Below, piece by piece: positions 1-64,000 of a stretch of 64,000 bases of DNA. The DNA lies in assembly GCF_000013045.1 (NCBI RefSeq), contig NC_007677.1, forward strand, positions 248,001-312,000, written 5' to 3'. This DNA is from Salinibacter ruber DSM 13855 (GTDB taxonomy: Bacteria > Bacteroidota > Rhodothermia > Rhodothermales > Salinibacteraceae). The position numbers and the translations under genes are program-made. Each line of letters begins with the position of its first letter. The first letter of the stretch is position 1. Under the pieces are notes generated by a model that ran no database searches, had not been told where the DNA came from, and saw nothing but the letters and a program-made list of their open reading frames with translations.

Positions 1-666
1 GTAGCGCTCCACCCTGGGGCGGACGTACGCGTTGGCGACCGTCGTGGCCACGCGCTCGTACTCCCGGTGCTCAGGCAAGAGGGCGCTGCTTCGGGTCACC
101 GGCACCGCGTCTGGCAGCTCGTCTCGAAGGAGCTCGGCGGCCCGCTTCTCGTGCTCGGGGTTTCGGTAGGAGAAAAGAAACGCGAGGGCGACGCTCTGGA
201 CGTCCTGTTCCTCGAGAACGCGGGCCACGCGGCGCACGGCCGCCTCGTCCAGCGGGGTGAGGATGTCCCCCTCGGCACTGATGCGCTCCGGCACCTCGTG
301 GCGCCGGGCGGCCGGCACGAGGGGATCAGGCCGCATCGGCGTCAGGTCGTAGAGGTCGGGCCGGTCCTGCCGCCCGATGGCGAGCACGTCGGCGAAGCCC
401 TCCGTGGTCACCAGCGCCGCCTTCGCGCCTTGCCGCTCCAAAAGCGCGTTCGTCGCCGTCGTGGTGCCGTGGGCGATGGGCGCCGCGGGGGACACGTCGA
501 GCCGACCGAGCCCCGTGCCGACGGCCTCGTGTTGGGGATCGGTGGTCGGGACCTTTCGCACCTCCAGGCCCGCCTTGGTCGCCACGACGAAGTCGGTGAA
601 CGTGCCGCCGACGTCGATCCCTACCTCAGAAGGGCCGTCTGTATCGGAGGCGCCGGAAGCAGGCAT
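1..666 (-). CDS. Hydantoinase/oxoprolinase subunit A, N-terminal part (runs off the left edge)
   Basis: Reading from the ATG at 666 down to base 1 gives 222 uninterrupted codons. Residues 15-28 read VGIDVGGTFTDFVV, the phosphate-binding start of the HyuA/oxoprolinase ATP-grasp-like fold, followed by AHGTTTATNALLE and ALVTTEGFADVLAIGRQ, both typical of the family. These proteins hydrolyse hydantoins, 5-oxoproline or acetone-carboxylase-type substrates with ATP; the substrate cannot be told from this part. The stop lies outside the window. About 210 bp spanning the first codons and the upstream region are repeated near 1590-1815 with a second, truncated copy of the start. Family assignment is firm, substrate unknown. 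Confidence 0.88.
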   Translation of the reverse strand, partial: MPASGASDTDGPSEVGIDVGGTFTDFVVATKAGLEVRKVPTTDPQHEAVGTGLGRLDVSPAAPIAHGTTTATNALLERQGAKAALVTTEGFADVLAIGRQDRPDLYDLTPMRPDPLVPAARRHEVPERISAEGDILTPLDEAAVRRVARVLEEQDVQSVALAFLFSYRNPEHEKRAAELLRDELPDAVPVTRSSALLPEHREYERVATTVANAYVRPRVERY

Positions 667-800
667 CGGGGATGCAGGAATGATGCGGTGGTGTGGGGAT
701 GCCCAAAAGACGGAGGCGCCCCGACACAATCAACCGCCGTGTACCGCCAATCTCGTGGATGCCTCCTGCGGAATTCCTTGCGCGCTGGAAAGCCAGCGAG
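580..800. repeat. Diverged duplication of the hyuA start and upstream region (second copy 1590-1815)
   Basis: The two blocks align from the GGTFTDFVV codons, through both ATGs (666 and 1685), into upstream DNA sharing stretches such as GGAGGCGCCCCGACACAATC. Divergence is at the level of scattered substitutions. The duplication carries the presumed promoter region, and the segment between the copies holds the UPF0175 gene. Confidence 0.8.
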
Positions 801-1036
801 GGGGAACAGCCCGCACGTGATCAAGGCGTCGAGCCAGGGCTTCCGCATCTATTCAGACCCGCTAAGGATCTGCTCTCGAAGCGCAGGACCGATCCAGAAC
901 CCGGCCTACCGACGATCGCGAGATTGAGGAGGGGAGACGTATTGCTTACCGTCAGCACGACTGAACCGTCAGCATGACTGAATGGAATGGAGCGGCTTGC
1001 AGCCGGCGAAGTTTGAGAGAGGAAAGCGCCCGATTA

Positions 1037-1333
1037 CTATTCTCCTGCTCCCTCGTCGTGAGAGCTGACCTCCCCCCTAGCATAGCGAAGGTCCTCCGCC
1101 AGTTCGTCGGGGCCGTAGTGCCGCTCGACACCTCGCTCGCCCAGCAGTCGGCCAAACGCCTGCTTGCTCATTTCGGCGAGCTCACGGGCCTTTCCAAAAG
1201 AGAACATGTCTTCACGGTACAGAGAGATGGCCAACTCGCGCAGGAGCTCTTCTTTTTTCCGGCCCTCGGGTAGGGCCAGTGCGTCGGCGACCGAACGAGG
1301 AATCGAGAGCTGCACGTCTTTTGAGGGAGTCAC
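1037..1333 (-). CDS. UPF0175 family small protein
   Basis: A 98-aa protein. Residues 28-62 (LLRELAISLYREDMFSFGKA followed by ELAEMSKQAFGRLLGERGV) match the UPF0175 pattern, a helix-turn-helix-like fold usually encoded next to a PIN or DUF3368 toxin and regarded as an antitoxin or regulator. The N-terminal VQLSIPRSVADAL resembles a strand that could pair with DNA or a partner. No toxin partner is visible on either side, so this looks like an orphan. Both ends are intact. Function is inferred from family only. Confidence 0.75.
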   Translation of the reverse strand: MTPSKDVQLSIPRSVADALALPEGRKKEELLRELAISLYREDMFSFGKARELAEMSKQAFGRLLGERGVERHYGPDELAEDLRYARGEVSSHDEGAGE

Positions 1334-1589
1334 TACTCAAGGGTTGTAAGAAGAATCCTGGTTTTCTGAACAGGGCTGATGGGGGCTGGTTCTTGTGCTC
1401 CTGTACCCGAAAACCGGGCAATTTATCGTTTTTGCTTTCCAGTGGTCTCGACCCGCCATCTCGGTGAGCCGCCACCGGGCGCGTTTCGGATGGCATCGTT
1501 CTGTACGCGGAAGAATGCTCACGGGATTATGCCCAAGACTCACGGTAGAAGGTGCTCCTGCGCTGTAGAGAACGCTTCCGCATACGGGT

Positions 1590-1685
1590 GGGATCGGTCG
1601 CGACGACGAAATCGGTGAACGTGCCGCCGACGTCGACCCCGACCTCAGGAGGGGCGTCTGTGCCAGAGACATCAGGAGCAGACAT
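1590..1685 (-). pseudogene. hyuA 5' fragment (second copy)
   Basis: The ATG at 1685 opens a peptide containing PEVGVDVGGTFTDFVVAT, nearly the same as the start of the gene at 1-666. Homology stops after about 32 codons and the frame continues into unrelated sequence, so only the promoter and first codons were kept. Confidence 0.75.
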
Positions 1686-1841
1686 CAGTCGCGCAGGAAT
1701 GATGCGGCGGTATGAGGATGCCAAAAAAACGGAGGCGCCCCGACACAATCAACCGCCGTGCGCCGCCGAGCTTGTGGCTGCGCCTGCGGAATTTCCTGTG
1801 TGCCGGGGCGCTCGACCTTCGCCTCAAAGAAACCACACGGG

Positions 1842-1886
1842 GTAGTGACAACTGTTGTCACCACGTAGTGACAAAAGTGGTGACAA
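1842..1886. promoter_or_regulatory. Cluster of TTGTCAC half-sites (copy at 3360-3402)
   Basis: Four TTGTCAC/GTGACAA half-sites lie within 45 bp and include the perfect palindrome TTGTCACCACGTAGTGACAA (1855-1874). The same cluster recurs at 3360-3402, in both cases about 120 bp beyond the 3' end of a HEPN coding segment. It could be an operator array or a hairpin-rich 3' region; the sequence does not decide. Confidence 0.55.
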
Positions 1887-2001
1887 TGGGGCAGGGGTAT
1901 TCTCTGAAAACCACTGCTCTTCTTCGATACGAAGATTTGTTCGAAGAGCCTCCTACGTCGTACGAGGTCTGCTGAACAGGGACCCTATCTGACCAGGGAA
2001 C

Positions 2002-2409
2002 TCATTCCCTGTGGTTTTTGATTACCTGGCCCACAGCCTCGATAAACTGAGATACGTCACCAACGAGATCTTCCGCGGCCTGGATTTCGAAGACGGAAAA
2101 CGCGTCGTAGTCAGCTCGATTGCGATCTGTCTCAGCGCGAGCGAGAACTTTTCCGACTTCTTCTGAGATACGACCAGTTCGAACAAAGTGATAACTGAAG
2201 CGGGATAGGATCCCTGCGTGGGAGGTGGGTTCTTCTCCTTCAGTCAAGAGGGCTGCGCGGGCTGCGTGAAAAGCAGCATAGTATGCTCGATTCATGGCCG
2301 CTTCCACACGGTCATCCTCCAATAGGTATGAGGCATCGTCCAGAGCTTGGTTCGCCTTCTGCAGAAGGGCCTCCGTAGGGTCCTCGCCCGATTTGCTAGT
2401 TTCGCTCAA
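2002..2409 (-). CDS. HEPN domain toxin-like protein
   Basis: A 135-aa all-helical protein with the HEPN signature: AAMNRAYYAAFHAARAALL (about residues 37-55) and a later ETDRNRADYDAF segment. HEPN proteins next to MNT nucleotidyltransferases form TA pairs (type VII-like) in which the HEPN RNase is neutralised by NMPylation. Its start overlaps the stop of the MNT gene by 4 bp, so the two are translated together, MNT first. A truncated, diverged copy of its 3' half lies at 3520-3770. Confidence 0.85.
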   Translation of the reverse strand: MSETSKSGEDPTEALLQKANQALDDASYLLEDDRVEAAMNRAYYAAFHAARAALLTEGEEPTSHAGILSRFSYHFVRTGRISEEVGKVLARAETDRNRADYDAFSVFEIQAAEDLVGDVSQFIEAVGQVIKNHRE

Positions 2410-2741
2410 AGCACCACGCCCTCCCGCCGAGCTGCCCGAGGCAAAGGGCGGTCGCGTTCAAAATTCTCCTCGCTGAGGTGAAGAGGAGAAAGGGCCACGC
2501 CGTACTCGCTGGCAAGACGGATCACCAATTGGCTGGTGCGCTGGGCCTCCTCATCTGGGTAAACCCTTCCACCAAGTACAATCATGAGGTCCACGTCGCT
2601 ATCGGGATGGGCTTCCCCGCGGGCCTGAGAGCCATAGACAATGAGTTTTTTTAGCCGATCGCCATAGATTTCTCCAAGAGCAGACTCTGCATCTGAAAGT
2701 GCCCTTCGGACCGGAGTAGAAAAGGGTGAGGAAGCAGGCAT
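2406..2741 (-). CDS. MNT-domain nucleotidyltransferase (HEPN partner)
   Basis: The GSQARGEAHPDSDVDLMIVL motif is the minimal nucleotidyltransferase GSx10DxD active site. I chose the internal ATG at 2741 (MPASSP); in-frame ATGs also exist at 2783 and 2759, and no strong ribosome site decides. The gene overlaps the HEPN gene by 4 bp. Likely role: antitoxin that adenylylates or otherwise modifies HEPN. The left end of a mobile element sits 70 bp upstream (2811), so the native promoter may have been displaced. Confidence 0.85.
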   Translation of the reverse strand: MPASSPFSTPVRRALSDAESALGEIYGDRLKKLIVYGSQARGEAHPDSDVDLMIVLGGRVYPDEEAQRTSQLVIRLASEYGVALSPLHLSEENFERDRPLPRAARREGVVL

Positions 2742-2810
2742 CGAGGAGCAGACGATCATAATTTTCAACGCGTATACGTTCACGAATTGAATCGATTGGC
2801 GTTCTCAACC

Positions 2811-3252
2811 TACAGTATCGGGAGAGCGCGAGAGGGCTTGGAAGCCGATTGCTTCGAGGAAGCCCGGCTCTATGAAGCTGTCGCTCACGGAGGTGTCGCT
2901 CCTTCGGTGGTACCAACCTATCGGTTTCGAACCTGTCGGTCCTGAACCTGTCGGTCCTGAACCTGTCGGTTCGGAGACCCTCTCGCGGGACACAGTCGAA
3001 GTCAAATAGTCGAATTCAATGGGTAGCCGCGGCCAGCGATAACCAAGCGGCTGTGTGTTTCTGCCGGTGGGGTCGGGCAGCCCCGAACCGTCCCGGGAAG
3101 TAGGTAGCCCCTCTGGCGCCGGAGAATCCGCCTAGAGAGCCGGACAAGACCTGTGAGGTTGTGCCCGCGGGCACCGCTCGTCGAGTGGTAGAATCCCCCA
3201 AAGAGCAATAGCTCTGTGAGCGAAGGCTAGATTAGCCGAGGGAGAAATCAAG
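2811..3252 (+). mobile_element. Internally deleted IS605-type element (TnpB type 2 ends)
   Basis: The left end TACAGTATCGGGAGAGCGCG and the right end GCCGAGGGAGAAATCAA match the ends of the tnpB elements elsewhere. The core keeps a fragment also found in the element at 32529 (shared CGGGCACCGCTCGT) and no complete tnpB. The left part carries tandem 15-bp hairpins based on GAACCTGTCGGTYC (about 2930-2978) plus GTCGCTC hairpins. Non-autonomous. Confidence 0.7.
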
Positions 3253-3519
3253 TTGGCCCGGCTGAATTGATGGGCGGCTGGAGCCCGTGCAAGAGGACAA
3301 GGTTATTGTCTGCTGTTTCTGTGGCGCTCGATGTCCGCCTCAGAGAAACCACGCGAGGCATTGACAATCGTTGTCACCACGTAGTGACAAAAGTGGTGAC
3401 AATGGGGCAGGGGTATTCTCTGAAAACCGCCGCTCTTCTTCGATGAGAAGCTTTTCTTGAAGGAGTTCTTACGTCGTGCAAGACCTGCCGATCAGGGATC
3501 TCACCCAACCAGGAATCTC

Positions 3520-3770
3520 ATTCCCTGTGGTTTTCGACTACTCTGTGTACCACTTTGGTGAACTGAGACACGTTGCTGACGAGATCTTCCGCGGCCTGGA
3601 TTTCGAAGACGGAAACCGCGTCGTAGTCGGCTCGATTGCGGTCTGTCTCAGCGCGGGCGAGAACTTTTCCGACCTCTTCTGAGGTACGAACGGTTCGAAT
3701 AAAGTGATGACTGAAGCGAGACAGAATCCCTGCGTGGGAGGTGGGTTCGTCTCCTTCAATCAGAAGGGTT
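3520..3770 (-). pseudogene. HEPN 3' fragment
   Basis: Read on the minus strand this segment encodes SHAGILSRFSHHFIRT, then ARAETDRNRADYDAVSVFEI and AAEDLV, matching the C-terminal half of the HEPN gene at 2002-2409. It lacks the N-terminal half and has no MNT partner. The TTGTCAC cluster and flanking DNA were copied with it. Confidence 0.75.
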
Positions 3771-3870
3771 CAGTTAGCGCTTCTGCGCGTGGTCAAGGGG
3801 CCTTCCTCGACGAGGATCATAACGGCAAGTCTGTTTCTGAGCAAGCTTGACGATCAACTGGGCAGCTCAA
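3770..3870 (+). pseudogene. AbrB-like antitoxin C-terminal fragment
   Basis: The frame reads LRVVKGPSSTRIITASLFLS followed by KLDDQLG. The same RIITASLxLSKLDxQLG stretch resumes at 8521 beyond the element that splits the AbrB-like gene at 7072, so this is a second copy of that gene's tail. Neither copy has a complete gene here. Confidence 0.5.
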
Positions 3871-4036
3871 CCCGAGGCGGGAAAGGGCGAGCCTGGACGG
3901 CTTCTCGCTTGTCCTTCTTTTCCCAAACGCCTGTTTGATACCTGTCGTGTCGGCGCATCTGAGGACCAGGTAGCGGGAGGGAGGCCGCCCCATCGGCGCA
4001 GCCCTAGAGGCACAGCCGACAGGAAGGCCCTTTGTC

Positions 4037-4510
4037 CTACCGGTCGGGGATCAGCCGCTCGTCGACCGGAAACGGCTCGGCCTGGCCGAGCTCAATATCG
4101 TCGAAGGCCTCATGCAGAGGATTGAGGAGATAGTTGTAGCTGTAGGGCGCCGCGACAGAGGGAACCCTGAGAACCGCCGAGTCCTCGCGGGAGACCCACC
4201 GATCACCGATACGTTGCGACCGGGAGGAAGGGGGATGCCGGTCCCACCCGTCCGGCAGGTCCTCCGCTTCCAGCTTGGAGAGTTGTCCCTGTGGGATCCC
4301 CACCCGAAAGAGCATGTAGCGCCGGAGCTGATCGTAGCGTTCCAATCCGGTCATCGTCTCGACGAGCGCCAGCGGCAGGCTCCCGGCGGTGTACACGACA
4401 GATATCCCGGGACTGTTGAACCGCCCCCCGTATTGGCGCGCTCCCTCTCCGCTGAAGGCCGACCCCGAATACTGTTCCTCCACGGGTCGCCAAACCGTCA
4501 GGTCAGTCAT
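4037..4510 (-). CDS. RES domain toxin
   Basis: A 157-aa protein with the RES-family Arg, Tyr, Glu and Ser signatures: GGRFNSPGISVVYTAGSLPL and ALVETMTG near residues 28-55, and a later SYNYLLNP. RES toxins (ParT/MbcT family) degrade NAD+ or ADP-ribosylate targets. It lies 52 bp downstream of the Xre/ParS-type antitoxin gene in the same orientation, the usual antitoxin-first order. Length is normal. Confidence 0.88.
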   Translation of the reverse strand: MTDLTVWRPVEEQYSGSAFSGEGARQYGGRFNSPGISVVYTAGSLPLALVETMTGLERYDQLRRYMLFRVGIPQGQLSKLEAEDLPDGWDRHPPSSRSQRIGDRWVSREDSAVLRVPSVAAPYSYNYLLNPLHEAFDDIELGQAEPFPVDERLIPDR

Positions 4511-4562
4511 CCGTCAATACCAGCCGCTGGCGGAGGCAAGGCGAACTAAAGAAGACAAGGAC

Positions 4563-4991
4563 CTAGGCCGGAACCCCGTGTTCGATGCGGCCAAGAAGGC
4601 GTTCGACCTCCCGGGCGCCCGGCTCCAGCCGGGCAATCTCAAGGGGAACCTCTCCGCCCAGGCGCATCTGCGGGCGTTTCAGCCAGGAGCGGGACTCCTC
4701 TTCACTCTCGAAAACACTGGTGGACTTCCGGAAAAGGCGCGCGATGCGGTAGAGGCGCTCAGATTCAACTGGGGTGAGGGTGCCGCTTTCGCCGCGGCGC
4801 TTCAAGGTGCGGGGCGAGATGCCGAGAAGGGTGGCCATCTCCTCGGGGTCAACCGCGAGTCGCTCTTGGATCTCGCCTGTGAGCCTCGCAGGAAGGCCCT
4901 CATCGATCGACTCGAGCAGGCCGGAGAGGCCTGCGGCCTGGAGGTCCTCAAACGACTCAACGGGGCGGGGCGGGGTCGAAGGAGTGGGCAT
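4563..4991 (-). CDS. Xre/MbcA/ParS-type antitoxin (DUF2384)
   Basis: I prefer the ATG at 4991 (MPTPSTPPRP) over 5021. Residues 40-80 (LAVDPEEMATLLGISPRTLK, then LTPVESERLYRIARLF) are an Xre-like helix-turn-helix followed by the DUF2384 toxin-binding region. It partners the RES toxin downstream and probably represses its own promoter. The C-terminus (WLKRPQMRLGGEVPLEIARL) matches the segment that reaches into the RES active site in known pairs. Confidence 0.85.
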   Translation of the reverse strand: MPTPSTPPRPVESFEDLQAAGLSGLLESIDEGLPARLTGEIQERLAVDPEEMATLLGISPRTLKRRGESGTLTPVESERLYRIARLFRKSTSVFESEEESRSWLKRPQMRLGGEVPLEIARLEPGAREVERLLGRIEHGVPA

Positions 4992-5309
4992 TGAGAGGAG
5001 GACAGGCTTGCAGTTTGTCATCGATCAGGCGACACGTTGTCTTCATGCCGGCCTACTCCCTACAAGAGGGAGGGAGGCAGTGTTGCAGTCGCCCCTGCCT
5101 GCAGCCCGGAAACTGGAGGCCTCTGGGCTGGTCATTCTCAGAACGGCTTGTCCTACAGGTGTATCCTATAGGTGTACGAGTTGCGTATTCTTGCGTGCAA
5201 GCCCAAGCAGAAACGGCAGGAGCGAAAATATGGAGCAAACCCGGCACGATAGGCGTTTTTCACTTTCCAAATCGATAGGTGTCATCTGTGCCCCGAACAC
5301 GTCCGCGGT

Positions 5310-5465
5310 ACCCACCGGAAACCGGAGAGAAAAGATCGCCGAACTTGCCCGGAAGGGGCGAACGCCCAAAAAACTGGTTGAAGAGTTCGAGCCGACCCAG
5401 ACGATGACCTCGGGCTGGCTGAAGCAAGCTGATTGGGACGAGGGATCCCGCTCGGATGTGTGCCC
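5310..5465 (+). pseudogene. IS3-type OrfA fragment
   Basis: The frame reads NRREKIAELARKGRTPKKLV and then TMTSGWLKQADWDEGSRSD, the helix-turn-helix part of an IS3 OrfA. It continues into unrelated sequence and has no C-terminal half. No other gene is visible between 5022 and 5490. Confidence 0.6.
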
Positions 5466-5857
5466 GAATTTTTGGACCAGTTGACCGGCTAATTGCGGCT
5501 AAGACGCAGCAGCGATTTGAGGTTCTGATTCGCAGGCAAAGAGAGTCTGCCCGAGATGTTCTCGGGGTGGAATCTGCCCGATCGAGGAGTGTCGTCGGTC
5601 CTGGTTGTAGCAGATGAACCGCTCGTCAAAGACGGTTCGCAGTGCTGGCAGGGAGGAGGCTTCCGTGATCCGAGAGACCGACCAGAAGCCTGCATCCGAC
5701 CCCAGAGAGATTCGATCCAGGGGTTGCCTTTCGCCCCGCTTTCGGAGTAGCTGACGCGCATGTTGTCCTCGAGAAGAATTTCCGGTAGCGGCTCAACACG
5801 TAGTGGAGCTCTCTGTTTTAATGATGTCGCTCTTGGCTCACCAGTCCATCCAGTCCG

Positions 5858-6136
5858 ATGATCAAAGAGACCCATGAGTGTAGGGAGTGCGGCTCCTCGA
5901 ACATTATCAAAAACGGCCACAGCGCGAGCGGCTCTCAGCAATACCACTGCAAGGATTGTGGGGCCCATAAGGTGCTCGATCCGGAGCCGCGGGGCTATTC
6001 CGAGGAGGAGAAAGAGAAGATTCTCCGGGCTTACCGTGAACGCGGGTCAAAACGAGCAATCAGTCGCATTTTTGGGATCAGTCGCAATACTCTGAACCGG
6101 TGGCTTGAAAAAAGGGACACGAAGCCGACTCAGTAG
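5858..6136 (+). CDS. InsA-like zinc-finger/HTH protein of IS1
   Basis: A 92-aa protein with two CxxC pairs (CRECGSSNIIKNGH; YHCKDCGAHK) forming the InsA zinc finger, then a helix-turn-helix (GSKRAISRIFGISRNTLNRW). InsA binds the IS1 ends and, without frameshifting, represses transposition. The insB frame begins just downstream. Confidence 0.85.
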   Translation: MIKETHECRECGSSNIIKNGHSASGSQQYHCKDCGAHKVLDPEPRGYSEEEKEKILRAYRERGSKRAISRIFGISRNTLNRWLEKRDTKPTQ

Positions 6137-6576
6137 CTGAGGGCCTCCGGCCAGCCAGGGACAACGACACCCTTGAACTCGACGAATGCTGGACATACGT
6201 CCGAAAACGGTCGAACAAACGGTGGCTCTGGGTCGCTCTATGCCGTCGAACTCGACAGGTCGTAGCATTTGTGATCGGAGACCGCTCGGCAAAAACCTGC
6301 GCACGGCTCTGGAGCCGGATTCCGGAGGGCTACCGGAAAGGCCGAAGTTTCAGCGACTTCTGGAAGTCCTATCGCCCAGTTTTTGAAGACGATTCCAGCC
6401 ATCGGCAGGTCGGAAAGTCCAGTGGCGAGTTGGCACATGTGGAACGGTTTTTTGGGCGACTGCGGCAAAAGCTGGCACGGTACGTCCGTCGGACGCGAGC
6501 GGCCTCCCAGTCAGAACGAATGCTCCATCTGACGACAAAACTGTTCGTGGAGTGGTACAACGAAGCCATCACTTAA
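6137..6576 (+). CDS. InsB-like DDE transposase part of IS1 (frameshift product)
   Basis: In the frame after insA the protein reads LELDECWTYVRKRSNKRWLW, VVAFVIGDRSAKTCARLW and later HVERFFGRLRQKLARYVRRT, the IS1 DDE core. No good start codon precedes it, consistent with expression as an InsA-InsB fusion by ribosomal frameshifting, as known for IS1. The boundary 6137 is nominal. The element may be active, since its ends and target duplication are intact. Confidence 0.75.
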
Positions 6577-7162
6577 CATCGACCCGCTACCGAATTTCCT
6601 CATGCCACCGGTAGCTGGCGTATACGCTGCCTGGGTCGTGATGGATGATCTTTTCGCCGAGCCCTTCGCCCAGGCTCGTCAACCGTTTGCGAACCTGCTC
6701 CCAACAGCGCATGGCCAGCTTTAGATTGGCGCTCGGCCCGACCGCCCAACCCGGACCCGCAGAAGCTCTCCAGACGGGCCGCGGCCATCAGGTAGGCCTT
6801 GCGGTTTCCCCCGCTAAGCGCCCAGTTGTCCCGGGACGGCCCCGAAAAGACGCCAAAAAGACGACTCCAGGGAGGCGACTACAAGGAGACGACACAGATG
6901 AACCGACACCGATGAGCATACCCTACGACGGCGCATACCGTGCACAACGGCACAGCTCACTTCCAGCAGTTCTCACGGAGGGGCGGAAGACACGGCGCTT
7001 TGAAACGGTGCTTTGCCAAATGCCGTTCAAAAATGGCAATTCATATAGCTTAATCCAAGAAGCTCATCGACATGGAAGTAGAGATCGACGATTACGGTCG
7101 AATTGTCATTCCGAAAGAAGTCCGAGATCACCTCGGTATTGATTCGGGGACTGCTCTCAAAT

Positions 7163-8520
7163 TGACTTCTCCCCTCGATGAATCGAGGGGATTCTTCCTT
7201 ACGGAAAAGTGAAAGTAAGAGGTTGGCGCGTTTAATCTCTTCAGATACCTAAAAGGCCGTTTCCAACCTCTCCTTCCCGATCCGCTCGTACGGATTTCTC
7301 CGTAAGTCGGCTCTCTACGGAGTCTCTCTAGAGGCACATCGGCCTCACGTTTCCGTGATGCATCTACTACATTCCCATTCAGGAACGCACACTTCCGTCC
7401 CTTCTCATCTAGGGCAGGCTTCCAATTTCGGGGTGTTTCAATCCCCTACCAGTTCTCGGATACTTATCCGGTCCCTCCTGCCGTGGATTCCAACCACTTT
7501 GTCGGGGACTCGTCGATCATCCTTTGTACTTTGTATTTGAGACTCCGTTGTCCACCTTCGCCAATGGCAACCATTTTCGGGTTGCTCCAAGACTACTACG
7601 TAGGCTCCGCCAACACCCGGCAAACATCGGTAGATCTAGGTACCTTCACATCTTGCCGGGTGTATCCTGGATCCTCAGGTCCATTCACATTCGCTAAGCG
7701 TAGGCCCCGCCTTCCTTCTGTCCCTTGTACCCGGCAGGACAACCGGGCTATCGCGAGCGGAACCGCAAAAGCGTGGTGCAGGCTCCGTGCCTCCAAAGTC
7801 TTAGGAGGCCATCTGTTGGACAAATTCTTAATCCTCCAGTACTCGCGCAGACCTCTTTTGGCGTCCCGGCATGAACAGATAAAACGTTGCTGTCTGATAG
7901 CAGTAGCGCATTCCATCCTCACGGGACATGTCTTCGCCAAAAGATTCAATCTCTGAAGCAGCTTCAGTCTGGGGGAAACTTTCCCGATGGAACTAAGGCG
8001 GTTACCTGGGTATGACCTTACCTAGCCATCGCCAAGGGGAGCTGCTTAGGGCTTGCTACTAGCCCCGTCTCCCCCGTCCTGGGTCGGATTCTCCACGGCA
8101 CGTCCTATTAAATGCCGCTTAGGCCCGTAGGGCGGTCGCGTTGCACACGTCAACACGCGCTCGATGTGAAAAGAGCAGTCTCTGAACCTGCGTTAGTCCA
8201 GCTCACGAATTCCTGTTTCACAGGGCTTGCCTGAGGTCCTTTCACTTCAGGTCTTACATGCCCTCCGCAGGCATTAGAGGCCGAAACCTCTCCCGTCAGC
8301 CCGGGCGGCATGAGATTCTCAAAAGCAAACTGTGTCATACTTTGTTTATCGGTATGAAATCGAGTTACATCGTTAGGCAACTAATTTGTTTCGTTGTGGC
8401 TGACGAGAGAGTCCCCGAACCGACAGGTTCATATCCCCTAAGGAGCGACAGCTCCATAAACAGCGACAGCTCCATGAAGCCGGGAGTTTTACTGCTCTCC
8501 CGTACTCACTCAATACTATA
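7163..8520 (-). mobile_element. Small non-autonomous IS605-derived element, family 1 copy a (with intron inside)
   Basis: On the minus strand it starts TATAGTATTGAGTGAG (8520) and ends at GGGGAGAAGTCAA (7163). Without the group II intron (7209-8206) it is about 360 bp. Four more copies lie at 37764, 41446, 50992 and 52510. The copies share a non-coding core and differ in hairpin insertions near the left end. No transposase is encoded, so TnpA must be supplied in trans. Confidence 0.8.
7209..8206 (-). ncRNA. Group II intron without ORF
   Basis: On the minus strand it begins GTGAGCTGGAC (8206) and ends CTTTCAC (7209). Domain V lies at 7279-7313: GAGCCG stem with the catalytic AGC, a GAAA tetraloop and closing CGGATC. 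It is followed by a domain VI arm (AGAGGTTGG pairing with CCAACCTCT) whose 3' strand carries the candidate branch-point A. At 998 nt it encodes no reverse transcriptase. Removing it restores the sequence seen in the other family 1 elements. Two further copies are at 61251-63268. Confidence 0.85.
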
Positions 8521-8572
8521 ACGGCGAGTCTGCTTCTGAGCAAGCTTGACAATCAACTGGGTTACTTAACCA

Positions 8573-8623
8573 ACAAAAAACCCTGCTGGCTTGGTCTCTT
8601 GGAAGGGACAGCCAGCAGGGGAG
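8573..8623 (-). terminator. Strong intrinsic terminator
   Basis: CCCTGCTGGCT pairs perfectly with AGCCAGCAGGG, and on the minus strand the hairpin is followed by TTTTTT. It would end transcription coming leftward from the IS110 side. It also lies inside the continuing AbrB-like frame. Confidence 0.75.
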
Positions 8624-8770
8624 CTTACAGCTACCACCGTAAGCGAGATGCTTATTTTTCGAGATACTAAATTGTTTCATTTCTCGAGAGCATCTGCCTC
8701 ATCGGTTGCTTGTCAGGCGCAATCGCACCGAATTGGTCTGCAGATGAGAACCAGAAGCGTCTCAGAACCT

Positions 8771-9014
8771 GGTATGTTGACTTTCCCTCGCAAGAGGGGC
8801 ACCTTCCCGGAAAGATCGGGAGATCCGAGGACGCTCGGACGGGAGGTGGGAACCCTGGTTAGAGCCTTTGGCCCCGGTGCTTGAAGCAACTGCATCGAGT
8901 ACCGGTGAGCCCGTTAAACAGAGTAGTTCCTGCCTCCCATTTCGGTGCGTTTGATTCCGGACAGCATCATAGGCATCACGCTTACCTTAGGACATAGATC
9001 CTGCATTTACCAGC
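8771..9014 (+). ncRNA. Bridge RNA candidate of IS110 copy 1
   Basis: The region holds successive hairpins (CCCGG/CGGG, CCGAGGACGCTCGG, CACCGAT-like) conserved in the second copy. AGAGCCT (8861-8867) resembles the left target AGAACCT, with one G/A difference that a G-U pair would tolerate. AAACAG (8916-8921) is complementary to the right flank CTGTTT. ACAGCATC (8961-8968) equals the element's right end, and TACCAG (9008-9013) is complementary to its left end. This is the arrangement of target- and donor-binding loops in IS621-type bridge RNA. Confidence 0.7.
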
Positions 9015-10025
9015 ATGGAAGAACCACCGAGACGTTCGAGCACCGATGAATTTACTTTTGCTCTGGGAATTGACGTTGGTAAGACAGCTCTGGAACTGGC
9101 CTTGTGCAACGGCGAGAAAATCGTCGCGAGAACGACCGTTTCCAACGATGCGGACGGCCACGATACCCTGGTGAGTTGGGTCGAAGATCGAGGAGGCGGG
9201 CCGGAGAAGACCTGCGTGTGTATGGAGGCTAGTGGCGACTTCGAAAAGGCCATTGCTCGTCGTCTCTACGAGGAAGACTACCGAGTCAGCGTCGTCAATC
9301 CGAGGCGGATCAAGGGGTATGCGTCAAGCCAACTGCAGCGAACGAAGACCGATTCTGCCGATGCGGCCTTGATCGCTCGTTTCGGCAGACGGGAGGATCC
9401 AAGGCCTTGGGAGCCGCCTTCAGCGGCGGAGAGCCGGCTTCAAGAGCTTACTCGGGCTCGCCAGGCCCTCCAAAAAGAGAAGACGCGGACGCAAAATCGA
9501 TTGGATGAGGCAGAGGACGAGGCAGTGCGCCGGGCCCACCAGAATCTCCTCGACGAGATCGAACAACAGATTGAGGATCTGGAGGAAGAGATCGAAGACC
9601 ACGTCGAGGAGGATCCAAAGCTGAAGGATCGATGCTCACTCCTGGACACGATACCGGGCATAGGCCTTCAAACTGCTGCGATCGTCGTAAGCGAGCTCGG
9701 CTCTCCCGAGCGATTCGAGAGTGCCCGCCAGGCAGCAGCGTATGCAGGCCTCGTGCCGAGCCATCATCAGTCGGGCACCTCCGTCCGTGGCAACCCTCGA
9801 ATGTCGAAGGTCGGTAATGGGCGCCTGCGGCGAGCGATGTACTTTCCAGCGATGACGGCGCTACGGTTCAACTCAGCGGTGAAGGCGTTCGGCAATCGTC
9901 TCAAAGAGCGAGGGAAAGAGAAGATGGTCGTGATTGGAGCGGCGATGCGGAAGCTCTTGCACATATGCTATGGGGTTCTCAAATCCGGTCGTCCCTTCGA
10001 TCCCTCGCTGCATCCTGGGACCTGA
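9015..10025 (+). CDS. IS110-family serine/DEDD recombinase (transposase), copy 1
   Basis: A 336-aa protein. The N-terminal RuvC-like domain has the first catalytic Asp in LGIDVGKTALELAL, then MEASGDFEKAIARRL and KTDSADAALIARF. A charged coiled-coil spacer follows (about residues 140-205). The C-terminal Tnp_20 domain has IPGIGLQTAAIVVSELG and SGTSVRGNPRMSKVGNGRLR with the catalytic Ser. All DEDD and Ser signatures are present, so this copy could be active. Together with the upstream RNA it would form an RNA-guided recombinase. Confidence 0.92.
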   Translation: MEEPPRRSSTDEFTFALGIDVGKTALELALCNGEKIVARTTVSNDADGHDTLVSWVEDRGGGPEKTCVCMEASGDFEKAIARRLYEEDYRVSVVNPRRIKGYASSQLQRTKTDSADAALIARFGRREDPRPWEPPSAAESRLQELTRARQALQKEKTRTQNRLDEAEDEAVRRAHQNLLDEIEQQIEDLEEEIEDHVEEDPKLKDRCSLLDTIPGIGLQTAAIVVSELGSPERFESARQAAAYAGLVPSHHQSGTSVRGNPRMSKVGNGRLRRAMYFPAMTALRFNSAVKAFGNRLKERGKEKMVVIGAAMRKLLHICYGVLKSGRPFDPSLHPGT

Positions 10026-10198
10026 CACGCTTGACACGCACCACAGCATCTGTTTTGATTTTGGGTCGGATAGCGAGAGCGAGAATTGACGGAACGAAAA
10101 TCGCATCCTGAACGATGCCTGTAGTGGGGCTACCGGTTGAGTGAAGGGGCGATTTGCAGTCCGTCAAGGCCGCTCGCAGCCCGAGAGATAAACTAAAA

Positions 10199-10881
10199 CA
10201 GACTCTTAGTGCCCTTCGGCTCCCCGTCTTCTTCGACATTGTACTGGCATCGGAGTTCGTATTGATCTCCGTCCCATCCAATCTCAACGCGCTTTGGTTC
10301 CTTCTCCGAAGGCCAGTCAATCAACACCGGGTTATTCCCTCGCCCATTGGAGAGGCGAAGCACGCCATCGTCTCGGAGCTTAATTGCCCCTGACTTCCAC
10401 TGGACTTTGAAATACCGCTTCTGTTTGTAGGGCGGTCGGAGACCCTCGTAGTCACCGTTTTCGCGTTTCTTGCGCCAACTCTGGAGGCTGTCGTAGAAGC
10501 TGTCTGCTACCGCTTGTGCTGACTGGCTGTGCAGCCCGTCGAAGCCCTTGCAGTACATCTTCTGGGCTTGCCCTTTCGAGAGCCAGTAGCCTTGGCGATC
10601 TACAAAACGCCAGTGCCACTTCGCCACGGTCGACCACAGTTTTCCTGCCCGCCGCGCAAGACGGTCGAGCCTGTCGGTCCTGCCTAATTTGAGCTTGCGA
10701 GTTAGGTGCACAGCATTCTGTCTCACTGCGCTGGGCGAGAAGAGTCCCGGAACCGACAGGTTCATGTGTCCCCAGGAGCGACAGCTCCATAAAAGCGACA
10801 GCTCCATAAAGCACGGGACCTTTACTGCGCTGCGGAGCGAGTGCTTTTGGAGTGCTCTTCTCGTGCTCTACTCAATAATGT
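10199..10881 (-). mobile_element. Truncated tnpB element (left end and 5' half of tnpB)
   Basis: The left end lies at 10881 (TTACATTATTGAGTAGAGCA on the minus strand), then hairpin insertions, then tnpB codons from a GTG at 10711 (HLTRKLKLGRTDRLDRL) to EDGEPKGTK, where homology stops at 10199. The RuvC half and the right end are missing. 10052-10198 and 10882-11180 contain no gene I can support; the latter reads FTSALLRLTTTDLWKIALAL on the minus strand, possibly a transposase scrap. Confidence 0.8.
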
Positions 10882-11236
10882 AATTCGACTTCTGCTTCGG
10901 CGCGGCCTTCAGCGCCAGAGCAATCTTCCACAGGTCTGTCGTCGTCAGCCGAAGCAGCGCCGAGGTAAATCGAGCCATGAACTTCAGGTGGGCGCGGCGG
11001 GGCGAGGTGATCAGAGAGAACGTTCGTGATTGAGGCGACCTGTCGCATAATCAGCGGGGCTGGCGCGTGGCAGAGATCGCGACTTGGTGGTCACGATCTG
11101 TATTGCCGGGCACCGGTCCCGTTCACATGTTGAGACCCGCCTCATTTTTGTCACGTACAGTGAGCCACCTGTCGGTCTTTTGACCCACTCCCCCGGCTAA
11201 TCCAGCTGTCGCTTGGCGGGAGATTCTGCGGTCTCG

Positions 11237-12372
11237 CTACTTGCTCGTAGCATCGCGGGCCGCCGCCCCTGACGGTCTTACGCCCGCTTCCGCGCTGGAG
11301 AGGGCCCTCTCCAGTACATTTCGTGCTGCATTCAAATCACGATCATGCAAGGAACCGCATTCTTCACAAGTCCAAGTTCGTTCCTCAAGCGACAGGTCTT
11401 CGTATCTGTGGCTACAGTCGGAGCACGTCTGCGAGGAGGGAAACCAGCGGTCAATCTTGCGGACTTCTTTGCCCTCTTTTTGGGCAACGTGCTCCAGAAT
11501 CTTGACGAAGGAAGCGAAGCCGAGATCACTTACTTTCCTTCCCCAAAGCTCTTTCATCGCTCCGACGTTGAGCTCCTCAATATAAACAACGTCGTATCGG
11601 GAGAAGAGCCTGCGGGCGAGCTTGAAGTGGAAGTCTTTCCGCTGGTTGTCAATCTGGCGGTACTTCTTCGCCAGCCGGCGTTTCGCCTCCTTTCGATTGT
11701 TGGAGCCACGTTCTTTGCGAGAAAGCTTCTTGTGAAGGTCCTGGACCTCTTCCAGGCTTTTCCTGAGCAGCTCTGGAGCCTGAATCTTCTCTCCATCGGA
11801 AGTCACAAGAAAGTCCTTGAGTCCAAAATCCAGCCCTCTCGGCACCTACCTGTTCGTGGCAGTTCAGGGGTAGACGGTTTCTTCTCGACGGAGAAACAGA
11901 TCCAGAGATACCCGCAGGCATCTCGCTTGATCGTGACGGTTTTGATCTCGCCCTTGATCGGGCGCGACTTGACGAATTTGTAGTTGTGGTTTTGGATGCG
12001 AACTCGGTTTCCACCGAGGAGCTTCCAACCGGTCTGCGTGAGCGTAAACGAGGTGTATTTCTCGCGCTTCTTGAACCCAGGACGCCCGGCAGAATCGATC
12101 TCGAAGAACCGCTGGTACGCCCGGTCTAGGCGCTCAATCACGTTCTGAAGCGCCTGCGAGTTGAGGTCGTACCAGTGGCCCTTGTCCCGCTGCTTCAGCT
12201 TCGTGAGATGCTTCTTGAGCGTGTAATAGCCTGGATACTCATCGTAGATTTCGTAGTACCGGCGAGTCAGAGCGACGAAGTGATTCCACACCTCCGACGC
12301 AAGCTCAATGCCACGCACGAGGTGTTTGTTACGCTCGTGTCTATAAAGCCGGTACTTATACGTCTTACGCAT
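11237..12372 (-). pseudogene. TnpB (type 2), one frameshift
   Basis: Start ATG at 12372 (MRKTYKYRLYRHERNKHLV). The N-terminal part runs to VEKKPSTPELP near 11850, where the frame shifts; it then continues RGLDFGLKDFLVTSDGEKI, VVYIEELNVGAMKELWG, SSQTCSDCSHRYEDLSLEER, CEECGSLHDRDLNAARN. The RuvC Asp, Glu and Asp and the four zinc-finger cysteines are all present, so inactivation is recent and due only to the shift. TnpB is an RNA-guided nuclease that promotes element retention. Confidence 0.8.
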
Positions 12373-12385
12373 CGGCTGGAAACAG

Positions 12386-12490
12386 AAAAGCCCCCGCAGT
12401 CCTCGACAGGTGGAACTGGGTGCAGAGCAACCCGGCTGTCGAGTACACGGAGGCATCAAAACTCACAATGCTCTGCTTGTGGAGTTCCAC
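12386..12490 (-). ncRNA. Structured leader between left end and tnpB (also at 24849-24955)
   Basis: Read on the minus strand: GTGGAACTCC, a spacer, then ACTCGACAGCCGGG ... CCCAGTTCCACCTGTCGAG and CTGCGGGGGCTTTTC, ending 15 bp before the tnpB ATG. CTCGACAG pairs with CTGTCGAG, and a U-rich run follows. The leader at 24849 has the same layout with changed but still paired bases (CGGCAG/CTGCCG). The upstream GTGGAACT can alternatively pair with AGTTCCAC inside the hairpin, as in attenuators. Confidence 0.6.
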
Positions 12491-12643
12491 CTCCGACTTC
12501 AGCACTGTTATGTGTAGAAAGACAATCCGGGAGAGTTTCGGAGAGAATACTCGTTTTGAACTCGCATTCTCACTGTGAAGGAGTCCGTGTATCCCCCGGC
12601 TGAAGCCGGAGGGTTTACTGCTCCTTCACGCATCCTCAATACT

Positions 12644-15600
12644 CTAATCGCCTGTCGGTATTCCGCCTTCCGCCCCCGGCAGCCGGACGGTCATGCAAGT
12701 GCCCTCCCCTTTCTGGGTGTCCACCTCGATGGAGCCGCCCATCTGGGCCACCGCCTCCCTCGTCACCGCCAGCCCGATGCCGGTGCCCTCGTACTCCCGG
12801 CTGAGGCCCTCGGAGGCCTGCCGAAACGGCTCAAAGAGCCCCTCGGCCACCTCCGGATCCATCCCGATGCCGGTGTCCTCCACCTCCAAGACAGCCCAGC
12901 TATCCTTTCGTACCTGATCGCTCTTTTCGGCCTGCCCATCCTCTTGGGAATCCCCGTCTTCCCGGTAGGTGCGCACCGTCACCCCGCCCTCATCGGTGTA
13001 CTTGATCGCGTTGGCCAGGAGGTTTCGGATCACGATCTGCACGCCCCCCTCGTCGGCCTCGGCGAGGACCGCCGGGCCACCGCCGGTCTCCAGCTCCAGC
13101 TCGATTCCCTTCTCCTCCGCATCCGGCCGGAGCTCCCCCGCGGCAAGGCGGGCCTGCTCCGGCAGGTCTATCGGGCCGGCCTCCATCTCCATCTGCCCGG
13201 CCTGGAGCTTCGAGAGGTTCAATACCCCATTCAGCGTCTCCAGAAGACGCTTTCCGCTCTGTTCGATCGTAGAGGCGTAGCCTGGTAGCGGGCTCTCCTC
13301 CGAGAGCTCCAGCCCGGAGGCCTCCCGCCCCAGCATCTCGGCGAAGCCGATGATCGAGGTCAGCGGCGTGCGGATCTCGTGGCTCATGTTCGCGAGCAAA
13401 GCGCTTTTGAGGCGGCTGGCCTCCTCGGCCTCCTCTTTTGCCTCCTCGGCTTCCTGCCTCGCCTCTTCAGATTCCTTCCTTGCCTGCTCCGCTTCTTTTT
13501 TCGCCGTGAGAAGCTCTTCCTCTCGCTTGAGACGTTCCAGCACGAGGGCGGCGTAGCTCCCGAGCACCTCCACCAGACGCAAGTCGAAGGGCCCGATCCC
13601 ACCGGCCTCGAAGCTGCCCACGGAGATAAGCCCGTAGCGGCCCATCGGCACGTACGCCGTCGCCCGAACGTCACCGCGGTCCATCGCCTCAAATTCGGCA
13701 GAAAGGTCCTCGAAGGCGCGCGTCTCGCCGGACCTATGCGCCTCGGCCGCAGGCGTGTCTCCGCCGATGTCGTAGGAAGGGCGCCCTGGCATCCGCTCCT
13801 GCACGACATCCGGCACGTGGGCGGGCACGAGCTTGCCGCCTCTAGCCAGGCGAATGGTCGTCGCCGGGTAGCCGAGCGACTGCCGGATGAGGCTCGAAAG
13901 CCGTGCGCTCAGGTCCTCCGGGCCCTCGGCCTGAAGCAGGTGATTGGTCGCCTCGTAGAGGCTTTCGAGCTTTTCCTGACGTTCGCGGAGGGCCTCCTCC
14001 CGCTTTTTGCGCTCGGTAACAACCTCAAAGTAGAAGGCAAGGCCTCCATCTTCGTTTGGGTATACCTGCACCTCGAACCACTCGCCCGTGCCTGAATACT
14101 GCTCCTCGATCGCCGTCGGCTCCCTAGACTGCATCACCTCGCGGTAGACCTCCTCGAAGCGAGTCCCTTCGAACTGAGAAAACACGTCCCAGAAGTTCTT
14201 CCCGAGCAAATTGTCTTCAGCCTTCTCGTAGAACTCTTCGGCCCGGTCGTTGACGAGCGTGAACCGCCACTCCGAATCGACCTCGACAATTGCGTCGGTG
14301 ACCCGCTGGACCGTTTGCTTCCGGCGGCGCCTCTCTTCCTTCCGCTCGGTGATGTCGGTGATGGCCCCGTCGAAGTACGTCTTCCCCTCCTCCTCTTCCT
14401 CAACTTGCTGGCTGCTGAGCAGGCCGACAAACACCGTCCCGTCCTTCCGGCGGTAGCGCACCTCCTCCTGGTGGAGCCGGCCGTCCCGGTGTTCTTTCTC
14501 GATCAGCTCCTCCCGCCGACCCGGGTCTACGTAGAGGGCCTCCGGCCCAGCCTCCCTCAGTTCCTGCAGGTCCCGGTAGCCAAACATCTCGATGAAGGCG
14601 GAATTGGCGTAAACGATTCCCTCCTCCTCCGTCGAGCGGTAGATGCCCTCCGAGACGTTCTCGGTGATTGACTCCGCGCGCCGCTTCTCCCTGCGCAGCT
14701 CCTGCCGGCTCTCCCTTAGCTCCTGCTCCCGCCGTTTCCGCCCGGTGATGTCGGCGAGGGTGCCCCAAAACACAACCTCTTCTCCTTCAGGGCTGCTCTC
14801 CGAGTTCGGCTCCGCGGACCCGAGAAGCCAGACCCGCTCTCCATCCGGCCGCTCGAACGGAAACTCATGCCGCCACGCGGACCGGCCCTCCACTGCCTCC
14901 TCCACCGACTGAAGAAACTCCTCCCGGTGGCCCTCCGGGACGCGCTCTGCAAACCGCCTGTAGAACTCCTCCGGACTTGAGGAGAGGCCGAGGAAAGCCT
15001 CCGCCTCCTTGCCGATAAATTCGACGGAGCGCTTCCCGCCGGGGCCCGCCCAGAACTCAAACGCCAGGCCCGGCATGCTGTCGGAGATCGCCTCCAGGCG
15101 AGAGGCCCGCTCCCGGCGCCGGAGCACCCGCTCGCTCAAGTCCTGCAGGACCACCAGCCGACCGGCCCCCGGCCCTGCCTGGCTCTCGACCGGCCGGTAG
15201 TACCGGGTCTCTCCCCCACCAGCCGTTACTTGGAGCATTCCGTCCTCTTCGGGGGGCTTCTTTCCGGAACGTCTTCCGTTCTCTTTCAAGCCTCTTCTCT
15301 TTTCCGGCTCCTTGACTGTCACCTTCTCACCCAGCCCCCCTCCATCCAGCGCTCTTGCAAGTCGGGGCAGCGCCTCCTCCAGGCGGCGTCTTGTTGCCCC
15401 TTTTTGAGGGGTCTCTTCCTGAAGGGTCTCTTCCTGAGAGGCTCCTCCCCGGAGCGCCGGGAAGAGCTTGGCGGCCGCCCGGTTGTAGTTCCGCAGGCGG
15501 CCATCTCCAGAAAGAATCAGGGCCGGCTTCGCCTGGATGCCCGCCTGGCTAGTCCTCTCAAACCGTTCCCGGTAGACAAACAGCGCCCCGAGGGCAAACG

Positions 15601-16255
15601 CCGCCACCCCGACCGGCTCGTGGTTCAGGTTCAAGAGGTAGTGCGTGGCCTGCCCGACCGCGTTGGCCCCGAGCGGCAGGGCCGTCAGCGCGAACAGGCC
15701 CGCCAACCTCTCCCCTCCCACCTGCGCTCGCCGCAGGGGCTCGGACAGCATACAGAAGCCCACCCCCGCCAGCGCGTAGGAGAGCCCCGAAGTGAGCCAG
15801 TAGATCACGTGGTGTTCCACCGCCAGGTGCGGAAACGGCCCTGTGGACATTTCTGCAGTGAAGTAGAGGCCGTGCCACCGGTTGGTCAGCTTCGCAAGAG
15901 TCACTGCCGCAAATATGCCAAGCGCGGCCCACCGGACGCCCGCCCGCCGGTGGAGCGCCCGGCCGCTGTACGAAGAGCAGAGCCAAAGCCAGGCGAAGAC
16001 GGTCCCGAAGCCAACGGTGAGGCCCGCCTCGTAGAAGGCCACCTTCAAGCCGAGCCCCGGGGAGAGAAGCACCCCGACGTGGCAGAGAGACCACAGGCCG
16101 CTGGCCAGAAGCAACCCGGTCAGCCCAAGGCGCACGCCGGGCAGGGACACCTGGCGGTGGGCCCGCCACGCCCCGGCCAAGCACCCGGCCGCCGCGACCG
16201 CGAAGACAAGCAAATACGCTAAATAACTCAGGTCGCCAGTGGGGAGCGCGTCCAT
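12644..16255 (-). CDS. Membrane-bound multi-PAS/GAF sensor histidine kinase
   Basis: 1203 aa. Residues 1-235 hold about seven hydrophobic helices of the histidine-kinase 7TM type. A PAS-like segment lies near 245-300; three clearer PAS domains follow at about 385-510, 525-640 and 645-755 (the ITERK/DITGRKR linkers mark PAC ends); GAF at 770-910; then a Glu/Lys coiled coil. HisKA carries the phospho-acceptor in MSHEIRTPLTS, and the ATPase has N box NLLANAIKYTDEGG, DTGIGMD and GTGIGLAVTRE. No receiver domain or adjacent regulator is visible, so it is an orphan kinase. The C-terminal TGD-stop is formed by an IS left end, so the original tail may have been slightly longer. The architecture is common in haloarchaea and halophilic bacteria. 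Confidence 0.92.
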   Translation of the reverse strand: MDALPTGDLSYLAYLLVFAVAAAGCLAGAWRAHRQVSLPGVRLGLTGLLLASGLWSLCHVGVLLSPGLGLKVAFYEAGLTVGFGTVFAWLWLCSSYSGRALHRRAGVRWAALGIFAAVTLAKLTNRWHGLYFTAEMSTGPFPHLAVEHHVIYWLTSGLSYALAGVGFCMLSEPLRRAQVGGERLAGLFALTALPLGANAVGQATHYLLNLNHEPVGVAAFALGALFVYRERFERTSQAGIQAKPALILSGDGRLRNYNRAAAKLFPALRGGASQEETLQEETPQKGATRRRLEEALPRLARALDGGGLGEKVTVKEPEKRRGLKENGRRSGKKPPEEDGMLQVTAGGGETRYYRPVESQAGPGAGRLVVLQDLSERVLRRRERASRLEAISDSMPGLAFEFWAGPGGKRSVEFIGKEAEAFLGLSSSPEEFYRRFAERVPEGHREEFLQSVEEAVEGRSAWRHEFPFERPDGERVWLLGSAEPNSESSPEGEEVVFWGTLADITGRKRREQELRESRQELRREKRRAESITENVSEGIYRSTEEEGIVYANSAFIEMFGYRDLQELREAGPEALYVDPGRREELIEKEHRDGRLHQEEVRYRRKDGTVFVGLLSSQQVEEEEEGKTYFDGAITDITERKEERRRRKQTVQRVTDAIVEVDSEWRFTLVNDRAEEFYEKAEDNLLGKNFWDVFSQFEGTRFEEVYREVMQSREPTAIEEQYSGTGEWFEVQVYPNEDGGLAFYFEVVTERKKREEALRERQEKLESLYEATNHLLQAEGPEDLSARLSSLIRQSLGYPATTIRLARGGKLVPAHVPDVVQERMPGRPSYDIGGDTPAAEAHRSGETRAFEDLSAEFEAMDRGDVRATAYVPMGRYGLISVGSFEAGGIGPFDLRLVEVLGSYAALVLERLKREEELLTAKKEAEQARKESEEARQEAEEAKEEAEEASRLKSALLANMSHEIRTPLTSIIGFAEMLGREASGLELSEESPLPGYASTIEQSGKRLLETLNGVLNLSKLQAGQMEMEAGPIDLPEQARLAAGELRPDAEEKGIELELETGGGPAVLAEADEGGVQIVIRNLLANAIKYTDEGGVTVRTYREDGDSQEDGQAEKSDQVRKDSWAVLEVEDTGIGMDPEVAEGLFEPFRQASEGLSREYEGTGIGLAVTREAVAQMGGSIEVDTQKGEGTCMTVRLPGAEGGIPTGD

Positions 16256-16261
16256 TGGGGG

Positions 16262-16350
16262 AGAGCAAGTCCGTCAGGAGAAAGCAAGTCTGCTAAGCGG
16301 AAGCAAGCCTGCTAAGAGGGAGCAAGTCTGTCAAAAGGAAGCAAGTCCGT
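16262..16350. repeat. Degenerate tandem repeat upstream of the histidine kinase
   Basis: Five units of about 18-19 bp built on AGCAAGTCYGTCAARAGGRA start 7 bp from the kinase start codon, where its ribosome site and promoter should lie. A related run (CAAAGCA and AGGGCATT units) continues to about 16560. Copy number changes here could alter expression. Confidence 0.6.
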
Positions 16351-16718
16351 CAAGGCCAAGAAGAAATTTGGCTACCAAAGCAATGGCTACCAAAGCAGAT
16401 CGTCCCGAGGCGGACCCAAAAGGCGACCCCGGAAGGCAGCTCCTGAGGGCGGGCACCAAGGCGGCTCTAAAGGGCATTCTCGACCTCAAAAGGCATTTTC
16501 AACAAGGCAGACGCACGATAGGGCAGAGCCCCAACAGAACGGAACCCCAACAGGGGGCTTCAGCAGTGTAGAACCCTGACAGGGCGGAAGCTGAAAAGGC
16601 ACAACCCTCGAAGCAAAAGCCATTCTTTTCCCAGCAGAACACAACAAAAGCGACGTTCAATGGAAATTAAAACTCGGCACTCGCCTCAACCAGTGCGGCG
16701 CCGATGCGCTAGCGGTGT

Positions 16719-16925
16719 TCACCTATCTTCTCTGTTCTGCCCGTCTCCGTGCTGCCTATCTCTATGCTGTCCGTCTCCATTCTGACCAGCTTTGTTCTGA
16801 CCAGCTTTGGGGGCGGCTCCAGGGAGCCGGGCGACAAGCTGGCTGCCTTCTCCCTTCTCGGTATCGACTTCGATGGAGCCGCCCTGGACCTGACTCGTAT
16901 AAGATCCATTTTCAAGCGCGCAGCC
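16719..16925 (-). pseudogene. Histidine kinase C-terminal remnant
   Basis: The minus-strand frame reads GGSIEVDTEKGEGSQLVARL and PGA, nearly identical to GGSIEVDTQKGEGTCMTVRL at the end of the large kinase. It is followed by a repetitive AGQNKAGQNGDGQ tail encoded by 15-bp tandem units. Only the last 25 residues of the ATPase domain remain, a scar of a second kinase gene. Confidence 0.65.
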
Positions 16926-17009
16926 CCCCGTTCGCCTATGGATAACGCTTTTCACAGGACGGCCTTGGTCGCGTTCGAATGCCGCCACCTGGATAGCCGT
17001 TAGTCAGCA

Positions 17010-18290
17010 GGCCCCCGTGCCGGTTCTCGGGTGAGACAAGACCTTGGATGACGGTGTGCGCTTGGTGCCAGGAACGCAAGAGGGAGACTCGCCCCTGGAA
17101 GGCATCGACGTGGTCGTGAAGCAGGGCGAAGTTCTCTTCTTGATGTAGATGAACCACTTCCTGTTTCAGATAGCGCCATAGCTTCTCAATCGGGTTGAGC
17201 CAGGGTGCCTGCGTAGGCAGACCCACCACTTGAATCGGCAGCGGGTCTTCGGCTGTCGCTCCTGAGGGGACCTCCGGCCAGTTGCCCGGCACCTTGAAGG
17301 GCCAAGGCCACTGTTGAGTCTCCAATCTCCCGATGATGTCGGCGTGGTAGTGAACCGGCCAGCTGCCAAAGCACTACGTAGATCACCCGAGCTTCCGAGT
17401 AGCAGTCAGCGACCTCCCGATAGAGATCGAGCAAGACCTGTCAGCCGGTCTCCTTGGCCCGGCGAGCGTGTACCGTCCCGGTAGTGGCATTCAGGCAGGC
17501 CGCAACGCGCATCTGCTGGTTGGAGCTCTGCGATGGGGCAGCGGTCGGCTGCTTCTCTCCCTTCGCCTCGTAGCCTTGGGTTGAGGGTGGGGACCTTCTC
17601 GTATCCACACTCATCGAGATAAAGCAGTGTCACATCAGGGTCGGTACGGGCCTCCTCAAGCCGCTCAGCGGCGTACTGACGCTTTTCTTCGTAGTCTGGA
17701 TCTGGACTTCACATTCGCCGAGAGGCCCCGCTTGTAGGAGATGCCCAATAGGAGATGCCCAATAGGAGATGCCCAGTCGGCCGAGCAGCTTCGAGAATCC
17801 TCCTCGGGCGGATGATGTCTTTAGGGATGTCTCCGATCGAATCCATGTTCTGGGCAGGAGCCCCAAGGTCCAGCGCGTCCGATCGAGACCCGCGCTGCGC
17901 GGGGTGCGGCGCACCAGGTAAAGTACCTCTTCCCGGGCCTCCTCCTCCAGGCTGTGCTCAGGGGAAAAGCGGGCCTAAAGCCTGCGGCCTTCCTCGACGT
18001 ATAAGGCAGCAATTCCGTGATCCTGCCAGTCGTGACAGGAGGTGTAGACAGTATCGGGGACGCGGGACTGCAGGAGTACGGGACTGCAAAAGACCCTCGC
18101 GGGCAACTTTGCGGCTGGACCAACCGTCGTCGATCTTCAAGAGAGCAGCGGCGCGTTCCCGCATATGTTCCCGCACATGCGGCTTGTCGTGGCGCTTGCG
18201 AGCATCGCAGAGCGTGCGTCGTTCAGGGTCGGTCAGGTCGGGTCAGCGCGGAGGGCATGGGCAGAAGGGTCGGCGTGAGAGAATAGCGTG
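17010..18290 (-). pseudogene. IS630-family transposase, multiply frameshifted
   Basis: In order on the minus strand: MREHMRERAAALLKIDDGWS and SRKVAREGLL (HTH), EVLYLVRRTPRSAGLDRTRW, then VTLLYLDECGYEKVPTLNPR (first DDE Asp) and LPTQAPWLNPIEKLWRYLKQ (last acidic residue). These lie in several frames. A 14-bp triplication (AATAGGAGATGCCC, 17738-17778) lies inside the coding part and breaks it. No intact ends recognised. Confidence 0.8.
17738..17778. repeat. 14-bp tandem triplication inside the IS630 remnant
   Basis: AATAGGAGATGCCC is repeated directly, the last unit diverged (CAGTCGG). Being 14 bp it shifts the reading frame, so it is one of the inactivating lesions. Confidence 0.85.
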
Positions 18291-18472
18291 ATGACAGGTG
18301 CTGATTCTCACGGTAACACAGCCCACATGTTAGAGTATTGAGGATGCGTGAAGGAGCAGTAAACCCTCCGGATTCATCCGGGAAATACACGGACTCCTTC
18401 ACAGTGAGAAGTCGAACGCAATGTGAGGCTTCTCTCCCGGAACACCGGCCATGAGGGTCTGTTGATTGAGTG

Positions 18473-18871
18473 ATGCCAATCAACAAAGAACCATACCGCA
18501 GAGGCCGTCACGCCGTCCATGCGGTGAAGTACCACTTCGTGTTCTGCCCTAAACGTCGGGCGAGTGTTCTCAAAGACGAAGTGGCAAACCGCTTGGGAAA
18601 GGTGCTTCATGAAGTGGCTGAAGAACATGACTGGGAGATCAATTCCCTTGCGATTCGGCCCGATCATGTTCATCTCTTCGTCCAGGCAGACACTCGACAC
18701 GCTCCCTACCAAGTAATCCATCGATTCAAGGGAACCAGTGCTCACGTTCTTCGAGACGAGTTCGACCATCTGCATAGACTTCCATCTCTCTGGACCCGCT
18801 CCTACTTTGTCAGCACGACCGGCAAAGCGGGTGAGCAAGTCGTCCAGCAGTATATCGAAGATCAATCCTGA
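18473..18871 (+). CDS. tnpA: TnpA, Y1 HUH transposase (IS200/IS605)
   Basis: About 132 aa (an ATG at 18470 would add one Met). HAVKYHFVFCPKRRASVL opens the fold, the HUH motif is in RPDHVHLFVQ, and the catalytic Tyr is in QQYIEDQ near the C-terminus. TnpA excises and inserts single-stranded DNA after short targets by recognising subterminal hairpins. The stop is 3 bp from the tnpB start, so translation is coupled. It appears intact. Confidence 0.92.
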   Translation: MPINKEPYRRGRHAVHAVKYHFVFCPKRRASVLKDEVANRLGKVLHEVAEEHDWEINSLAIRPDHVHLFVQADTRHAPYQVIHRFKGTSAHVLRDEFDHLHRLPSLWTRSYFVSTTGKAGEQVVQQYIEDQS

Positions 18872-18874
18872 CGC

Positions 18875-20065
18875 ATGTACCTGACCCGCAAATTCCATAT
18901 CGAGGGCACCGAGCAGCTTGAACGGCTGTCTCGCTCGTCTGCGGATCTGTGGAACTCGATCTGCAAGTGGTACTGGCGTACTGTCGACCGTCAAGACCAC
19001 TGGCTCTCGAAGACGGCGATGCGTCGGTGGCACTGCAAGGGTCACGACGTGCTGCCGTCTCAGACGGCCCAGGAAGTTGCAGAGCAGTTCTACGAAGCGA
19101 TTGACTCCTGGCATGACAACGACCGGAAGGGTGATCCTCCGAAGCGCTCGGACAAAACCTACAACGTACTCCGATGGACGTACCAGGGCGTCACGCTCCG
19201 AGATGACGGTGTGCTTCGACTGTCTACGAAGCGTGGAGACGACTCGATTCTGATTGACTGGCCCGCCCGTGAAGAACCTCGCACCGTCGAGATCGGCAAG
19301 ACCTCGGGTGGTTTTGTCGTTCGTGCTCAGTATGACACAGAGCCCGTTGATCGGACGACCGGAAATAAGGTTGCCGGGATCGATCTCGGAGAGAAGCACC
19401 TCGCCGCTGTCTTCACGGGCGGGGATGCCTTCACGGTCAACGGTGGTGAGCTTCGAGCCCTTCGTCACTATCAGAACAGCCTCAAGGCCAAGCTCAACGC
19501 GAAGATAGACCGCAAAGAGCGCGGTTCGAATCGCTGGAATAAGCTGGTCGAGACGAAGCAAGAACAACTGGACCACATCGATAACAAGATCACGGATCTC
19601 CTTCACAAATTGTCGAGGAAGACCGTGGAGATGCTCCTTGAACGAGGTGTCTCTGCGGTCGCAATCGGCGATGTTCGCGGCATCCGTGATCGGATGGGCT
19701 ACGGAACGAAAATGAACCAACGCCTCCACCAGTGGGCCTATGGCGAGTTTGCTCGGATGATCGAGTACAAAGCCAAGCTCGCTGGAATCACGGTTGAACG
19801 TGTTGATGAGGCATACACGTCCCAAGAATGCCCACACTGCGGCCACCGAAAAAAGTCGAGTGGACGGAGCTATACGTGCAGTGGGTGTGGTTTTCATGGG
19901 CATCGGGACGTTGTAGGTGCTGCGAACATTCGAAGGAAGTATGTCGGGTCTGACGATCAGACCCGTCTACCTGGGGTCATGGCTTCCCCCTCGGGAGTGA
20001 GGTTTCGCCCTCACCTCTCGTGTAGCTCGCGGAGCAGGCGTAGGACCTCACGGCAGCCTGTGTAG
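18875..20065 (+). CDS. tnpB: TnpB RNA-guided nuclease (type 1)
   Basis: 396 aa. The N-terminal recognition domain starts MYLTRKFHIEGTEQLERL. RuvC-I Asp is in AGIDLGEKHLAAVF, the zinc finger in CPHCGHRKKSSGRSYTCSGC and RuvC-III Asp in GHRDVVGAANI. At the canonical RuvC-II Glu position the sequence is AIGDVRGIRD, with Gly-Asp instead of Glu-Asp; the same holds for every type 1 copy here. The 3' end plus the right end would give the guide (omega) RNA. Confidence 0.88.
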   Translation: MYLTRKFHIEGTEQLERLSRSSADLWNSICKWYWRTVDRQDHWLSKTAMRRWHCKGHDVLPSQTAQEVAEQFYEAIDSWHDNDRKGDPPKRSDKTYNVLRWTYQGVTLRDDGVLRLSTKRGDDSILIDWPAREEPRTVEIGKTSGGFVVRAQYDTEPVDRTTGNKVAGIDLGEKHLAAVFTGGDAFTVNGGELRALRHYQNSLKAKLNAKIDRKERGSNRWNKLVETKQEQLDHIDNKITDLLHKLSRKTVEMLLERGVSAVAIGDVRGIRDRMGYGTKMNQRLHQWAYGEFARMIEYKAKLAGITVERVDEAYTSQECPHCGHRKKSSGRSYTCSGCGFHGHRDVVGAANIRRKYVGSDDQTRLPGVMASPSGVRFRPHLSCSSRSRRRTSRQPV

Positions 20066-20193
20066 AACGCGAAGAATCTCCCGGCTTCAGCCGGGGGAGA
20101 AGTCAACGAAGGTCATCCCGTGTGGTCGTCCGTCGACCGCGGTCGCCGCACATAAAGGCAACCACTTCCGCGATCAACTCAATAGCTTTAAAG

Positions 20194-20388
20194 TGCAGCC
20201 TGAAGGTCTACGTTGTGCCCAGGGAGGACCTGATTATTTTGAAAATTGCGTGGGCGAAGGACTCTCGATTCAAGGTCCAGGAGCGCGCCGTTCGAAACCT
20301 ACTGGCGACTGACCACGACGAAGACGACGTGGAGCACTGGCTGAGAGAACTGGATCTTCATGACTTCGCGGAACGCTGGCTGGCATGA
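20194..20388 (+). pseudogene. C-terminal part of a DUF6036-like nucleotidyltransferase gene
   Basis: LKVYVVPREDLIILKIAWAK and then VRNLLATDHDEDDVEHWLRE resemble the C-terminal part of AbiEii/DUF6036-type proteins. The IS right end at 20106 removed the start and the catalytic GGxxS part. It overlaps the next gene by 4 bp. Confidence 0.5.
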
Positions 20389-20642
20389 ACGACACCACTC
20401 CCCAGATGCAGGACCTCCATTGGGACCTACTCATGGCCCGATCGAATGAGGAGCGCTTCCAGATGGGCATCTCCATGTGCCAGACGGCCCGTACGATCGT
20501 CTGGTCATCCCTCCCCGAGGACCTCAGTCCAACCGAGCGCTGCGTCCAGTTCTTTCTGCGCTACTACGGCGACGACTTGCCGCCGGACCGGTGCGACGAA
20601 ATCGTGGCTGAGATGCGGTCCCACGACGAGAAGACGACGTAA
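20385..20642 (+). CDS. Small conserved protein, partner of the truncated upstream gene
   Basis: 85 aa (MNDTTPQMQDLHWDLLMARS; RFQMGISMCQTARTIVWSSL; TERCVQFFLRYYGDDLPPDR), soluble and acidic. I recognise the pattern as a common small protein found behind nucleotidyltransferase-like genes but know no function for it. The 4-bp overlap shows it was the second gene of an operon, possibly a TA pair, now without an intact first gene. Confidence 0.6.
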   Translation: MNDTTPQMQDLHWDLLMARSNEERFQMGISMCQTARTIVWSSLPEDLSPTERCVQFFLRYYGDDLPPDRCDEIVAEMRSHDEKTT

Positions 20643-20834
20643 GACACTCCTTGTTGGGACTCCCCATCAGATCCAGAAGGAAGGCTCACGACTGGCCCTG
20701 TGGGTCCGGTATGTATGTATCAGGCGTGTGCGCCGCCGCGGCAGGCGATCATGGGACCGCCCCGTCCGTTCGGGGCCCGAATAAAATACACAAAAGACGA
20801 GAGCGCACATTCCAGAGGAGAAGTCCCCTCGGCT

Positions 20835-21788
20835 CTACAGATGCGCCGGCACCCACTGGACAATCCGTTCGATGGCGTTCTGGAATCCCTCCAGGTATTC
20901 TGCCCCCTGATGTCCCGCGGGTGAGGGGACCTGAATCCGGTTCGCGTCGAACGCTCCCCCGAATTCTTCGAACAAGTCGCGGGCGCGGGTACTGGCCATG
21001 TACTTGCTCAAAGATTCCGCCTCGTGGGCCCACTCTCGGACCCGCGTCAGAAAGGCAAAGACCTGTGCCCAATACCTCCACTTCGGGACACCAGTCTCTC
21101 GAGTCTGTTCGGCAGTTTCGGATCTGTGGAGGAGGGCCATCCACGAACGAACAGGCGCCCGGTACTCTGCCGGTCGCCCCCCGCTTTTCTCAATGAAATC
21201 GGCCCGCACAAGGTCTTCGAGAGCACCACTGATGGTGGCCCGGGAGTACCCGGTGGCCTCAGTCGCCTGTCTGGTCGTTGCCGTCTGGCCCTCGATTCCC
21301 AGAAGGAAGGCAAGAACGTCGGCCTTTGCGCTTACCCCGAACCCCGCTCGCAACTGGAGAAGGAGGGAGGCGGGGGAGCGAAGCTGAGGATCCTCGGGAC
21401 CCTTGCGGTCTCGCTCGGAGTCATTTTTGGTTCCCTCACTGGCGTATTTCTTCCACCGCTTGTCCCCGGCCCGGGTGGCCCAGCGGCTATACTCGTGGAG
21501 GCGCTCCTGTACGTCTGGGGGGAAGTCCTTTGCGAGCGTCTTTGTCCGCTGCACGCTCAAAAGGCCCGACCCGACCTCGGCCCACCATCTCGCAAGGTCC
21601 CGAAGTCGACGCTCTTCCGGAATCAGGTGGAGGGACAGGAGAAGCAGGGCTTCTGGGTCGATGATCGCGGAGGCGCTCCGGCCTTCGTGAAGCGTGCCTG
21701 CTCCGAGCGCGGACCACTGTGCCCAGGCGGCCCGAGCGCCGATCTCCCCTAAACGCTCCTTGAGGCTACTCAATGTCATCTCGGACAT
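20835..21788 (-). CDS. Winged-helix protein of a nucleotidyltransferase TA-like operon
   Basis: 317 aa. Residues about 175-215 (TRQATEATGYSRATISGALE followed by DLVRADFIEKSGGRPAEYRA) form an ArsR/MarR-like winged helix. The N-terminal 110 residues are helical and charged. The gene overlaps the upstream nucleotidyltransferase gene by 23 bp. It could be the transcriptional repressor and antitoxin, by analogy with AbiEi-type proteins whose wHTH autoregulates. Moderate confidence in role. Confidence 0.65.
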   Translation of the reverse strand: MSEMTLSSLKERLGEIGARAAWAQWSALGAGTLHEGRSASAIIDPEALLLLSLHLIPEERRLRDLARWWAEVGSGLLSVQRTKTLAKDFPPDVQERLHEYSRWATRAGDKRWKKYASEGTKNDSERDRKGPEDPQLRSPASLLLQLRAGFGVSAKADVLAFLLGIEGQTATTRQATEATGYSRATISGALEDLVRADFIEKSGGRPAEYRAPVRSWMALLHRSETAEQTRETGVPKWRYWAQVFAFLTRVREWAHEAESLSKYMASTRARDLFEEFGGAFDANRIQVPSPAGHQGAEYLEGFQNAIERIVQWVPAHL

Positions 21789-22347
21789 GGCGGATCACCT
21801 GGTCGATGTGATCTGCGACAATGGGAGATGGGTCTTCGGACGTGGCCCACCCCCGAGCCTCCTCAAGTTCCTCCTCGGTTGGGTTCAATCGGACCAGATC
21901 CTGGTAGTGGACACTTTGAGGGCCTCCCTGATCAACAGCTGCGAGAAGCTTCAGCGCAATGAGGGGCCGGCGCCCCGCAACGCCGACCCGAAGCCCTCCG
22001 AAGCGGTGCCACGTGAGGTTCTCTTCAAGGGAGGGTGGAAGGCTCGTTTCCCACTGGTTGGCGACCGCCGTATTCAACCACCCTGATGGAAGTCCAAAGT
22101 CCCGTGCCACCCGCTGCACGGCCGCCATGAGCGCGTCGGGCATCGGGTCCGGAGGAATCAGTATGGGACCACCCTCGTCTTCTTCCGCCCGGGCGATCAC
22201 GTCCACATCGTCGGTTGCCCGGTCTACGAGGCCGGCGAGATTGAGACTTACGCCTCCTACGATGACAATGCGTACCGTTTTGCCCTTTGCTTCGAGGAGC
22301 TGCCCCACCGCAGCGAGAACCTCCCTGAGCTGGTCAGATCCGATCAT
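21766..22347 (-). CDS. DUF6036-like nucleotidyltransferase
   Basis: 193 aa. VRIVIVGGVSLNLAGLVDRA and TDDVDVIARAEE match the GG(x)S...DxD nucleotidyltransferase core of AbiEii/DUF6036 proteins, followed by LIALKLLAAVDQGGPQSVHY and QDLVRLNPTEEE. It is first in a two-gene operon with the wHTH gene. A 10-bp inverted repeat 12 bp upstream of the start is the likely operator. The partner order fits a TA or phage-defence module. Confidence 0.75.
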   Translation of the reverse strand: MIGSDQLREVLAAVGQLLEAKGKTVRIVIVGGVSLNLAGLVDRATDDVDVIARAEEDEGGPILIPPDPMPDALMAAVQRVARDFGLPSGWLNTAVANQWETSLPPSLEENLTWHRFGGLRVGVAGRRPLIALKLLAAVDQGGPQSVHYQDLVRLNPTEEELEEARGWATSEDPSPIVADHIDQVIRHVRDDIE

Positions 22348-22358
22348 GTCTGAATGTC

Positions 22359-22389
22359 AGATTATCTAGGCATTTCTGGTAGATAATCT
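22359..22389. promoter_or_regulatory. Operator/promoter of the nucleotidyltransferase-wHTH operon
   Basis: AGATTATCTA and TAGATAATCT form perfect 10-bp arms around an 11-bp centre, in an AT-rich patch directly upstream of the ATG at 22347. Position and symmetry suit autoregulation by the operon's winged-helix protein. Confidence 0.75.
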
Positions 22390-22724
22390 AACACTCAGAG
22401 AGGGTGATAGCAACTTCTCTCCTTCTTAGGGGAGATGCCCCCGCAGGAAGGAATCCCAGAGTCGGTCGTGGATGCGAATCGGGTTTGCTCGACCGGGCTA
22501 ACGAGAGCGTCCTCCAAGTGGAATCGGGCATCTCAAAGATGAGAGATCAGGAAGTCTGGCGGTACAACTTCGAGAGGTATATCCCTGAGAAAGCCGCCGC
22601 TGGGACCCCATCGCGGGGGAAGCACCGACACGTAATGTTTTGTGTTAGAGAAATTAATTATGTTCTAGTGGTCTGTCAGGCTCAGTTTGTCGAGTCACCA
22701 GCGATCTCAAAATTCCCAGGGCAA

Positions 22725-22855
22725 GTCGCTTCGAGCAGCGTCGAGAAGCCTCCCAGAAGACGGCGGTCCTGTTCAAGAAGATTTCTCGACTGCGCTCGAA
22801 GCGTGTCCCGACTACTGTCGGGATGACGTGCCGGTCTTGGGGAATTTTGAGATCG
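22725..22855. repeat. REP-like inverted repeat cluster
   Basis: CGCTTCGAGCAGCGTCGAGA near 22728 is matched in inverted orientation by TTTCTCGACTGCGCTCGAAG near 22783, and GTCCCGACTACTGTCGGGAT follows. This is the form of REP/BIME-type extragenic palindromes. 22390-23130 otherwise holds no gene I can support. Confidence 0.65.
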
Positions 22856-23132
22856 GGGGTCCGACCCATCAGATAGTAGTTGACGCGGCACTAGTGACGA
22901 GGTGGTAGGGGGGTGCGTAGAGCGATGGATGGCAAATCCGTCGGACATCTTTTGCCGGTTTGTCGCCCGGTAGGCTCATCGCAGAACCGGTTGATGATCG
23001 GGCACGGCGACTGAGAACATAGTTGACGGAACTGCCTGCGCCGACGCCCCGCAGAGGCCCGACAGCTTCGCCCGCAGCAGTTCGGCCCGCTGAGGGATGA
23101 TGCAGTCCGCAGCCGATCCCCGCTCCGGGTGA

Positions 23133-23525
23133 TTAATCTCGCAAGGGCTGTTGGGACCCCTCGTCTTTCAGGGCATCGCAGAGCCGCCGGTGGAGTTCGC
23201 CGAAGGAGAGCGTCGCGTATTGCTCGCCCGTCAGCATTAGTAGCGGATCGGCGTACTCCTGCGGGCTGCGCTCGGTGCCCTTGGTCGTCTCCTCGGTCAC
23301 AAACACGACGGCGCGCATGTATTCATGCTCTCCCTGCGCGTCGGTTTTGAGTGGGGGCGGGAGAAATGCGCCGTAGGGGTCGCCGTCTTCGTAGCCCAGG
23401 CCCGGCGTCGGGGCGCCGATGTGCGCGGGCACCCCTTGCGCCGTCACGCGGATCCAATCGCAATCCGGGAGGGCGAGACCTTCACGCGGAAACTTGAGGC
23501 CCCAGAGCGTGGCGTAGATGCTCAT
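23133..23525 (-). CDS. Conserved protein of unknown function
   Basis: Starting at the ATG 23525: MSIYATLWGLKFPREGLALP, DWIRVTAQGVPAHIG, EDGDPYGAFLPPPL, YADPLLMLTGEQYATLSFGE. About 130 aa, soluble, no signal peptide. I recognise it as a widespread small protein but know no function. The tnpB element right end lies 46 bp upstream of the start codon and may have removed its promoter. Confidence 0.65.
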   Translation of the reverse strand: MSIYATLWGLKFPREGLALPDCDWIRVTAQGVPAHIGAPTPGLGYEDGDPYGAFLPPPLKTDAQGEHEYMRAVVFVTEETTKGTERSPQEYADPLLMLTGEQYATLSFGELHRRLCDALKDEGSQQPLRD

Positions 23526-23622
23526 CTTGTAGAGGACTGAATGGGCAGTACGGGAGGGTGGAAGTATCTTTTGACTTCTCACCCGGCTAAAGCCGGGAGA
23601 TTCTTCACGGGCTTCTCTGCCC

Positions 23623-24837
23623 TTATCCCACGGGTCTGCATCCCTGCCACTGACAGGCGGCCTTACGCGAACTCGCCGGGTTACACCGCATGTGCGGTCG
23701 GTACCGCACTCCGGTGGGCGAAGCCATCTCGCCAGCTACTCGGACGGAATCCTGCCCGAGATACTTCTTTCGGATATTAGATGCACCTACGAGGTCCCGG
23801 TGTCCTTCAAACCCACACGAGCAGATGTACTCTCTGCCATGTGGTTTATGCCTATTTCCACAGGAGGGACACTCTTGACTTGTGTAGGCTTCTCCAACGC
23901 GCTTCACGGTCATTCCGTGGAGTCGCGCCTTGTACTCGATCATGCGAACAAACTCACCGTAGGCCCACTGGTGGAGCCTTTGGTTCGCCTTCGATCCGTA
24001 GTCCAAACCGTTTCGGATCCCTGTTAAGTCACCCACTACAACTGTTCCGACTCGTCTTTCGTGGAGAGTCTTTACCAGTCGCGTGGAATGTTTATGCAGG
24101 AGATCCTTGATCTGACTACGAATTTTGCCTAATTGTCGGTCCTTGGCTTGGACCAATCGCTTCCAACGTCTACTGCCGTATTCTTTTCGGTCGATCTTCG
24201 AGTCGAGTCGTGCTGCGGTGCGGTTCTGTTGTCGCCGTAGACTTCGTAGCTCTCTTCCATTGAAAGTCCAAGAATCATCCCCGGTATAAACAGCAGCGAG
24301 ATGTATTTCTCCGATGTCGATACCAGCCGTCTTGGTGCCTTTCGGCTCTTGATCTTCTTCGACCTCGTACTGACACCGAAGCTCGTACTGGCTGCCGTCC
24401 CAGCCGATCTCGACTCGTTTCGGCTTCGTGTCGGAAGGCCAGTCGATTAGCACCGGGTCGTTCCCTCGCCCATTAGAGAGGCGAAGTACGCCATCGTCTC
24501 GGAGCCGGATTGCGGCAGACTTCCACTGAACTTTGAAGTACCGCTTCTGCTTATAGGGCGGGCGAAGGCCCTCGTAGTCACCGCTGTCTCGCTTCTTGCG
24601 CCAGCTTTGGAGGCTGTCGTAGAAGCTGTCTGCCACTGCTTGAGCCGACTGGCTATGCAGCCCATCGACGCCCTTGCAGTGCATCTTTTGGGCTTGCCCT
24701 TTCGAGAGCCAGTATCCTTGGCGATCTACGAACCGCCAGTGCCACTTCGCCACGGTGGACCACAGATTGCCCGCCCGCCGAGCAAGACGGTCAAGTTGAT
24801 CTGTTTTGCCCAATTTGAGCTTGCGGGTCAGATACAT
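23623..24837 (-). CDS. tnpB: TnpB RNA-guided nuclease (type 1), intact
   Basis: 404 aa starting MYLTRKLKLGKTDQLDRLAR. RuvC-I AGIDIGEIHLAAVY, RuvC-II region VVVGDLTGIRNGL, zinc finger CPSCGNRHKPHGREYICSCG (the third/fourth ligands form C-x-C), RuvC-III GHRDLVGASNI. The C-terminus (KYLGQDSVRVAGEMASPTG) has none of the palindrome-encoded insertions of sister copies, so it approximates the ancestral form. Confidence 0.9.
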   Translation of the reverse strand: MYLTRKLKLGKTDQLDRLARRAGNLWSTVAKWHWRFVDRQGYWLSKGQAQKMHCKGVDGLHSQSAQAVADSFYDSLQSWRKKRDSGDYEGLRPPYKQKRYFKVQWKSAAIRLRDDGVLRLSNGRGNDPVLIDWPSDTKPKRVEIGWDGSQYELRCQYEVEEDQEPKGTKTAGIDIGEIHLAAVYTGDDSWTFNGRELRSLRRQQNRTAARLDSKIDRKEYGSRRWKRLVQAKDRQLGKIRSQIKDLLHKHSTRLVKTLHERRVGTVVVGDLTGIRNGLDYGSKANQRLHQWAYGEFVRMIEYKARLHGMTVKRVGEAYTSQECPSCGNRHKPHGREYICSCGFEGHRDLVGASNIRKKYLGQDSVRVAGEMASPTGVRYRPHMRCNPASSRKAACQWQGCRPVG

Positions 24838-24848
24838 GTGAAATACAA

Positions 24849-24955
24849 AAACCCTCGCAGCACTCGGCAGGTGGAACTGGGCTCATAGTAGGCCCGGCTG
24901 CCGATTGCTCACGAGGGCAATCAACACAATTGCACTATGATTTCGGAGTTCCACA
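24849..24955 (-). ncRNA. Structured leader upstream of tnpB (second example)
   Basis: On the minus strand: GTGGAACTCC ... CCCTCGTGAGCAATCGGCAG ... CCCAGTTCCACCTGCCGAGT, CTGCGAGGGTTTTTG, 12 bp before the tnpB ATG. CCCTCG pairs with CGAGGG and CGGCAG with CTGCCG, followed by five U. The leader at 12386 has different bases in these stems yet keeps pairing, which argues for a conserved RNA rather than chance. Confidence 0.6.
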
Positions 24956-25209
24956 TCCGCAGTCAAAGACATAGGCTCAAACCGGAAGTGTTTCCGGCTC
25001 ACCCCGTTCGCCGGACGAGAAGAGTCCGTGTATGTCCCGGCTAAAGCGCGGGACCTTTACTGCTCTTCTCGTGCTCTACTCAATACTGTAAACGGACTCG
25101 GAGGTCTACCGTTTGCAACGATGGACTCGTGTGCATGGAACGGACAGAGTGCTGAGGATGTATGCTTACGTCATGTCATCCGCTCTGTCATATAGAAAAT
25201 AAGACACAT

Positions 25210-25449
25210 ATGCGGATCACAGTTCGCCTTCCGGACGATCTGGGGGAAAACGTGAAGCGACGGACGGACAACGTGAGTGCGTACGTCACGGACGCCCTCA
25301 CAGAAAAAATCGAGCGGGAAGAACGGCGCCGAGCCCGCCGGGAGCTCTTGGACATGGCGGGTGAGGGCTCGGTCGATCCGGACATCCACGAGCAAAATCA
25401 GCAACTGCGCCGCGCCGAAGACCGATCGGGAGACCCGTCCCTTGAGTAG
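25210..25449 (+). CDS. Ribbon-helix-helix antitoxin (VapB-like)
   Basis: The ATG at 25210 gives MRITVRLPDDLGENVKRRTD and NVSAYVTDALTEKIEREERR, a CopG/ParD-type ribbon-helix-helix followed by an acidic, partner-binding tail. The PIN toxin starts 61 bp downstream. A close paralogue lies at 31810. It probably binds the promoter as a dimer. Confidence 0.85.
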   Translation: MRITVRLPDDLGENVKRRTDNVSAYVTDALTEKIEREERRRARRELLDMAGEGSVDPDIHEQNQQLRRAEDRSGDPSLE

Positions 25450-25510
25450 TTTCCGGACCTCCAGAGGGCGGGAGAAGGCAAACCGTTTCTGAACGTGCTG
25501 CTTCGTATTG

Positions 25511-25918
25511 ATGGACGGCCTCGATACTGGCTTTTTCTTCGAACTGCGGGCAGGAACGACGGCCGCACAGGACTTGTGGCGGTCCATCACCGAACGGGAT
25601 GATCCCGCGGCGGTCAGCTCCGTTACCCTCTACGAACTGTCCCGGCACGGACTCGTCGGACGCATTGACCGGTCCTTTGCGGAGGCGGTGGTCGAGCGGG
25701 CCGGCGTTGCCTTCGAGCAGGCCGCGGTCGATCCGACGGCGGTGCTCGACCGAGCGGCGCGCATCACGCAGGGGATGGGGCTTCCCATGGCGGATGCGCT
25801 CATCGCCGCCTCCCTCGAACGAGTGGGATGTGCTCGCGTGCATACGAGCGACAGCGACTTCGACGACTACGAGGGGCCGATGGAGGTTGTGCTCTATCCG
25901 ACATCCCGGGAGCAATAG
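25511..25918 (+). CDS. PIN-domain toxin (VapC-like)
   Basis: The start at 25511 gives MDGLDTGFFFELRAG; the first catalytic Asp is in LDTGFF, then VSSVTLYELSRHGLVG (Glu), GLPMADALIAASLE (Asp) and HTSDSDFDDYEG. About 135 aa, normal for VapC, a Mg2+-dependent RNase. It pairs with the RHH antitoxin at 25210. Confidence 0.85.
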   Translation: MDGLDTGFFFELRAGTTAAQDLWRSITERDDPAAVSSVTLYELSRHGLVGRIDRSFAEAVVERAGVAFEQAAVDPTAVLDRAARITQGMGLPMADALIAASLERVGCARVHTSDSDFDDYEGPMEVVLYPTSREQ

Positions 25919-26534
25919 CGGGCAGGAGCAGATACGGGAGTTCTCCAGCTGAACACGTTCCGCGTTGACCGCTGGGCAGTTGGGCAGCATTTCGAGTCTA
26001 TGGGCTGGGCCCTGTGAACTGCGCCCACCTCGCGAAGACGGCCGACGGCGGATCGCAGACGGCGGTTTCTCGGGGTTCATCGGCGGTCTGCCGTCCGATG
26101 AACGCGGTCGTCGCCCGCCGCGGCAGCGCTTCTGCAGTCAACTCACACTGTTGAAGTGCGACCTGACGTTGCCCGTTACACGTCTCCAGATCCGCACAAT
26201 CCTACCCTGACCGATACGTCAAATCGCCTCCCGGAGTGCATGTCAGCTCGACCCTCCCTTCTTTTCGTCAACCAGCACTACGCGCCAGACCTGGCGTCGA
26301 CGGCCCAGCACCTGACGGACCTCGCCGAGCATCTGGCGGCGGACGGCTTCGAGGTGCACGTGCTCTGCAGCCGGGACCACTACTTGTCCGGCGAGATGGA
26401 CGTGCCGGCCGAGGAGACGCGCAACGGGGTCCACGTCCACCGCGTGCGCACCACCGCCTTCGGGCGGGAGGCGACGCTCGGGCGGATCGCCGACTACGCG
26501 AGCTACTTCCTGCAGGTGCTGGGGCGCCTGCTTA

Positions 26535-27944
26535 CAGTATTGAGTAGAGCGCGAGAAGAGCAGTAAAGGTCCCGCGCTTTAGCCGGGACATACACGGACT
26601 CTTCTCGTGATCTCGAAGAGATCAATCCAGCGTATGTATCTGACTCGCAAACTCAAATTAGGCAGGACAGATCAGCTTGATGCCTTAGCGCGTCGAGCGG
26701 GTAATCTGTGGTCTACCGTAACGAAGTGGCACTGGCGCTTCGTTGACCGTCAAGGCTACTGGCTCTCGAAGGGACAGGCCCAGAAGATGTACTGCAAAGG
26801 CTTCGACGGGCTGCATAGCCAATCTGCTCAAGCAGTGGCAGATAGCTTCTACGACAGCCTCCAGAGTTGGCGCAAGAAGCAAAAGAGCGGCACCTATGAG
26901 GGGCTACGCCCGCCCTACAAGCAGAAGCGGCATTTCAAGGTGCAGTGGAAGTCCTCCGCGATTAAGCTCCGGGACGACGGTGTGCTCCGCCTTTCCAATG
27001 GGCGAGGGAACGATCCGGTGCTTATTGACTGGCCTTCCGACATGAAGCCGAAAAGAGTCGAGATTGGCTGGGACGGCGACCAGTATGAGCTTCGTTGCCA
27101 GTATAAGGTCGAAGAAGACGAGGAGCCGAAGGGCACCAAGACCGCTGGGATCGACATCGGTGAGATTCATCTAGCTGCCGTTTATACCGGAGATGAATCT
27201 TGGACTGTCAACGGTAGAGAGCTTCGGAGCTTGCGACGACAGCAGAACCACGCCCAAGCACGCCTCGACTCGGAGATTGACCGGAAAGAGTACGGAAGCA
27301 GAAGATGGAAACGACTGGTCCGCGCTAAGGACCAACAGCTTGAAAAGATTCGGAATCAGATCAAGGATCTCCTGCACAAGCAGTCTACGCGACTGATAAA
27401 GACGCTCCACGAGAGACGCGTCGGAACGGTTGTAGTGGGTAACTTGACAGGAATCCGCGAAGGTCTAGACTACGGAGCGAAGGCGAACCAGCGGCTTCAT
27501 CAGTGGGCCTATAGCGAGTTCGTCCAGATGCTTGAGTACAAGGCGCGACTGCACGGAATGACCGTGGAGCGTGTCGGTGAAGCCTACACAAGTCAAGAAT
27601 GCCCCTCCTGCGGAAATAGGCATAAACCACACGGCAGAGATTATATCTGCGGGTGCGGATTTGAGGGTCATCGAGACATCGTAGGTGCATCCAATATCCG
27701 ACAGAAGTATCTCGGGCAGGACAAGCCGAAAGGTTCTCCTCTCCGAGTAGCTGGCGAGATGGCTTCGCCCACCGGAGTGCGGTATCGTCCGCACATGCGA
27801 ACCGAGCCGACAGGCTCTGATCCGCAACGGTGTAACCCGGCGAGTTCGCGTAAGACCTCTTCCGAGAGGCAGGAATGCAGACCCGTGGGATAAGGGCAGA
27901 GAAGCCCGTGAAGAATCCTCCGGCTTTAGCCGGGGGAGAAGTCA
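26535..27944 (+). mobile_element. tnpB-only IS605 element inserted in the glycosyltransferase gene
   Basis: Left end CAGTATTGAGTAGAGCGCGA, right end CCGGGGGAGAAGTCA. The insertion lies directly after CTTA with no target duplication, as expected for single-stranded Y1 transposition. The left-end hairpin is the plain form with no micro-palindromes. Confidence 0.92.
26634..27893 (+). CDS. tnpB: TnpB (type 1) with two palindrome-encoded insertions
   Basis: 420 aa from MYLTRKLKLGRTDQLDALAR. All domains as in the copy at 23623, with catalytic AGIDIGEIHLAAVY and GHRDIVGASNI. Relative to that copy it has in-frame extra peptides KPKGSPL (from a GCCGAAAGGT hairpin near 27725) and RTEPTGSDPQ (from GAGCCGACAGGCTC, 27804-27817), both after the zinc finger where the coding region overlaps the presumed guide RNA. 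Confidence 0.9.
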   Translation: MYLTRKLKLGRTDQLDALARRAGNLWSTVTKWHWRFVDRQGYWLSKGQAQKMYCKGFDGLHSQSAQAVADSFYDSLQSWRKKQKSGTYEGLRPPYKQKRHFKVQWKSSAIKLRDDGVLRLSNGRGNDPVLIDWPSDMKPKRVEIGWDGDQYELRCQYKVEEDEEPKGTKTAGIDIGEIHLAAVYTGDESWTVNGRELRSLRRQQNHAQARLDSEIDRKEYGSRRWKRLVRAKDQQLEKIRNQIKDLLHKQSTRLIKTLHERRVGTVVVGNLTGIREGLDYGAKANQRLHQWAYSEFVQMLEYKARLHGMTVERVGEAYTSQECPSCGNRHKPHGRDYICGCGFEGHRDIVGASNIRQKYLGQDKPKGSPLRVAGEMASPTGVRYRPHMRTEPTGSDPQRCNPASSRKTSSERQECRPVG

Positions 27945-28437
27945 AGGGGCGCCGTTACGACGCGGTCGTGTCGCTTACGACCCCACCCCTCCTGCCGGTG
28001 GCCATGGCCGTGGCGCGCCTGCTCCGCGGCCAATCGTACGGCATCTGGTCGATGGACCTGCACCCGGAGGCCGAGACCGCTGTGGGGATGATCGACGGTG
28101 AGGGGCCGCTTGGACGCCTCCTCTACGCCCTTACCGACTGGAGCTATCGCCGGGCGGCCTTCACTGTCGACCTGGGGCCGCATATGAAAGAGCGCATTCG
28201 GGCGAAGGGCGTCCTCGACGAGCGGCTCCACACGATCCCCGTCTGGAACAAGAAGGAGGAGGTCTTCCCAATCTCGGACGACGAAAACCCGCTCGTGGAG
28301 GAGGTGGGAATCCACGACAAGTTTGTCGTCATGTACTCAGGCAATGCCGGGCTTGGGGTGTTGAAGAAGGGGAGAAACGCTGGTGATACAGCTTCGTCCA
28401 TGAAATTTACGTCACCGAACATCGAGAAATACTGGTT

Positions 28438-28926
28438 ATGCCTGAGACTCGCGTCCCCGTTGAGGAACTCCAGTCCCGGCTTGGGGACTGGCTCCGCCGC
28501 GTCGAGGAGGGAGAGCCCATAGTGATTACGCGAAAGGGACGGGACGTGGCTCAGATCAAGGCAGTCAAGGAGGTCGCGAGGGAGGACTCACTCCCGTCTT
28601 TAGAAGAGTCGCGCGCCTCCGTTACAGTGAGCGGGGAGGATCTCAGTGAAACAGTTCGACAACAGCGCTGGGAGCATCGCGACCGAGTGCTTTCAGAGTG
28701 CGCTGGGAGCATCGCGACCGAGTGCTTTCAGAGTGCGCTGGGAGCATCGCGACCGAGTGCTTTCAGAGTGCGCTGGGAGCATCGCGACCGAGTGCTTTCA
28801 GAGTGCGCTGGGAACGCAGCGAAACCCTGCAGCCGGAGTACTCACGGGACGGCGCCGCACTGCCCCTGCGCAACCTGTCCCCGATCAGTGTTGTTAATAT
28901 GCCATCTCCACTGTCCCGAAAAATAG
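28438..28926 (+). CDS. Phd/YefM-type antitoxin with a repeat-derived C-terminus
   Basis: MPETRVPVEELQSRLGDWLR then VEEGEPIVITRKGRDVAQIK is a standard Phd/YefM N-terminal DNA-binding domain. After about residue 75 the frame enters a 35-bp tandem repeat (28666-28812), replacing the toxin-binding tail with repeat-encoded sequence (WEHRDRVLSECAG). No toxin gene follows. It may still bind DNA but cannot be expected to neutralise a toxin. Confidence 0.7.
   Translation: MPETRVPVEELQSRLGDWLRRVEEGEPIVITRKGRDVAQIKAVKEVAREDSLPSLEESRASVTVSGEDLSETVRQQRWEHRDRVLSECAGSIATECFQSALGASRPSAFRVRWEHRDRVLSECAGNAAKPCSRSTHGTAPHCPCATCPRSVLLICHLHCPEK
28666..28812. repeat. 35-bp tandem repeat, about four units
   Basis: Unit begins GCGCTGGGAGCATCGCGACC and ends GAGTGCTTTCAGAGT; four copies are practically identical, and a fifth start is diverged (GCGCTGGGAACGCAGCGAAA). 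The 35-bp period reads through all frames. No spacers, so not CRISPR. Confidence 0.9.
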
Positions 28927-28936
28927 CCCTGTCGCC

Positions 28937-29242
28937 ATGCCCACCCTTTCTCCCGACGTCGGTGCGCACCTGCTGAAGGCGACGCGCTCGCGGGACCTCG
29001 ACGAGGCGTTCGAAAACGTCCTCTCGGAATACTTGGAGATGAAGATTGCCGCCCTCCAGGAGACCACAGACCGCCTGGAGGAGAAATGGGAAATGGAGTT
29101 CTCCACCTTCAAGCGGCGCCTGGCCGAGGACGACCTGTCGGACGATGCGCACTCCCATGATGTCGAGCAGGACTTTTGGGAGTGGGAGGAGGCCGAAACC
29201 CTGAAGGCCCACTACCAAACGGTGCAGGCCGAATGGATGTAG
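28937..29242 (+). CDS. Small acidic helical protein, unknown (paralogue at 36202)
   Basis: 101 aa (MPTLSPDVGAHLLKATRSRD; AFENVLSEYLEMKIAALQET; WEMEFSTFKRRLAEDDLSDD; EQDFWEWEEAETLKAHYQ). Predicted helical with coiled-coil character in the middle; no membrane segment. A frameshifted paralogue at 36202 also sits beside a DUF433/DUF5615 remnant, so it is probably one gene of a TA-like module. Function unknown. Confidence 0.6.
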   Translation: MPTLSPDVGAHLLKATRSRDLDEAFENVLSEYLEMKIAALQETTDRLEEKWEMEFSTFKRRLAEDDLSDDAHSHDVEQDFWEWEEAETLKAHYQTVQAEWM

Positions 29243-29293
29243 CATCCGTTTCCCGCCGTAGCACAGCCCCTTTCTCACCGACGCGGAAGCAAA

Positions 29294-29598
29294 AATGTCG
29301 CTGCATCAACGAATTGATTGGACTGACAGCATCTGTGGGAGGGGAACCTCGCGTTGCCGGCCATCGCATCACCGTCCAGGACATTGCCGTCTGGCACGAG
29401 CGGATGGGGTGGAGCGTTGGTGAGATCGCAAGTGAGTACGACCTGTCCCTCGCCGCTGTGCACGCGGCCAGTGCCTACTACTTTGCGTATGGGGAGCGCA
29501 TCGACCGGTCGATTGAGGAGGGTGGGGCACTCGTCGAGAAGATGAAAGAGCAGATGTCGTCGACAGGGGCCGAACCACTTGACAAACAACCTGAGTGA
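29294..29598 (+). pseudogene. DUF433 antitoxin, frameshifted
   Basis: The ATG at 29294 starts MSLHQRIDWTDSICGRG; the family sequence continues in another frame as GGEPRVAGHRITVQDIAVWH and GWSVGEIASEYDLSLAAVHA. A one-base change in the GGGAGGGG run explains the shift. DUF433 proteins are HTH antitoxins for DUF5615 nucleases, whose remnant follows. Confidence 0.7.
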
Positions 29599-29905
29599 CC
29601 CGATCTGCTTTTCCCTTGACGAGCATATTCCTTCAGCAGTGGCCGAAGGATTGCGTCATCGCGGGGTGGAGGTCATGATGCTCGACGAGGCAGAAATTCT
29701 GGGCGCAGCCCGGTGACTACTTCTTCCCTCCGGTCAGGGTGCACGCGACACAGAGCATCTCGAATTTGCACGCAAGGAGGGCTACGTTGTCGTTGCCCAC
29801 GACGACGATTTTCTTCATTTTGTGGCCGAGAGGCACTCGCATTCGGGCCTTGTGTATGTGCCCCGTGAGCGGGGCCATCGGAGAAATGGCCGCAGTCTCC
29901 GACGC
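29583..29905 (+). pseudogene. DUF5615 PIN-like toxin, broken
   Basis: SDPICFSLDEHIPSAVAEGL then RHRGVEVMMLDEAEILGAA ends in a stop at 29715; the rest (LEFARKEGYVVVAHDDDFLH) continues after a disrupted segment. These are the three conserved acidic parts of the DUF5615 PIN-like fold. Pairs with DUF433 upstream. A REP-like block (TTCGACGGTGCTCAGAACGA) follows near 29993. 29905-30160 has no other gene. Confidence 0.7.
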
Positions 29906-30164
29906 CTTGCGGAGGTGTTCGCGGAGGAGAGGAAGCGGGGCCTACTTCGGAGAAGTCCGCTCCAAGAGCACTTCTTCACTTCGTTCAGGGCGCTTCGACG
30001 GTGCTCAGAACGACTTGCCAAGGGTGTTGAGATCGCGTGTTCAGCTAGCACATTCAGGCTTGACGCAGCGCTGGCGGCGCAGTGAGAAACCAGGCATTGC
30101 CCCAGTGGTACGTCAATATTGAGAAATCATGACGTACAATATGGCGTAACATTCCAGTTAACCC

Positions 30165-30497
30165 ATGAAGTCCAAGCTGACCCTGCGCATGAACGAAGAC
30201 GTCAAGGAACGGGCCAAAGAGGTCGCCCGGGAGCGGGGCACGTCCCTGTCGGCGCTCGTGGAGGACTACTTCCGGCTGCTGAGTGGCGAGGGGTCTTCCG
30301 ACGAAGGTGACGGGTCGCCCGAAGATGGCGAGTCGCCCGAGGATGGCGAGTCAGCTCCCGCTCTCACCCCCCGGCTGAAGGAGGTCCACGAGCACATCGG
30401 GTCTCCGCCCCCGGAGGCCCCCTTCGATGAACCGAGAGGCGATCTCACCGAGGACGAACGGCAGTTGGTGAAGGCGGCCTCGGAAAAGCACGCGTAG
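30165..30497 (+). CDS. DUF6364-like RHH antitoxin
   Basis: 110 aa. MKSKLTLRMNEDVKERAKEV and ARERGTSLSALVEDYFRLL form a ribbon-helix-helix; the tail contains SPEDGESPEDGES, encoded by a small tandem repeat, and then a toxin-binding LTEDERQLVKAA. The PIN gene starts 48 bp downstream. Confidence 0.8.
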   Translation: MKSKLTLRMNEDVKERAKEVARERGTSLSALVEDYFRLLSGEGSSDEGDGSPEDGESPEDGESAPALTPRLKEVHEHIGSPPPEAPFDEPRGDLTEDERQLVKAASEKHA

Positions 30498-30544
30498 ACG
30501 CCGCTTCGTTCTTGTTCTCGACGATTCGCCTCCCCTACGGTGTC

Positions 30545-30955
30545 ATGCGAATTCTCTTCGACACCAATATTCTGATCGACGCTGCGGTAAAACCCCGCGA
30601 GCATCACGACACGGCCAACCGGCTTCTGGCTTCCGCCGAGCGGGGAGGGGTGGAGGGCCTCGTGGCGCCTGCGTCCATCACGACCTGCTGGTACGTCTCG
30701 ACGTCCACCCACGGCGTCGACCCGCGCCCCCTCTTCGAGTATCTGTCGACCGTACTTGACCTTGCCCGGATGAACTGGCCTGCGTTGTCGGAGGCCCTGG
30801 AAGCGCCGGTGGAGGCCGACTTTGAGGATGAGTACATCGCTGCTGCCGGGGCGCAGGCCGGGGCCGAGGTCGTCGTAACCCGGAATGCAGCTGATTTTCG
30901 GGACGGTCCGCTCACGGCCTACCGTCCAGAGGAAGTGATCGAGGCTCTCGGATGA
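30545..30955 (+). CDS. PIN-domain toxin
   Basis: The ATG at 30545 starts MRILFDTNILIDAAVKPREH; Asp in FDTNILID, Asp/Glu in ADFEDEYIAAAGAQAGAEVV and TRNAADFRDGPLTAYRPEE complete a PIN active site. 136 aa, complete. Cognate antitoxin is the DUF6364-like protein upstream. Confidence 0.85.
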   Translation: MRILFDTNILIDAAVKPREHHDTANRLLASAERGGVEGLVAPASITTCWYVSTSTHGVDPRPLFEYLSTVLDLARMNWPALSEALEAPVEADFEDEYIAAAGAQAGAEVVVTRNAADFRDGPLTAYRPEEVIEALG

Positions 30956-31011
30956 GAAGCATCTCCACGTGAGTAGCTGCAGCATTGGGCAGAGCGCGGT
31001 GGGCTGAGCAA

Positions 31012-31068
31012 GCAGCCTGTGTGCAGCAGCCTGTGTGCAGCAGCCTGTGTGCAGCAGCCTGCTCGCAA
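31012..31068. repeat. 14-bp tandem repeat in front of an acetyltransferase remnant
   Basis: CAGCCTGTGTGCAG is repeated three times with a partial fourth unit. The related acetyltransferase copy at 40654 lacks it, so the repeat arose after duplication. Confidence 0.85.
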
Positions 31069-31090
31069 TGCGCGGGCCAAAGCCGACACA

Positions 31091-31632
31091 TGCCCTGGAG
31101 GGCAAGCCTGGAGCTGCGTCGCCGCCTGGCGTGGCCCCTCGTCCGCGCCCAGTTTGCGTGGCATGGGGTTGACTGGGGCAGGCGTTGGAAGATCTTCGGA
31201 CGGCCGATCATCCAGCGGCACTGCGGCCGCCGCATCGCCTTGGGCGACGGCCTCACGCTTCGCTCCTGGCCCCGCTCGACCCCCCTGCGCCCACCGCGCC
31301 GGCAGTGCCCTCCACCCGCCGCTCGGGTGTCGTTCCTGAGCTTGGAGAAGACTGTGGCTTCACGAGGACCACGCTCGTGGCGGCCGACCGCATTACGATC
31401 GGCGACCGCGTGCTCGTGGGCGGGAATGCCTCCATCGTCGACTTCGACTTTCACCCGCAGACGCCCGAGGGCCGGGCCGAGGCCATCAACGCTGGGGCCG
31501 CCGCGCCCATCGTGATCGCGGACGACGTGTTTGATGGATACGCTCGTCATGAAGGGGGGCATTGGTGAGGGAGCCGTGGTGGGGGCGGGGAGCGTGGTGA
31601 CGCAGGATGTGCCCCCGCGCACCGCGAAAAGA
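31091..31632 (+). pseudogene. Left-handed beta-helix acyltransferase (WcaF-like), frameshifted
   Basis: MPWRASLELRRRLAWPLVRA and RPIIQRHCGRRIALGDGLTL in one frame; then PELGEDCGFTRTTLVAADRI, TIGDRVLVGGNASIVDFDFH, AAPIVIADDVF in another; then [19 protein letters not shown] in a third. Hexapeptide-repeat O-acetyltransferase of exopolysaccharide loci. Further copies lie at 40654-41222 and (fragments) 32508-32530 and 33742-33951. Confidence 0.8.
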
Positions 31633-31809
31633 TGCGCGCTGTCTTCTCCTGCGTGAGATCAGCATTCCCCGTTCCGGTCCCTGTGTTCTGCGAGTGCGAC
31701 GCCGTAGCGCCTTTGTCGAGTGAGGAGGTTCGTTCAGGAGAGAACGACTACGTCGTCGGCGCGTGCATACTTTTGTCTTACGAATCGTCATACAAGTGCA
31801 AAATCAAGC

Positions 31810-32046
31810 ATGCGCATCACGGTTCGGGTGCCCGACGATCTCGGCGACACCGTCAAGTCTACGACCGAGAATGTCTCAGCGTACGTGACCGAAGCCCTCC
31901 GCGAAAAGATTGCCCGGGACCGCCGCCGGGAAGCCCGCCAGAACATCCTCGATGGAATCCGCGACTACGAGGGGCCAGGGGCCGAGGGGGGAGCTGAGGA
32001 GCAGTTGCACGAAGAGCGGAGAGAAAGCGATCGGGCCCGTTCATGA
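31810..32046 (+). CDS. Ribbon-helix-helix antitoxin (VapB-like), paralogue
   Basis: MRITVRVPDDLGDTVKSTTE and NVSAYVTEALREKIARDRRR closely match the antitoxin at 25210. Its stop overlaps the PIN gene start by 4 bp, so expression is coupled. 78 aa, complete. Confidence 0.87.
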   Translation: MRITVRVPDDLGDTVKSTTENVSAYVTEALREKIARDRRREARQNILDGIRDYEGPGAEGGAEEQLHEERRESDRARS

Positions 32047-32435
32047 TTGGACTCGACACGGGCTACTTTTTCCGGCTCGCTGAGAAGACCGGACAGTCGA
32101 TCGAGCTCCTCCACACGGCAACGGAGGAGGAGCGGGACGTGGTCGTCTGTACAATTGCCATCTACGAGCTTCTCCGCCACCGTATGCGGGGCAGTCTGGA
32201 TGCCGCCGTCGTCGACCTTGTGCTCGGCAACCGAGCGGCCTTCCGCTGGGTAGGAACGGAGACATACGAGGTGCTCCGCCGAGCCGCTGGTATTTCCCAC
32301 GGCATGGGGCTACACATGGCGGATGCGCTCATTGCGGCGGCCTGCGAGACGCGGGGCACGGAGACGTTTTACACGCGTAACGTCTCTGATTTCGAAAAGT
32401 ACGAGGGGCCGATGGAAGTCGTCTCCCTGGACTGA
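32043..32435 (+). CDS. PIN-domain toxin (VapC-like)
   Basis: MIGLDTGYFFRLAEKTGQSI, CTIAIYELLRHRMRG, GLHMADALIAAACETRG and YTRNVSDFEKYEGPMEVV carry the four acidic positions of PIN RNases. 130 aa and complete. The 3' end together with about 90 bp downstream was duplicated to 33517-33770. Confidence 0.87.
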   Translation: MIGLDTGYFFRLAEKTGQSIELLHTATEEERDVVVCTIAIYELLRHRMRGSLDAAVVDLVLGNRAAFRWVGTETYEVLRRAAGISHGMGLHMADALIAAACETRGTETFYTRNVSDFEKYEGPMEVVSLD

Positions 32436-32528
32436 GCCGATTCCTCACGTCGCAGGGCGGCGGTGCCCGTGGCACCGAAACGTGTTCCTGCTCACCGGCG
32501 GAGGATATTAACGCCAGGGCCGCCGCGC

Positions 32529-32725
32529 CTATAGTATTGGGTAGAGCCCGAGAAGGGCCTGAACCTATCGGTTCATAGACTCCCGGACTTGTGGAGCTGT
32601 CGCTCCGAGAGAGCCGGGTAAGACCTGAATGGGCGATGTGTCATCGCCAGTGTACCCGCGGGCACCGCTCGTTGAACAACACGATCTCCCGCCAAGCGAC
32701 AGCTGAACTAGCCAGGGGAGTGTCA
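32529..32725 (+). mobile_element. Deleted IS605-type element (type 2 ends)
   Basis: 197 bp: left end ATAGTATTGGGTAGAGCCCG with GAACCTATCGGTTC and GGAGCTGTCGCTCC hairpins, a short tnpB 3' scrap (GTACCCGCGGGCACCGCTCG), right end CCAAGCGACAGCTGAACTAG then GAGTGTCAA. It interrupts an acyltransferase fragment and its right end abuts the stop of the Uma2 gene. Confidence 0.75.
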
Positions 32726-33403
32726 ACGAGCGTCCAGTCGATTTGCAAACGCCTGATGGGCCTCGCCGCCGATTTGGGCCTGCACACACGAGAGCACGGA
32801 TGACAGGTCCGCGTCGAGGAGGGCGCCTACGTCCAGGACGAGACCAGGAAACACGCGGCTTGCGACGTGCCCGTTCTCGTCGGGCGATAGCGAAATATAG
32901 GCCCCCTCCTCCAGCACGAACCAGTCGACCCGTTCCTCCTCGATCTGCCACACGACGTACTCCTGCACCCCGTTACGGCGGTAGGCCCGCTTCTTATCGT
33001 GCAGGTCGTAGGCCGCACTGCTGTGGGCAACCTCCACGATCAGCTCTGGTGGGCCCTCCACGTAGTCGTCTTCGCTGATGCGCGACTGGCCGCCGCACGC
33101 CTCCTCGATTCGGAGCAACGCGTCCGGCTGTGGTTCGGTGTCGAGGTCAAGGCGGACGGTTGTATTGTCGTATGAACTGACCCCTGGAGTCGCGGCATCG
33201 TAGGTGAGGAGCCAGCCCATAATTACGCTATGAGGACGACCATGGTTGTTGGCGTGGACAGGAGAGGGCATGTAGACGGTGCCTTCGATGAGCTCAGCCT
33301 TCTTGACGTGCGGCATCGCCTCGTACCGGCGCTCGAACTTGTCGCGCGTGAGGCGATCGCCGTTCGCCAGAGCCGGAACAGGCGGAGAGGAGGTGGAGGA
33401 CAT
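32723..33403 (-). CDS. Uma2-family (DUF820) PD-(D/E)XK nuclease-like protein
   Basis: I take the ATG at 33403 (MSSTSSPPVPALANGDRLTR). LTRDKFERRYEAMPHVKKAE and LIEGTVYMPSPV form the N-terminal strands; PQPDALLRI, LIVEVAHSSAAYD and KKRAYRRNGVQEYVVW provide the D...ExE...K active-site pattern. 226 aa. Uma2 proteins are abundant in cyanobacteria and some halophiles; their substrate is not established. The stop lies at the junction with an IS right end. Confidence 0.8.
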   Translation of the reverse strand: MSSTSSPPVPALANGDRLTRDKFERRYEAMPHVKKAELIEGTVYMPSPVHANNHGRPHSVIMGWLLTYDAATPGVSSYDNTTVRLDLDTEPQPDALLRIEEACGGQSRISEDDYVEGPPELIVEVAHSSAAYDLHDKKRAYRRNGVQEYVVWQIEEERVDWFVLEEGAYISLSPDENGHVASRVFPGLVLDVGALLDADLSSVLSCVQAQIGGEAHQAFANRLDAR

Positions 33404-33516
33404 ACGAGACTCTATTGATTTGTGTAGAACCATTGAAAGAATGACAGTAGAAAAGGGATGATCCGGAAGGAAACGCGGTGGGAATGACTTGCTCCCATCT
33501 GCTGGAGTGGAAGTAG

Positions 33517-33670
33517 TCCCCGGGCTTGCACGTGGCGGATGCACTCATCGCGGCAGCCTGCGAGACGCGAGGCCCGGAGGCGTTTCGTGCGCGCAGTGCT
33601 TTTGATTTCGAAAAGTACGAGTGATTTCGAAAAGTACGAGGGGCCGATGGAGGTCGTCTTCCTGGACTGA
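33517..33670 (+). pseudogene. VapC 3' fragment with an 18-bp internal duplication
   Basis: LHVADALIAAACETRG ... DFEKYE then a stop. GATTTCGAAAAGTACGAG is tandemly repeated, with one extra T between units. The segment, with about 90 bp beyond it into an acyltransferase scrap, duplicates 32310-32530. Confidence 0.8.
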
Positions 33671-33741
33671 TCCGATTCCTCACGTCGCAGGGCGGCGGGG
33701 CCCGTGGCACCGAAACGTGTTCCTGCTCACCAGCGGAGGAT

Positions 33742-33951
33742 ATTAACGCCGGGGCCGCTGCCCCTATCGTCATCGAGAACGACGTGTTCGTGGAGATGGA
33801 GGCCCTCATCCTGAAGGGCGTCACCATTGGGCCTGAAGGGCGTCACCATTGGGGAAGGGGCGGTGGTGGGGGCCGGCAGCGTGGTGACGCAGGACGTGCC
33901 GCGTCGCGCCGTGGTGGCGGGCAACCCCGCGACCGTCGTCCGCGAGCTGTG
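33742..33951 (+). pseudogene. Acyltransferase C-terminal fragment with 22-bp tandem duplication
   Basis: [29 protein letters not shown], then [19 protein letters not shown] and [13 protein letters not shown]-stop in a shifted frame. The duplication of GAAGGGCGTCACCATTGGG causes the shift. This copy retains the true C-terminus of the family. Confidence 0.75.
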
Positions 33952-33989
33952 AGTCGCCACTGGGCCGATTTGGCAGGTGAGCGACCGAG

Positions 33990-34568
33990 CGGAGGGCGAC
34001 GATGCTTGGAGTCGGGCACGGGCTCGGCAACCGCAGGATCCTCGCCGACCCAGGCCGCGCCGACGCCCGCGACCGCATCAACAGCCGGGTCAAGTACCGC
34101 GAGGAGTTTCGCCTGTTTGCACCGTCGATTTTAGAGGAGGCGGTGGACGCATGCGTCGACGGCTACGACACGTCCGGACCGAACAACGTGGGGGCCGCGC
34201 CCCGACCGGAGGGAGGAAGTAGTCTCCGGGCTGCGCCCGATCCGTTCATGCAGCAGGTGTATCCGGTGCGGGAGGAGAAACGTGACGAGATTCCCGCCAT
34301 GACGCACGTGGACGGCACTGGGCAGCTCCAGGCCGTCGGAAAAGACCGCAATCCGGTATACCACGCGCTCATTTCCACCTTCGCCGAAAGGATGGGGACG
34401 CCGGTGGTGCTCAGCACCAGCTTCAACGAAAACGAGCCGATCGTCGAATCCCCCGAGCAGGCCCTCGACGGCTTCTTCCGCACGGCGACAAGCGCGGTGG
34501 TCGTCGAAAACACGCTGGTCATGCGGCAGCCGGCGGAGGCCGTCGCGGCGGGCGCCCCCTCGGACTGA
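33990..34568 (+). pseudogene. Carbamoyltransferase (NodU/CmcH-like), C-terminal part
   Basis: ESGHGLGNRRILADPG, FRLFAPSILEEAVD, VYPVREEKRDEIPAMTHVDG, TPVVLSTSFNENEPIVESPE and VVENTLVMRQP are the C-terminal half of NodU-type carbamoyltransferases, which carbamoylate sugars. The N-terminal 350 residues are missing. An ATG at 34002 could express the remnant. Supports a former exopolysaccharide locus. 34569-34860 holds no gene I can support. Confidence 0.75.
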
Positions 34569-34865
34569 GGCGGCGGGTATGGAGGGGACGATGGGGACAA
34601 CCAGCTCCGGGTCCGGTTCGGTCGCGCCGTTCCTGGATCCCCGAGTTGCGCCCGCTCCGCGGCGGGGCCTCGGTCGTGGCCCCTCGTCCCAACGCGCAGC
34701 GCCAGGGATCGCCCTCCCGTCCCTGGAGGCGCACCTGCGGGACGCACGCGACGGGGGGCGGCGGGACGCCGTAGTCGGAGTTCTCGCAGAACGGCGCCGC
34801 TCTTGTCAGAAGAGAACGTGCGCTCCTCGTTCCACGTTCATGTGTATCCGCGTTCATGTGCATCC

Positions 34866-35195
34866 ATGTTCTCCCCACAGTTCTCCGATGAATGCATGCA
34901 CGCACAGGAATTGAGCGACGAAGAGTTTGCCCGGCGAGGAAATGAGATCTTCGAGAAGGATGTGTTACCACACATCGACGATCCGGAGGCAAAAGCACGC
35001 CACTTTGTCGTTATTGACATTGAAACCGGAAAGTACGAAGTGAGCGAGGGTCCGATCCGGGCACGGGACGCCACACAACGTCTGTTGGAGCGCTGTCCCG
35101 AGGCGAAGGGGCGGATCTGGACGCGACGTGTCGGCTCCCCGGTAGCCCACCGTCTTGGTGGCCGCTTTCTGCCCGCAGAAGAAGATACACCATGA
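34866..35195 (+). CDS. DUF5678-like small protein
   Basis: Possible starts at 34866 and 34896 (MHAQELSDEEF). FEKDVLPHIDDPEAKARHFV, VIDIETGKYEVSE and VGSPVAHRLGGRFLPA match small proteins encoded before retropepsin-like genes. It overlaps the next gene by 4 bp. Such pairs are often annotated as TA-like; function unproven. Confidence 0.65.
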   Translation: MFSPQFSDECMHAQELSDEEFARRGNEIFEKDVLPHIDDPEAKARHFVVIDIETGKYEVSEGPIRARDATQRLLERCPEAKGRIWTRRVGSPVAHRLGGRFLPAEEDTP

Positions 35196-35464
35196 AGATC
35201 GGGACGATCGACGCAAACGGCAAAGCCCTCGTGCCACTCACCGTGGAAAGGCTTGGCTCAGAGGGGAAACGGCGCGAGGTCACAGCCCTTCTGGATACGG
35301 TGTTCAGTGGGTTTCTCGCGCTTCCTCCCGAATTGATCGATGTGCTGGGTTCAGAGCAACTTAGCCGGGAGCAGTATATGACGGCGAGCGGTGCACTGCA
35401 TTTTACAGTATTGAGTAGAGCACGAGAAGAGCACTCTAAAAGCACTCGCTTTGCAGCGCAGTAA
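35192..35464 (+). pseudogene. Clan AA aspartic-protease-like gene, 3' end replaced by an IS left end
   Basis: MKIGTIDANGKALVPLTVER, then VTALLDTVFSGFLALPPELI; the usual LDTGFSG motif is LDTVFSG here. After ASGALHF the frame runs into the element at 35405 and ends with the peptide TVLSRAREEHSKST, encoded by its left end. Truncated by about a third. Confidence 0.7.
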
Positions 35465-35896
35465 AGGTCTCGCGCTTTATGGAGCTGCCGCTCCTGGGGA
35501 CATATGAACCTGTCGGTTCTGAACCTGTCGGTTCGGGGACTCTTCTCGTTGAGCGTAGCGAAACACTCCCGACACTGATAATTGTCTGTAATGTCTTGCG
35601 AGACAAGCGGCAATGCGGAGGCAACCCCTCCCGACCGCGCCCGGAGCAGTTGCTTCGGCAGGGCACCTCGAAGGAGGTGCCCTGCCAAAGCCTCCAGACA
35701 GCGAACAAGAAGTATCTCGGGGCAACCCGAGTAGCTGGCATCATGGCACTGCCCGCAAAGTGAAAGCCGCTTTGTGTAATCCGGTGAGAAGTCAACCTCT
35801 GCCGGAGCGAAAGCTCCATTAAGTTGCTTCGTTGACCCGTGAGAGGGCGAGCAGAACCGCCCAAGAATCTCCCGGCTTTAGCCGGGGGAGTGTCAA
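35405..35896 (+). mobile_element. Non-autonomous IS605 derivative, family 2 copy a
   Basis: Left end ACAGTATTGAGTAGAGCACG with one GGAGC and two GAACC hairpins, tnpB 3'-derived core (AAGTATCTCGG ... GTAGCTGGCATCATGG), right end CCGGCTTTAGCCGGGGGAGT then GTCAA. Near-identical to 51799-52245 except for a 44-bp hairpin insertion at 35644. Keeps the region expected to encode the guide RNA. Confidence 0.85.
35644..35687. repeat. 44-bp hairpin insertion absent from the sister element
   Basis: GGCAGGGCACCT pairs perfectly over 12 bp with AGGTGCCCTGCC around a 6-nt loop (35657-35686). The element at 51799 reads CGCGCCCGAAGCCTCC straight through, so this is a clean gain or loss. Confidence 0.85.
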
Positions 35897-35897
35897 A

Positions 35898-36145
35898 TTC
35901 GATCCTGAGGTGATGGCTGGGCGGGCCTGCATCCGAGACACCCGCGTACCCGTATCGCTCCTCGTCAACCTAGTGGCGAATGGGATGACAGGATGACACC
36001 CGCCGAAATCGTAGAGGCCTATCTCTACCTTGAGCGGGAGGACGTGCAGCAGGCCCTTCAGTACGCCGCGTGGCTCATGGAAGAGAAGGTAGACGCCGAC
36101 GCATGACGTTTTTGGCCGACATGAGCATCTCTCCCCAAACGGTGG
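35898..36145 (+). pseudogene. DUF433-DUF5615 TA remnant
   Basis: FDPEVMAGRACIRDTRVPVS and LLVNLVANGMT, then an 8-bp tandem duplication (GGATGACA) shifts the frame before PAEIVEAYLYLEREDVQQAL. An ATG at 36103 starts MTFLADMSISPQTVG, the first strand of a DUF5615 toxin, and ends at once. The left part was removed by the element at 35405. Confidence 0.7.
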
Positions 36146-36201
36146 GGTGACTGGGGGGGCACAGAATCAAGTGCAGGGACCAACGAGAGGGACCGACCGC
36201 C

Positions 36202-36509
36202 ATGCCGAGTCTTTCTCCCGATGTCGGGGCGCATCTTCTGAAAGCGACGCGCTCGCAGGATCTCGACGAGGCGTTCGAAAAGTCCTGTAGGAATATCTCG
36301 AGCTGAAGATTGCCGCTCTGCAAGAGACCACAGACCGCCTGGAGGAAAAATGGGGAATGGAGTTCTCCACCATCAAGCAGCGCCTGGCGGACGACGATCT
36401 GCCGGACGATGCGTACTCGTACGACGTTGAGCAGGACTTTTGGGAATGGGAGGACGCGGAACGCCTGAAGGACCATTACCGGCAGGTGCAGGGGAATCGG
36501 CGATCATGA
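36202..36509 (+). pseudogene. Frameshifted paralogue of the 28937 gene
   Basis: MPSLSPDVGAHLLKATRSQD and LDEAFEK, then a small deletion, then KIAALQETTDRLEEKWGMEF and EQDFWEWEDAERLKDHY. About 85% similar to the copy at 28937. Confidence 0.7.
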
Positions 36510-36630
36510 TGATTCTCATGCCTCTACGTCGAGCGCTGGCGTTTAGAGATTGCTCTTCGAACCGATAGAGGGCAACTGGCATTGAACCAGAGGCCATTGT
36601 TGAAAACCGTCTTCCAAATGCAACCGCGCC

Positions 36631-37260
36631 ATGGACACGATTCAACGTTTTACATCTTCCCGGGCCGTCGTGTCCCTCCCTGTGGCCCTGCTCCACGCTC
36701 GTGAACGGCGAATTACGGTGGAGGAGTACCACGCGATGGGAGAGGCCGGCATCTTCTCAGAGGACGACCGAATCGAATTGATCGACGGCCATCTCGTTGC
36801 GATGCCTCCCATCGGTCCCGCGCACAGCCACAGCGTCAACGACCTCGCGGATCTGTTCAATCAGCGCCTGTATTCCTTTGACCGCCCTCCGGCCCGGGTC
36901 AGCGTCCAGAATCCGATTCACCTGGGTGAGTACGGCGAGCCACAGCCCGATCTCGTCCTGTACGATCCCGACGTGCCGCGGGATCGTCACATTCAGCCGG
37001 GCGATACGTTTCTCGTGGTGGAAGTGGCCGAGAGCAGCGTTGAGTACGATCGAGATGTCAAATCCGAGCTGTACGGCCGGGCTGGAATTCCGGAGTACTG
37101 GGTGGTGGACCTGGTACGCGAGACCGTCGTGGGTTTTCGCCGGCCTGAGGGAGAGGGATATGCAGAACGGATTCGTTATTCGCGGGGCGACGAATTGACC
37201 GTGATGACGCCTCACGACCTCGAGCCCCTTCCAGTCGCCGACGTGCTGGGAGCGCAGTGA
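36631..37260 (+). CDS. Uma2-family (DUF820) protein
   Basis: 209 aa. RRITVEEYHAMGEAGIFSED and DRIELIDGHLVAMPPIGPAH open the fold; PQPDLVLYDPD, FLVVEVAESSVEYDRDVKSE and GIPEYWVVDL supply the D...ExE...K nuclease-like residues. Complete. No neighbour suggests a partner. 37261-37760 contains only imperfect inverted repeats and no gene I can support. Confidence 0.85.
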   Translation: MDTIQRFTSSRAVVSLPVALLHARERRITVEEYHAMGEAGIFSEDDRIELIDGHLVAMPPIGPAHSHSVNDLADLFNQRLYSFDRPPARVSVQNPIHLGEYGEPQPDLVLYDPDVPRDRHIQPGDTFLVVEVAESSVEYDRDVKSELYGRAGIPEYWVVDLVRETVVGFRRPEGEGYAERIRYSRGDELTVMTPHDLEPLPVADVLGAQ

Positions 37261-37763
37261 TCACGCGGAGTTTCTGGAGATCCTCCTCACAGATGACTCT
37301 CCAGGCGGTCCAACTCATACCGTCTGCCCCGAACGATTGTATAGGTCTTCGGTGATCATTGGGATCAGCAAATTCGCTGGAATACGCCTCATACCTCGTT
37401 CTAGGGACGACCGGGGGCCGAGCGGAACGAGGTCATGCTTCCTCAGTGCCGGTCGTCCTTGCGTGAGCGTAACGGAGCGGACATATACATCGAAACCTCG
37501 CATTTGGTATCAGAAGGACGCGGTCGATGCCAGATGCTCCCGTTTCCATTCCGGCAGGCCTCCGGCCTATCGGGACGGTGCCCTTTCTTTCGTCTGCGTG
37601 AGCGAGTAGGGTTCTGCCAATGGGCGATGTCCCCTGGTCCCGTCCCGTCAAAGCGAACGGGATCGACCTGTTGGACACGTTCTCTGGGCGCGGTTCTCAG
37701 CCCCAGAGTCCTGTGAGAACGAGTTCCTTCGTTCCGCGTTCGTGCGCGTTCATGTTCTGTAGT

Positions 37764-38126
37764 TTGACTTCTCCCCTCGATGAATCGAGGGGATTCTTCC
37801 TCACGGAAAAGACTTTCTGTTTCGATGGACCAGCTTCGATCATTTACATGCTCAAAAGCAGAGGTAGACCGAAGTCTTAGGTGTCCTCCGCAGACATTAG
37901 CACCATACGCAGAAATTTCTGCGCGGTGTGCTCCCGTCAGCCCGACGGTACAGATTCTCAAAAGCAAATTGTGTCACCCTTGGTTATCGGTATGACATCA
38001 GACTGCATCGTCGGGCAACTAATTTGTTCCGTTAAGGCTGACGAGAGAGTCCCCGAACCGACAGGTTCATATCTCCCGGATAAATCCGGGAGTTTTACTG
38101 CTCTCTCGCGCTCACTCAATACTATA
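37764..38126 (-). mobile_element. Small non-autonomous IS605-derived element, family 1 copy b
   Basis: Minus-strand left end TATAGTATTGAGTGAGCGCG (38126), plain hairpin CTCCCGGATTTATCCGGGAG plus one GAACC hairpin, right end CCCCTCGATTCATCGAGGGG then GAAGTCAAA (37764). It shows the uninterrupted sequence around the intron site of copy a. Confidence 0.82.
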
Positions 38127-38140
38127 ACCCAAGTTGCGAC

Positions 38141-38440
38141 CTATAGGAGCGCATCGATGCTGCAGGCAAGCACAAACAGAAACACCTTCAGCTCGAAACC
38201 GCGATCTGTGACCGCATGAATTGACTTCGGGGGCAGGCGGGAAAGCCCGCTGAACCCTGCCAGAGATTTTCTTGCGATAAACCTGCTGAACGTATTCGAC
38301 ATAGGCTGGAACGGATCGAGTCGAGTTCTTCTTCCGATGCGGAAGGAGCCCGGTGCTGCAGGCATCAGCCAGCAGGTCTTCTGTGAAGTACTCGCCCGAC
38401 GCCTTGTCGCCATAGAGGACCGATCCTTCTGGAAGATCAA
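38141..38440 (-). pseudogene. DDE transposase C-terminal fragment
   Basis: The minus strand reads LYGDKASGEYFTEDLLADAC, LLPHRKKNSTRS, then KSIHAVTDRGFELKVFLFVL, a C-terminal DDE domain in two frames. It adjoins the antitoxin fragment at 38425, whose start it may have removed. Confidence 0.6.
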
Positions 38441-38638
38441 CTAAAACGACGCGCCAAGGAGCACCGCCGAAGTCTAAACCAGGGGGTGCTCCGGGTGCTC
38501 GAAGAAGAGGTGGCGGGATCCTCGGAATCTGACCGACAGGCTGTACGTCGGGCCTGCCGTGAGGAGCAAGAGCGGACCCCCTCGTGGGCCATCACCACCC
38601 GTGAGATGAAGCGCATGATGCGGGAGGGCCTGGCGTGA
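38425..38638 (+). pseudogene. FitA-like antitoxin, N-terminally truncated
   Basis: LLEDQLKRRAKEHRRSLNQG, VLRVLEEEVAGSSESD ... SWAITTREMKRMMREGLA and a stop overlapping the PIN gene start by 4 bp. The first RHH strand and start codon are missing; too short to be recognised without its frame. Confidence 0.65.
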
Positions 38639-39111
38639 TTGTCGTCGACGCCATGATTTTGGCGTATGCACTGGTTGGGGTGCCGGAACACACCCCCGCG
38701 GTCAACCGGCTGCTGGACCTCGATCTGGCGTGGGCGGGTCCTCCGCTGTGGCGGAACGAGCTTCGGAACGTGCTGCTCCAGTACATCTGGGTTCCCGAAA
38801 CAGATCGCCCCGGAGACGCGGTGACGCTCGGCGATGCACAGCGAAAGATGCATCTTGCCGAGACGTTGATCGGAGAGCGCACGTTCGGGGTCGAGTCGGA
38901 CGCCGTACTGGACATCGCGCAGACCACGGGTCTTTCGGCGTACGACGGGGAGTACGTGGCTCTGGCACAGGAGGTGGACGTCCCGCTCGTTACCACCGAC
39001 GGTGCGATCCTACAGGCGGTGCCCGACGTAGCGGTGCGTCCGGACGACATTACAGTATTGAGTAGAGCACGAGAAGAGCACTCTAAAAGCACTCGCTCCG
39101 CAGCGCAGTAA
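38635..39111 (+). CDS. PIN-domain toxin (FitB/VapC-like) with an IS-encoded tail
   Basis: MIVVDAMILAYALVGVPEHT, LWRNELRNVLLQYIW, SAYDGEYVALAQEVDVPLVT and TTDGAILQAVPD give a complete PIN active site. The natural C-terminus is cut at 39051 and replaced by TVLSRAREEHSKSTRSAAQ from the IS left end. With its antitoxin broken, the toxin may be inactive or mutated; I see no obvious active-site loss. Confidence 0.75.
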   Translation: MIVVDAMILAYALVGVPEHTPAVNRLLDLDLAWAGPPLWRNELRNVLLQYIWVPETDRPGDAVTLGDAQRKMHLAETLIGERTFGVESDAVLDIAQTTGLSAYDGEYVALAQEVDVPLVTTDGAILQAVPDVAVRPDDITVLSRAREEHSKSTRSAAQ

Positions 39112-40522
39112 AGGTCCCGCGCTTTACGGAGCTGTCGCTTCTGGGGACATATGAACCTGTCGGTTCGGGGACTCTTCTCGCAGGTCCGAAGAGATCAATC
39201 CAGCGTATGTATCTGACTCGCAAACTCAAATTAGGCAGGACAGATCAGCTTGATGCCCTGGCGCGTCGAGCGGGTGATCTGTGGTCGACTGTGGCGAAGT
39301 GGCACTGGCGTTTTGTGGATCGCCAAGGCTACTGGCTCTCGAAGGGACAGTCCCAGACGATGCACTGCAAGGGCTATGAGGGTCTACATAGTCAATCTGC
39401 TCAAGCCGTCGCTGACAGCTTCTACGACAGCCTACAATCATGGCGCAAAAAACGAGACAGTGGCAACTATGAAGGTTTACGTCCACCCTACAAACAGAAG
39501 CGCTATTTCAAGATCCAGTGGAAGTCCTCTGCGATTAAGCTACGTGACGACGGTGTGCTGCGCCTCTCCAATGGGCGTGGCAACGACCCGGCGTTGATTA
39601 ACTGGCCTTCGGGCCAAGAACCGAAACGAGTCGAGATTGGATGGGACGGCGATCGGTACGAGCTTCGGTGCCAGCAGAAGGTCGAAGAAGACGGGGAGCC
39701 GAAGGGCTCTAAGACGGCTGGCATCGACGTAGGGGAGATCCATCTTGCGGCTGTCTACACGGAAGATGAGTCTTGGACCGTCAACGGCAGAGAACTTCGG
39801 AGTCTTCGTCGTCAACAGAACCGTACGAAGAAGAAGCTGGATTCGAAGATCGACCAGAAAGAGTACGGAAGTAGGAAATGGAAACGATTGGCCAGAGCCA
39901 AGGACCGACAGTTGAGAAAAACCCGCAACCAGATCAAGGATCTCCTCCACAAGCAATCCACGCGGCTGCTAAAGACTCTCCACGAAAGACGAGTCGGAAC
40001 AGTTGTAGTGGGCGACTTGACAGGAATCCGAGAAAGCATCGGCTACGGATCGAAGGCGAACCAGAAGCTCCACCAGTGGGCCTACGGCGAGTTCGCCAGA
40101 ATGATCGAGTACAAGGCGCGACTTTGCGGAATGACCGTCGAGCGTGTCGGTGAAGCCTACACAAGTCAAGAATGTCCCTCCTGCGGAAACAGGCATAAAC
40201 CACACGGCAGAGAGTACATCTGCGGCTGTGGGTTCGAGGGACACCGAGATCTCGTAGGTGCAGCCAATATCCGACAGAAGTATCTCGGGCAGGATGAACC
40301 GGAAGGTTCTCCTCTCCGAGTAGCTGGCGAAGGACCTAAACGGTCCGTCATGGCTTCGCCCACTGGTGTGCGGTATCGACCGCACATGCGGTGTAACCCG
40401 GCGACCGTTGGTAAGACCTCTACAGAGCCGAAAGGCTCTTGTGGGCAGGCGGGCAGACCCGTGGGATCAGGGCAGAGAAGCCCGCAGGAGAATCTCCCGG
40501 CTTTAGCCGGAGGAGAAGTCAA
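39052..40522 (+). mobile_element. tnpB-only IS605 element
   Basis: Left end CAGTATTGAGTAGAGCACGA plus GCACTCTAAAAGCACTCGCT, one GGAGC-type and one GAACC hairpin; right end CCCGGCTTTAGCCGGAGGAG then AAGTCAA. It has no tnpA. Confidence 0.88.
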
Positions 40523-40538
40523 AGCGTCTGAGACGTAA
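39207..40538 (+). CDS. tnpB: TnpB (type 1) with three palindrome-encoded insertions
   Basis: 443 aa from MYLTRKLKLGRTDQLDALAR; AGIDVGEIHLAAVY and GHRDLVGAANI intact. Extra in-frame peptides after the zinc finger: EPEGSPL (GAACCGGAAGGTTC, 40296-40309), EGPKRSV (GGACCTAAACGGTCC, 40332-40346) and TEPKGSC (GAGCCGAAAGGCTC, 40425-40438). The stop is lost so the frame reads through the right end. Catalytically it looks intact. Confidence 0.88.
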   Translation: MYLTRKLKLGRTDQLDALARRAGDLWSTVAKWHWRFVDRQGYWLSKGQSQTMHCKGYEGLHSQSAQAVADSFYDSLQSWRKKRDSGNYEGLRPPYKQKRYFKIQWKSSAIKLRDDGVLRLSNGRGNDPALINWPSGQEPKRVEIGWDGDRYELRCQQKVEEDGEPKGSKTAGIDVGEIHLAAVYTEDESWTVNGRELRSLRRQQNRTKKKLDSKIDQKEYGSRKWKRLARAKDRQLRKTRNQIKDLLHKQSTRLLKTLHERRVGTVVVGDLTGIRESIGYGSKANQKLHQWAYGEFARMIEYKARLCGMTVERVGEAYTSQECPSCGNRHKPHGREYICGCGFEGHRDLVGAANIRQKYLGQDEPEGSPLRVAGEGPKRSVMASPTGVRYRPHMRCNPATVGKTSTEPKGSCGQAGRPVGSGQRSPQENLPALAGGEVKASET

Positions 40539-40653
40539 TGCGCCCTGAAGCCTCTTTCCACGGGACAGGGAGGGACAAAAGAATAACGCCCTCGGTGTTT
40601 GTCAGATCGGTATGGGTGGTTCCTCGCGTTCGGCTTGGCGGAAGATGCGCAAC

Positions 40654-41222
40654 ATGCCCTGGACGGCGAGCCTGGAGCTGCGCCGCCGCCTGGCGTGGCC
40701 CCTCGTCCGCGCCCATTTTGCGTGGCGTGGGGTTGACTGGGGCAGGCGGTGGAAGCTCTTCGGACGGCCGATCATCCAGCGGCACTGCGGCCGCCGCATC
40801 GCCCTGGGCAACGGCCTCACGCTTCGCTCCTAGCCCCGCTCGACCCCCCTGCGCCCACCGCGCCGGTGGTCCTATCCACCCGCCGCTCGGGCGCCGTCCT
40901 TGAGGTGGGCGAGGACTGTGGCTTTACGGGCACCACGCTCGTGGCGGCCGACCGCATTACGATCGGCTACCGCGTGCTCGTGGGTGGGAATGCCTCCATC
41001 GTCGACTTTGACTTTCACCCACTGACGCCCGAGGGCCGCGCCGAGGCCATCAACGCTGGGGCCGCCGCGCACATCCTGATCGGGGATGACGTGTTCGTGG
41101 GCACAGGCGCGCTTGTCTTGAAGAGCGTGACCATCGGCGATGGGGCCGTCGTCGGTGCGGTCAGCGTCGTGACGCAGGACGTGCCGCCGTGGACTGTTGT
41201 GGGGGGAATCCTGCGACGGTGA
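40654..41222 (+). pseudogene. WcaF-like acyltransferase, second copy, frameshifted
   Basis: MPWTASLELRRRLAWPLVRA ... GNGLTLRS-stop, then in another frame GEDCGFTGTTLVAADRITIG, NASIVDFDFHPLTPEG, DDVFVGTGALVLKSVTIGDG, VVTQDVPPWTVVGGI. Better preserved than the copy at 31091 in its C-terminal coil, but one stop and one shift inactivate it. Confidence 0.8.
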
Positions 41223-41445
41223 TGCGAGAGCTGTAATCGGATGTTAAAGAATGTAGACAGTAGCACCTGGGTGAATTCGCTTCAATCAAGGTAGCAGAAC
41301 GCCCCGATCCGTTTTCCCGGTGGAGGAAGAGGGCATCCTGGGGGCTTGACGGAACAGGATGGACAGTGGGGAACCGCAGGTATGCCGTCGTACGGCTTGC
41401 GAGGAAGAACCCGTTTACCTGCGCCGCCGTTCAACTGGTCCCTTG

Positions 41446-41864
41446 ACTAACTTCTCCCCCGGCTAAAGCGCTGGGAATTCTCTCTTGCAAGATAGACTTT
41501 CTGTTTATGCGAAGGCATACCTTCGCTAGCGGACCAGCTTCAGTCATTTGCATGCTCAAAAGCAGAGCTAGACCGAAGTCTTGCGTGTCCTCCGCAGACA
41601 TTGGAGGCAAAGCCTCTCCCGTCAGCCCGACGGTACAAATGCTCGAAAAACATGCCATGCTTTGGCTATCGGTATGACACTACATTGCAGCATTGAGCAA
41701 GCAAACCGTTCTGCTGAAGCGTGCGAGAGAGTCTCCGAACCGACAGGTTCATATCTCCCAAGGAGCGACAGCTCCATAAACAGCGACAGCTCCATGAAGC
41801 CGGGAGTTTTCTCAAAGAGTACCCCTTCGGTGCAACTGCTCTCTCGCGCTCACTCAGTACTATA
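41446..41864 (-). mobile_element. Small non-autonomous IS605-derived element, family 1 copy c
   Basis: Minus-strand left end TATAGTACTGAGTGAGCGCG (41864), with two GACAGCTCC hairpins, one GAACC hairpin and the CCCCTTCGG unit (41820-41829). The right end CTTTAGCCGGGGGAGAAGTT is followed by AGTCAAGG. The core matches copies a, b, d and e. Confidence 0.8.
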
Positions 41865-41878
41865 ACGCATTCTCAGCT

Positions 41879-42385
41879 ATGCCGACCACTGCCACGCCGG
41901 CGAAGGAGCACCAGGAGCGATGGAACGAGATCACCGCTGACCCTCTGCTCCGCAAGCTCCCCTACAAAGTGGAGACCAACCATAGAGGCCAGATCGTCTT
42001 GAGCCCGCACAAAAACCGCCACACGTTTCAACAGAAGGCCATTCAGAAGACGCTCGATGACCTCCTTTCCGGGGGGGAGGCGTTTCAGGAGCTGGCAATT
42101 GCTACGAGCGGGGGCACGAAGCAGGCGGATGTGGTTTGGGCGTCGAGCAGTCGGATCGCCGAGATGAAAGAGACCGGTGATCCGACGACCCTCGCTCCGG
42201 AGATCTGCGTCGAGGTGATGTCCGAATCCAACGACTGGGAGGAGATGGAGGAAAAGGCCGATCTCTACCGGAAGGCCGGTGCCGAAGAGGTCTGGATTGT
42301 CGACGGGGAGGAAAAGGTCCACTTCATTGCGGAGGAAGAGATGGAGAGATCAGAGATCGCGCCGGGCTTCCCACGTTCGGTTTGA
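41879..42385 (+). CDS. Uma2-family protein
   Basis: 168 aa. YKVETNHRGQIVLSPHKNRH, KQADVVWASSSR, LAPEICVEVMSESNDWEEME and EKADLYRKAGAEEVWIVD give the D...ExE...K pattern. Starts 15 bp from an IS left end. A close paralogue is at 60600. Confidence 0.82.
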   Translation: MPTTATPAKEHQERWNEITADPLLRKLPYKVETNHRGQIVLSPHKNRHTFQQKAIQKTLDDLLSGGEAFQELAIATSGGTKQADVVWASSSRIAEMKETGDPTTLAPEICVEVMSESNDWEEMEEKADLYRKAGAEEVWIVDGEEKVHFIAEEEMERSEIAPGFPRSV

Positions 42386-42665
42386 CATTTCTCCGGCTGC
42401 CCACAGAACTCTAGGAATCCATGAAGCGTCGTATCGGCGAATCCATTCCGCGGCCCATGACGGCCGACCCAATTGAAGGAGAAGCTTCTCATGATGGATG
42501 AAATGAACCGCTTTGTCTAGCTACCGGACACTTTTGCTAAAGTCGGTTTAAAACAGAGAAGGCCGCCCATCTTTCGGCACTCGGCTGTAAGTTGTAGAAG
42601 CATGCAACCCAACAACTTATCAGCCAAAGCCACCGACGACAGACGGCCTCCGCATACAACGCAGG

Positions 42666-43189
42666 ATGCACCAGACGCTTTGCCAACACCTCCCGGAGGA
42701 GCTGAGCAAGCCCCAGCGCCGCAACCTTAGCTGGGTGATCACCGGCTTGCATCAGGCCGGGCATGTGCACTTCTCGAAGGTGGCCTCCGAGCGCTTCGGC
42801 TCGGCCACCTTGGAGAGCAAGACCAGGCAGGTTCGGCGGTTTTTCTCCAACGAACATGTAGACCCGCAGTGCTGCTACAAGCCGGTCGCGGAGCTTCTTT
42901 TGAAGCAGGCCATTACTTCTGGCAGCCCGATTCGCGTGCTTGTCGACACTCCCCAAGCTTTCCGGCGAGCGGCAGGCAGGGATGGGGGCGCTGGCCCACA
43001 GGCGGCGGGCCTTGCCTGTATGCTGGCAGGTGCGGCGCCGAACGGGCGTAAGCGACGCTGAGCAGCAACGGGGCCCGCCCCAGGCGCTCTCCAAGCGAAT
43101 TGACGACGCCTGCGATGGGGCCTGCGATGATGTCCCCGAAGTCATTGTCATCGGAGACGGTGCCTTCCACTCTACCGATCTGATGAGTT
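42666..43189 (+). pseudogene. IS4-like transposase fragment, interrupted by a tnpB element
   Basis: MHQTLCQHLPEELSKPQRRN, VRRFFSNEHVDPQCCYKPVA, SGSPIRVLVDT, then in another frame LSGERQAGMGALAHRRRALP, and EVIVIGDGAFHSTDLM. The element at 43190 cuts the gene; the rest is absent on the far side. Confidence 0.7.
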
Positions 43190-44735
43190 ACAGTATTGAG
43201 TAGAGCGCGAGAAGAGCACTCCAAAAGCACTCTAAAAGCACTCGCTCCGCAGCGCAGTAAAGGTCCCGCGCTTTATGGAGCTGTCGCTTTTATGGAGCTG
43301 TCGCTCCTGGGGACATATGAACCTGTCGGTTCTGAACCTGTCGGTTCTGAACCTGTCGGTTCTGAACCTGTCGGTTCGGGGACTCTTCTCGCCCAGCGCA
43401 GTGAGACAAAATGCTATGTATCTGACTCGCAAGCTCAAATTGGGCAGGACCGATCAGCTTGACCGCCTTGCGCGGCGGGCGGGTCATCTCTGGTCGACTG
43501 TGGCGAAGTTGCATTGGCGATTCGTTGACCGTCAGGGCTACTGGCTCTCGAAAGGGCAAGCCCAGAAGATGTACTGCAAGGGCTTCGACGGGCTGCACAG
43601 CCAGTCGGCTCAGGCAATAGCGGACAGCTTCTACGACAGCCTCCAGAGTTTGCGCAAGAAACGAGACAACGGCAGCTATGAGGGCTTGCGCCCGCCCTAC
43701 AAGCAGAAGCGCTACTTCAAGGTCCAGTGGAAGTCCTCTGCGATTAAGCTACGTGACGACGGTGTGCTGCGTCTTTCCAACGGACGCGGCACCGACCCGG
43801 TGCTAATCGACTGGCCTGTGGGCAAAGAACCGAAACGAGCCGAGATCGGCTGGGACGGCAGCCAGCATGAGCTTCGGTGCCAGTACAAAGTCGAAGAGAA
43901 CGAAGAGCCGAAGGGACAGAAAAAAGCAGGCGTAGACCTCGGAGAACGGCACCTTGCGACCGTATATGTCGAGAACGGAGAGAACATCAGTGTTCGCGGC
44001 GGACGGCTTCGTTCGCTCCGCAGGCAACACAACCGAATGTTGAGCACCCTGAGGTCGAAGATCGACCGGAAAGAGAAAGGAAGCAGGCGTTGGAAGCGGC
44101 TCATCCGAGCCAAGAACCGTCAACTACAGAAGATTCGCAATCGGATTGAGGACTTTCTGCACAAAACCGCGACGCGACTCGTCAATACCCTCCACGAGAG
44201 ACGGGTAGGATCAGTTGTAGTCGGCGACCTCACGGGAATCCGCGAGCGGATCTCCTACGGCAGCCGGATGAATCAACGCCTGCACCAATGGGCATACTCG
44301 AAGTTTGAGCACATGCTCACCTACAAGGCCCAGCTTCGCGGATAGGCCGCCCAAGCGGGCCTCGGAAGCCTACACGTCTCAGACATGCCCAGATTGCGAG
44401 CACAAACACAAACCGAATGGCAGAGACTTCGACTGCCCACAGTGCTCGTTTGAGGCACACCGGGACGTGGTAGGCGCACGAAATATCCTGAACGAGAGGT
44501 ATCCTGGGGACGAACCGACAGGTTCTACCCAGGTAGCTGGCGAAGGACCTAAACGGTCCGTCATGGCTTCGCCCACTGGCATTCGGTATCGACCGAATAT
44601 GCAGTGTAACCCGGCGACCGCTAGTAAGACCTCTGCAGAGCCGAAAGGCTCTTGTAGGCAGGCGGGCAGACCCGTGGGATAAGGGCAGAGAAGCCCGCAG
44701 GAGAATCTCCCGGCTTCAGCCGGGGGAGAAGTCAA
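43190..44735 (+). mobile_element. tnpB-only IS605 element with the largest hairpin array
   Basis: The left end is followed by two GGAGCTGTCGC units and four GAACCTGTCGGTTC units (43318-43379). The right end is CCGGCTTCAGCCGGGGGAGA then AGTCAA. It carries a tnpB with an inactivating palindrome. Confidence 0.88.
43416..44682 (+). pseudogene. tnpB: TnpB, broken by a palindromic insertion
   Basis: From MYLTRKLKLGRTDQLDRLAR through AGVDLGERHLATVY to YKAQLRG, then a stop. Where sister copies encode MTVERVGEAYTSQ this copy has GGCCGCCCAAGCGGGCC, creating the stop and a frameshift; the zinc finger and GAHRDVV segment follow in another frame, with EPTGS, EGPKRSV and EPKGS inserts. The same lesion is in the copy at 48125, so the broken element has still been propagated. 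Confidence 0.88.
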
Positions 44736-44775
44736 ATCTCTCAACTTTTCCTTCGCCTCATCCTTCGCGTTTTGA

Positions 44776-53508: not shown

Positions 53509-54444
53509 GCACTGTCTGATAAAAAGGCTGTATGGACGGCTTGCACAGTCTATCGGACTAATTGGGCCGTTCTCTCATGCCTCGACGCCGTTATGAGCTC
53601 ACTGATGAGCAATACGAACGTATCGAACCCCTTCTGCCGGAGGTTAAGGGCCGGGGCTGCCCGTACAACGACCACCGAGAGGTCACGGGCGGCATCTTCT
53701 GGGTCCTGCGCTCTGGAGCCCCCTGGCGGGATATGCCTGAGCGGTATGGAAACTGGAAAACGGCATACGACCGCTTCCGGCGCTGGGCCGAAGACGGGAC
53801 CCTTGAGTCGATTGTGCGGCACCTGCAGGGCGAGCTCGACGCCGAAGGTCGCATTGACTGGAGTCAGTTCAACGTGGACAGCACCATCGTTCAGGCCGCT
53901 CGGGCCGCTGCGGGTGGGCCGAACGACAGTAAAAAGGGGATCGAACCGGGCGAGACGAGGGGGTAGGCTCGGCTCTCGGATATGGACGAGGTGGGTTCTC
54001 GACCAAGATCCACCTACTGACCGACCGTCGAGGTATCCCGCTAGCGACCGTTCTATCAGCCGGTCAGCGCCACGAGTCGGCCTTCTTCACCAATCTGATG
54101 GACGAGGTGTCGGTCCCTCGACCTCGAGGACGGCCTCGGAAACGCCCCGAGGCAGTCGCTGGCGACCGGGCCTACGATGCCGATTGGATCCGGCAGTGGT
54201 GCGCGGACAAAGGCATCGAGTCAGCGATCCCGGCACGTGAAAACATCCGAGACGGTCCGGGGCGTCCGCCGACCTGCGATGACCAGAGGTACCGCGACCG
54301 AAATACGGTCGAGCGCTGTGTCGGCCACCTGAAGGAGCGGCGGCGCCTGGTAGTCCGGTACGAGAAGAAAGCCAGCCATTACAGGGCCATGATCCTCTGG
54401 GCGTTCGTCGAGGAATACCTGAGCAGATAATTATCAGACAGTGC
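53509..54444 (+). mobile_element. IS5-family (IS427-like) element with CTAG target duplication
   Basis: Inverted ends GCACTGTCTGATAA and TTATCAGACAGTGC; CTAG directly repeated at 53505-53508 and 54445-54448. 936 bp with a two-frame transposase. Confidence 0.93.
53577..54430 (+). CDS. IS5-family transposase in two overlapping frames
   Basis: Frame 1 (ATG 53577, MPRRRYELTDEQYERIEPLL; FWVLRSGAPWRDMPERYGNW; FNVDSTIVQAARAAAGG) ends at 53966; frame 2 continues GGFSTKIHLLTDRRGIPLAT, EAVAGDRAYDADWIRQW, RNTVERCVGHLKERRRLVVR and ends 54430. DDE residues are in NVDSTIV, GDRAYDAD and NTVERCVG. IS427-group elements make the full protein by programmed frameshifting; the A-rich AGTAAAAAGGGG near 53929 is a candidate slip site. 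Confidence 0.88.
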
Positions 54445-55611
54445 CTAGCTCCGCGTCGCTGTATTGCCTTCACCGAGAGGTTCTTGGGCCTCAGATCACA
54501 TCGAAGTCATGGGCGAGGCGAGTGGTCAGCTTTTCGATGAAGTCTTTGCGGCAGTCCTGAATGCGCTGGTGGACCTTCGCTACTCGCTTTCTCTGCCGCT
54601 CCCGGTTGTTGGACAGGCCGCCAAGTCCTTTCTTCTCCTTGCGGGAGAGCTTCTGCTGCTTGCGGCGACGCCGCTCCTATTCGCTTTCAAACCAGCGTGG
54701 ATTCCCGGCCTTCTCGCCCGTCGAGAGCACCGCGAGACTTTCGATGCCCAAGTCTACTCCGACCGGTTCAAGGTCGCCGTTCTCTCCATCGGCTCTCGGG
54801 AGAAGATGGGCTTCCTCTGTGCAGACGAAGCAGACGTGGTACTGTCCGGCGGCGTTTTTCGTGACTGTGCAACTACTTGGCTCGGACGGAAGCTCTCTCG
54901 ACCACCGGATGTTGATCAGACCCGGCATCTTCGAGAGGCGGAGCTTCCGTTTCCCGTTCTCTTCTCGATAGCCCGAAGGCCGTGCCAACGTACCGAGCCG
55001 TCTGATCGCCTTTCTTCGACTTGAAGGACGGGTATTCGGCTCGGCCTTCGAAGAAGTTCGTGAACGCCTGATTCAGATTGCGGAGGCTTTGCTGAAGCGT
55101 GACGGCGCTGACCTCCAAGAGCCACTCAGTTTCTTCTTCCCGTTTCTTGTCGGTCAGACGGCCAGAGAGATCCGTGAGCGAAAGGGTCTCTTCGTCTTGG
55201 TAGTACGCCTTCGTTTTGGTCTCAAGCGCCCAGTTGTACACCCACCGGCTACATCCGAACGTACGGGCGAGTTCGGCCCTTTGCGCCTCGTTCGGATAAA
55301 TCCGATACCGGTATGTGCGTTTGATCTCGTGTGTCATACCACTACCGAAAGCAGACCCAAACTGATAGGGTTCCGGAACGGAACCACGAGAAGGGTCTAC
55401 TGGCGATGTCACATCGCCAAGCAGGCCGGCTAAAGCCGGGAGTCTATGAACCGACAGGTTCAGGCCCTTCTCGCGCTCATCCCAATACTACAGAAGAGAT
55501 GCGTAGAGGCCGAGAGCGAGGTGCAGCATTAAAGCGGCGCCAAGGGCATGAACGAGCAGTGTTCGTTGCAGGCTCGCCGTCAAGGCTTGAATGCTGATTG
55601 GCGCTTCAAAC

Positions 55612-55770
55612 CTGATGTTGACCTCCCCTCGCAAGAGAGCACTGTCCCTTAAAAAGAGCACTGTCCCTTGAAAGAGGGCACTGTCCCTTACAGGAAGGCA
55701 TTGCCCCGGAACGTCCGGGAGCCCCGAGAATGCCCGGGTGAGAGGCGCAAATCCTGAGTCCCTCCAGACC
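55612..55770 (+). repeat. Solitary IS110 left-end (bridge-RNA region) remnant with tandem expansion
   Basis: CTGATGTTGACCTCCCCTCG aligns with the left end CTGGTATGTTGACTTTCCCTCG of the IS110 copies, and CCCCGGAACGTCCGGGAGCC, CCGAGAATGCCCGGGTGAG follow the order of hairpins in the bridge RNA. In between, GAGCACTGTCCCTTAAAAA-type units (about 19 bp) are repeated three times. No transposase follows. 55491-55611 is otherwise empty. Confidence 0.5.
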
Positions 55771-55914
55771 AGTGCGGCAATTTGGTTCTGTGACGGCAAT
55801 TTGGTTCAAAAACTTAATTTGGTTCAAAGCTTGGGGATGCGGGCCGATGAACTGAGCCAGTAAAAACGCCCTGCACCTCTGAAAGACAATGCGGCAGTGA
55901 GGCTGTAGCATGTC

Positions 55915-55996
55915 CAGCGGGCCTCAGTGGGTACTCCTCAGCGGGTGTTCCTCAATGGGTGCTCCTCAATGGGTGCTCCTCAGCGGGGGCTCCTCA
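55915..55996. repeat. CTCCTCARYGGGTG tandem repeat
   Basis: Five or six units of 14-15 bp (GGGTGCTCCTCAATG and variants) just downstream of the DUF3987 gene. Confidence 0.8.
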
Positions 55997-56015
55997 GTGC
56001 ACCCGGAAGCACTTG

Positions 56016-56033
56016 CCCCCCCCCCCCCCCCCC
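56016..56033. repeat. 18-nt poly-C tract
   Basis: An uninterrupted run of 18 C (18 G in the DUF3987 sense strand), starting 6 bp after that gene's stop codon. Length is as given; homopolymers are prone to sequencing error. Confidence 0.85.
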
Positions 56034-56038
56034 GGCGC

Positions 56039-57928
56039 TCATGGCGCCCGCCCACCAGCGAGCGCAGGAATGCCATCAATGACAGAAATGACACTCTCCA
56101 CACCGGGCAGTCCCTCCGTTCTGAGGGAATCCTCCCGCTCCGGGCGCCGCTTAGCCCACATCCCGCGCTTCGGTTTCCGCAGCAGGCCGGCCTTCCGCCA
56201 AGACTTGAGCCACCGCTGTACGCCCCGCTTGCTCGCGCCGAAACCGGAGGCTAAATCCTTCGCTTCCGCCGTCGAAAACGGCTCTTCGGGGAGCGCCTCC
56301 AGGTATTCCCGCTGCCGCTCGGTGAGGTCCCGTTTCCTCTCGTTAAGTTTCGCCTGAGATCCAGCCTTTTCCTGAAGGGCCTTTTCCTGAAGGCATGTGT
56401 CCTGCGGGCCGTCGTCTCCTTGAAGGCGAGCCCCGACCTCGATGGCATGGAGAAGGTAGGTCAGAGACAGGCGAATACCCGCCTCCATGTCTTCAGCCCC
56501 CAGCTCAATGGACTGGGTTGAGGCCGGTGGAACCCCGCTATCCGCGAGCCGAACGCCCCGGAGGACTACAGCGATTTTCACCGCCTGAAGCCCCGCCCGA
56601 GTGAGGGAGGCCTGCATGGAGCGGGGCACGCTCCCGTCTTCACCCCACTTCTTGGTGAGGGAGCGGAACGCCCGGGTATGCGCTTCCTGCAGGGCACCTG
56701 GTACGCTCACCCAAAGCGGCGTCTCCCTCGCGCCGAGCTGGCGACGTGCCTCCCGAAACTTTTGCCCGGCGCCCCGGAGGCTCTCTTCCAGGCTTCCTCT
56801 TCTTTCTCCAGACTGTAGATCTTCAGACTGTGGGCCCTCAGACTGTGGACCCTCAGACTGTGGACCCTCAGACTGTGTACTTTCAGACTGCGGGCTCCGG
56901 AACTGCGGGCTCCACTCAAACTCCCGGTCAAACCGGTAGAAGAGAAACCGGCTGAAGAGCCCATTTCCCGTGCCGGGCGTGCTGCCACTGCCGGACATGA
57001 ATCCGCCAAGCGCGGCCGGCGTGCCGGCCAGTGCGATGGAGGGAGCCGGGTGGGGAATGGTCACCGCGCCCTTCGAGGACCGGCTCATCCTAATGGCCTC
57101 GTTCTGAAGCCCCTTCAAGAGCACGTCGGTGAACGATCCCCAGGAGCTTCCGAGGGCCCGGCTGAGCGCCTGGAATTCCGTTTCGAAGATGACCCCGTGC
57201 GGCACTTCCTCAAGACGCTGCTTGAGGGCAGCAGCGCTGCTGTCCGCGGCGAGGAAGAGTTTCCGTCTGCCGGCCCGAACGCCGGGCCGTTCCCGACCGG
57301 AAGGCTCTTCCTCAAGTCCTTCTTGACCAGTGGACGACCCCTGCGGAGAGGCCCTACCTTCTGGATAGGCCCCGCTTTCCGAAGAGGCCCCGCTTTCTGG
57401 AGAGGTCCCGCTTTCTAGGGCAGTCCTGTTTTCTGAGGAGGTCCCGATTTCTGGGGAGGTCCCGCCACTGGACATACTGCTGGACGGCCGGCCGTACTTT
57501 CGGGCGTGGCGGAGCGCGCTCTTTCCGGATGCCGGCGGGGCGACCACTGCACTGTAGAGATTGGGGCTTACCCCGGTCCCTCCGTAGCGGAACCGGACGT
57601 TTGGTAGTGCGCCGGCCCACACCGGAAGCGCGCCGGTGAGGAAGACGTCCCGTTTCCTGAGGTCGCCACGCTGGCCAATACGGAAGGCCGGCTCTGCGAG
57701 AAGCTCAGGCAGAAGCTCCAGGATGCGGCGGGAGAGGTATCCCTGGCGGAGACTCTCGAGTTCTCCGGAGCTGCTAGCGTCTCCGGAGCTGTCAGTCCCC
57801 CCGAAGCTACTGCTGTCCTCATCATAATCGGCGGCTGACTCAAGGGCTGGGGGCGGAATGAAGGTGTCCGGTGGGCCCTGAGGCTGCGAGGTGTCAGAGA
57901 AAAATGGGTTCTCGGAAGAGGTCGTCAT
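56039..57928 (-). CDS. DUF3987-type (YfjI-like) ATPase/helicase-like protein
   Basis: About 629 aa from the ATG at 57928 (MTTSSENPFFSD); ATGs at 58099 and 58183 would add residues encoded by a tandem repeat. NLYSAVVAPPASGKSALRHA is a Walker A; GVIFETEFQALSRALGSSWG and ALAGTPAALGGFM follow, typical of DUF3987 proteins of plasmids and phage-like islands. C-terminal winged helix near AEAKDLASGFGASKRGVQRW. Two Ser/Glu-rich inserts (SPESGASSESG; PQSEGPQSEGPQSE) come from in-frame 15-18 bp tandem repeats at about 57355-57470 and 56815-56890. Confidence 0.75.
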   Translation of the reverse strand: MTTSSENPFFSDTSQPQGPPDTFIPPPALESAADYDEDSSSFGGTDSSGDASSSGELESLRQGYLSRRILELLPELLAEPAFRIGQRGDLRKRDVFLTGALPVWAGALPNVRFRYGGTGVSPNLYSAVVAPPASGKSALRHARKYGRPSSSMSSGGTSPEIGTSSENRTALESGTSPESGASSESGAYPEGRASPQGSSTGQEGLEEEPSGRERPGVRAGRRKLFLAADSSAAALKQRLEEVPHGVIFETEFQALSRALGSSWGSFTDVLLKGLQNEAIRMSRSSKGAVTIPHPAPSIALAGTPAALGGFMSGSGSTPGTGNGLFSRFLFYRFDREFEWSPQFRSPQSESTQSEGPQSEGPQSEGPQSEDLQSGERRGSLEESLRGAGQKFREARRQLGARETPLWVSVPGALQEAHTRAFRSLTKKWGEDGSVPRSMQASLTRAGLQAVKIAVVLRGVRLADSGVPPASTQSIELGAEDMEAGIRLSLTYLLHAIEVGARLQGDDGPQDTCLQEKALQEKAGSQAKLNERKRDLTERQREYLEALPEEPFSTAEAKDLASGFGASKRGVQRWLKSWRKAGLLRKPKRGMWAKRRPEREDSLRTEGLPGVESVISVIDGIPALAGGRAP

Positions 57929-57964
57929 AGGTAAACTCGGCTGCTTGAAAAAGACGAACGGGTT

Positions 57965-58055
57965 GGCGGTCTTGCCATCTGGATGGACCAGCCATCTGGG
58001 TGGACTAATCATCCAGGTGGACCGGCAATCCGGGTGGATTGGCGTTCCGAGTGGC
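57965..58055. repeat. Tandem repeat at the start of the DUF3987 gene
   Basis: Four to five units of about 19 bp built on CATCTGGGTGGACYAR. If an upstream start is used they are coding, otherwise leader. Confidence 0.7.
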
Positions 58056-58770
58056 GCATATTCGCCACCTACACCCAAGATCGGAGATGGCAAAGACATC
58101 GTTGTTGACCCCTGTTTTTGCTCCTTGAATGCCGGTCGCTCAGGCGCCAGCCGAACGTTTCTGCGGGCGGGTGCCGCCTGCACCTCTCATCGAAACTGGC
58201 GCGCCGACCGGCGTCCCGCAGTCCTGTACCTGCCGAGAGGCGGTCTTCAAGGATGTCAGATTCGGAAAGGATATCAGATTTGGACAAGTTCTCCCAAGCA
58301 CCCAAGCGAGAATAAACCCAAGCGAGAACAAGGCGTCCGACAGTCGAAACCCGCGCCATCGGCAAGGACGTGTAGGCAAGAAGGAGGCGGGGCAGAGCCG
58401 CCGCTGAAGGTAGGGACGGGGTATCAGGCGCCGCAAAAAATGAATAATAAACAAATACGCGCACGCGCCTTGAGGAGAGTGCTTTTCGCTCTTCCTGGCG
58501 AATACCATGGCCTGAGGGTTGAGGAAGCGTGGTGTCCTCTCAAGCCCTCTGAGCTCCGCCTGAGGAGGGGCGTGTGACAAATTTTGCACCTCCCGATAGA
58601 AAATACGATTGTTCCGAAGGGCAAATTCGTCCCATCCGCTCCGCTCCCCACTTAAGCTTGTCTCTGAACGGTACGACTGGCCGCCGACACCGGCTCCATT
58701 CGGTATAGGCTCCATGGGATGGTTTCCATGACACGGTCTCCATTCTGCGCGAGCCACGACTGATCCGGCC

Positions 58771-58940
58771 CAATCCTGCGTGCCCCAAGCCTGCGTGCCC
58801 CAAGCCTGCGTGCCCCGAGCCTGGCCATCACCCCAGGCACCACCATGGTCGGATTGCCTCAGTCGGATTGCCTCAGTCGGATTGCCTCAGTCAGATTGCC
58901 TTGGTCGGGCTGCCTTGGTCGGGTCGTCTTGGTCGGACTG
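58771..58940. repeat. Two adjacent minisatellites (15-bp and 14-bp)
   Basis: GTGCCCCAAGCCTGC repeated about three times (58771-58815), then TCGGATTGCCTCAG repeated about seven times with drift to CCTTGGTCGGG (58848-58940). They occupy the intergenic space between the divergent DUF3987 and 59126 genes. 58060-58770 shows no gene I can support. Confidence 0.85.
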
Positions 58941-59125
58941 CGACGCCGTCCTCAAGCCTGATGCTACCGCTGCGGGTAGTCCCACTGTGAATCCTGCCGA
59001 AATGCAATTATCAGGAGGGTCCTCCCACCATATCGGTGACAGGAGGCCCCGTGCTCCGGGCAGCTCGGCGCATCTCGGTGCCTCCTGATTCGATACTACC
59101 AGTCAATGGACCCATGTGTAGACCA

Positions 59126-59902
59126 ATGAACACCCCAACCGAAAATGACGAAAGCTCTACTCCCCCAAACGGCGGTGGCCCAGATAATGGCCCGAACAAC
59201 AATGGCCCGAACAAAAGTGGCTTGGAGAAAGAAAATGGCTCGGGAAAGGAACGGAGCCCGAGAGAAGAAGGCGCGGGCCCGGGCGCTAAGGAAGTCGCTT
59301 CGGGAGCTGGGGGCCTTGCGGCAGAGCGCGAGGTTACCTCAAGAGAGTGGCGCCGCCTGCGCGCTCCTTTCTCCCGAGAAGCTTATGTCGTAGGCAGCCG
59401 GGCGACCGGACGGACCGCGGCGAACCTTCCGTTGGGGGCATACCCCGAGGAATCACAGCCTAACGAATCCCAATCTGGAAATGACGCTGAGAGCCCCAAC
59501 GAGACCCGGAATCAGGCGGTCGTCGACCTGTGGCTCCGGGCAGAGGCAATCCGCGACCGGCTCGACCTAGTCCTAGGGCCCGGGCGCTACGGCTACCGCC
59601 TGGAGGCGGGACCGGAGGCAGGCGGTACCTTTTCGATGCGCTGCCATCTCCGGATTGGGCCTGGGCGGCGAACTGGCATCGGAACCGGCCGGAGCCTCCA
59701 GCAGGCCGGGAAGGTCGCGCTAGCAAGTGCGGCGGAGGCCTTCGGAATGGGTGCCTCCGGGAAGATCGCCGGGCCGCTCGTGGCCGACAGTGAGAGTTGG
59801 CACCAGCTGCCCGGCCCGGTGCTCAAGCGGCTCGAGCGCCGAGAAGAGCTGTCCTCGTGGGCGCCGGGCTCTTCTGGGTCTGAAGACAAAGGACAGGCTT
59901 GA
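59126..59902 (+). CDS. Unrecognised protein, possibly DNA-metabolism of a mobile island
   Basis: From the ATG 59126 (MNTPTENDESSTPPN), 258 aa. Residues 1-60 are low-complexity (Asn/Gly/Pro, then Lys/Glu). The folded part is NQAVVDLWLRAEAIRDRLDL, GYRLEAGPEAGGTFSMRCHL, GRRTGIGTGRSLQQAGKVAL and ASAAEAFGMG, reminiscent of Rad52-like or dsRNA-binding-like alpha/beta folds, but I cannot assign a family. Divergent from DUF3987, and ends before a terminator. Confidence 0.55.
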   Translation: MNTPTENDESSTPPNGGGPDNGPNNNGPNKSGLEKENGSGKERSPREEGAGPGAKEVASGAGGLAAEREVTSREWRRLRAPFSREAYVVGSRATGRTAANLPLGAYPEESQPNESQSGNDAESPNETRNQAVVDLWLRAEAIRDRLDLVLGPGRYGYRLEAGPEAGGTFSMRCHLRIGPGRRTGIGTGRSLQQAGKVALASAAEAFGMGASGKIAGPLVADSESWHQLPGPVLKRLERREELSSWAPGSSGSEDKGQA

Positions 59903-59942
59903 AGGCCACAGGCCACGAAGATCACAGGCTAGAACGCCCCGC

Positions 59943-60030
59943 AGGCCAGAAAGCACCACAGGCCAGAAAGCACCACAGGCCAGAAAGCACCACAGGCCAG
60001 AAAGCCACACAGGCCAGAAAGCCTGTAGGC
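59943..60030. repeat. 17-bp tandem repeat between gene and terminator
   Basis: CAGGCCAGAAAGCACCA is repeated four to five times with drift in the last units, inside the 3' untranslated region of the 59126 gene. Confidence 0.88.
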
Positions 60031-60068
60031 TAGGAGGCCTGAAGCACTGGAGGCGGGCTAGCAAGGGA

Positions 60069-60097
60069 GAGCCGCAGGCGGGGGCGGCTCTTTTTTT
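60069..60097 (+). terminator. Intrinsic terminator
   Basis: GAGCCGC and GCGGCTC flank an 8-nt loop and are followed by seven T. A T-rich 17-bp repeat (TTTTTGTCAGGGGCTCT units) continues to 60143. Confidence 0.85.
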
Positions 60098-60356
60098 GTC
60101 AAAGGCTCTTCTTGTCAGGGATTCTTTTTGTCAGGGGCTCTTTTCGCCGTAGTTCGTCGTTCGCTGCAGTTCGTTGAGGGTTCTGCGCCGCTGGTCACTT
60201 CCTTGTCATCGATCCACGACTGGCAACTGAGGAAAAGAGCCCTCAGCCGAAAACAGGCGGCAGCGGCCCGCCCACCAAACAGTGAAATTTTCTGTTTGAG
60301 CTGTACTCCGTTTGGTCCACGGCTGTGCCCCGTTTGGTCCACCAACCTAGCCTGTG

Positions 60357-60480
60357 CGGCGATCCAAGAGAACCATGAATGTAGAGAGCGGGAGCTCTTC
60401 GGGACATCGCCAAAAAGACATCGCCAAAAAACGGTCACAGCGCCGGTGGCGCCAGCAGCAGGACTGTAAAGAAAGCAGGG
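60357..60480 (+). pseudogene. IS1 insA remnant with 14-bp duplication
   Basis: CAAGAGAACCATGAATGTAG and ACGGTCACAGCGCC align with the start of insA at 5858. GACATCGCCAAAAA is duplicated in tandem. No insB. 60100-60356 has nothing else I can support. Confidence 0.6.
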
Positions 60481-60599
60481 CACACGCGGCATCTTGGTCG
60501 CGGGCGATACTTTGAGATGGCCCGCTTCTCACGTCCCCCAAGAACCCACCCTGCCCTTCTCCGTTTTATTTTTTGCGCTCAAACAAATTCCTTGGTGCC

Positions 60600-61118
60600 A
60601 TGCCTACAACTGCACGAGCAGCAGATCACCAAGAACGCTGGCACGAGATTGTCTCCGACCCGGGCCTCCGAGAGCTCCCGTACACTGTAGAGACCAACCA
60701 CAGAGGCCAGATCGTCTTGAGCCCGCGCAAGAACCGCCACTCCGTCGCACAGGAGCAGATTCAAGGCCTACTCGATGAACATGCGCCTGGTGGGCTTCAG
60801 CCAACTGAATTTGCAATTGCGACGGCTGGGGGCGTGAAGGTAGCCGATGTGATCTGGATGAGCCCAGGCCGATGGGAGCACATGCAAGAGACCGGCGATC
60901 CATCTACCCTCGCACCGGAGATCTGCGTGGAGGTGATGCCTGAGTCCAACGACTGGGAGTCCAACGACTGGGACGAGATGCACTCCAAGCGAACCCTATA
61001 CCTGGAGGCTGGGGCCGAGGAGGTGTGGGTCGTCACCGAGGAGGGCGCCGTGCGGTTCTTCGCCGACGAAGAGATGGAAGCGTCCGAGGTCCTGCCGGAG
61101 TTTCCGGAGCACGTGTAG
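60600..61118 (+). CDS. Uma2-family protein
   Basis: The ATG at 60600 (MPTTARAADHQERWHEIVSD) matches the start of the paralogue at 41879. YTVETNHRGQIVLSPRKNRH, VADVIWMSPGRW, LAPEICVEVMPESNDW and LYLEAGAEEVWVV give the D...ExE pattern. A 15-bp tandem duplication adds ESNDW right after the ExE strand. A 20-bp duplication (AGAATCCCGAGCGCGAGCCT, about 61182) lies downstream. Confidence 0.83.
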   Translation: MPTTARAADHQERWHEIVSDPGLRELPYTVETNHRGQIVLSPRKNRHSVAQEQIQGLLDEHAPGGLQPTEFAIATAGGVKVADVIWMSPGRWEHMQETGDPSTLAPEICVEVMPESNDWESNDWDEMHSKRTLYLEAGAEEVWVVTEEGAVRFFADEEMEASEVLPEFPEHV

Positions 61119-61250
61119 CGGACCTCGCTCCTGGCCAAGCCGGAGAACTCTTCGTCCGCCGTCTCCAGGGCAGAAGAATCCTGAGAATCCCGAGCGCGAG
61201 CCTAGAATCCCGAGCGCGAGCCTCAACTCGACCTCGACGAAATATGCCGA

Positions 61251-63268
61251 GTGAAAGTAAGAGGTTGGCGCGTTTAATCCCTTCGGATACCCCCAGAGAG
61301 GGGCCGTCTCCAACCTCTCCTTCCCGAACCGGGCATACACCTTTCAGCGTACCTCGGCTCTCTACGGAGTCTCTCTAGAGGCGCATCGGCCTCACGTTTC
61401 CGTGATGCATCTACCACGTTCCCATTCAGGAACGCACACTTCCGTCTTTTCCCATCTAGGGCAGGCTTCCATCTTCGGGGGGGGTCAGTCCCCTACCGGT
61501 CCCCGGATACTTATCCGGTCCCTCCTGCCGTGGCTACCAACCACTTTGTCAAGGACTCGTCGATCATCCTTTGTACTTTGTATTTGAGACTCCGCTATCC
61601 ACCTTCGCCAGTGTCAACCATTTTCGGGTTGCTTCAAGGCTACTACACAGGCTCCGCCAACATCCGGTGGGCATCGGTAGGTCTAGGTACCTTCACATCC
61701 CATCGGATGTATCCTGGATTCGCAAGTTCATTCACATTCGCCAAACGTTAGGTCCCGCCTCCCACATGTCCCTTGTACCCGGTAGTACAACCGGGCTATC
61801 GCGACCGGAGCCGTAAAGCGTGGTATAGGCCCCGTTCCTCCTTCGAAAGGAGACTATCTGTTGGGCACCCTGATTACGCCCTTCAGTAGTCGCGCAGACC
61901 TCTTTTGGCGTCCCGGCAGGAGACATGTAGAGTTTCTGCATGATAACAGTAGCAATGTGCCTCTCACGGGACTTGTCTTCGCCAAAAGATGTGAAAGTAA
62001 GAGGACGGCGCGTTTAATCTTTACAGATACCCTGAGGGCCGTCTCCTGTCCTCTCCTTCCCGAACCGCCCGTACGGACTTTCTCCGTAGGTCGGCTCTCC
62101 GTGAATCCTCAAAGACACAATGCCTCACTTTCGTATTCACGTCCCTACAACCTGGCCCCATTCAGGACCATTCCTCCCCCACTGCCTTCCTCAAGGGCAG
62201 GTCTCTAATTTCAGGATTGCTCATGTCCCTACCGTTTCCCGGAGCCTATCCGGTCTCTCCTGCCGTGCTCCGAACACTCGCGGCACTGGAGTTTTCGGGT
62301 CGTCTCGTAAATTACTCGTGTCGGTTTCACTGCCTGCCTTCGCCAGTATCAGCGTATCTAAGCTGTTTCGAGGCTACTACGCAGGCTCCGCCAGCATTCC
62401 CTTCGAAGAGTTCTTCTGATTCGGGCATCGGTAGATCTAGGTACCTTCACATCCCGGGGAATGTATCCTGAGTTAACAGGCTCCTTCACATCCGATGGAC
62501 GTAGGCTCCGCTTTTTCCCTATGTCCCTTGTACCCGGTCGTACAACCGGGCTGTCGCGGGCATGACCTTGAACCATGATGCAGGTCCTGTGTCTCCGATT
62601 GAAGAAGAGACTGTCTGTAAGGCACAACATTCTGCCTTCCAGTACCCGCGCGGACCTCTCCTGAGATCCCGGCATGAACAGATAAAACGTTGCTGTCTGG
62701 TAGCAGTCGCGCATTCCATCCTCACGGGACATGCGTTCCTCAGAAGCTTCCATCTCTGTGGTGGCTTCAGTCCGAGGCTTCATTTCCCAATGGAACCAAG
62801 GCGGTTACTCAAGTAGCCATGTCCACCCATCACCAAGGGAAGCAACTTAGGGCTTGCCACTAGCCCCGTCTCCCCCTTCCTGGGTCGGATTCCTCACAGC
62901 ACGTCCTATTCCATGCTGCTTAGACCCGTAGGGCGATCGCGCTGTCATGTCAGCGCGTAGTTCTATGTGAAAAGAACAGTCTCTGAGCCTGCTCTAGCTC
63001 AGCTCACTCAATCTCTGAAGTAGCTTCAGTCCGGGGTTTCTTTTCCCGATGGGACTAAGGCGGTTCTTTGGGAATAACCTTGTTTGGCCATCGCCAAGGG
63101 GAGCACCTTGGGACCTGCTACTGGTCCCATCTCCCCCTTCCTGGGCCGGATGCTCCACGGCACGTCCCATTATGTGCCGCCTCAAGCCTGTAGGGCGATC
63201 GTGCTGCTCACGTCAGCACGTGTTCAGTGCGAAAGAACAATCTCTGAACCTGCGATTGTCCAGCTCAC
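61251..63268 (-). ncRNA. Outer group II intron (ORF-less), interrupted by an inner intron
   Basis: On the minus strand it begins GTGAGCTGGAC (63268) and ends CTTTCAC (61251). Its own sequence is 63268-63008 plus 61990-61251, together 1001 nt, collinear with the intron at 7209-8206. Domain V lies at 61326-61360 (GAGCCG ... GAAA ... CGGTTC). No reverse transcriptase. Confidence 0.85.
61991..63007 (-). ncRNA. Inner group II intron (ORF-less)
   Basis: Begins GTGAGCTGAGC (63007), ends GAGGACGGC-paired domain VI then CTTTCAC (61991); domain V at 62062-62097 with GAGCCG, GAAA loop and CGGTTC. 1017 nt. Removing it joins GAGATTGA to ATCTTTTGGCG, as in the intron at 7209. Confidence 0.87.
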
Positions 63269-63352
63269 TCAGGGGTTGAAAAACCACATCGCCGCAGGCG
63301 GCTTGAAGAAAGGTGCAACCAAACATCTTTCTGCTAAGCCGCCCTTGGAGAC

Positions 63353-64000
63353 ATGGACGCTACTTCTACACCTGTTCGGATCTACCTGTTCATGTGCCAG
63401 CGCAAGAACCTGTCGGTTCGGAGGCCGACTCGCTGCGGCGGCCCAGCGGCAGAGCAACAATAGCGGTCCGGAGTTTACCGACGAGGAGGTACTGACGATT
63501 TACGTATTTGGGCCCGTCGAAAAGCGCTCGACCATCAGCGAGATTCACGAGTACGTGGAAGATTACTTTTCGGGCTGGTTCCCTGATCTGCCCATGCAAA
63601 AGAGCTACAATCGGCGTATCAATCGGATGAGCGCCGTTTTTGCTCCACTGGCCCGAGAGGCTCTCTCGATGATCGATTCCGAGAATACCCGTGGCAAGGC
63701 GCTTCGCATCGCCGATTCGATGCCGACCTGTGTGGCAAAAGGACAGCGATCTTCACAGGCGGAGGTTGCCTCCGATCGGCTCGCTTCGGTCGGCTACTGC
63801 TCCTCGAAATGTGTCTCCTTTCACGGCGCGGGAGCTCCACCTTGTCGTCGAGCACAGGTCCGAGCAGCTTCCCGTTCCGGAGCGGGCTGGGCTGACGCCG
63901 GGAAGCGAAAACGACCTCCGCGCTCTTCGGCGCGTGTTGTCGACGATCGAAGGTGGAGTCCTCTGTGGGGACAAGGCCTACTGTGACGGCCCTCTCAAGG
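63353..64000 (+). pseudogene. IS982-like DDE transposase, frameshifted, runs off the right edge
   Basis: MDATSTPVRIYLFMCQR, then a GAACCTGTCGGTTC hairpin (63406-63419) that shifts the frame, then LAAAAQRQSNNSGPEFTDEE, VLTIYVFGPVEKRST, GWFPDLPMQKSYNRRINRMS, RIADSMPTCVAKGQRSSQAE, and after another shift LTPGSENDLRALRRVLSTIE and GGVLCGDKAYCDGPLK. The DDE Asp residues are in ADSMP and CGDKAYCD. The fragment at 52246 shows the sequence without the hairpin. Confidence 0.8.

What the first reader, a model, noticed from the sequence alone, without database searches (positions are those of the whole stretch)
8771..9014. Bridge-RNA loops of two IS110 copies match their own different targets
At the same RNA position copy 2 has TAGAAGCT, identical to its left flank in tnpB, while copy 1 has AGAGCCT against its flank AGAACCT (one wobble-compatible difference). 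Right-guide candidates AAACAG and GGAACAG are complementary to CTGTTT and, in part, CTGTCC. The donor-loop candidate ACAGCATC equals the right end in both copies. In IS621 the bridge RNA specifies both target and donor in this way, so reprogrammed targeting between copies is visible here by eye.
Basis: partly seen in the sequence, partly recalled or inferred. Interest (0 to 1): 0.82.

Follow-up and report, generated by a model that had tools for sequence, protein, structure and literature searches.

The report
RNA-guided jumping genes aimed differently
Two related jumping genes in this salt-loving bacterium each carry a short guide RNA whose loops match the different DNA sites where each one sits, so this is a clear natural example of the known IS110 "bridge RNA" system, and in this group the guides mostly aim at the tips of other jumping genes.

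Summary
The finding holds up, with corrections. Window 8771-9014 is the left end of an IS110 element (NCBIfam IS110, 261.6 bits; nearest solved structure IS621). A divergent second copy (86% aa) lies at 48335-49604, minus strand; a third is elsewhere in the genome. Across 12-15 related elements, the left and right target guides match their own flanks far better than shuffled partners (0 of 100,000 permutations each). A position-blind scan of the left end picked exactly 8859 (left guide) and 8915 (right guide). Both lie in an internal loop between covarying stems. Donor guides and the circle-junction promoter also follow IS621. Correction: copy 2's right guide is CCGGATGG, not GGAACAG. Exceptions: left guides of L010 and L034 do not match; L012 and L028 are one base out of register. 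New context: left flanks in this group are mostly TNAGARNCT, which where checked (copy 1, L009, L012) is the TNA duplication plus terminal repeat of IS5-like miniature elements. Copy 2 instead sits in tnpB, and its recombinase has lost a catalytic Asp. Copies are old, divergent and mosaic, so reprogramming of one element is not shown. New member of a known kind.

The parts
8769..8770 (+). CT core at left junction of copy 1
   Evidence: junctions aligned among copies
8762..8770 (+). left target of copy 1 (TCAGAACCT)
8771..10051 (+). IS110 element copy 1 (1281 bp counting the right core)
8841..8938 (+). target-binding arm: stem 8841-8853 with 8926-8938 around an internal loop
   Evidence: RNAalifold and pair counts
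8859..8867 (+). left target guide UUAGAGCCU
   Evidence: best column of blind scan, z 5.5
8914..8921 (+). right target guide UUAAACAG
   Evidence: best column of blind scan at 8915, z 6.4
8961..8969 (+). left donor guide ACAGCAUCA (ACAGCAUC equals right end)
9004..9013 (+). right donor guide CAU-UU-ACCAG, complementary to CTGGT/ATG of the left end with two extra U
   Evidence: comparison with IS621 U159/U160 (PMC11208158)
8941..9031 (+). donor-binding arm; closing stem 8941-8949 with 9025-9031, the latter inside the first codons of the recombinase gene
   Evidence: 4 of 7 pairs with compensatory changes
9015..10025 (+). IS110 recombinase gene, 336 aa, catalytic D20, E71, D113, D116 and the GTSVRG serine present
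10025..10051 (+). right end with TTGACA and ACAGCAT-CT; joined to the left end gives TTGACA-17-TATGTT
10050..10205 (+). rest of an IS5-like miniature element whose left terminal repeat copy 1 entered
48335..49604 (-). IS110 element copy 2 (1270 bp), inside a tnpB gene
49605..49613 (-). left target of copy 2 (GTAGAAGCT)
49508..49516 (-). copy 2 left target guide UUAGAAGCU
49467..49474 (-). copy 2 right target guide CCGGAUGG
49419..49427 (-). copy 2 left donor guide
49374..49383 (-). copy 2 right donor guide
48362..49372 (-). copy 2 recombinase, first catalytic Asp replaced (LGIDVGK to LGMGARK)

Best explanation
Each copy is an IS110-group insertion sequence that encodes a bridge RNA in its left end. 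The RNA's first internal loop reads the target (left guide on the bottom strand, right guide on the top strand, both including the CT core). The second loop reads the element's own joined ends. After excision the right end supplies TTGACA and the left end TATGTT, 17 bases apart, so the circle can transcribe the RNA. The recombinase then joins circle and target at CT without duplicating the target. The copies sit at different sites because their guides differ. In this group most guides read a TNA target duplication plus GARNCTGTTT terminal repeat of IS5-like elements; copy 2 carries a changed right guide and sits at a look-alike site in tnpB. Shown by sequence: boundaries, empty site of copy 2, guide/target covariation, RNA structure, terminal-repeat targets in three cases. 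Inferred: transcription, RNA binding, activity.
For: Own-versus-shuffled guide/target tests and the position-blind scan that recovers both guides with the correct strand sense. Covarying structure with guides unpaired: 19 of 43 pairs with two-sided changes against 8.8 +/- 1.8 shuffled. Two identical copies in G067 (L027, L013) at two sites that share only CGCGATGG-CT-TTTTC, which is what their guides read. Donor guides change together with the left end in three subgroups: GGTATG/ACCAG, AATATG/ATTAG, AGTATG/ACTAG. Junction promoter with 17-base spacer in copies 1-3, L008-L011. Gap-free empty site for copy 2. Recombinase family. Terminal-repeat targets.
Against: No transcript or activity data. 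L010 left guide matches 3.5 of 7 and L034 1.5 of 7. L012 and L028 match one base out of register. L008 has a mismatch next to the core. Copy 2's recombinase lacks a residue that is essential in IS621, so it cannot have moved on its own in its present form. Rfam has no family that matches.
Confidence: 0.93

Rival explanations
1. The recombinase protein recognises a TNAGARNCT-type target itself, and the loop resemblance is a by-product of shared composition.
For: Most close relatives share the left-target motif (14 of 21 junctions), so within the close group much of the match is family consensus: mean cross-match is 4 to 5 of 7.
Against: Variable bases track each other; L010, L011, L012, L027, L014 and L015 have unrelated targets that match their own guides; the scan over 191-195 columns and both senses peaks only at the two loop positions.
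Confidence: 0.03
2. Guides are copied from the site after insertion, or change after insertion, so the match is consequence rather than cause.
For: L034 and L010 left guides have departed from their flanks, so loops can change while the element stays; the left end of copy 2 appears exchanged between lineages.
Against: Residual differences in copy 1 are wobble-compatible rather than identical; two identical L027/L013 copies at two sites carry one guide; IS621 biochemistry shows the guide as cause (PMC11208160).
Confidence: 0.05
3. The copies are decayed relics and the guide match is only a fossil.
For: No two near-identical copies in this genome; copy 2 lost a catalytic Asp; many truncated left ends in relatives.
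Against: Copy 1 is full length with an intact reading frame and all five catalytic residues; this rival concerns present activity, not what the system is.
Confidence: 0.4

Closest known systems
IS621 bridge RNA and recombinase (IS110 group)
   Same: Left-end RNA, two internal loops, guide polarity, CT core, discontiguous right donor guide with two unpaired U, promoter rebuilt at the circle junction, homologous recombinase (phmmer 1.1e-69).
   Different: About 41% identical protein; extra 5' hairpins; donor-loop closing stem runs into the recombinase gene; targets are mostly terminal repeats of IS5-like elements rather than REP sequences.
ISCro4 transposase (PDB 9t56)
   Same: Second solved IS110-group relative.
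   Different: Not compared beyond sequence.
IS4321/IS5075 (IS1111 group)
   Same: Also aim at terminal inverted repeats of other transposons (cited in PMC11208160 and PMC11187229).
   Different: IS1111 elements have subterminal inverted repeats and their RNA in the right end; here the RNA is in the left end.

Membership tests
IS110 family, IS110 group, bridge-RNA guided | DEDD recombinase with Transposase_20 domain | tested here: met
   PF01548 and PF02371 over cut-off, NF033542 261.6 bits against 140; copy 2 lacks the first Asp
IS110 family, IS110 group, bridge-RNA guided | Long left end carrying a structured RNA; short right end | tested here: met
   244 bp left, 26 bp right; covarying structure
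IS110 family, IS110 group, bridge-RNA guided | Left guide pairs bottom strand, right guide pairs top strand of target, both over the core | tested here: met
IS110 family, IS110 group, bridge-RNA guided | Donor guides match the element's own joined ends | tested here: met
   by inspection of three subgroups, not by permutation
[quoted passage not shown]
   TTGACA-17-TATGTT in sequence only; 20-base spacer in the 50-55% relatives
IS110 family, IS110 group, bridge-RNA guided | Insertion without target duplication | tested here: met
   copy 2 flanks align gap-free to five tnpB copies
IS110 family, IS110 group, bridge-RNA guided | RNA expressed and bound by the recombinase; guide swap moves the target | not testable with these tools
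   needs experiment
IS1111 group | Subterminal inverted repeats of 7-17 bp and RNA in the right end | tested here: not met
   right end is 26 bp and the RNA lies in the left end; no such repeats seen by eye in the ends

The most novel reading that the evidence does not exclude
A lineage of IS110 elements whose bridge RNAs are kept tuned to the duplicated target plus terminal repeat of IS5-like elements, following the variation of those repeats, and which retargets in nature by swapping the left end carrying the guide between divergent recombinase lineages.
Probability: 0.4. Interest if true: 0.62.

Novelty: new member of a known kind. Interest (0 to 1): 0.42.

Why it matters
Bridge RNAs are already known, so the mechanism is not new. 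What this adds is a compact natural series of divergent copies in one genus with guides and targets that can be read by eye and tested by guide swaps. It also suggests that one IS110 lineage lives off the ends of IS5-like elements, and it gives a hint of how guides change in nature (left-end exchange). The overlap of the RNA's last stem with the recombinase gene is a constraint that could be tested.

Tried and rejected
GGAACAG as copy 2's right guide: rejected, off register. Rfam search of six loci: only two sub-threshold matches, isrN in L014 and sR32 in L007, both below the gathering score and taken as chance. Viral contigs: no relative. Empty site of copy 3 in G063: 68% identity with a gap at the junction, inconclusive, and no opposite terminal repeat found beside copy 3. 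Single-sequence folds put parts of the guides in weak pairs, but the 14-sequence consensus leaves them unpaired. A common origin for copy 2 and the pSR66 copy, to explain their shared loss of the Asp, was rejected: they are not sisters.

Full report
What is there. The window is part of a 3,551,823-base contig (G000:C1:248001-312000). The size, and the only left-end hit outside the held genomes (Salinibacter ruber plasmid pSR66), point to Salinibacter ruber; the size match to the type strain is from my own knowledge. The coordinates 8771-9014 are exactly the noncoding left end of an IS110 element that ends at 10051. The recombinase is 336 aa and matches PF01548, PF02371 and NCBIfam NF033542, and its nearest solved relative is IS621. 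Copy 2 is at 48335-49604 on the minus strand and a third copy lies at C1 3.43 Mb. Protein identity of copies 2 and 3 to copy 1 is 86% and 84%.

Boundaries. All copies run from CT|GGTATGTTGA to ACAGCAT|CT. Joining the flanks of copy 2 gives a sequence that aligns over all 302 bases without a gap to five tnpB copies in the same window. The element therefore entered at one CT with no duplication, which is the IS110 pattern.

Guides. Relatives were collected from the order, genus, plasmids and genome contigs. Guides were read from fixed alignment columns. The left guide and left flank of each element agree at 78.5 of 105 non-core points against 49.7 +/- 5.2 with shuffled partners, and the right guide at 55 against 33.2 +/- 3.4; no permutation of 100,000 reached either. 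In the closest relatives alone the numbers are 55 against 42.6 +/- 3.1 (10 of 100,000) and 32.5 against 22.5 +/- 2.7 (263 of 100,000). These tests treat elements as independent, which they are not fully. A scan of every usable left-end column, in both senses, with no prior choice of position, put its maximum for the left flank at window 8859 (same sense as the top strand, z 5.5) and for the right flank at 8915 (antisense, z 6.4). That is the IS621 scheme described in PMC11208160.

Exceptions. L010 matches well on the right (perfect) but poorly on the left. L034, a truncated copy on pSR66 fused to a regulator gene, does not match on the left although its flank still resembles the family motif. 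In L012 and L028 the left match is one base out of register with the CT core; target and donor share TCT there, so the exact crossover is ambiguous.

Structure. The 14-sequence consensus has the two target guides in an internal loop between stems, with a donor arm after it. 95.0% of cells pair against 87.5 +/- 0.7 shuffled, and 19 pairs show two-sided changes against 8.8 +/- 1.8; sliding the partners destroys this. The structure was derived from the same alignment, so the slid control is biased in its favour. The stem that closes the donor arm has its 3' side at 9025-9031, inside the first codons of the recombinase gene, with compensatory changes in 4 of 7 pairs. Whether IS621's RNA does the same I could not establish from the papers read.

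Donor. ACAGCAUC equals the right end. The right donor guide CAU-UU-ACCAG pairs with CTGGT and ATG of the left end, leaving two U unpaired; [quoted passage not shown] In relatives the left end and this guide change together (AATATG with ATTAG, AGTATG with ACTAG). The joined ends give TTGACA-17-TATGTT in copies 1 to 3, as IS621 rebuilds a promoter.

What the guides aim at. Copy 1's right flank is a miniature element of about 155 bases. It is repeated in G062 and G069, has AGAGTCTGTTTT ends and is mostly flanked by TNA. An IS5-family transposase gene lies beside such an end in the same genome (L084). L009 sits in a miniature element flanked by TGA on both sides, and L012 sits in one flanked by TTA, in the opposite orientation. 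14 of 21 left junctions in the close group, counting truncated left ends, read TNAGARNCT, against 0.23% of CT sites in the window; junctions are not all independent, so the binomial value of 1e-32 is only indicative. Copy 2's site in tnpB resembles this motif but differs on the right side, and its right guide differs accordingly. Aiming at transposon ends is known for IS4321/IS5075 of the IS1111 group (references in PMC11208160 and PMC11187229).

How the guides came to differ. Outside the guides, the left end of copy 2 groups with copy 3 and L009, while its gene and right end group with copy 1 and L008 (Fisher p from 1.2e-5 to 0.009 over four comparisons). This suggests exchange of left ends by recombination, but other mosaic tracts are visible and sites are linked, so it is a lead.

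Copy 2's recombinase. LGIDVGK is LGMGARK in copy 2, so the residue equivalent to IS621 D11 is gone; mutating D11 abolished recombination in IS621 (PMC11208158). Copy 2 moved before this change or was moved by another copy's protein.

Verdict. Observation confirmed, mechanism well supported as inference, membership in the IS110 group met on every feature that could be tested. Ordinary in kind, good in clarity, with two mildly new points (terminal-repeat targeting in this group, left-end exchange).

Noticed in passing
window 48362-49372 and L034:3261-3761: Copy 2 and the truncated pSR66 copy share the same four substitutions (IDVG to MGAR) that remove a catalytic Asp, although they are not sisters elsewhere; a gene-conversion tract or a spread dead variant.
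   Followed up: partly
L044, L047, L049, L052, L055, L057, L058, L061-L065: Truncated or contig-end left ends of this element in relatives, most preceded by TNAGARNCT.
   Followed up: partly
L012 and L028: Left guide matches the flank one base away from the CT core; target and donor both carry TCT, so the core may be TC in these elements.
   Followed up: no
L011 junction: The target is a palindrome, CTACCGACAG-CTGTCGGTAG, so left and right guides are almost the same sequence.
   Followed up: no
window 10193-10807, 23623-24837, 26607-27893, 39207-40538, 43275-44345, 48014-48361: Many tnpB copies; several keep the intact copy 2 target GTCGTAGAAGCTGTC.
   Followed up: partly
G062 genome-wide: About 30 matches to an IS5-like miniature element with AGAGTCTGTTTT ends.
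   Followed up: partly
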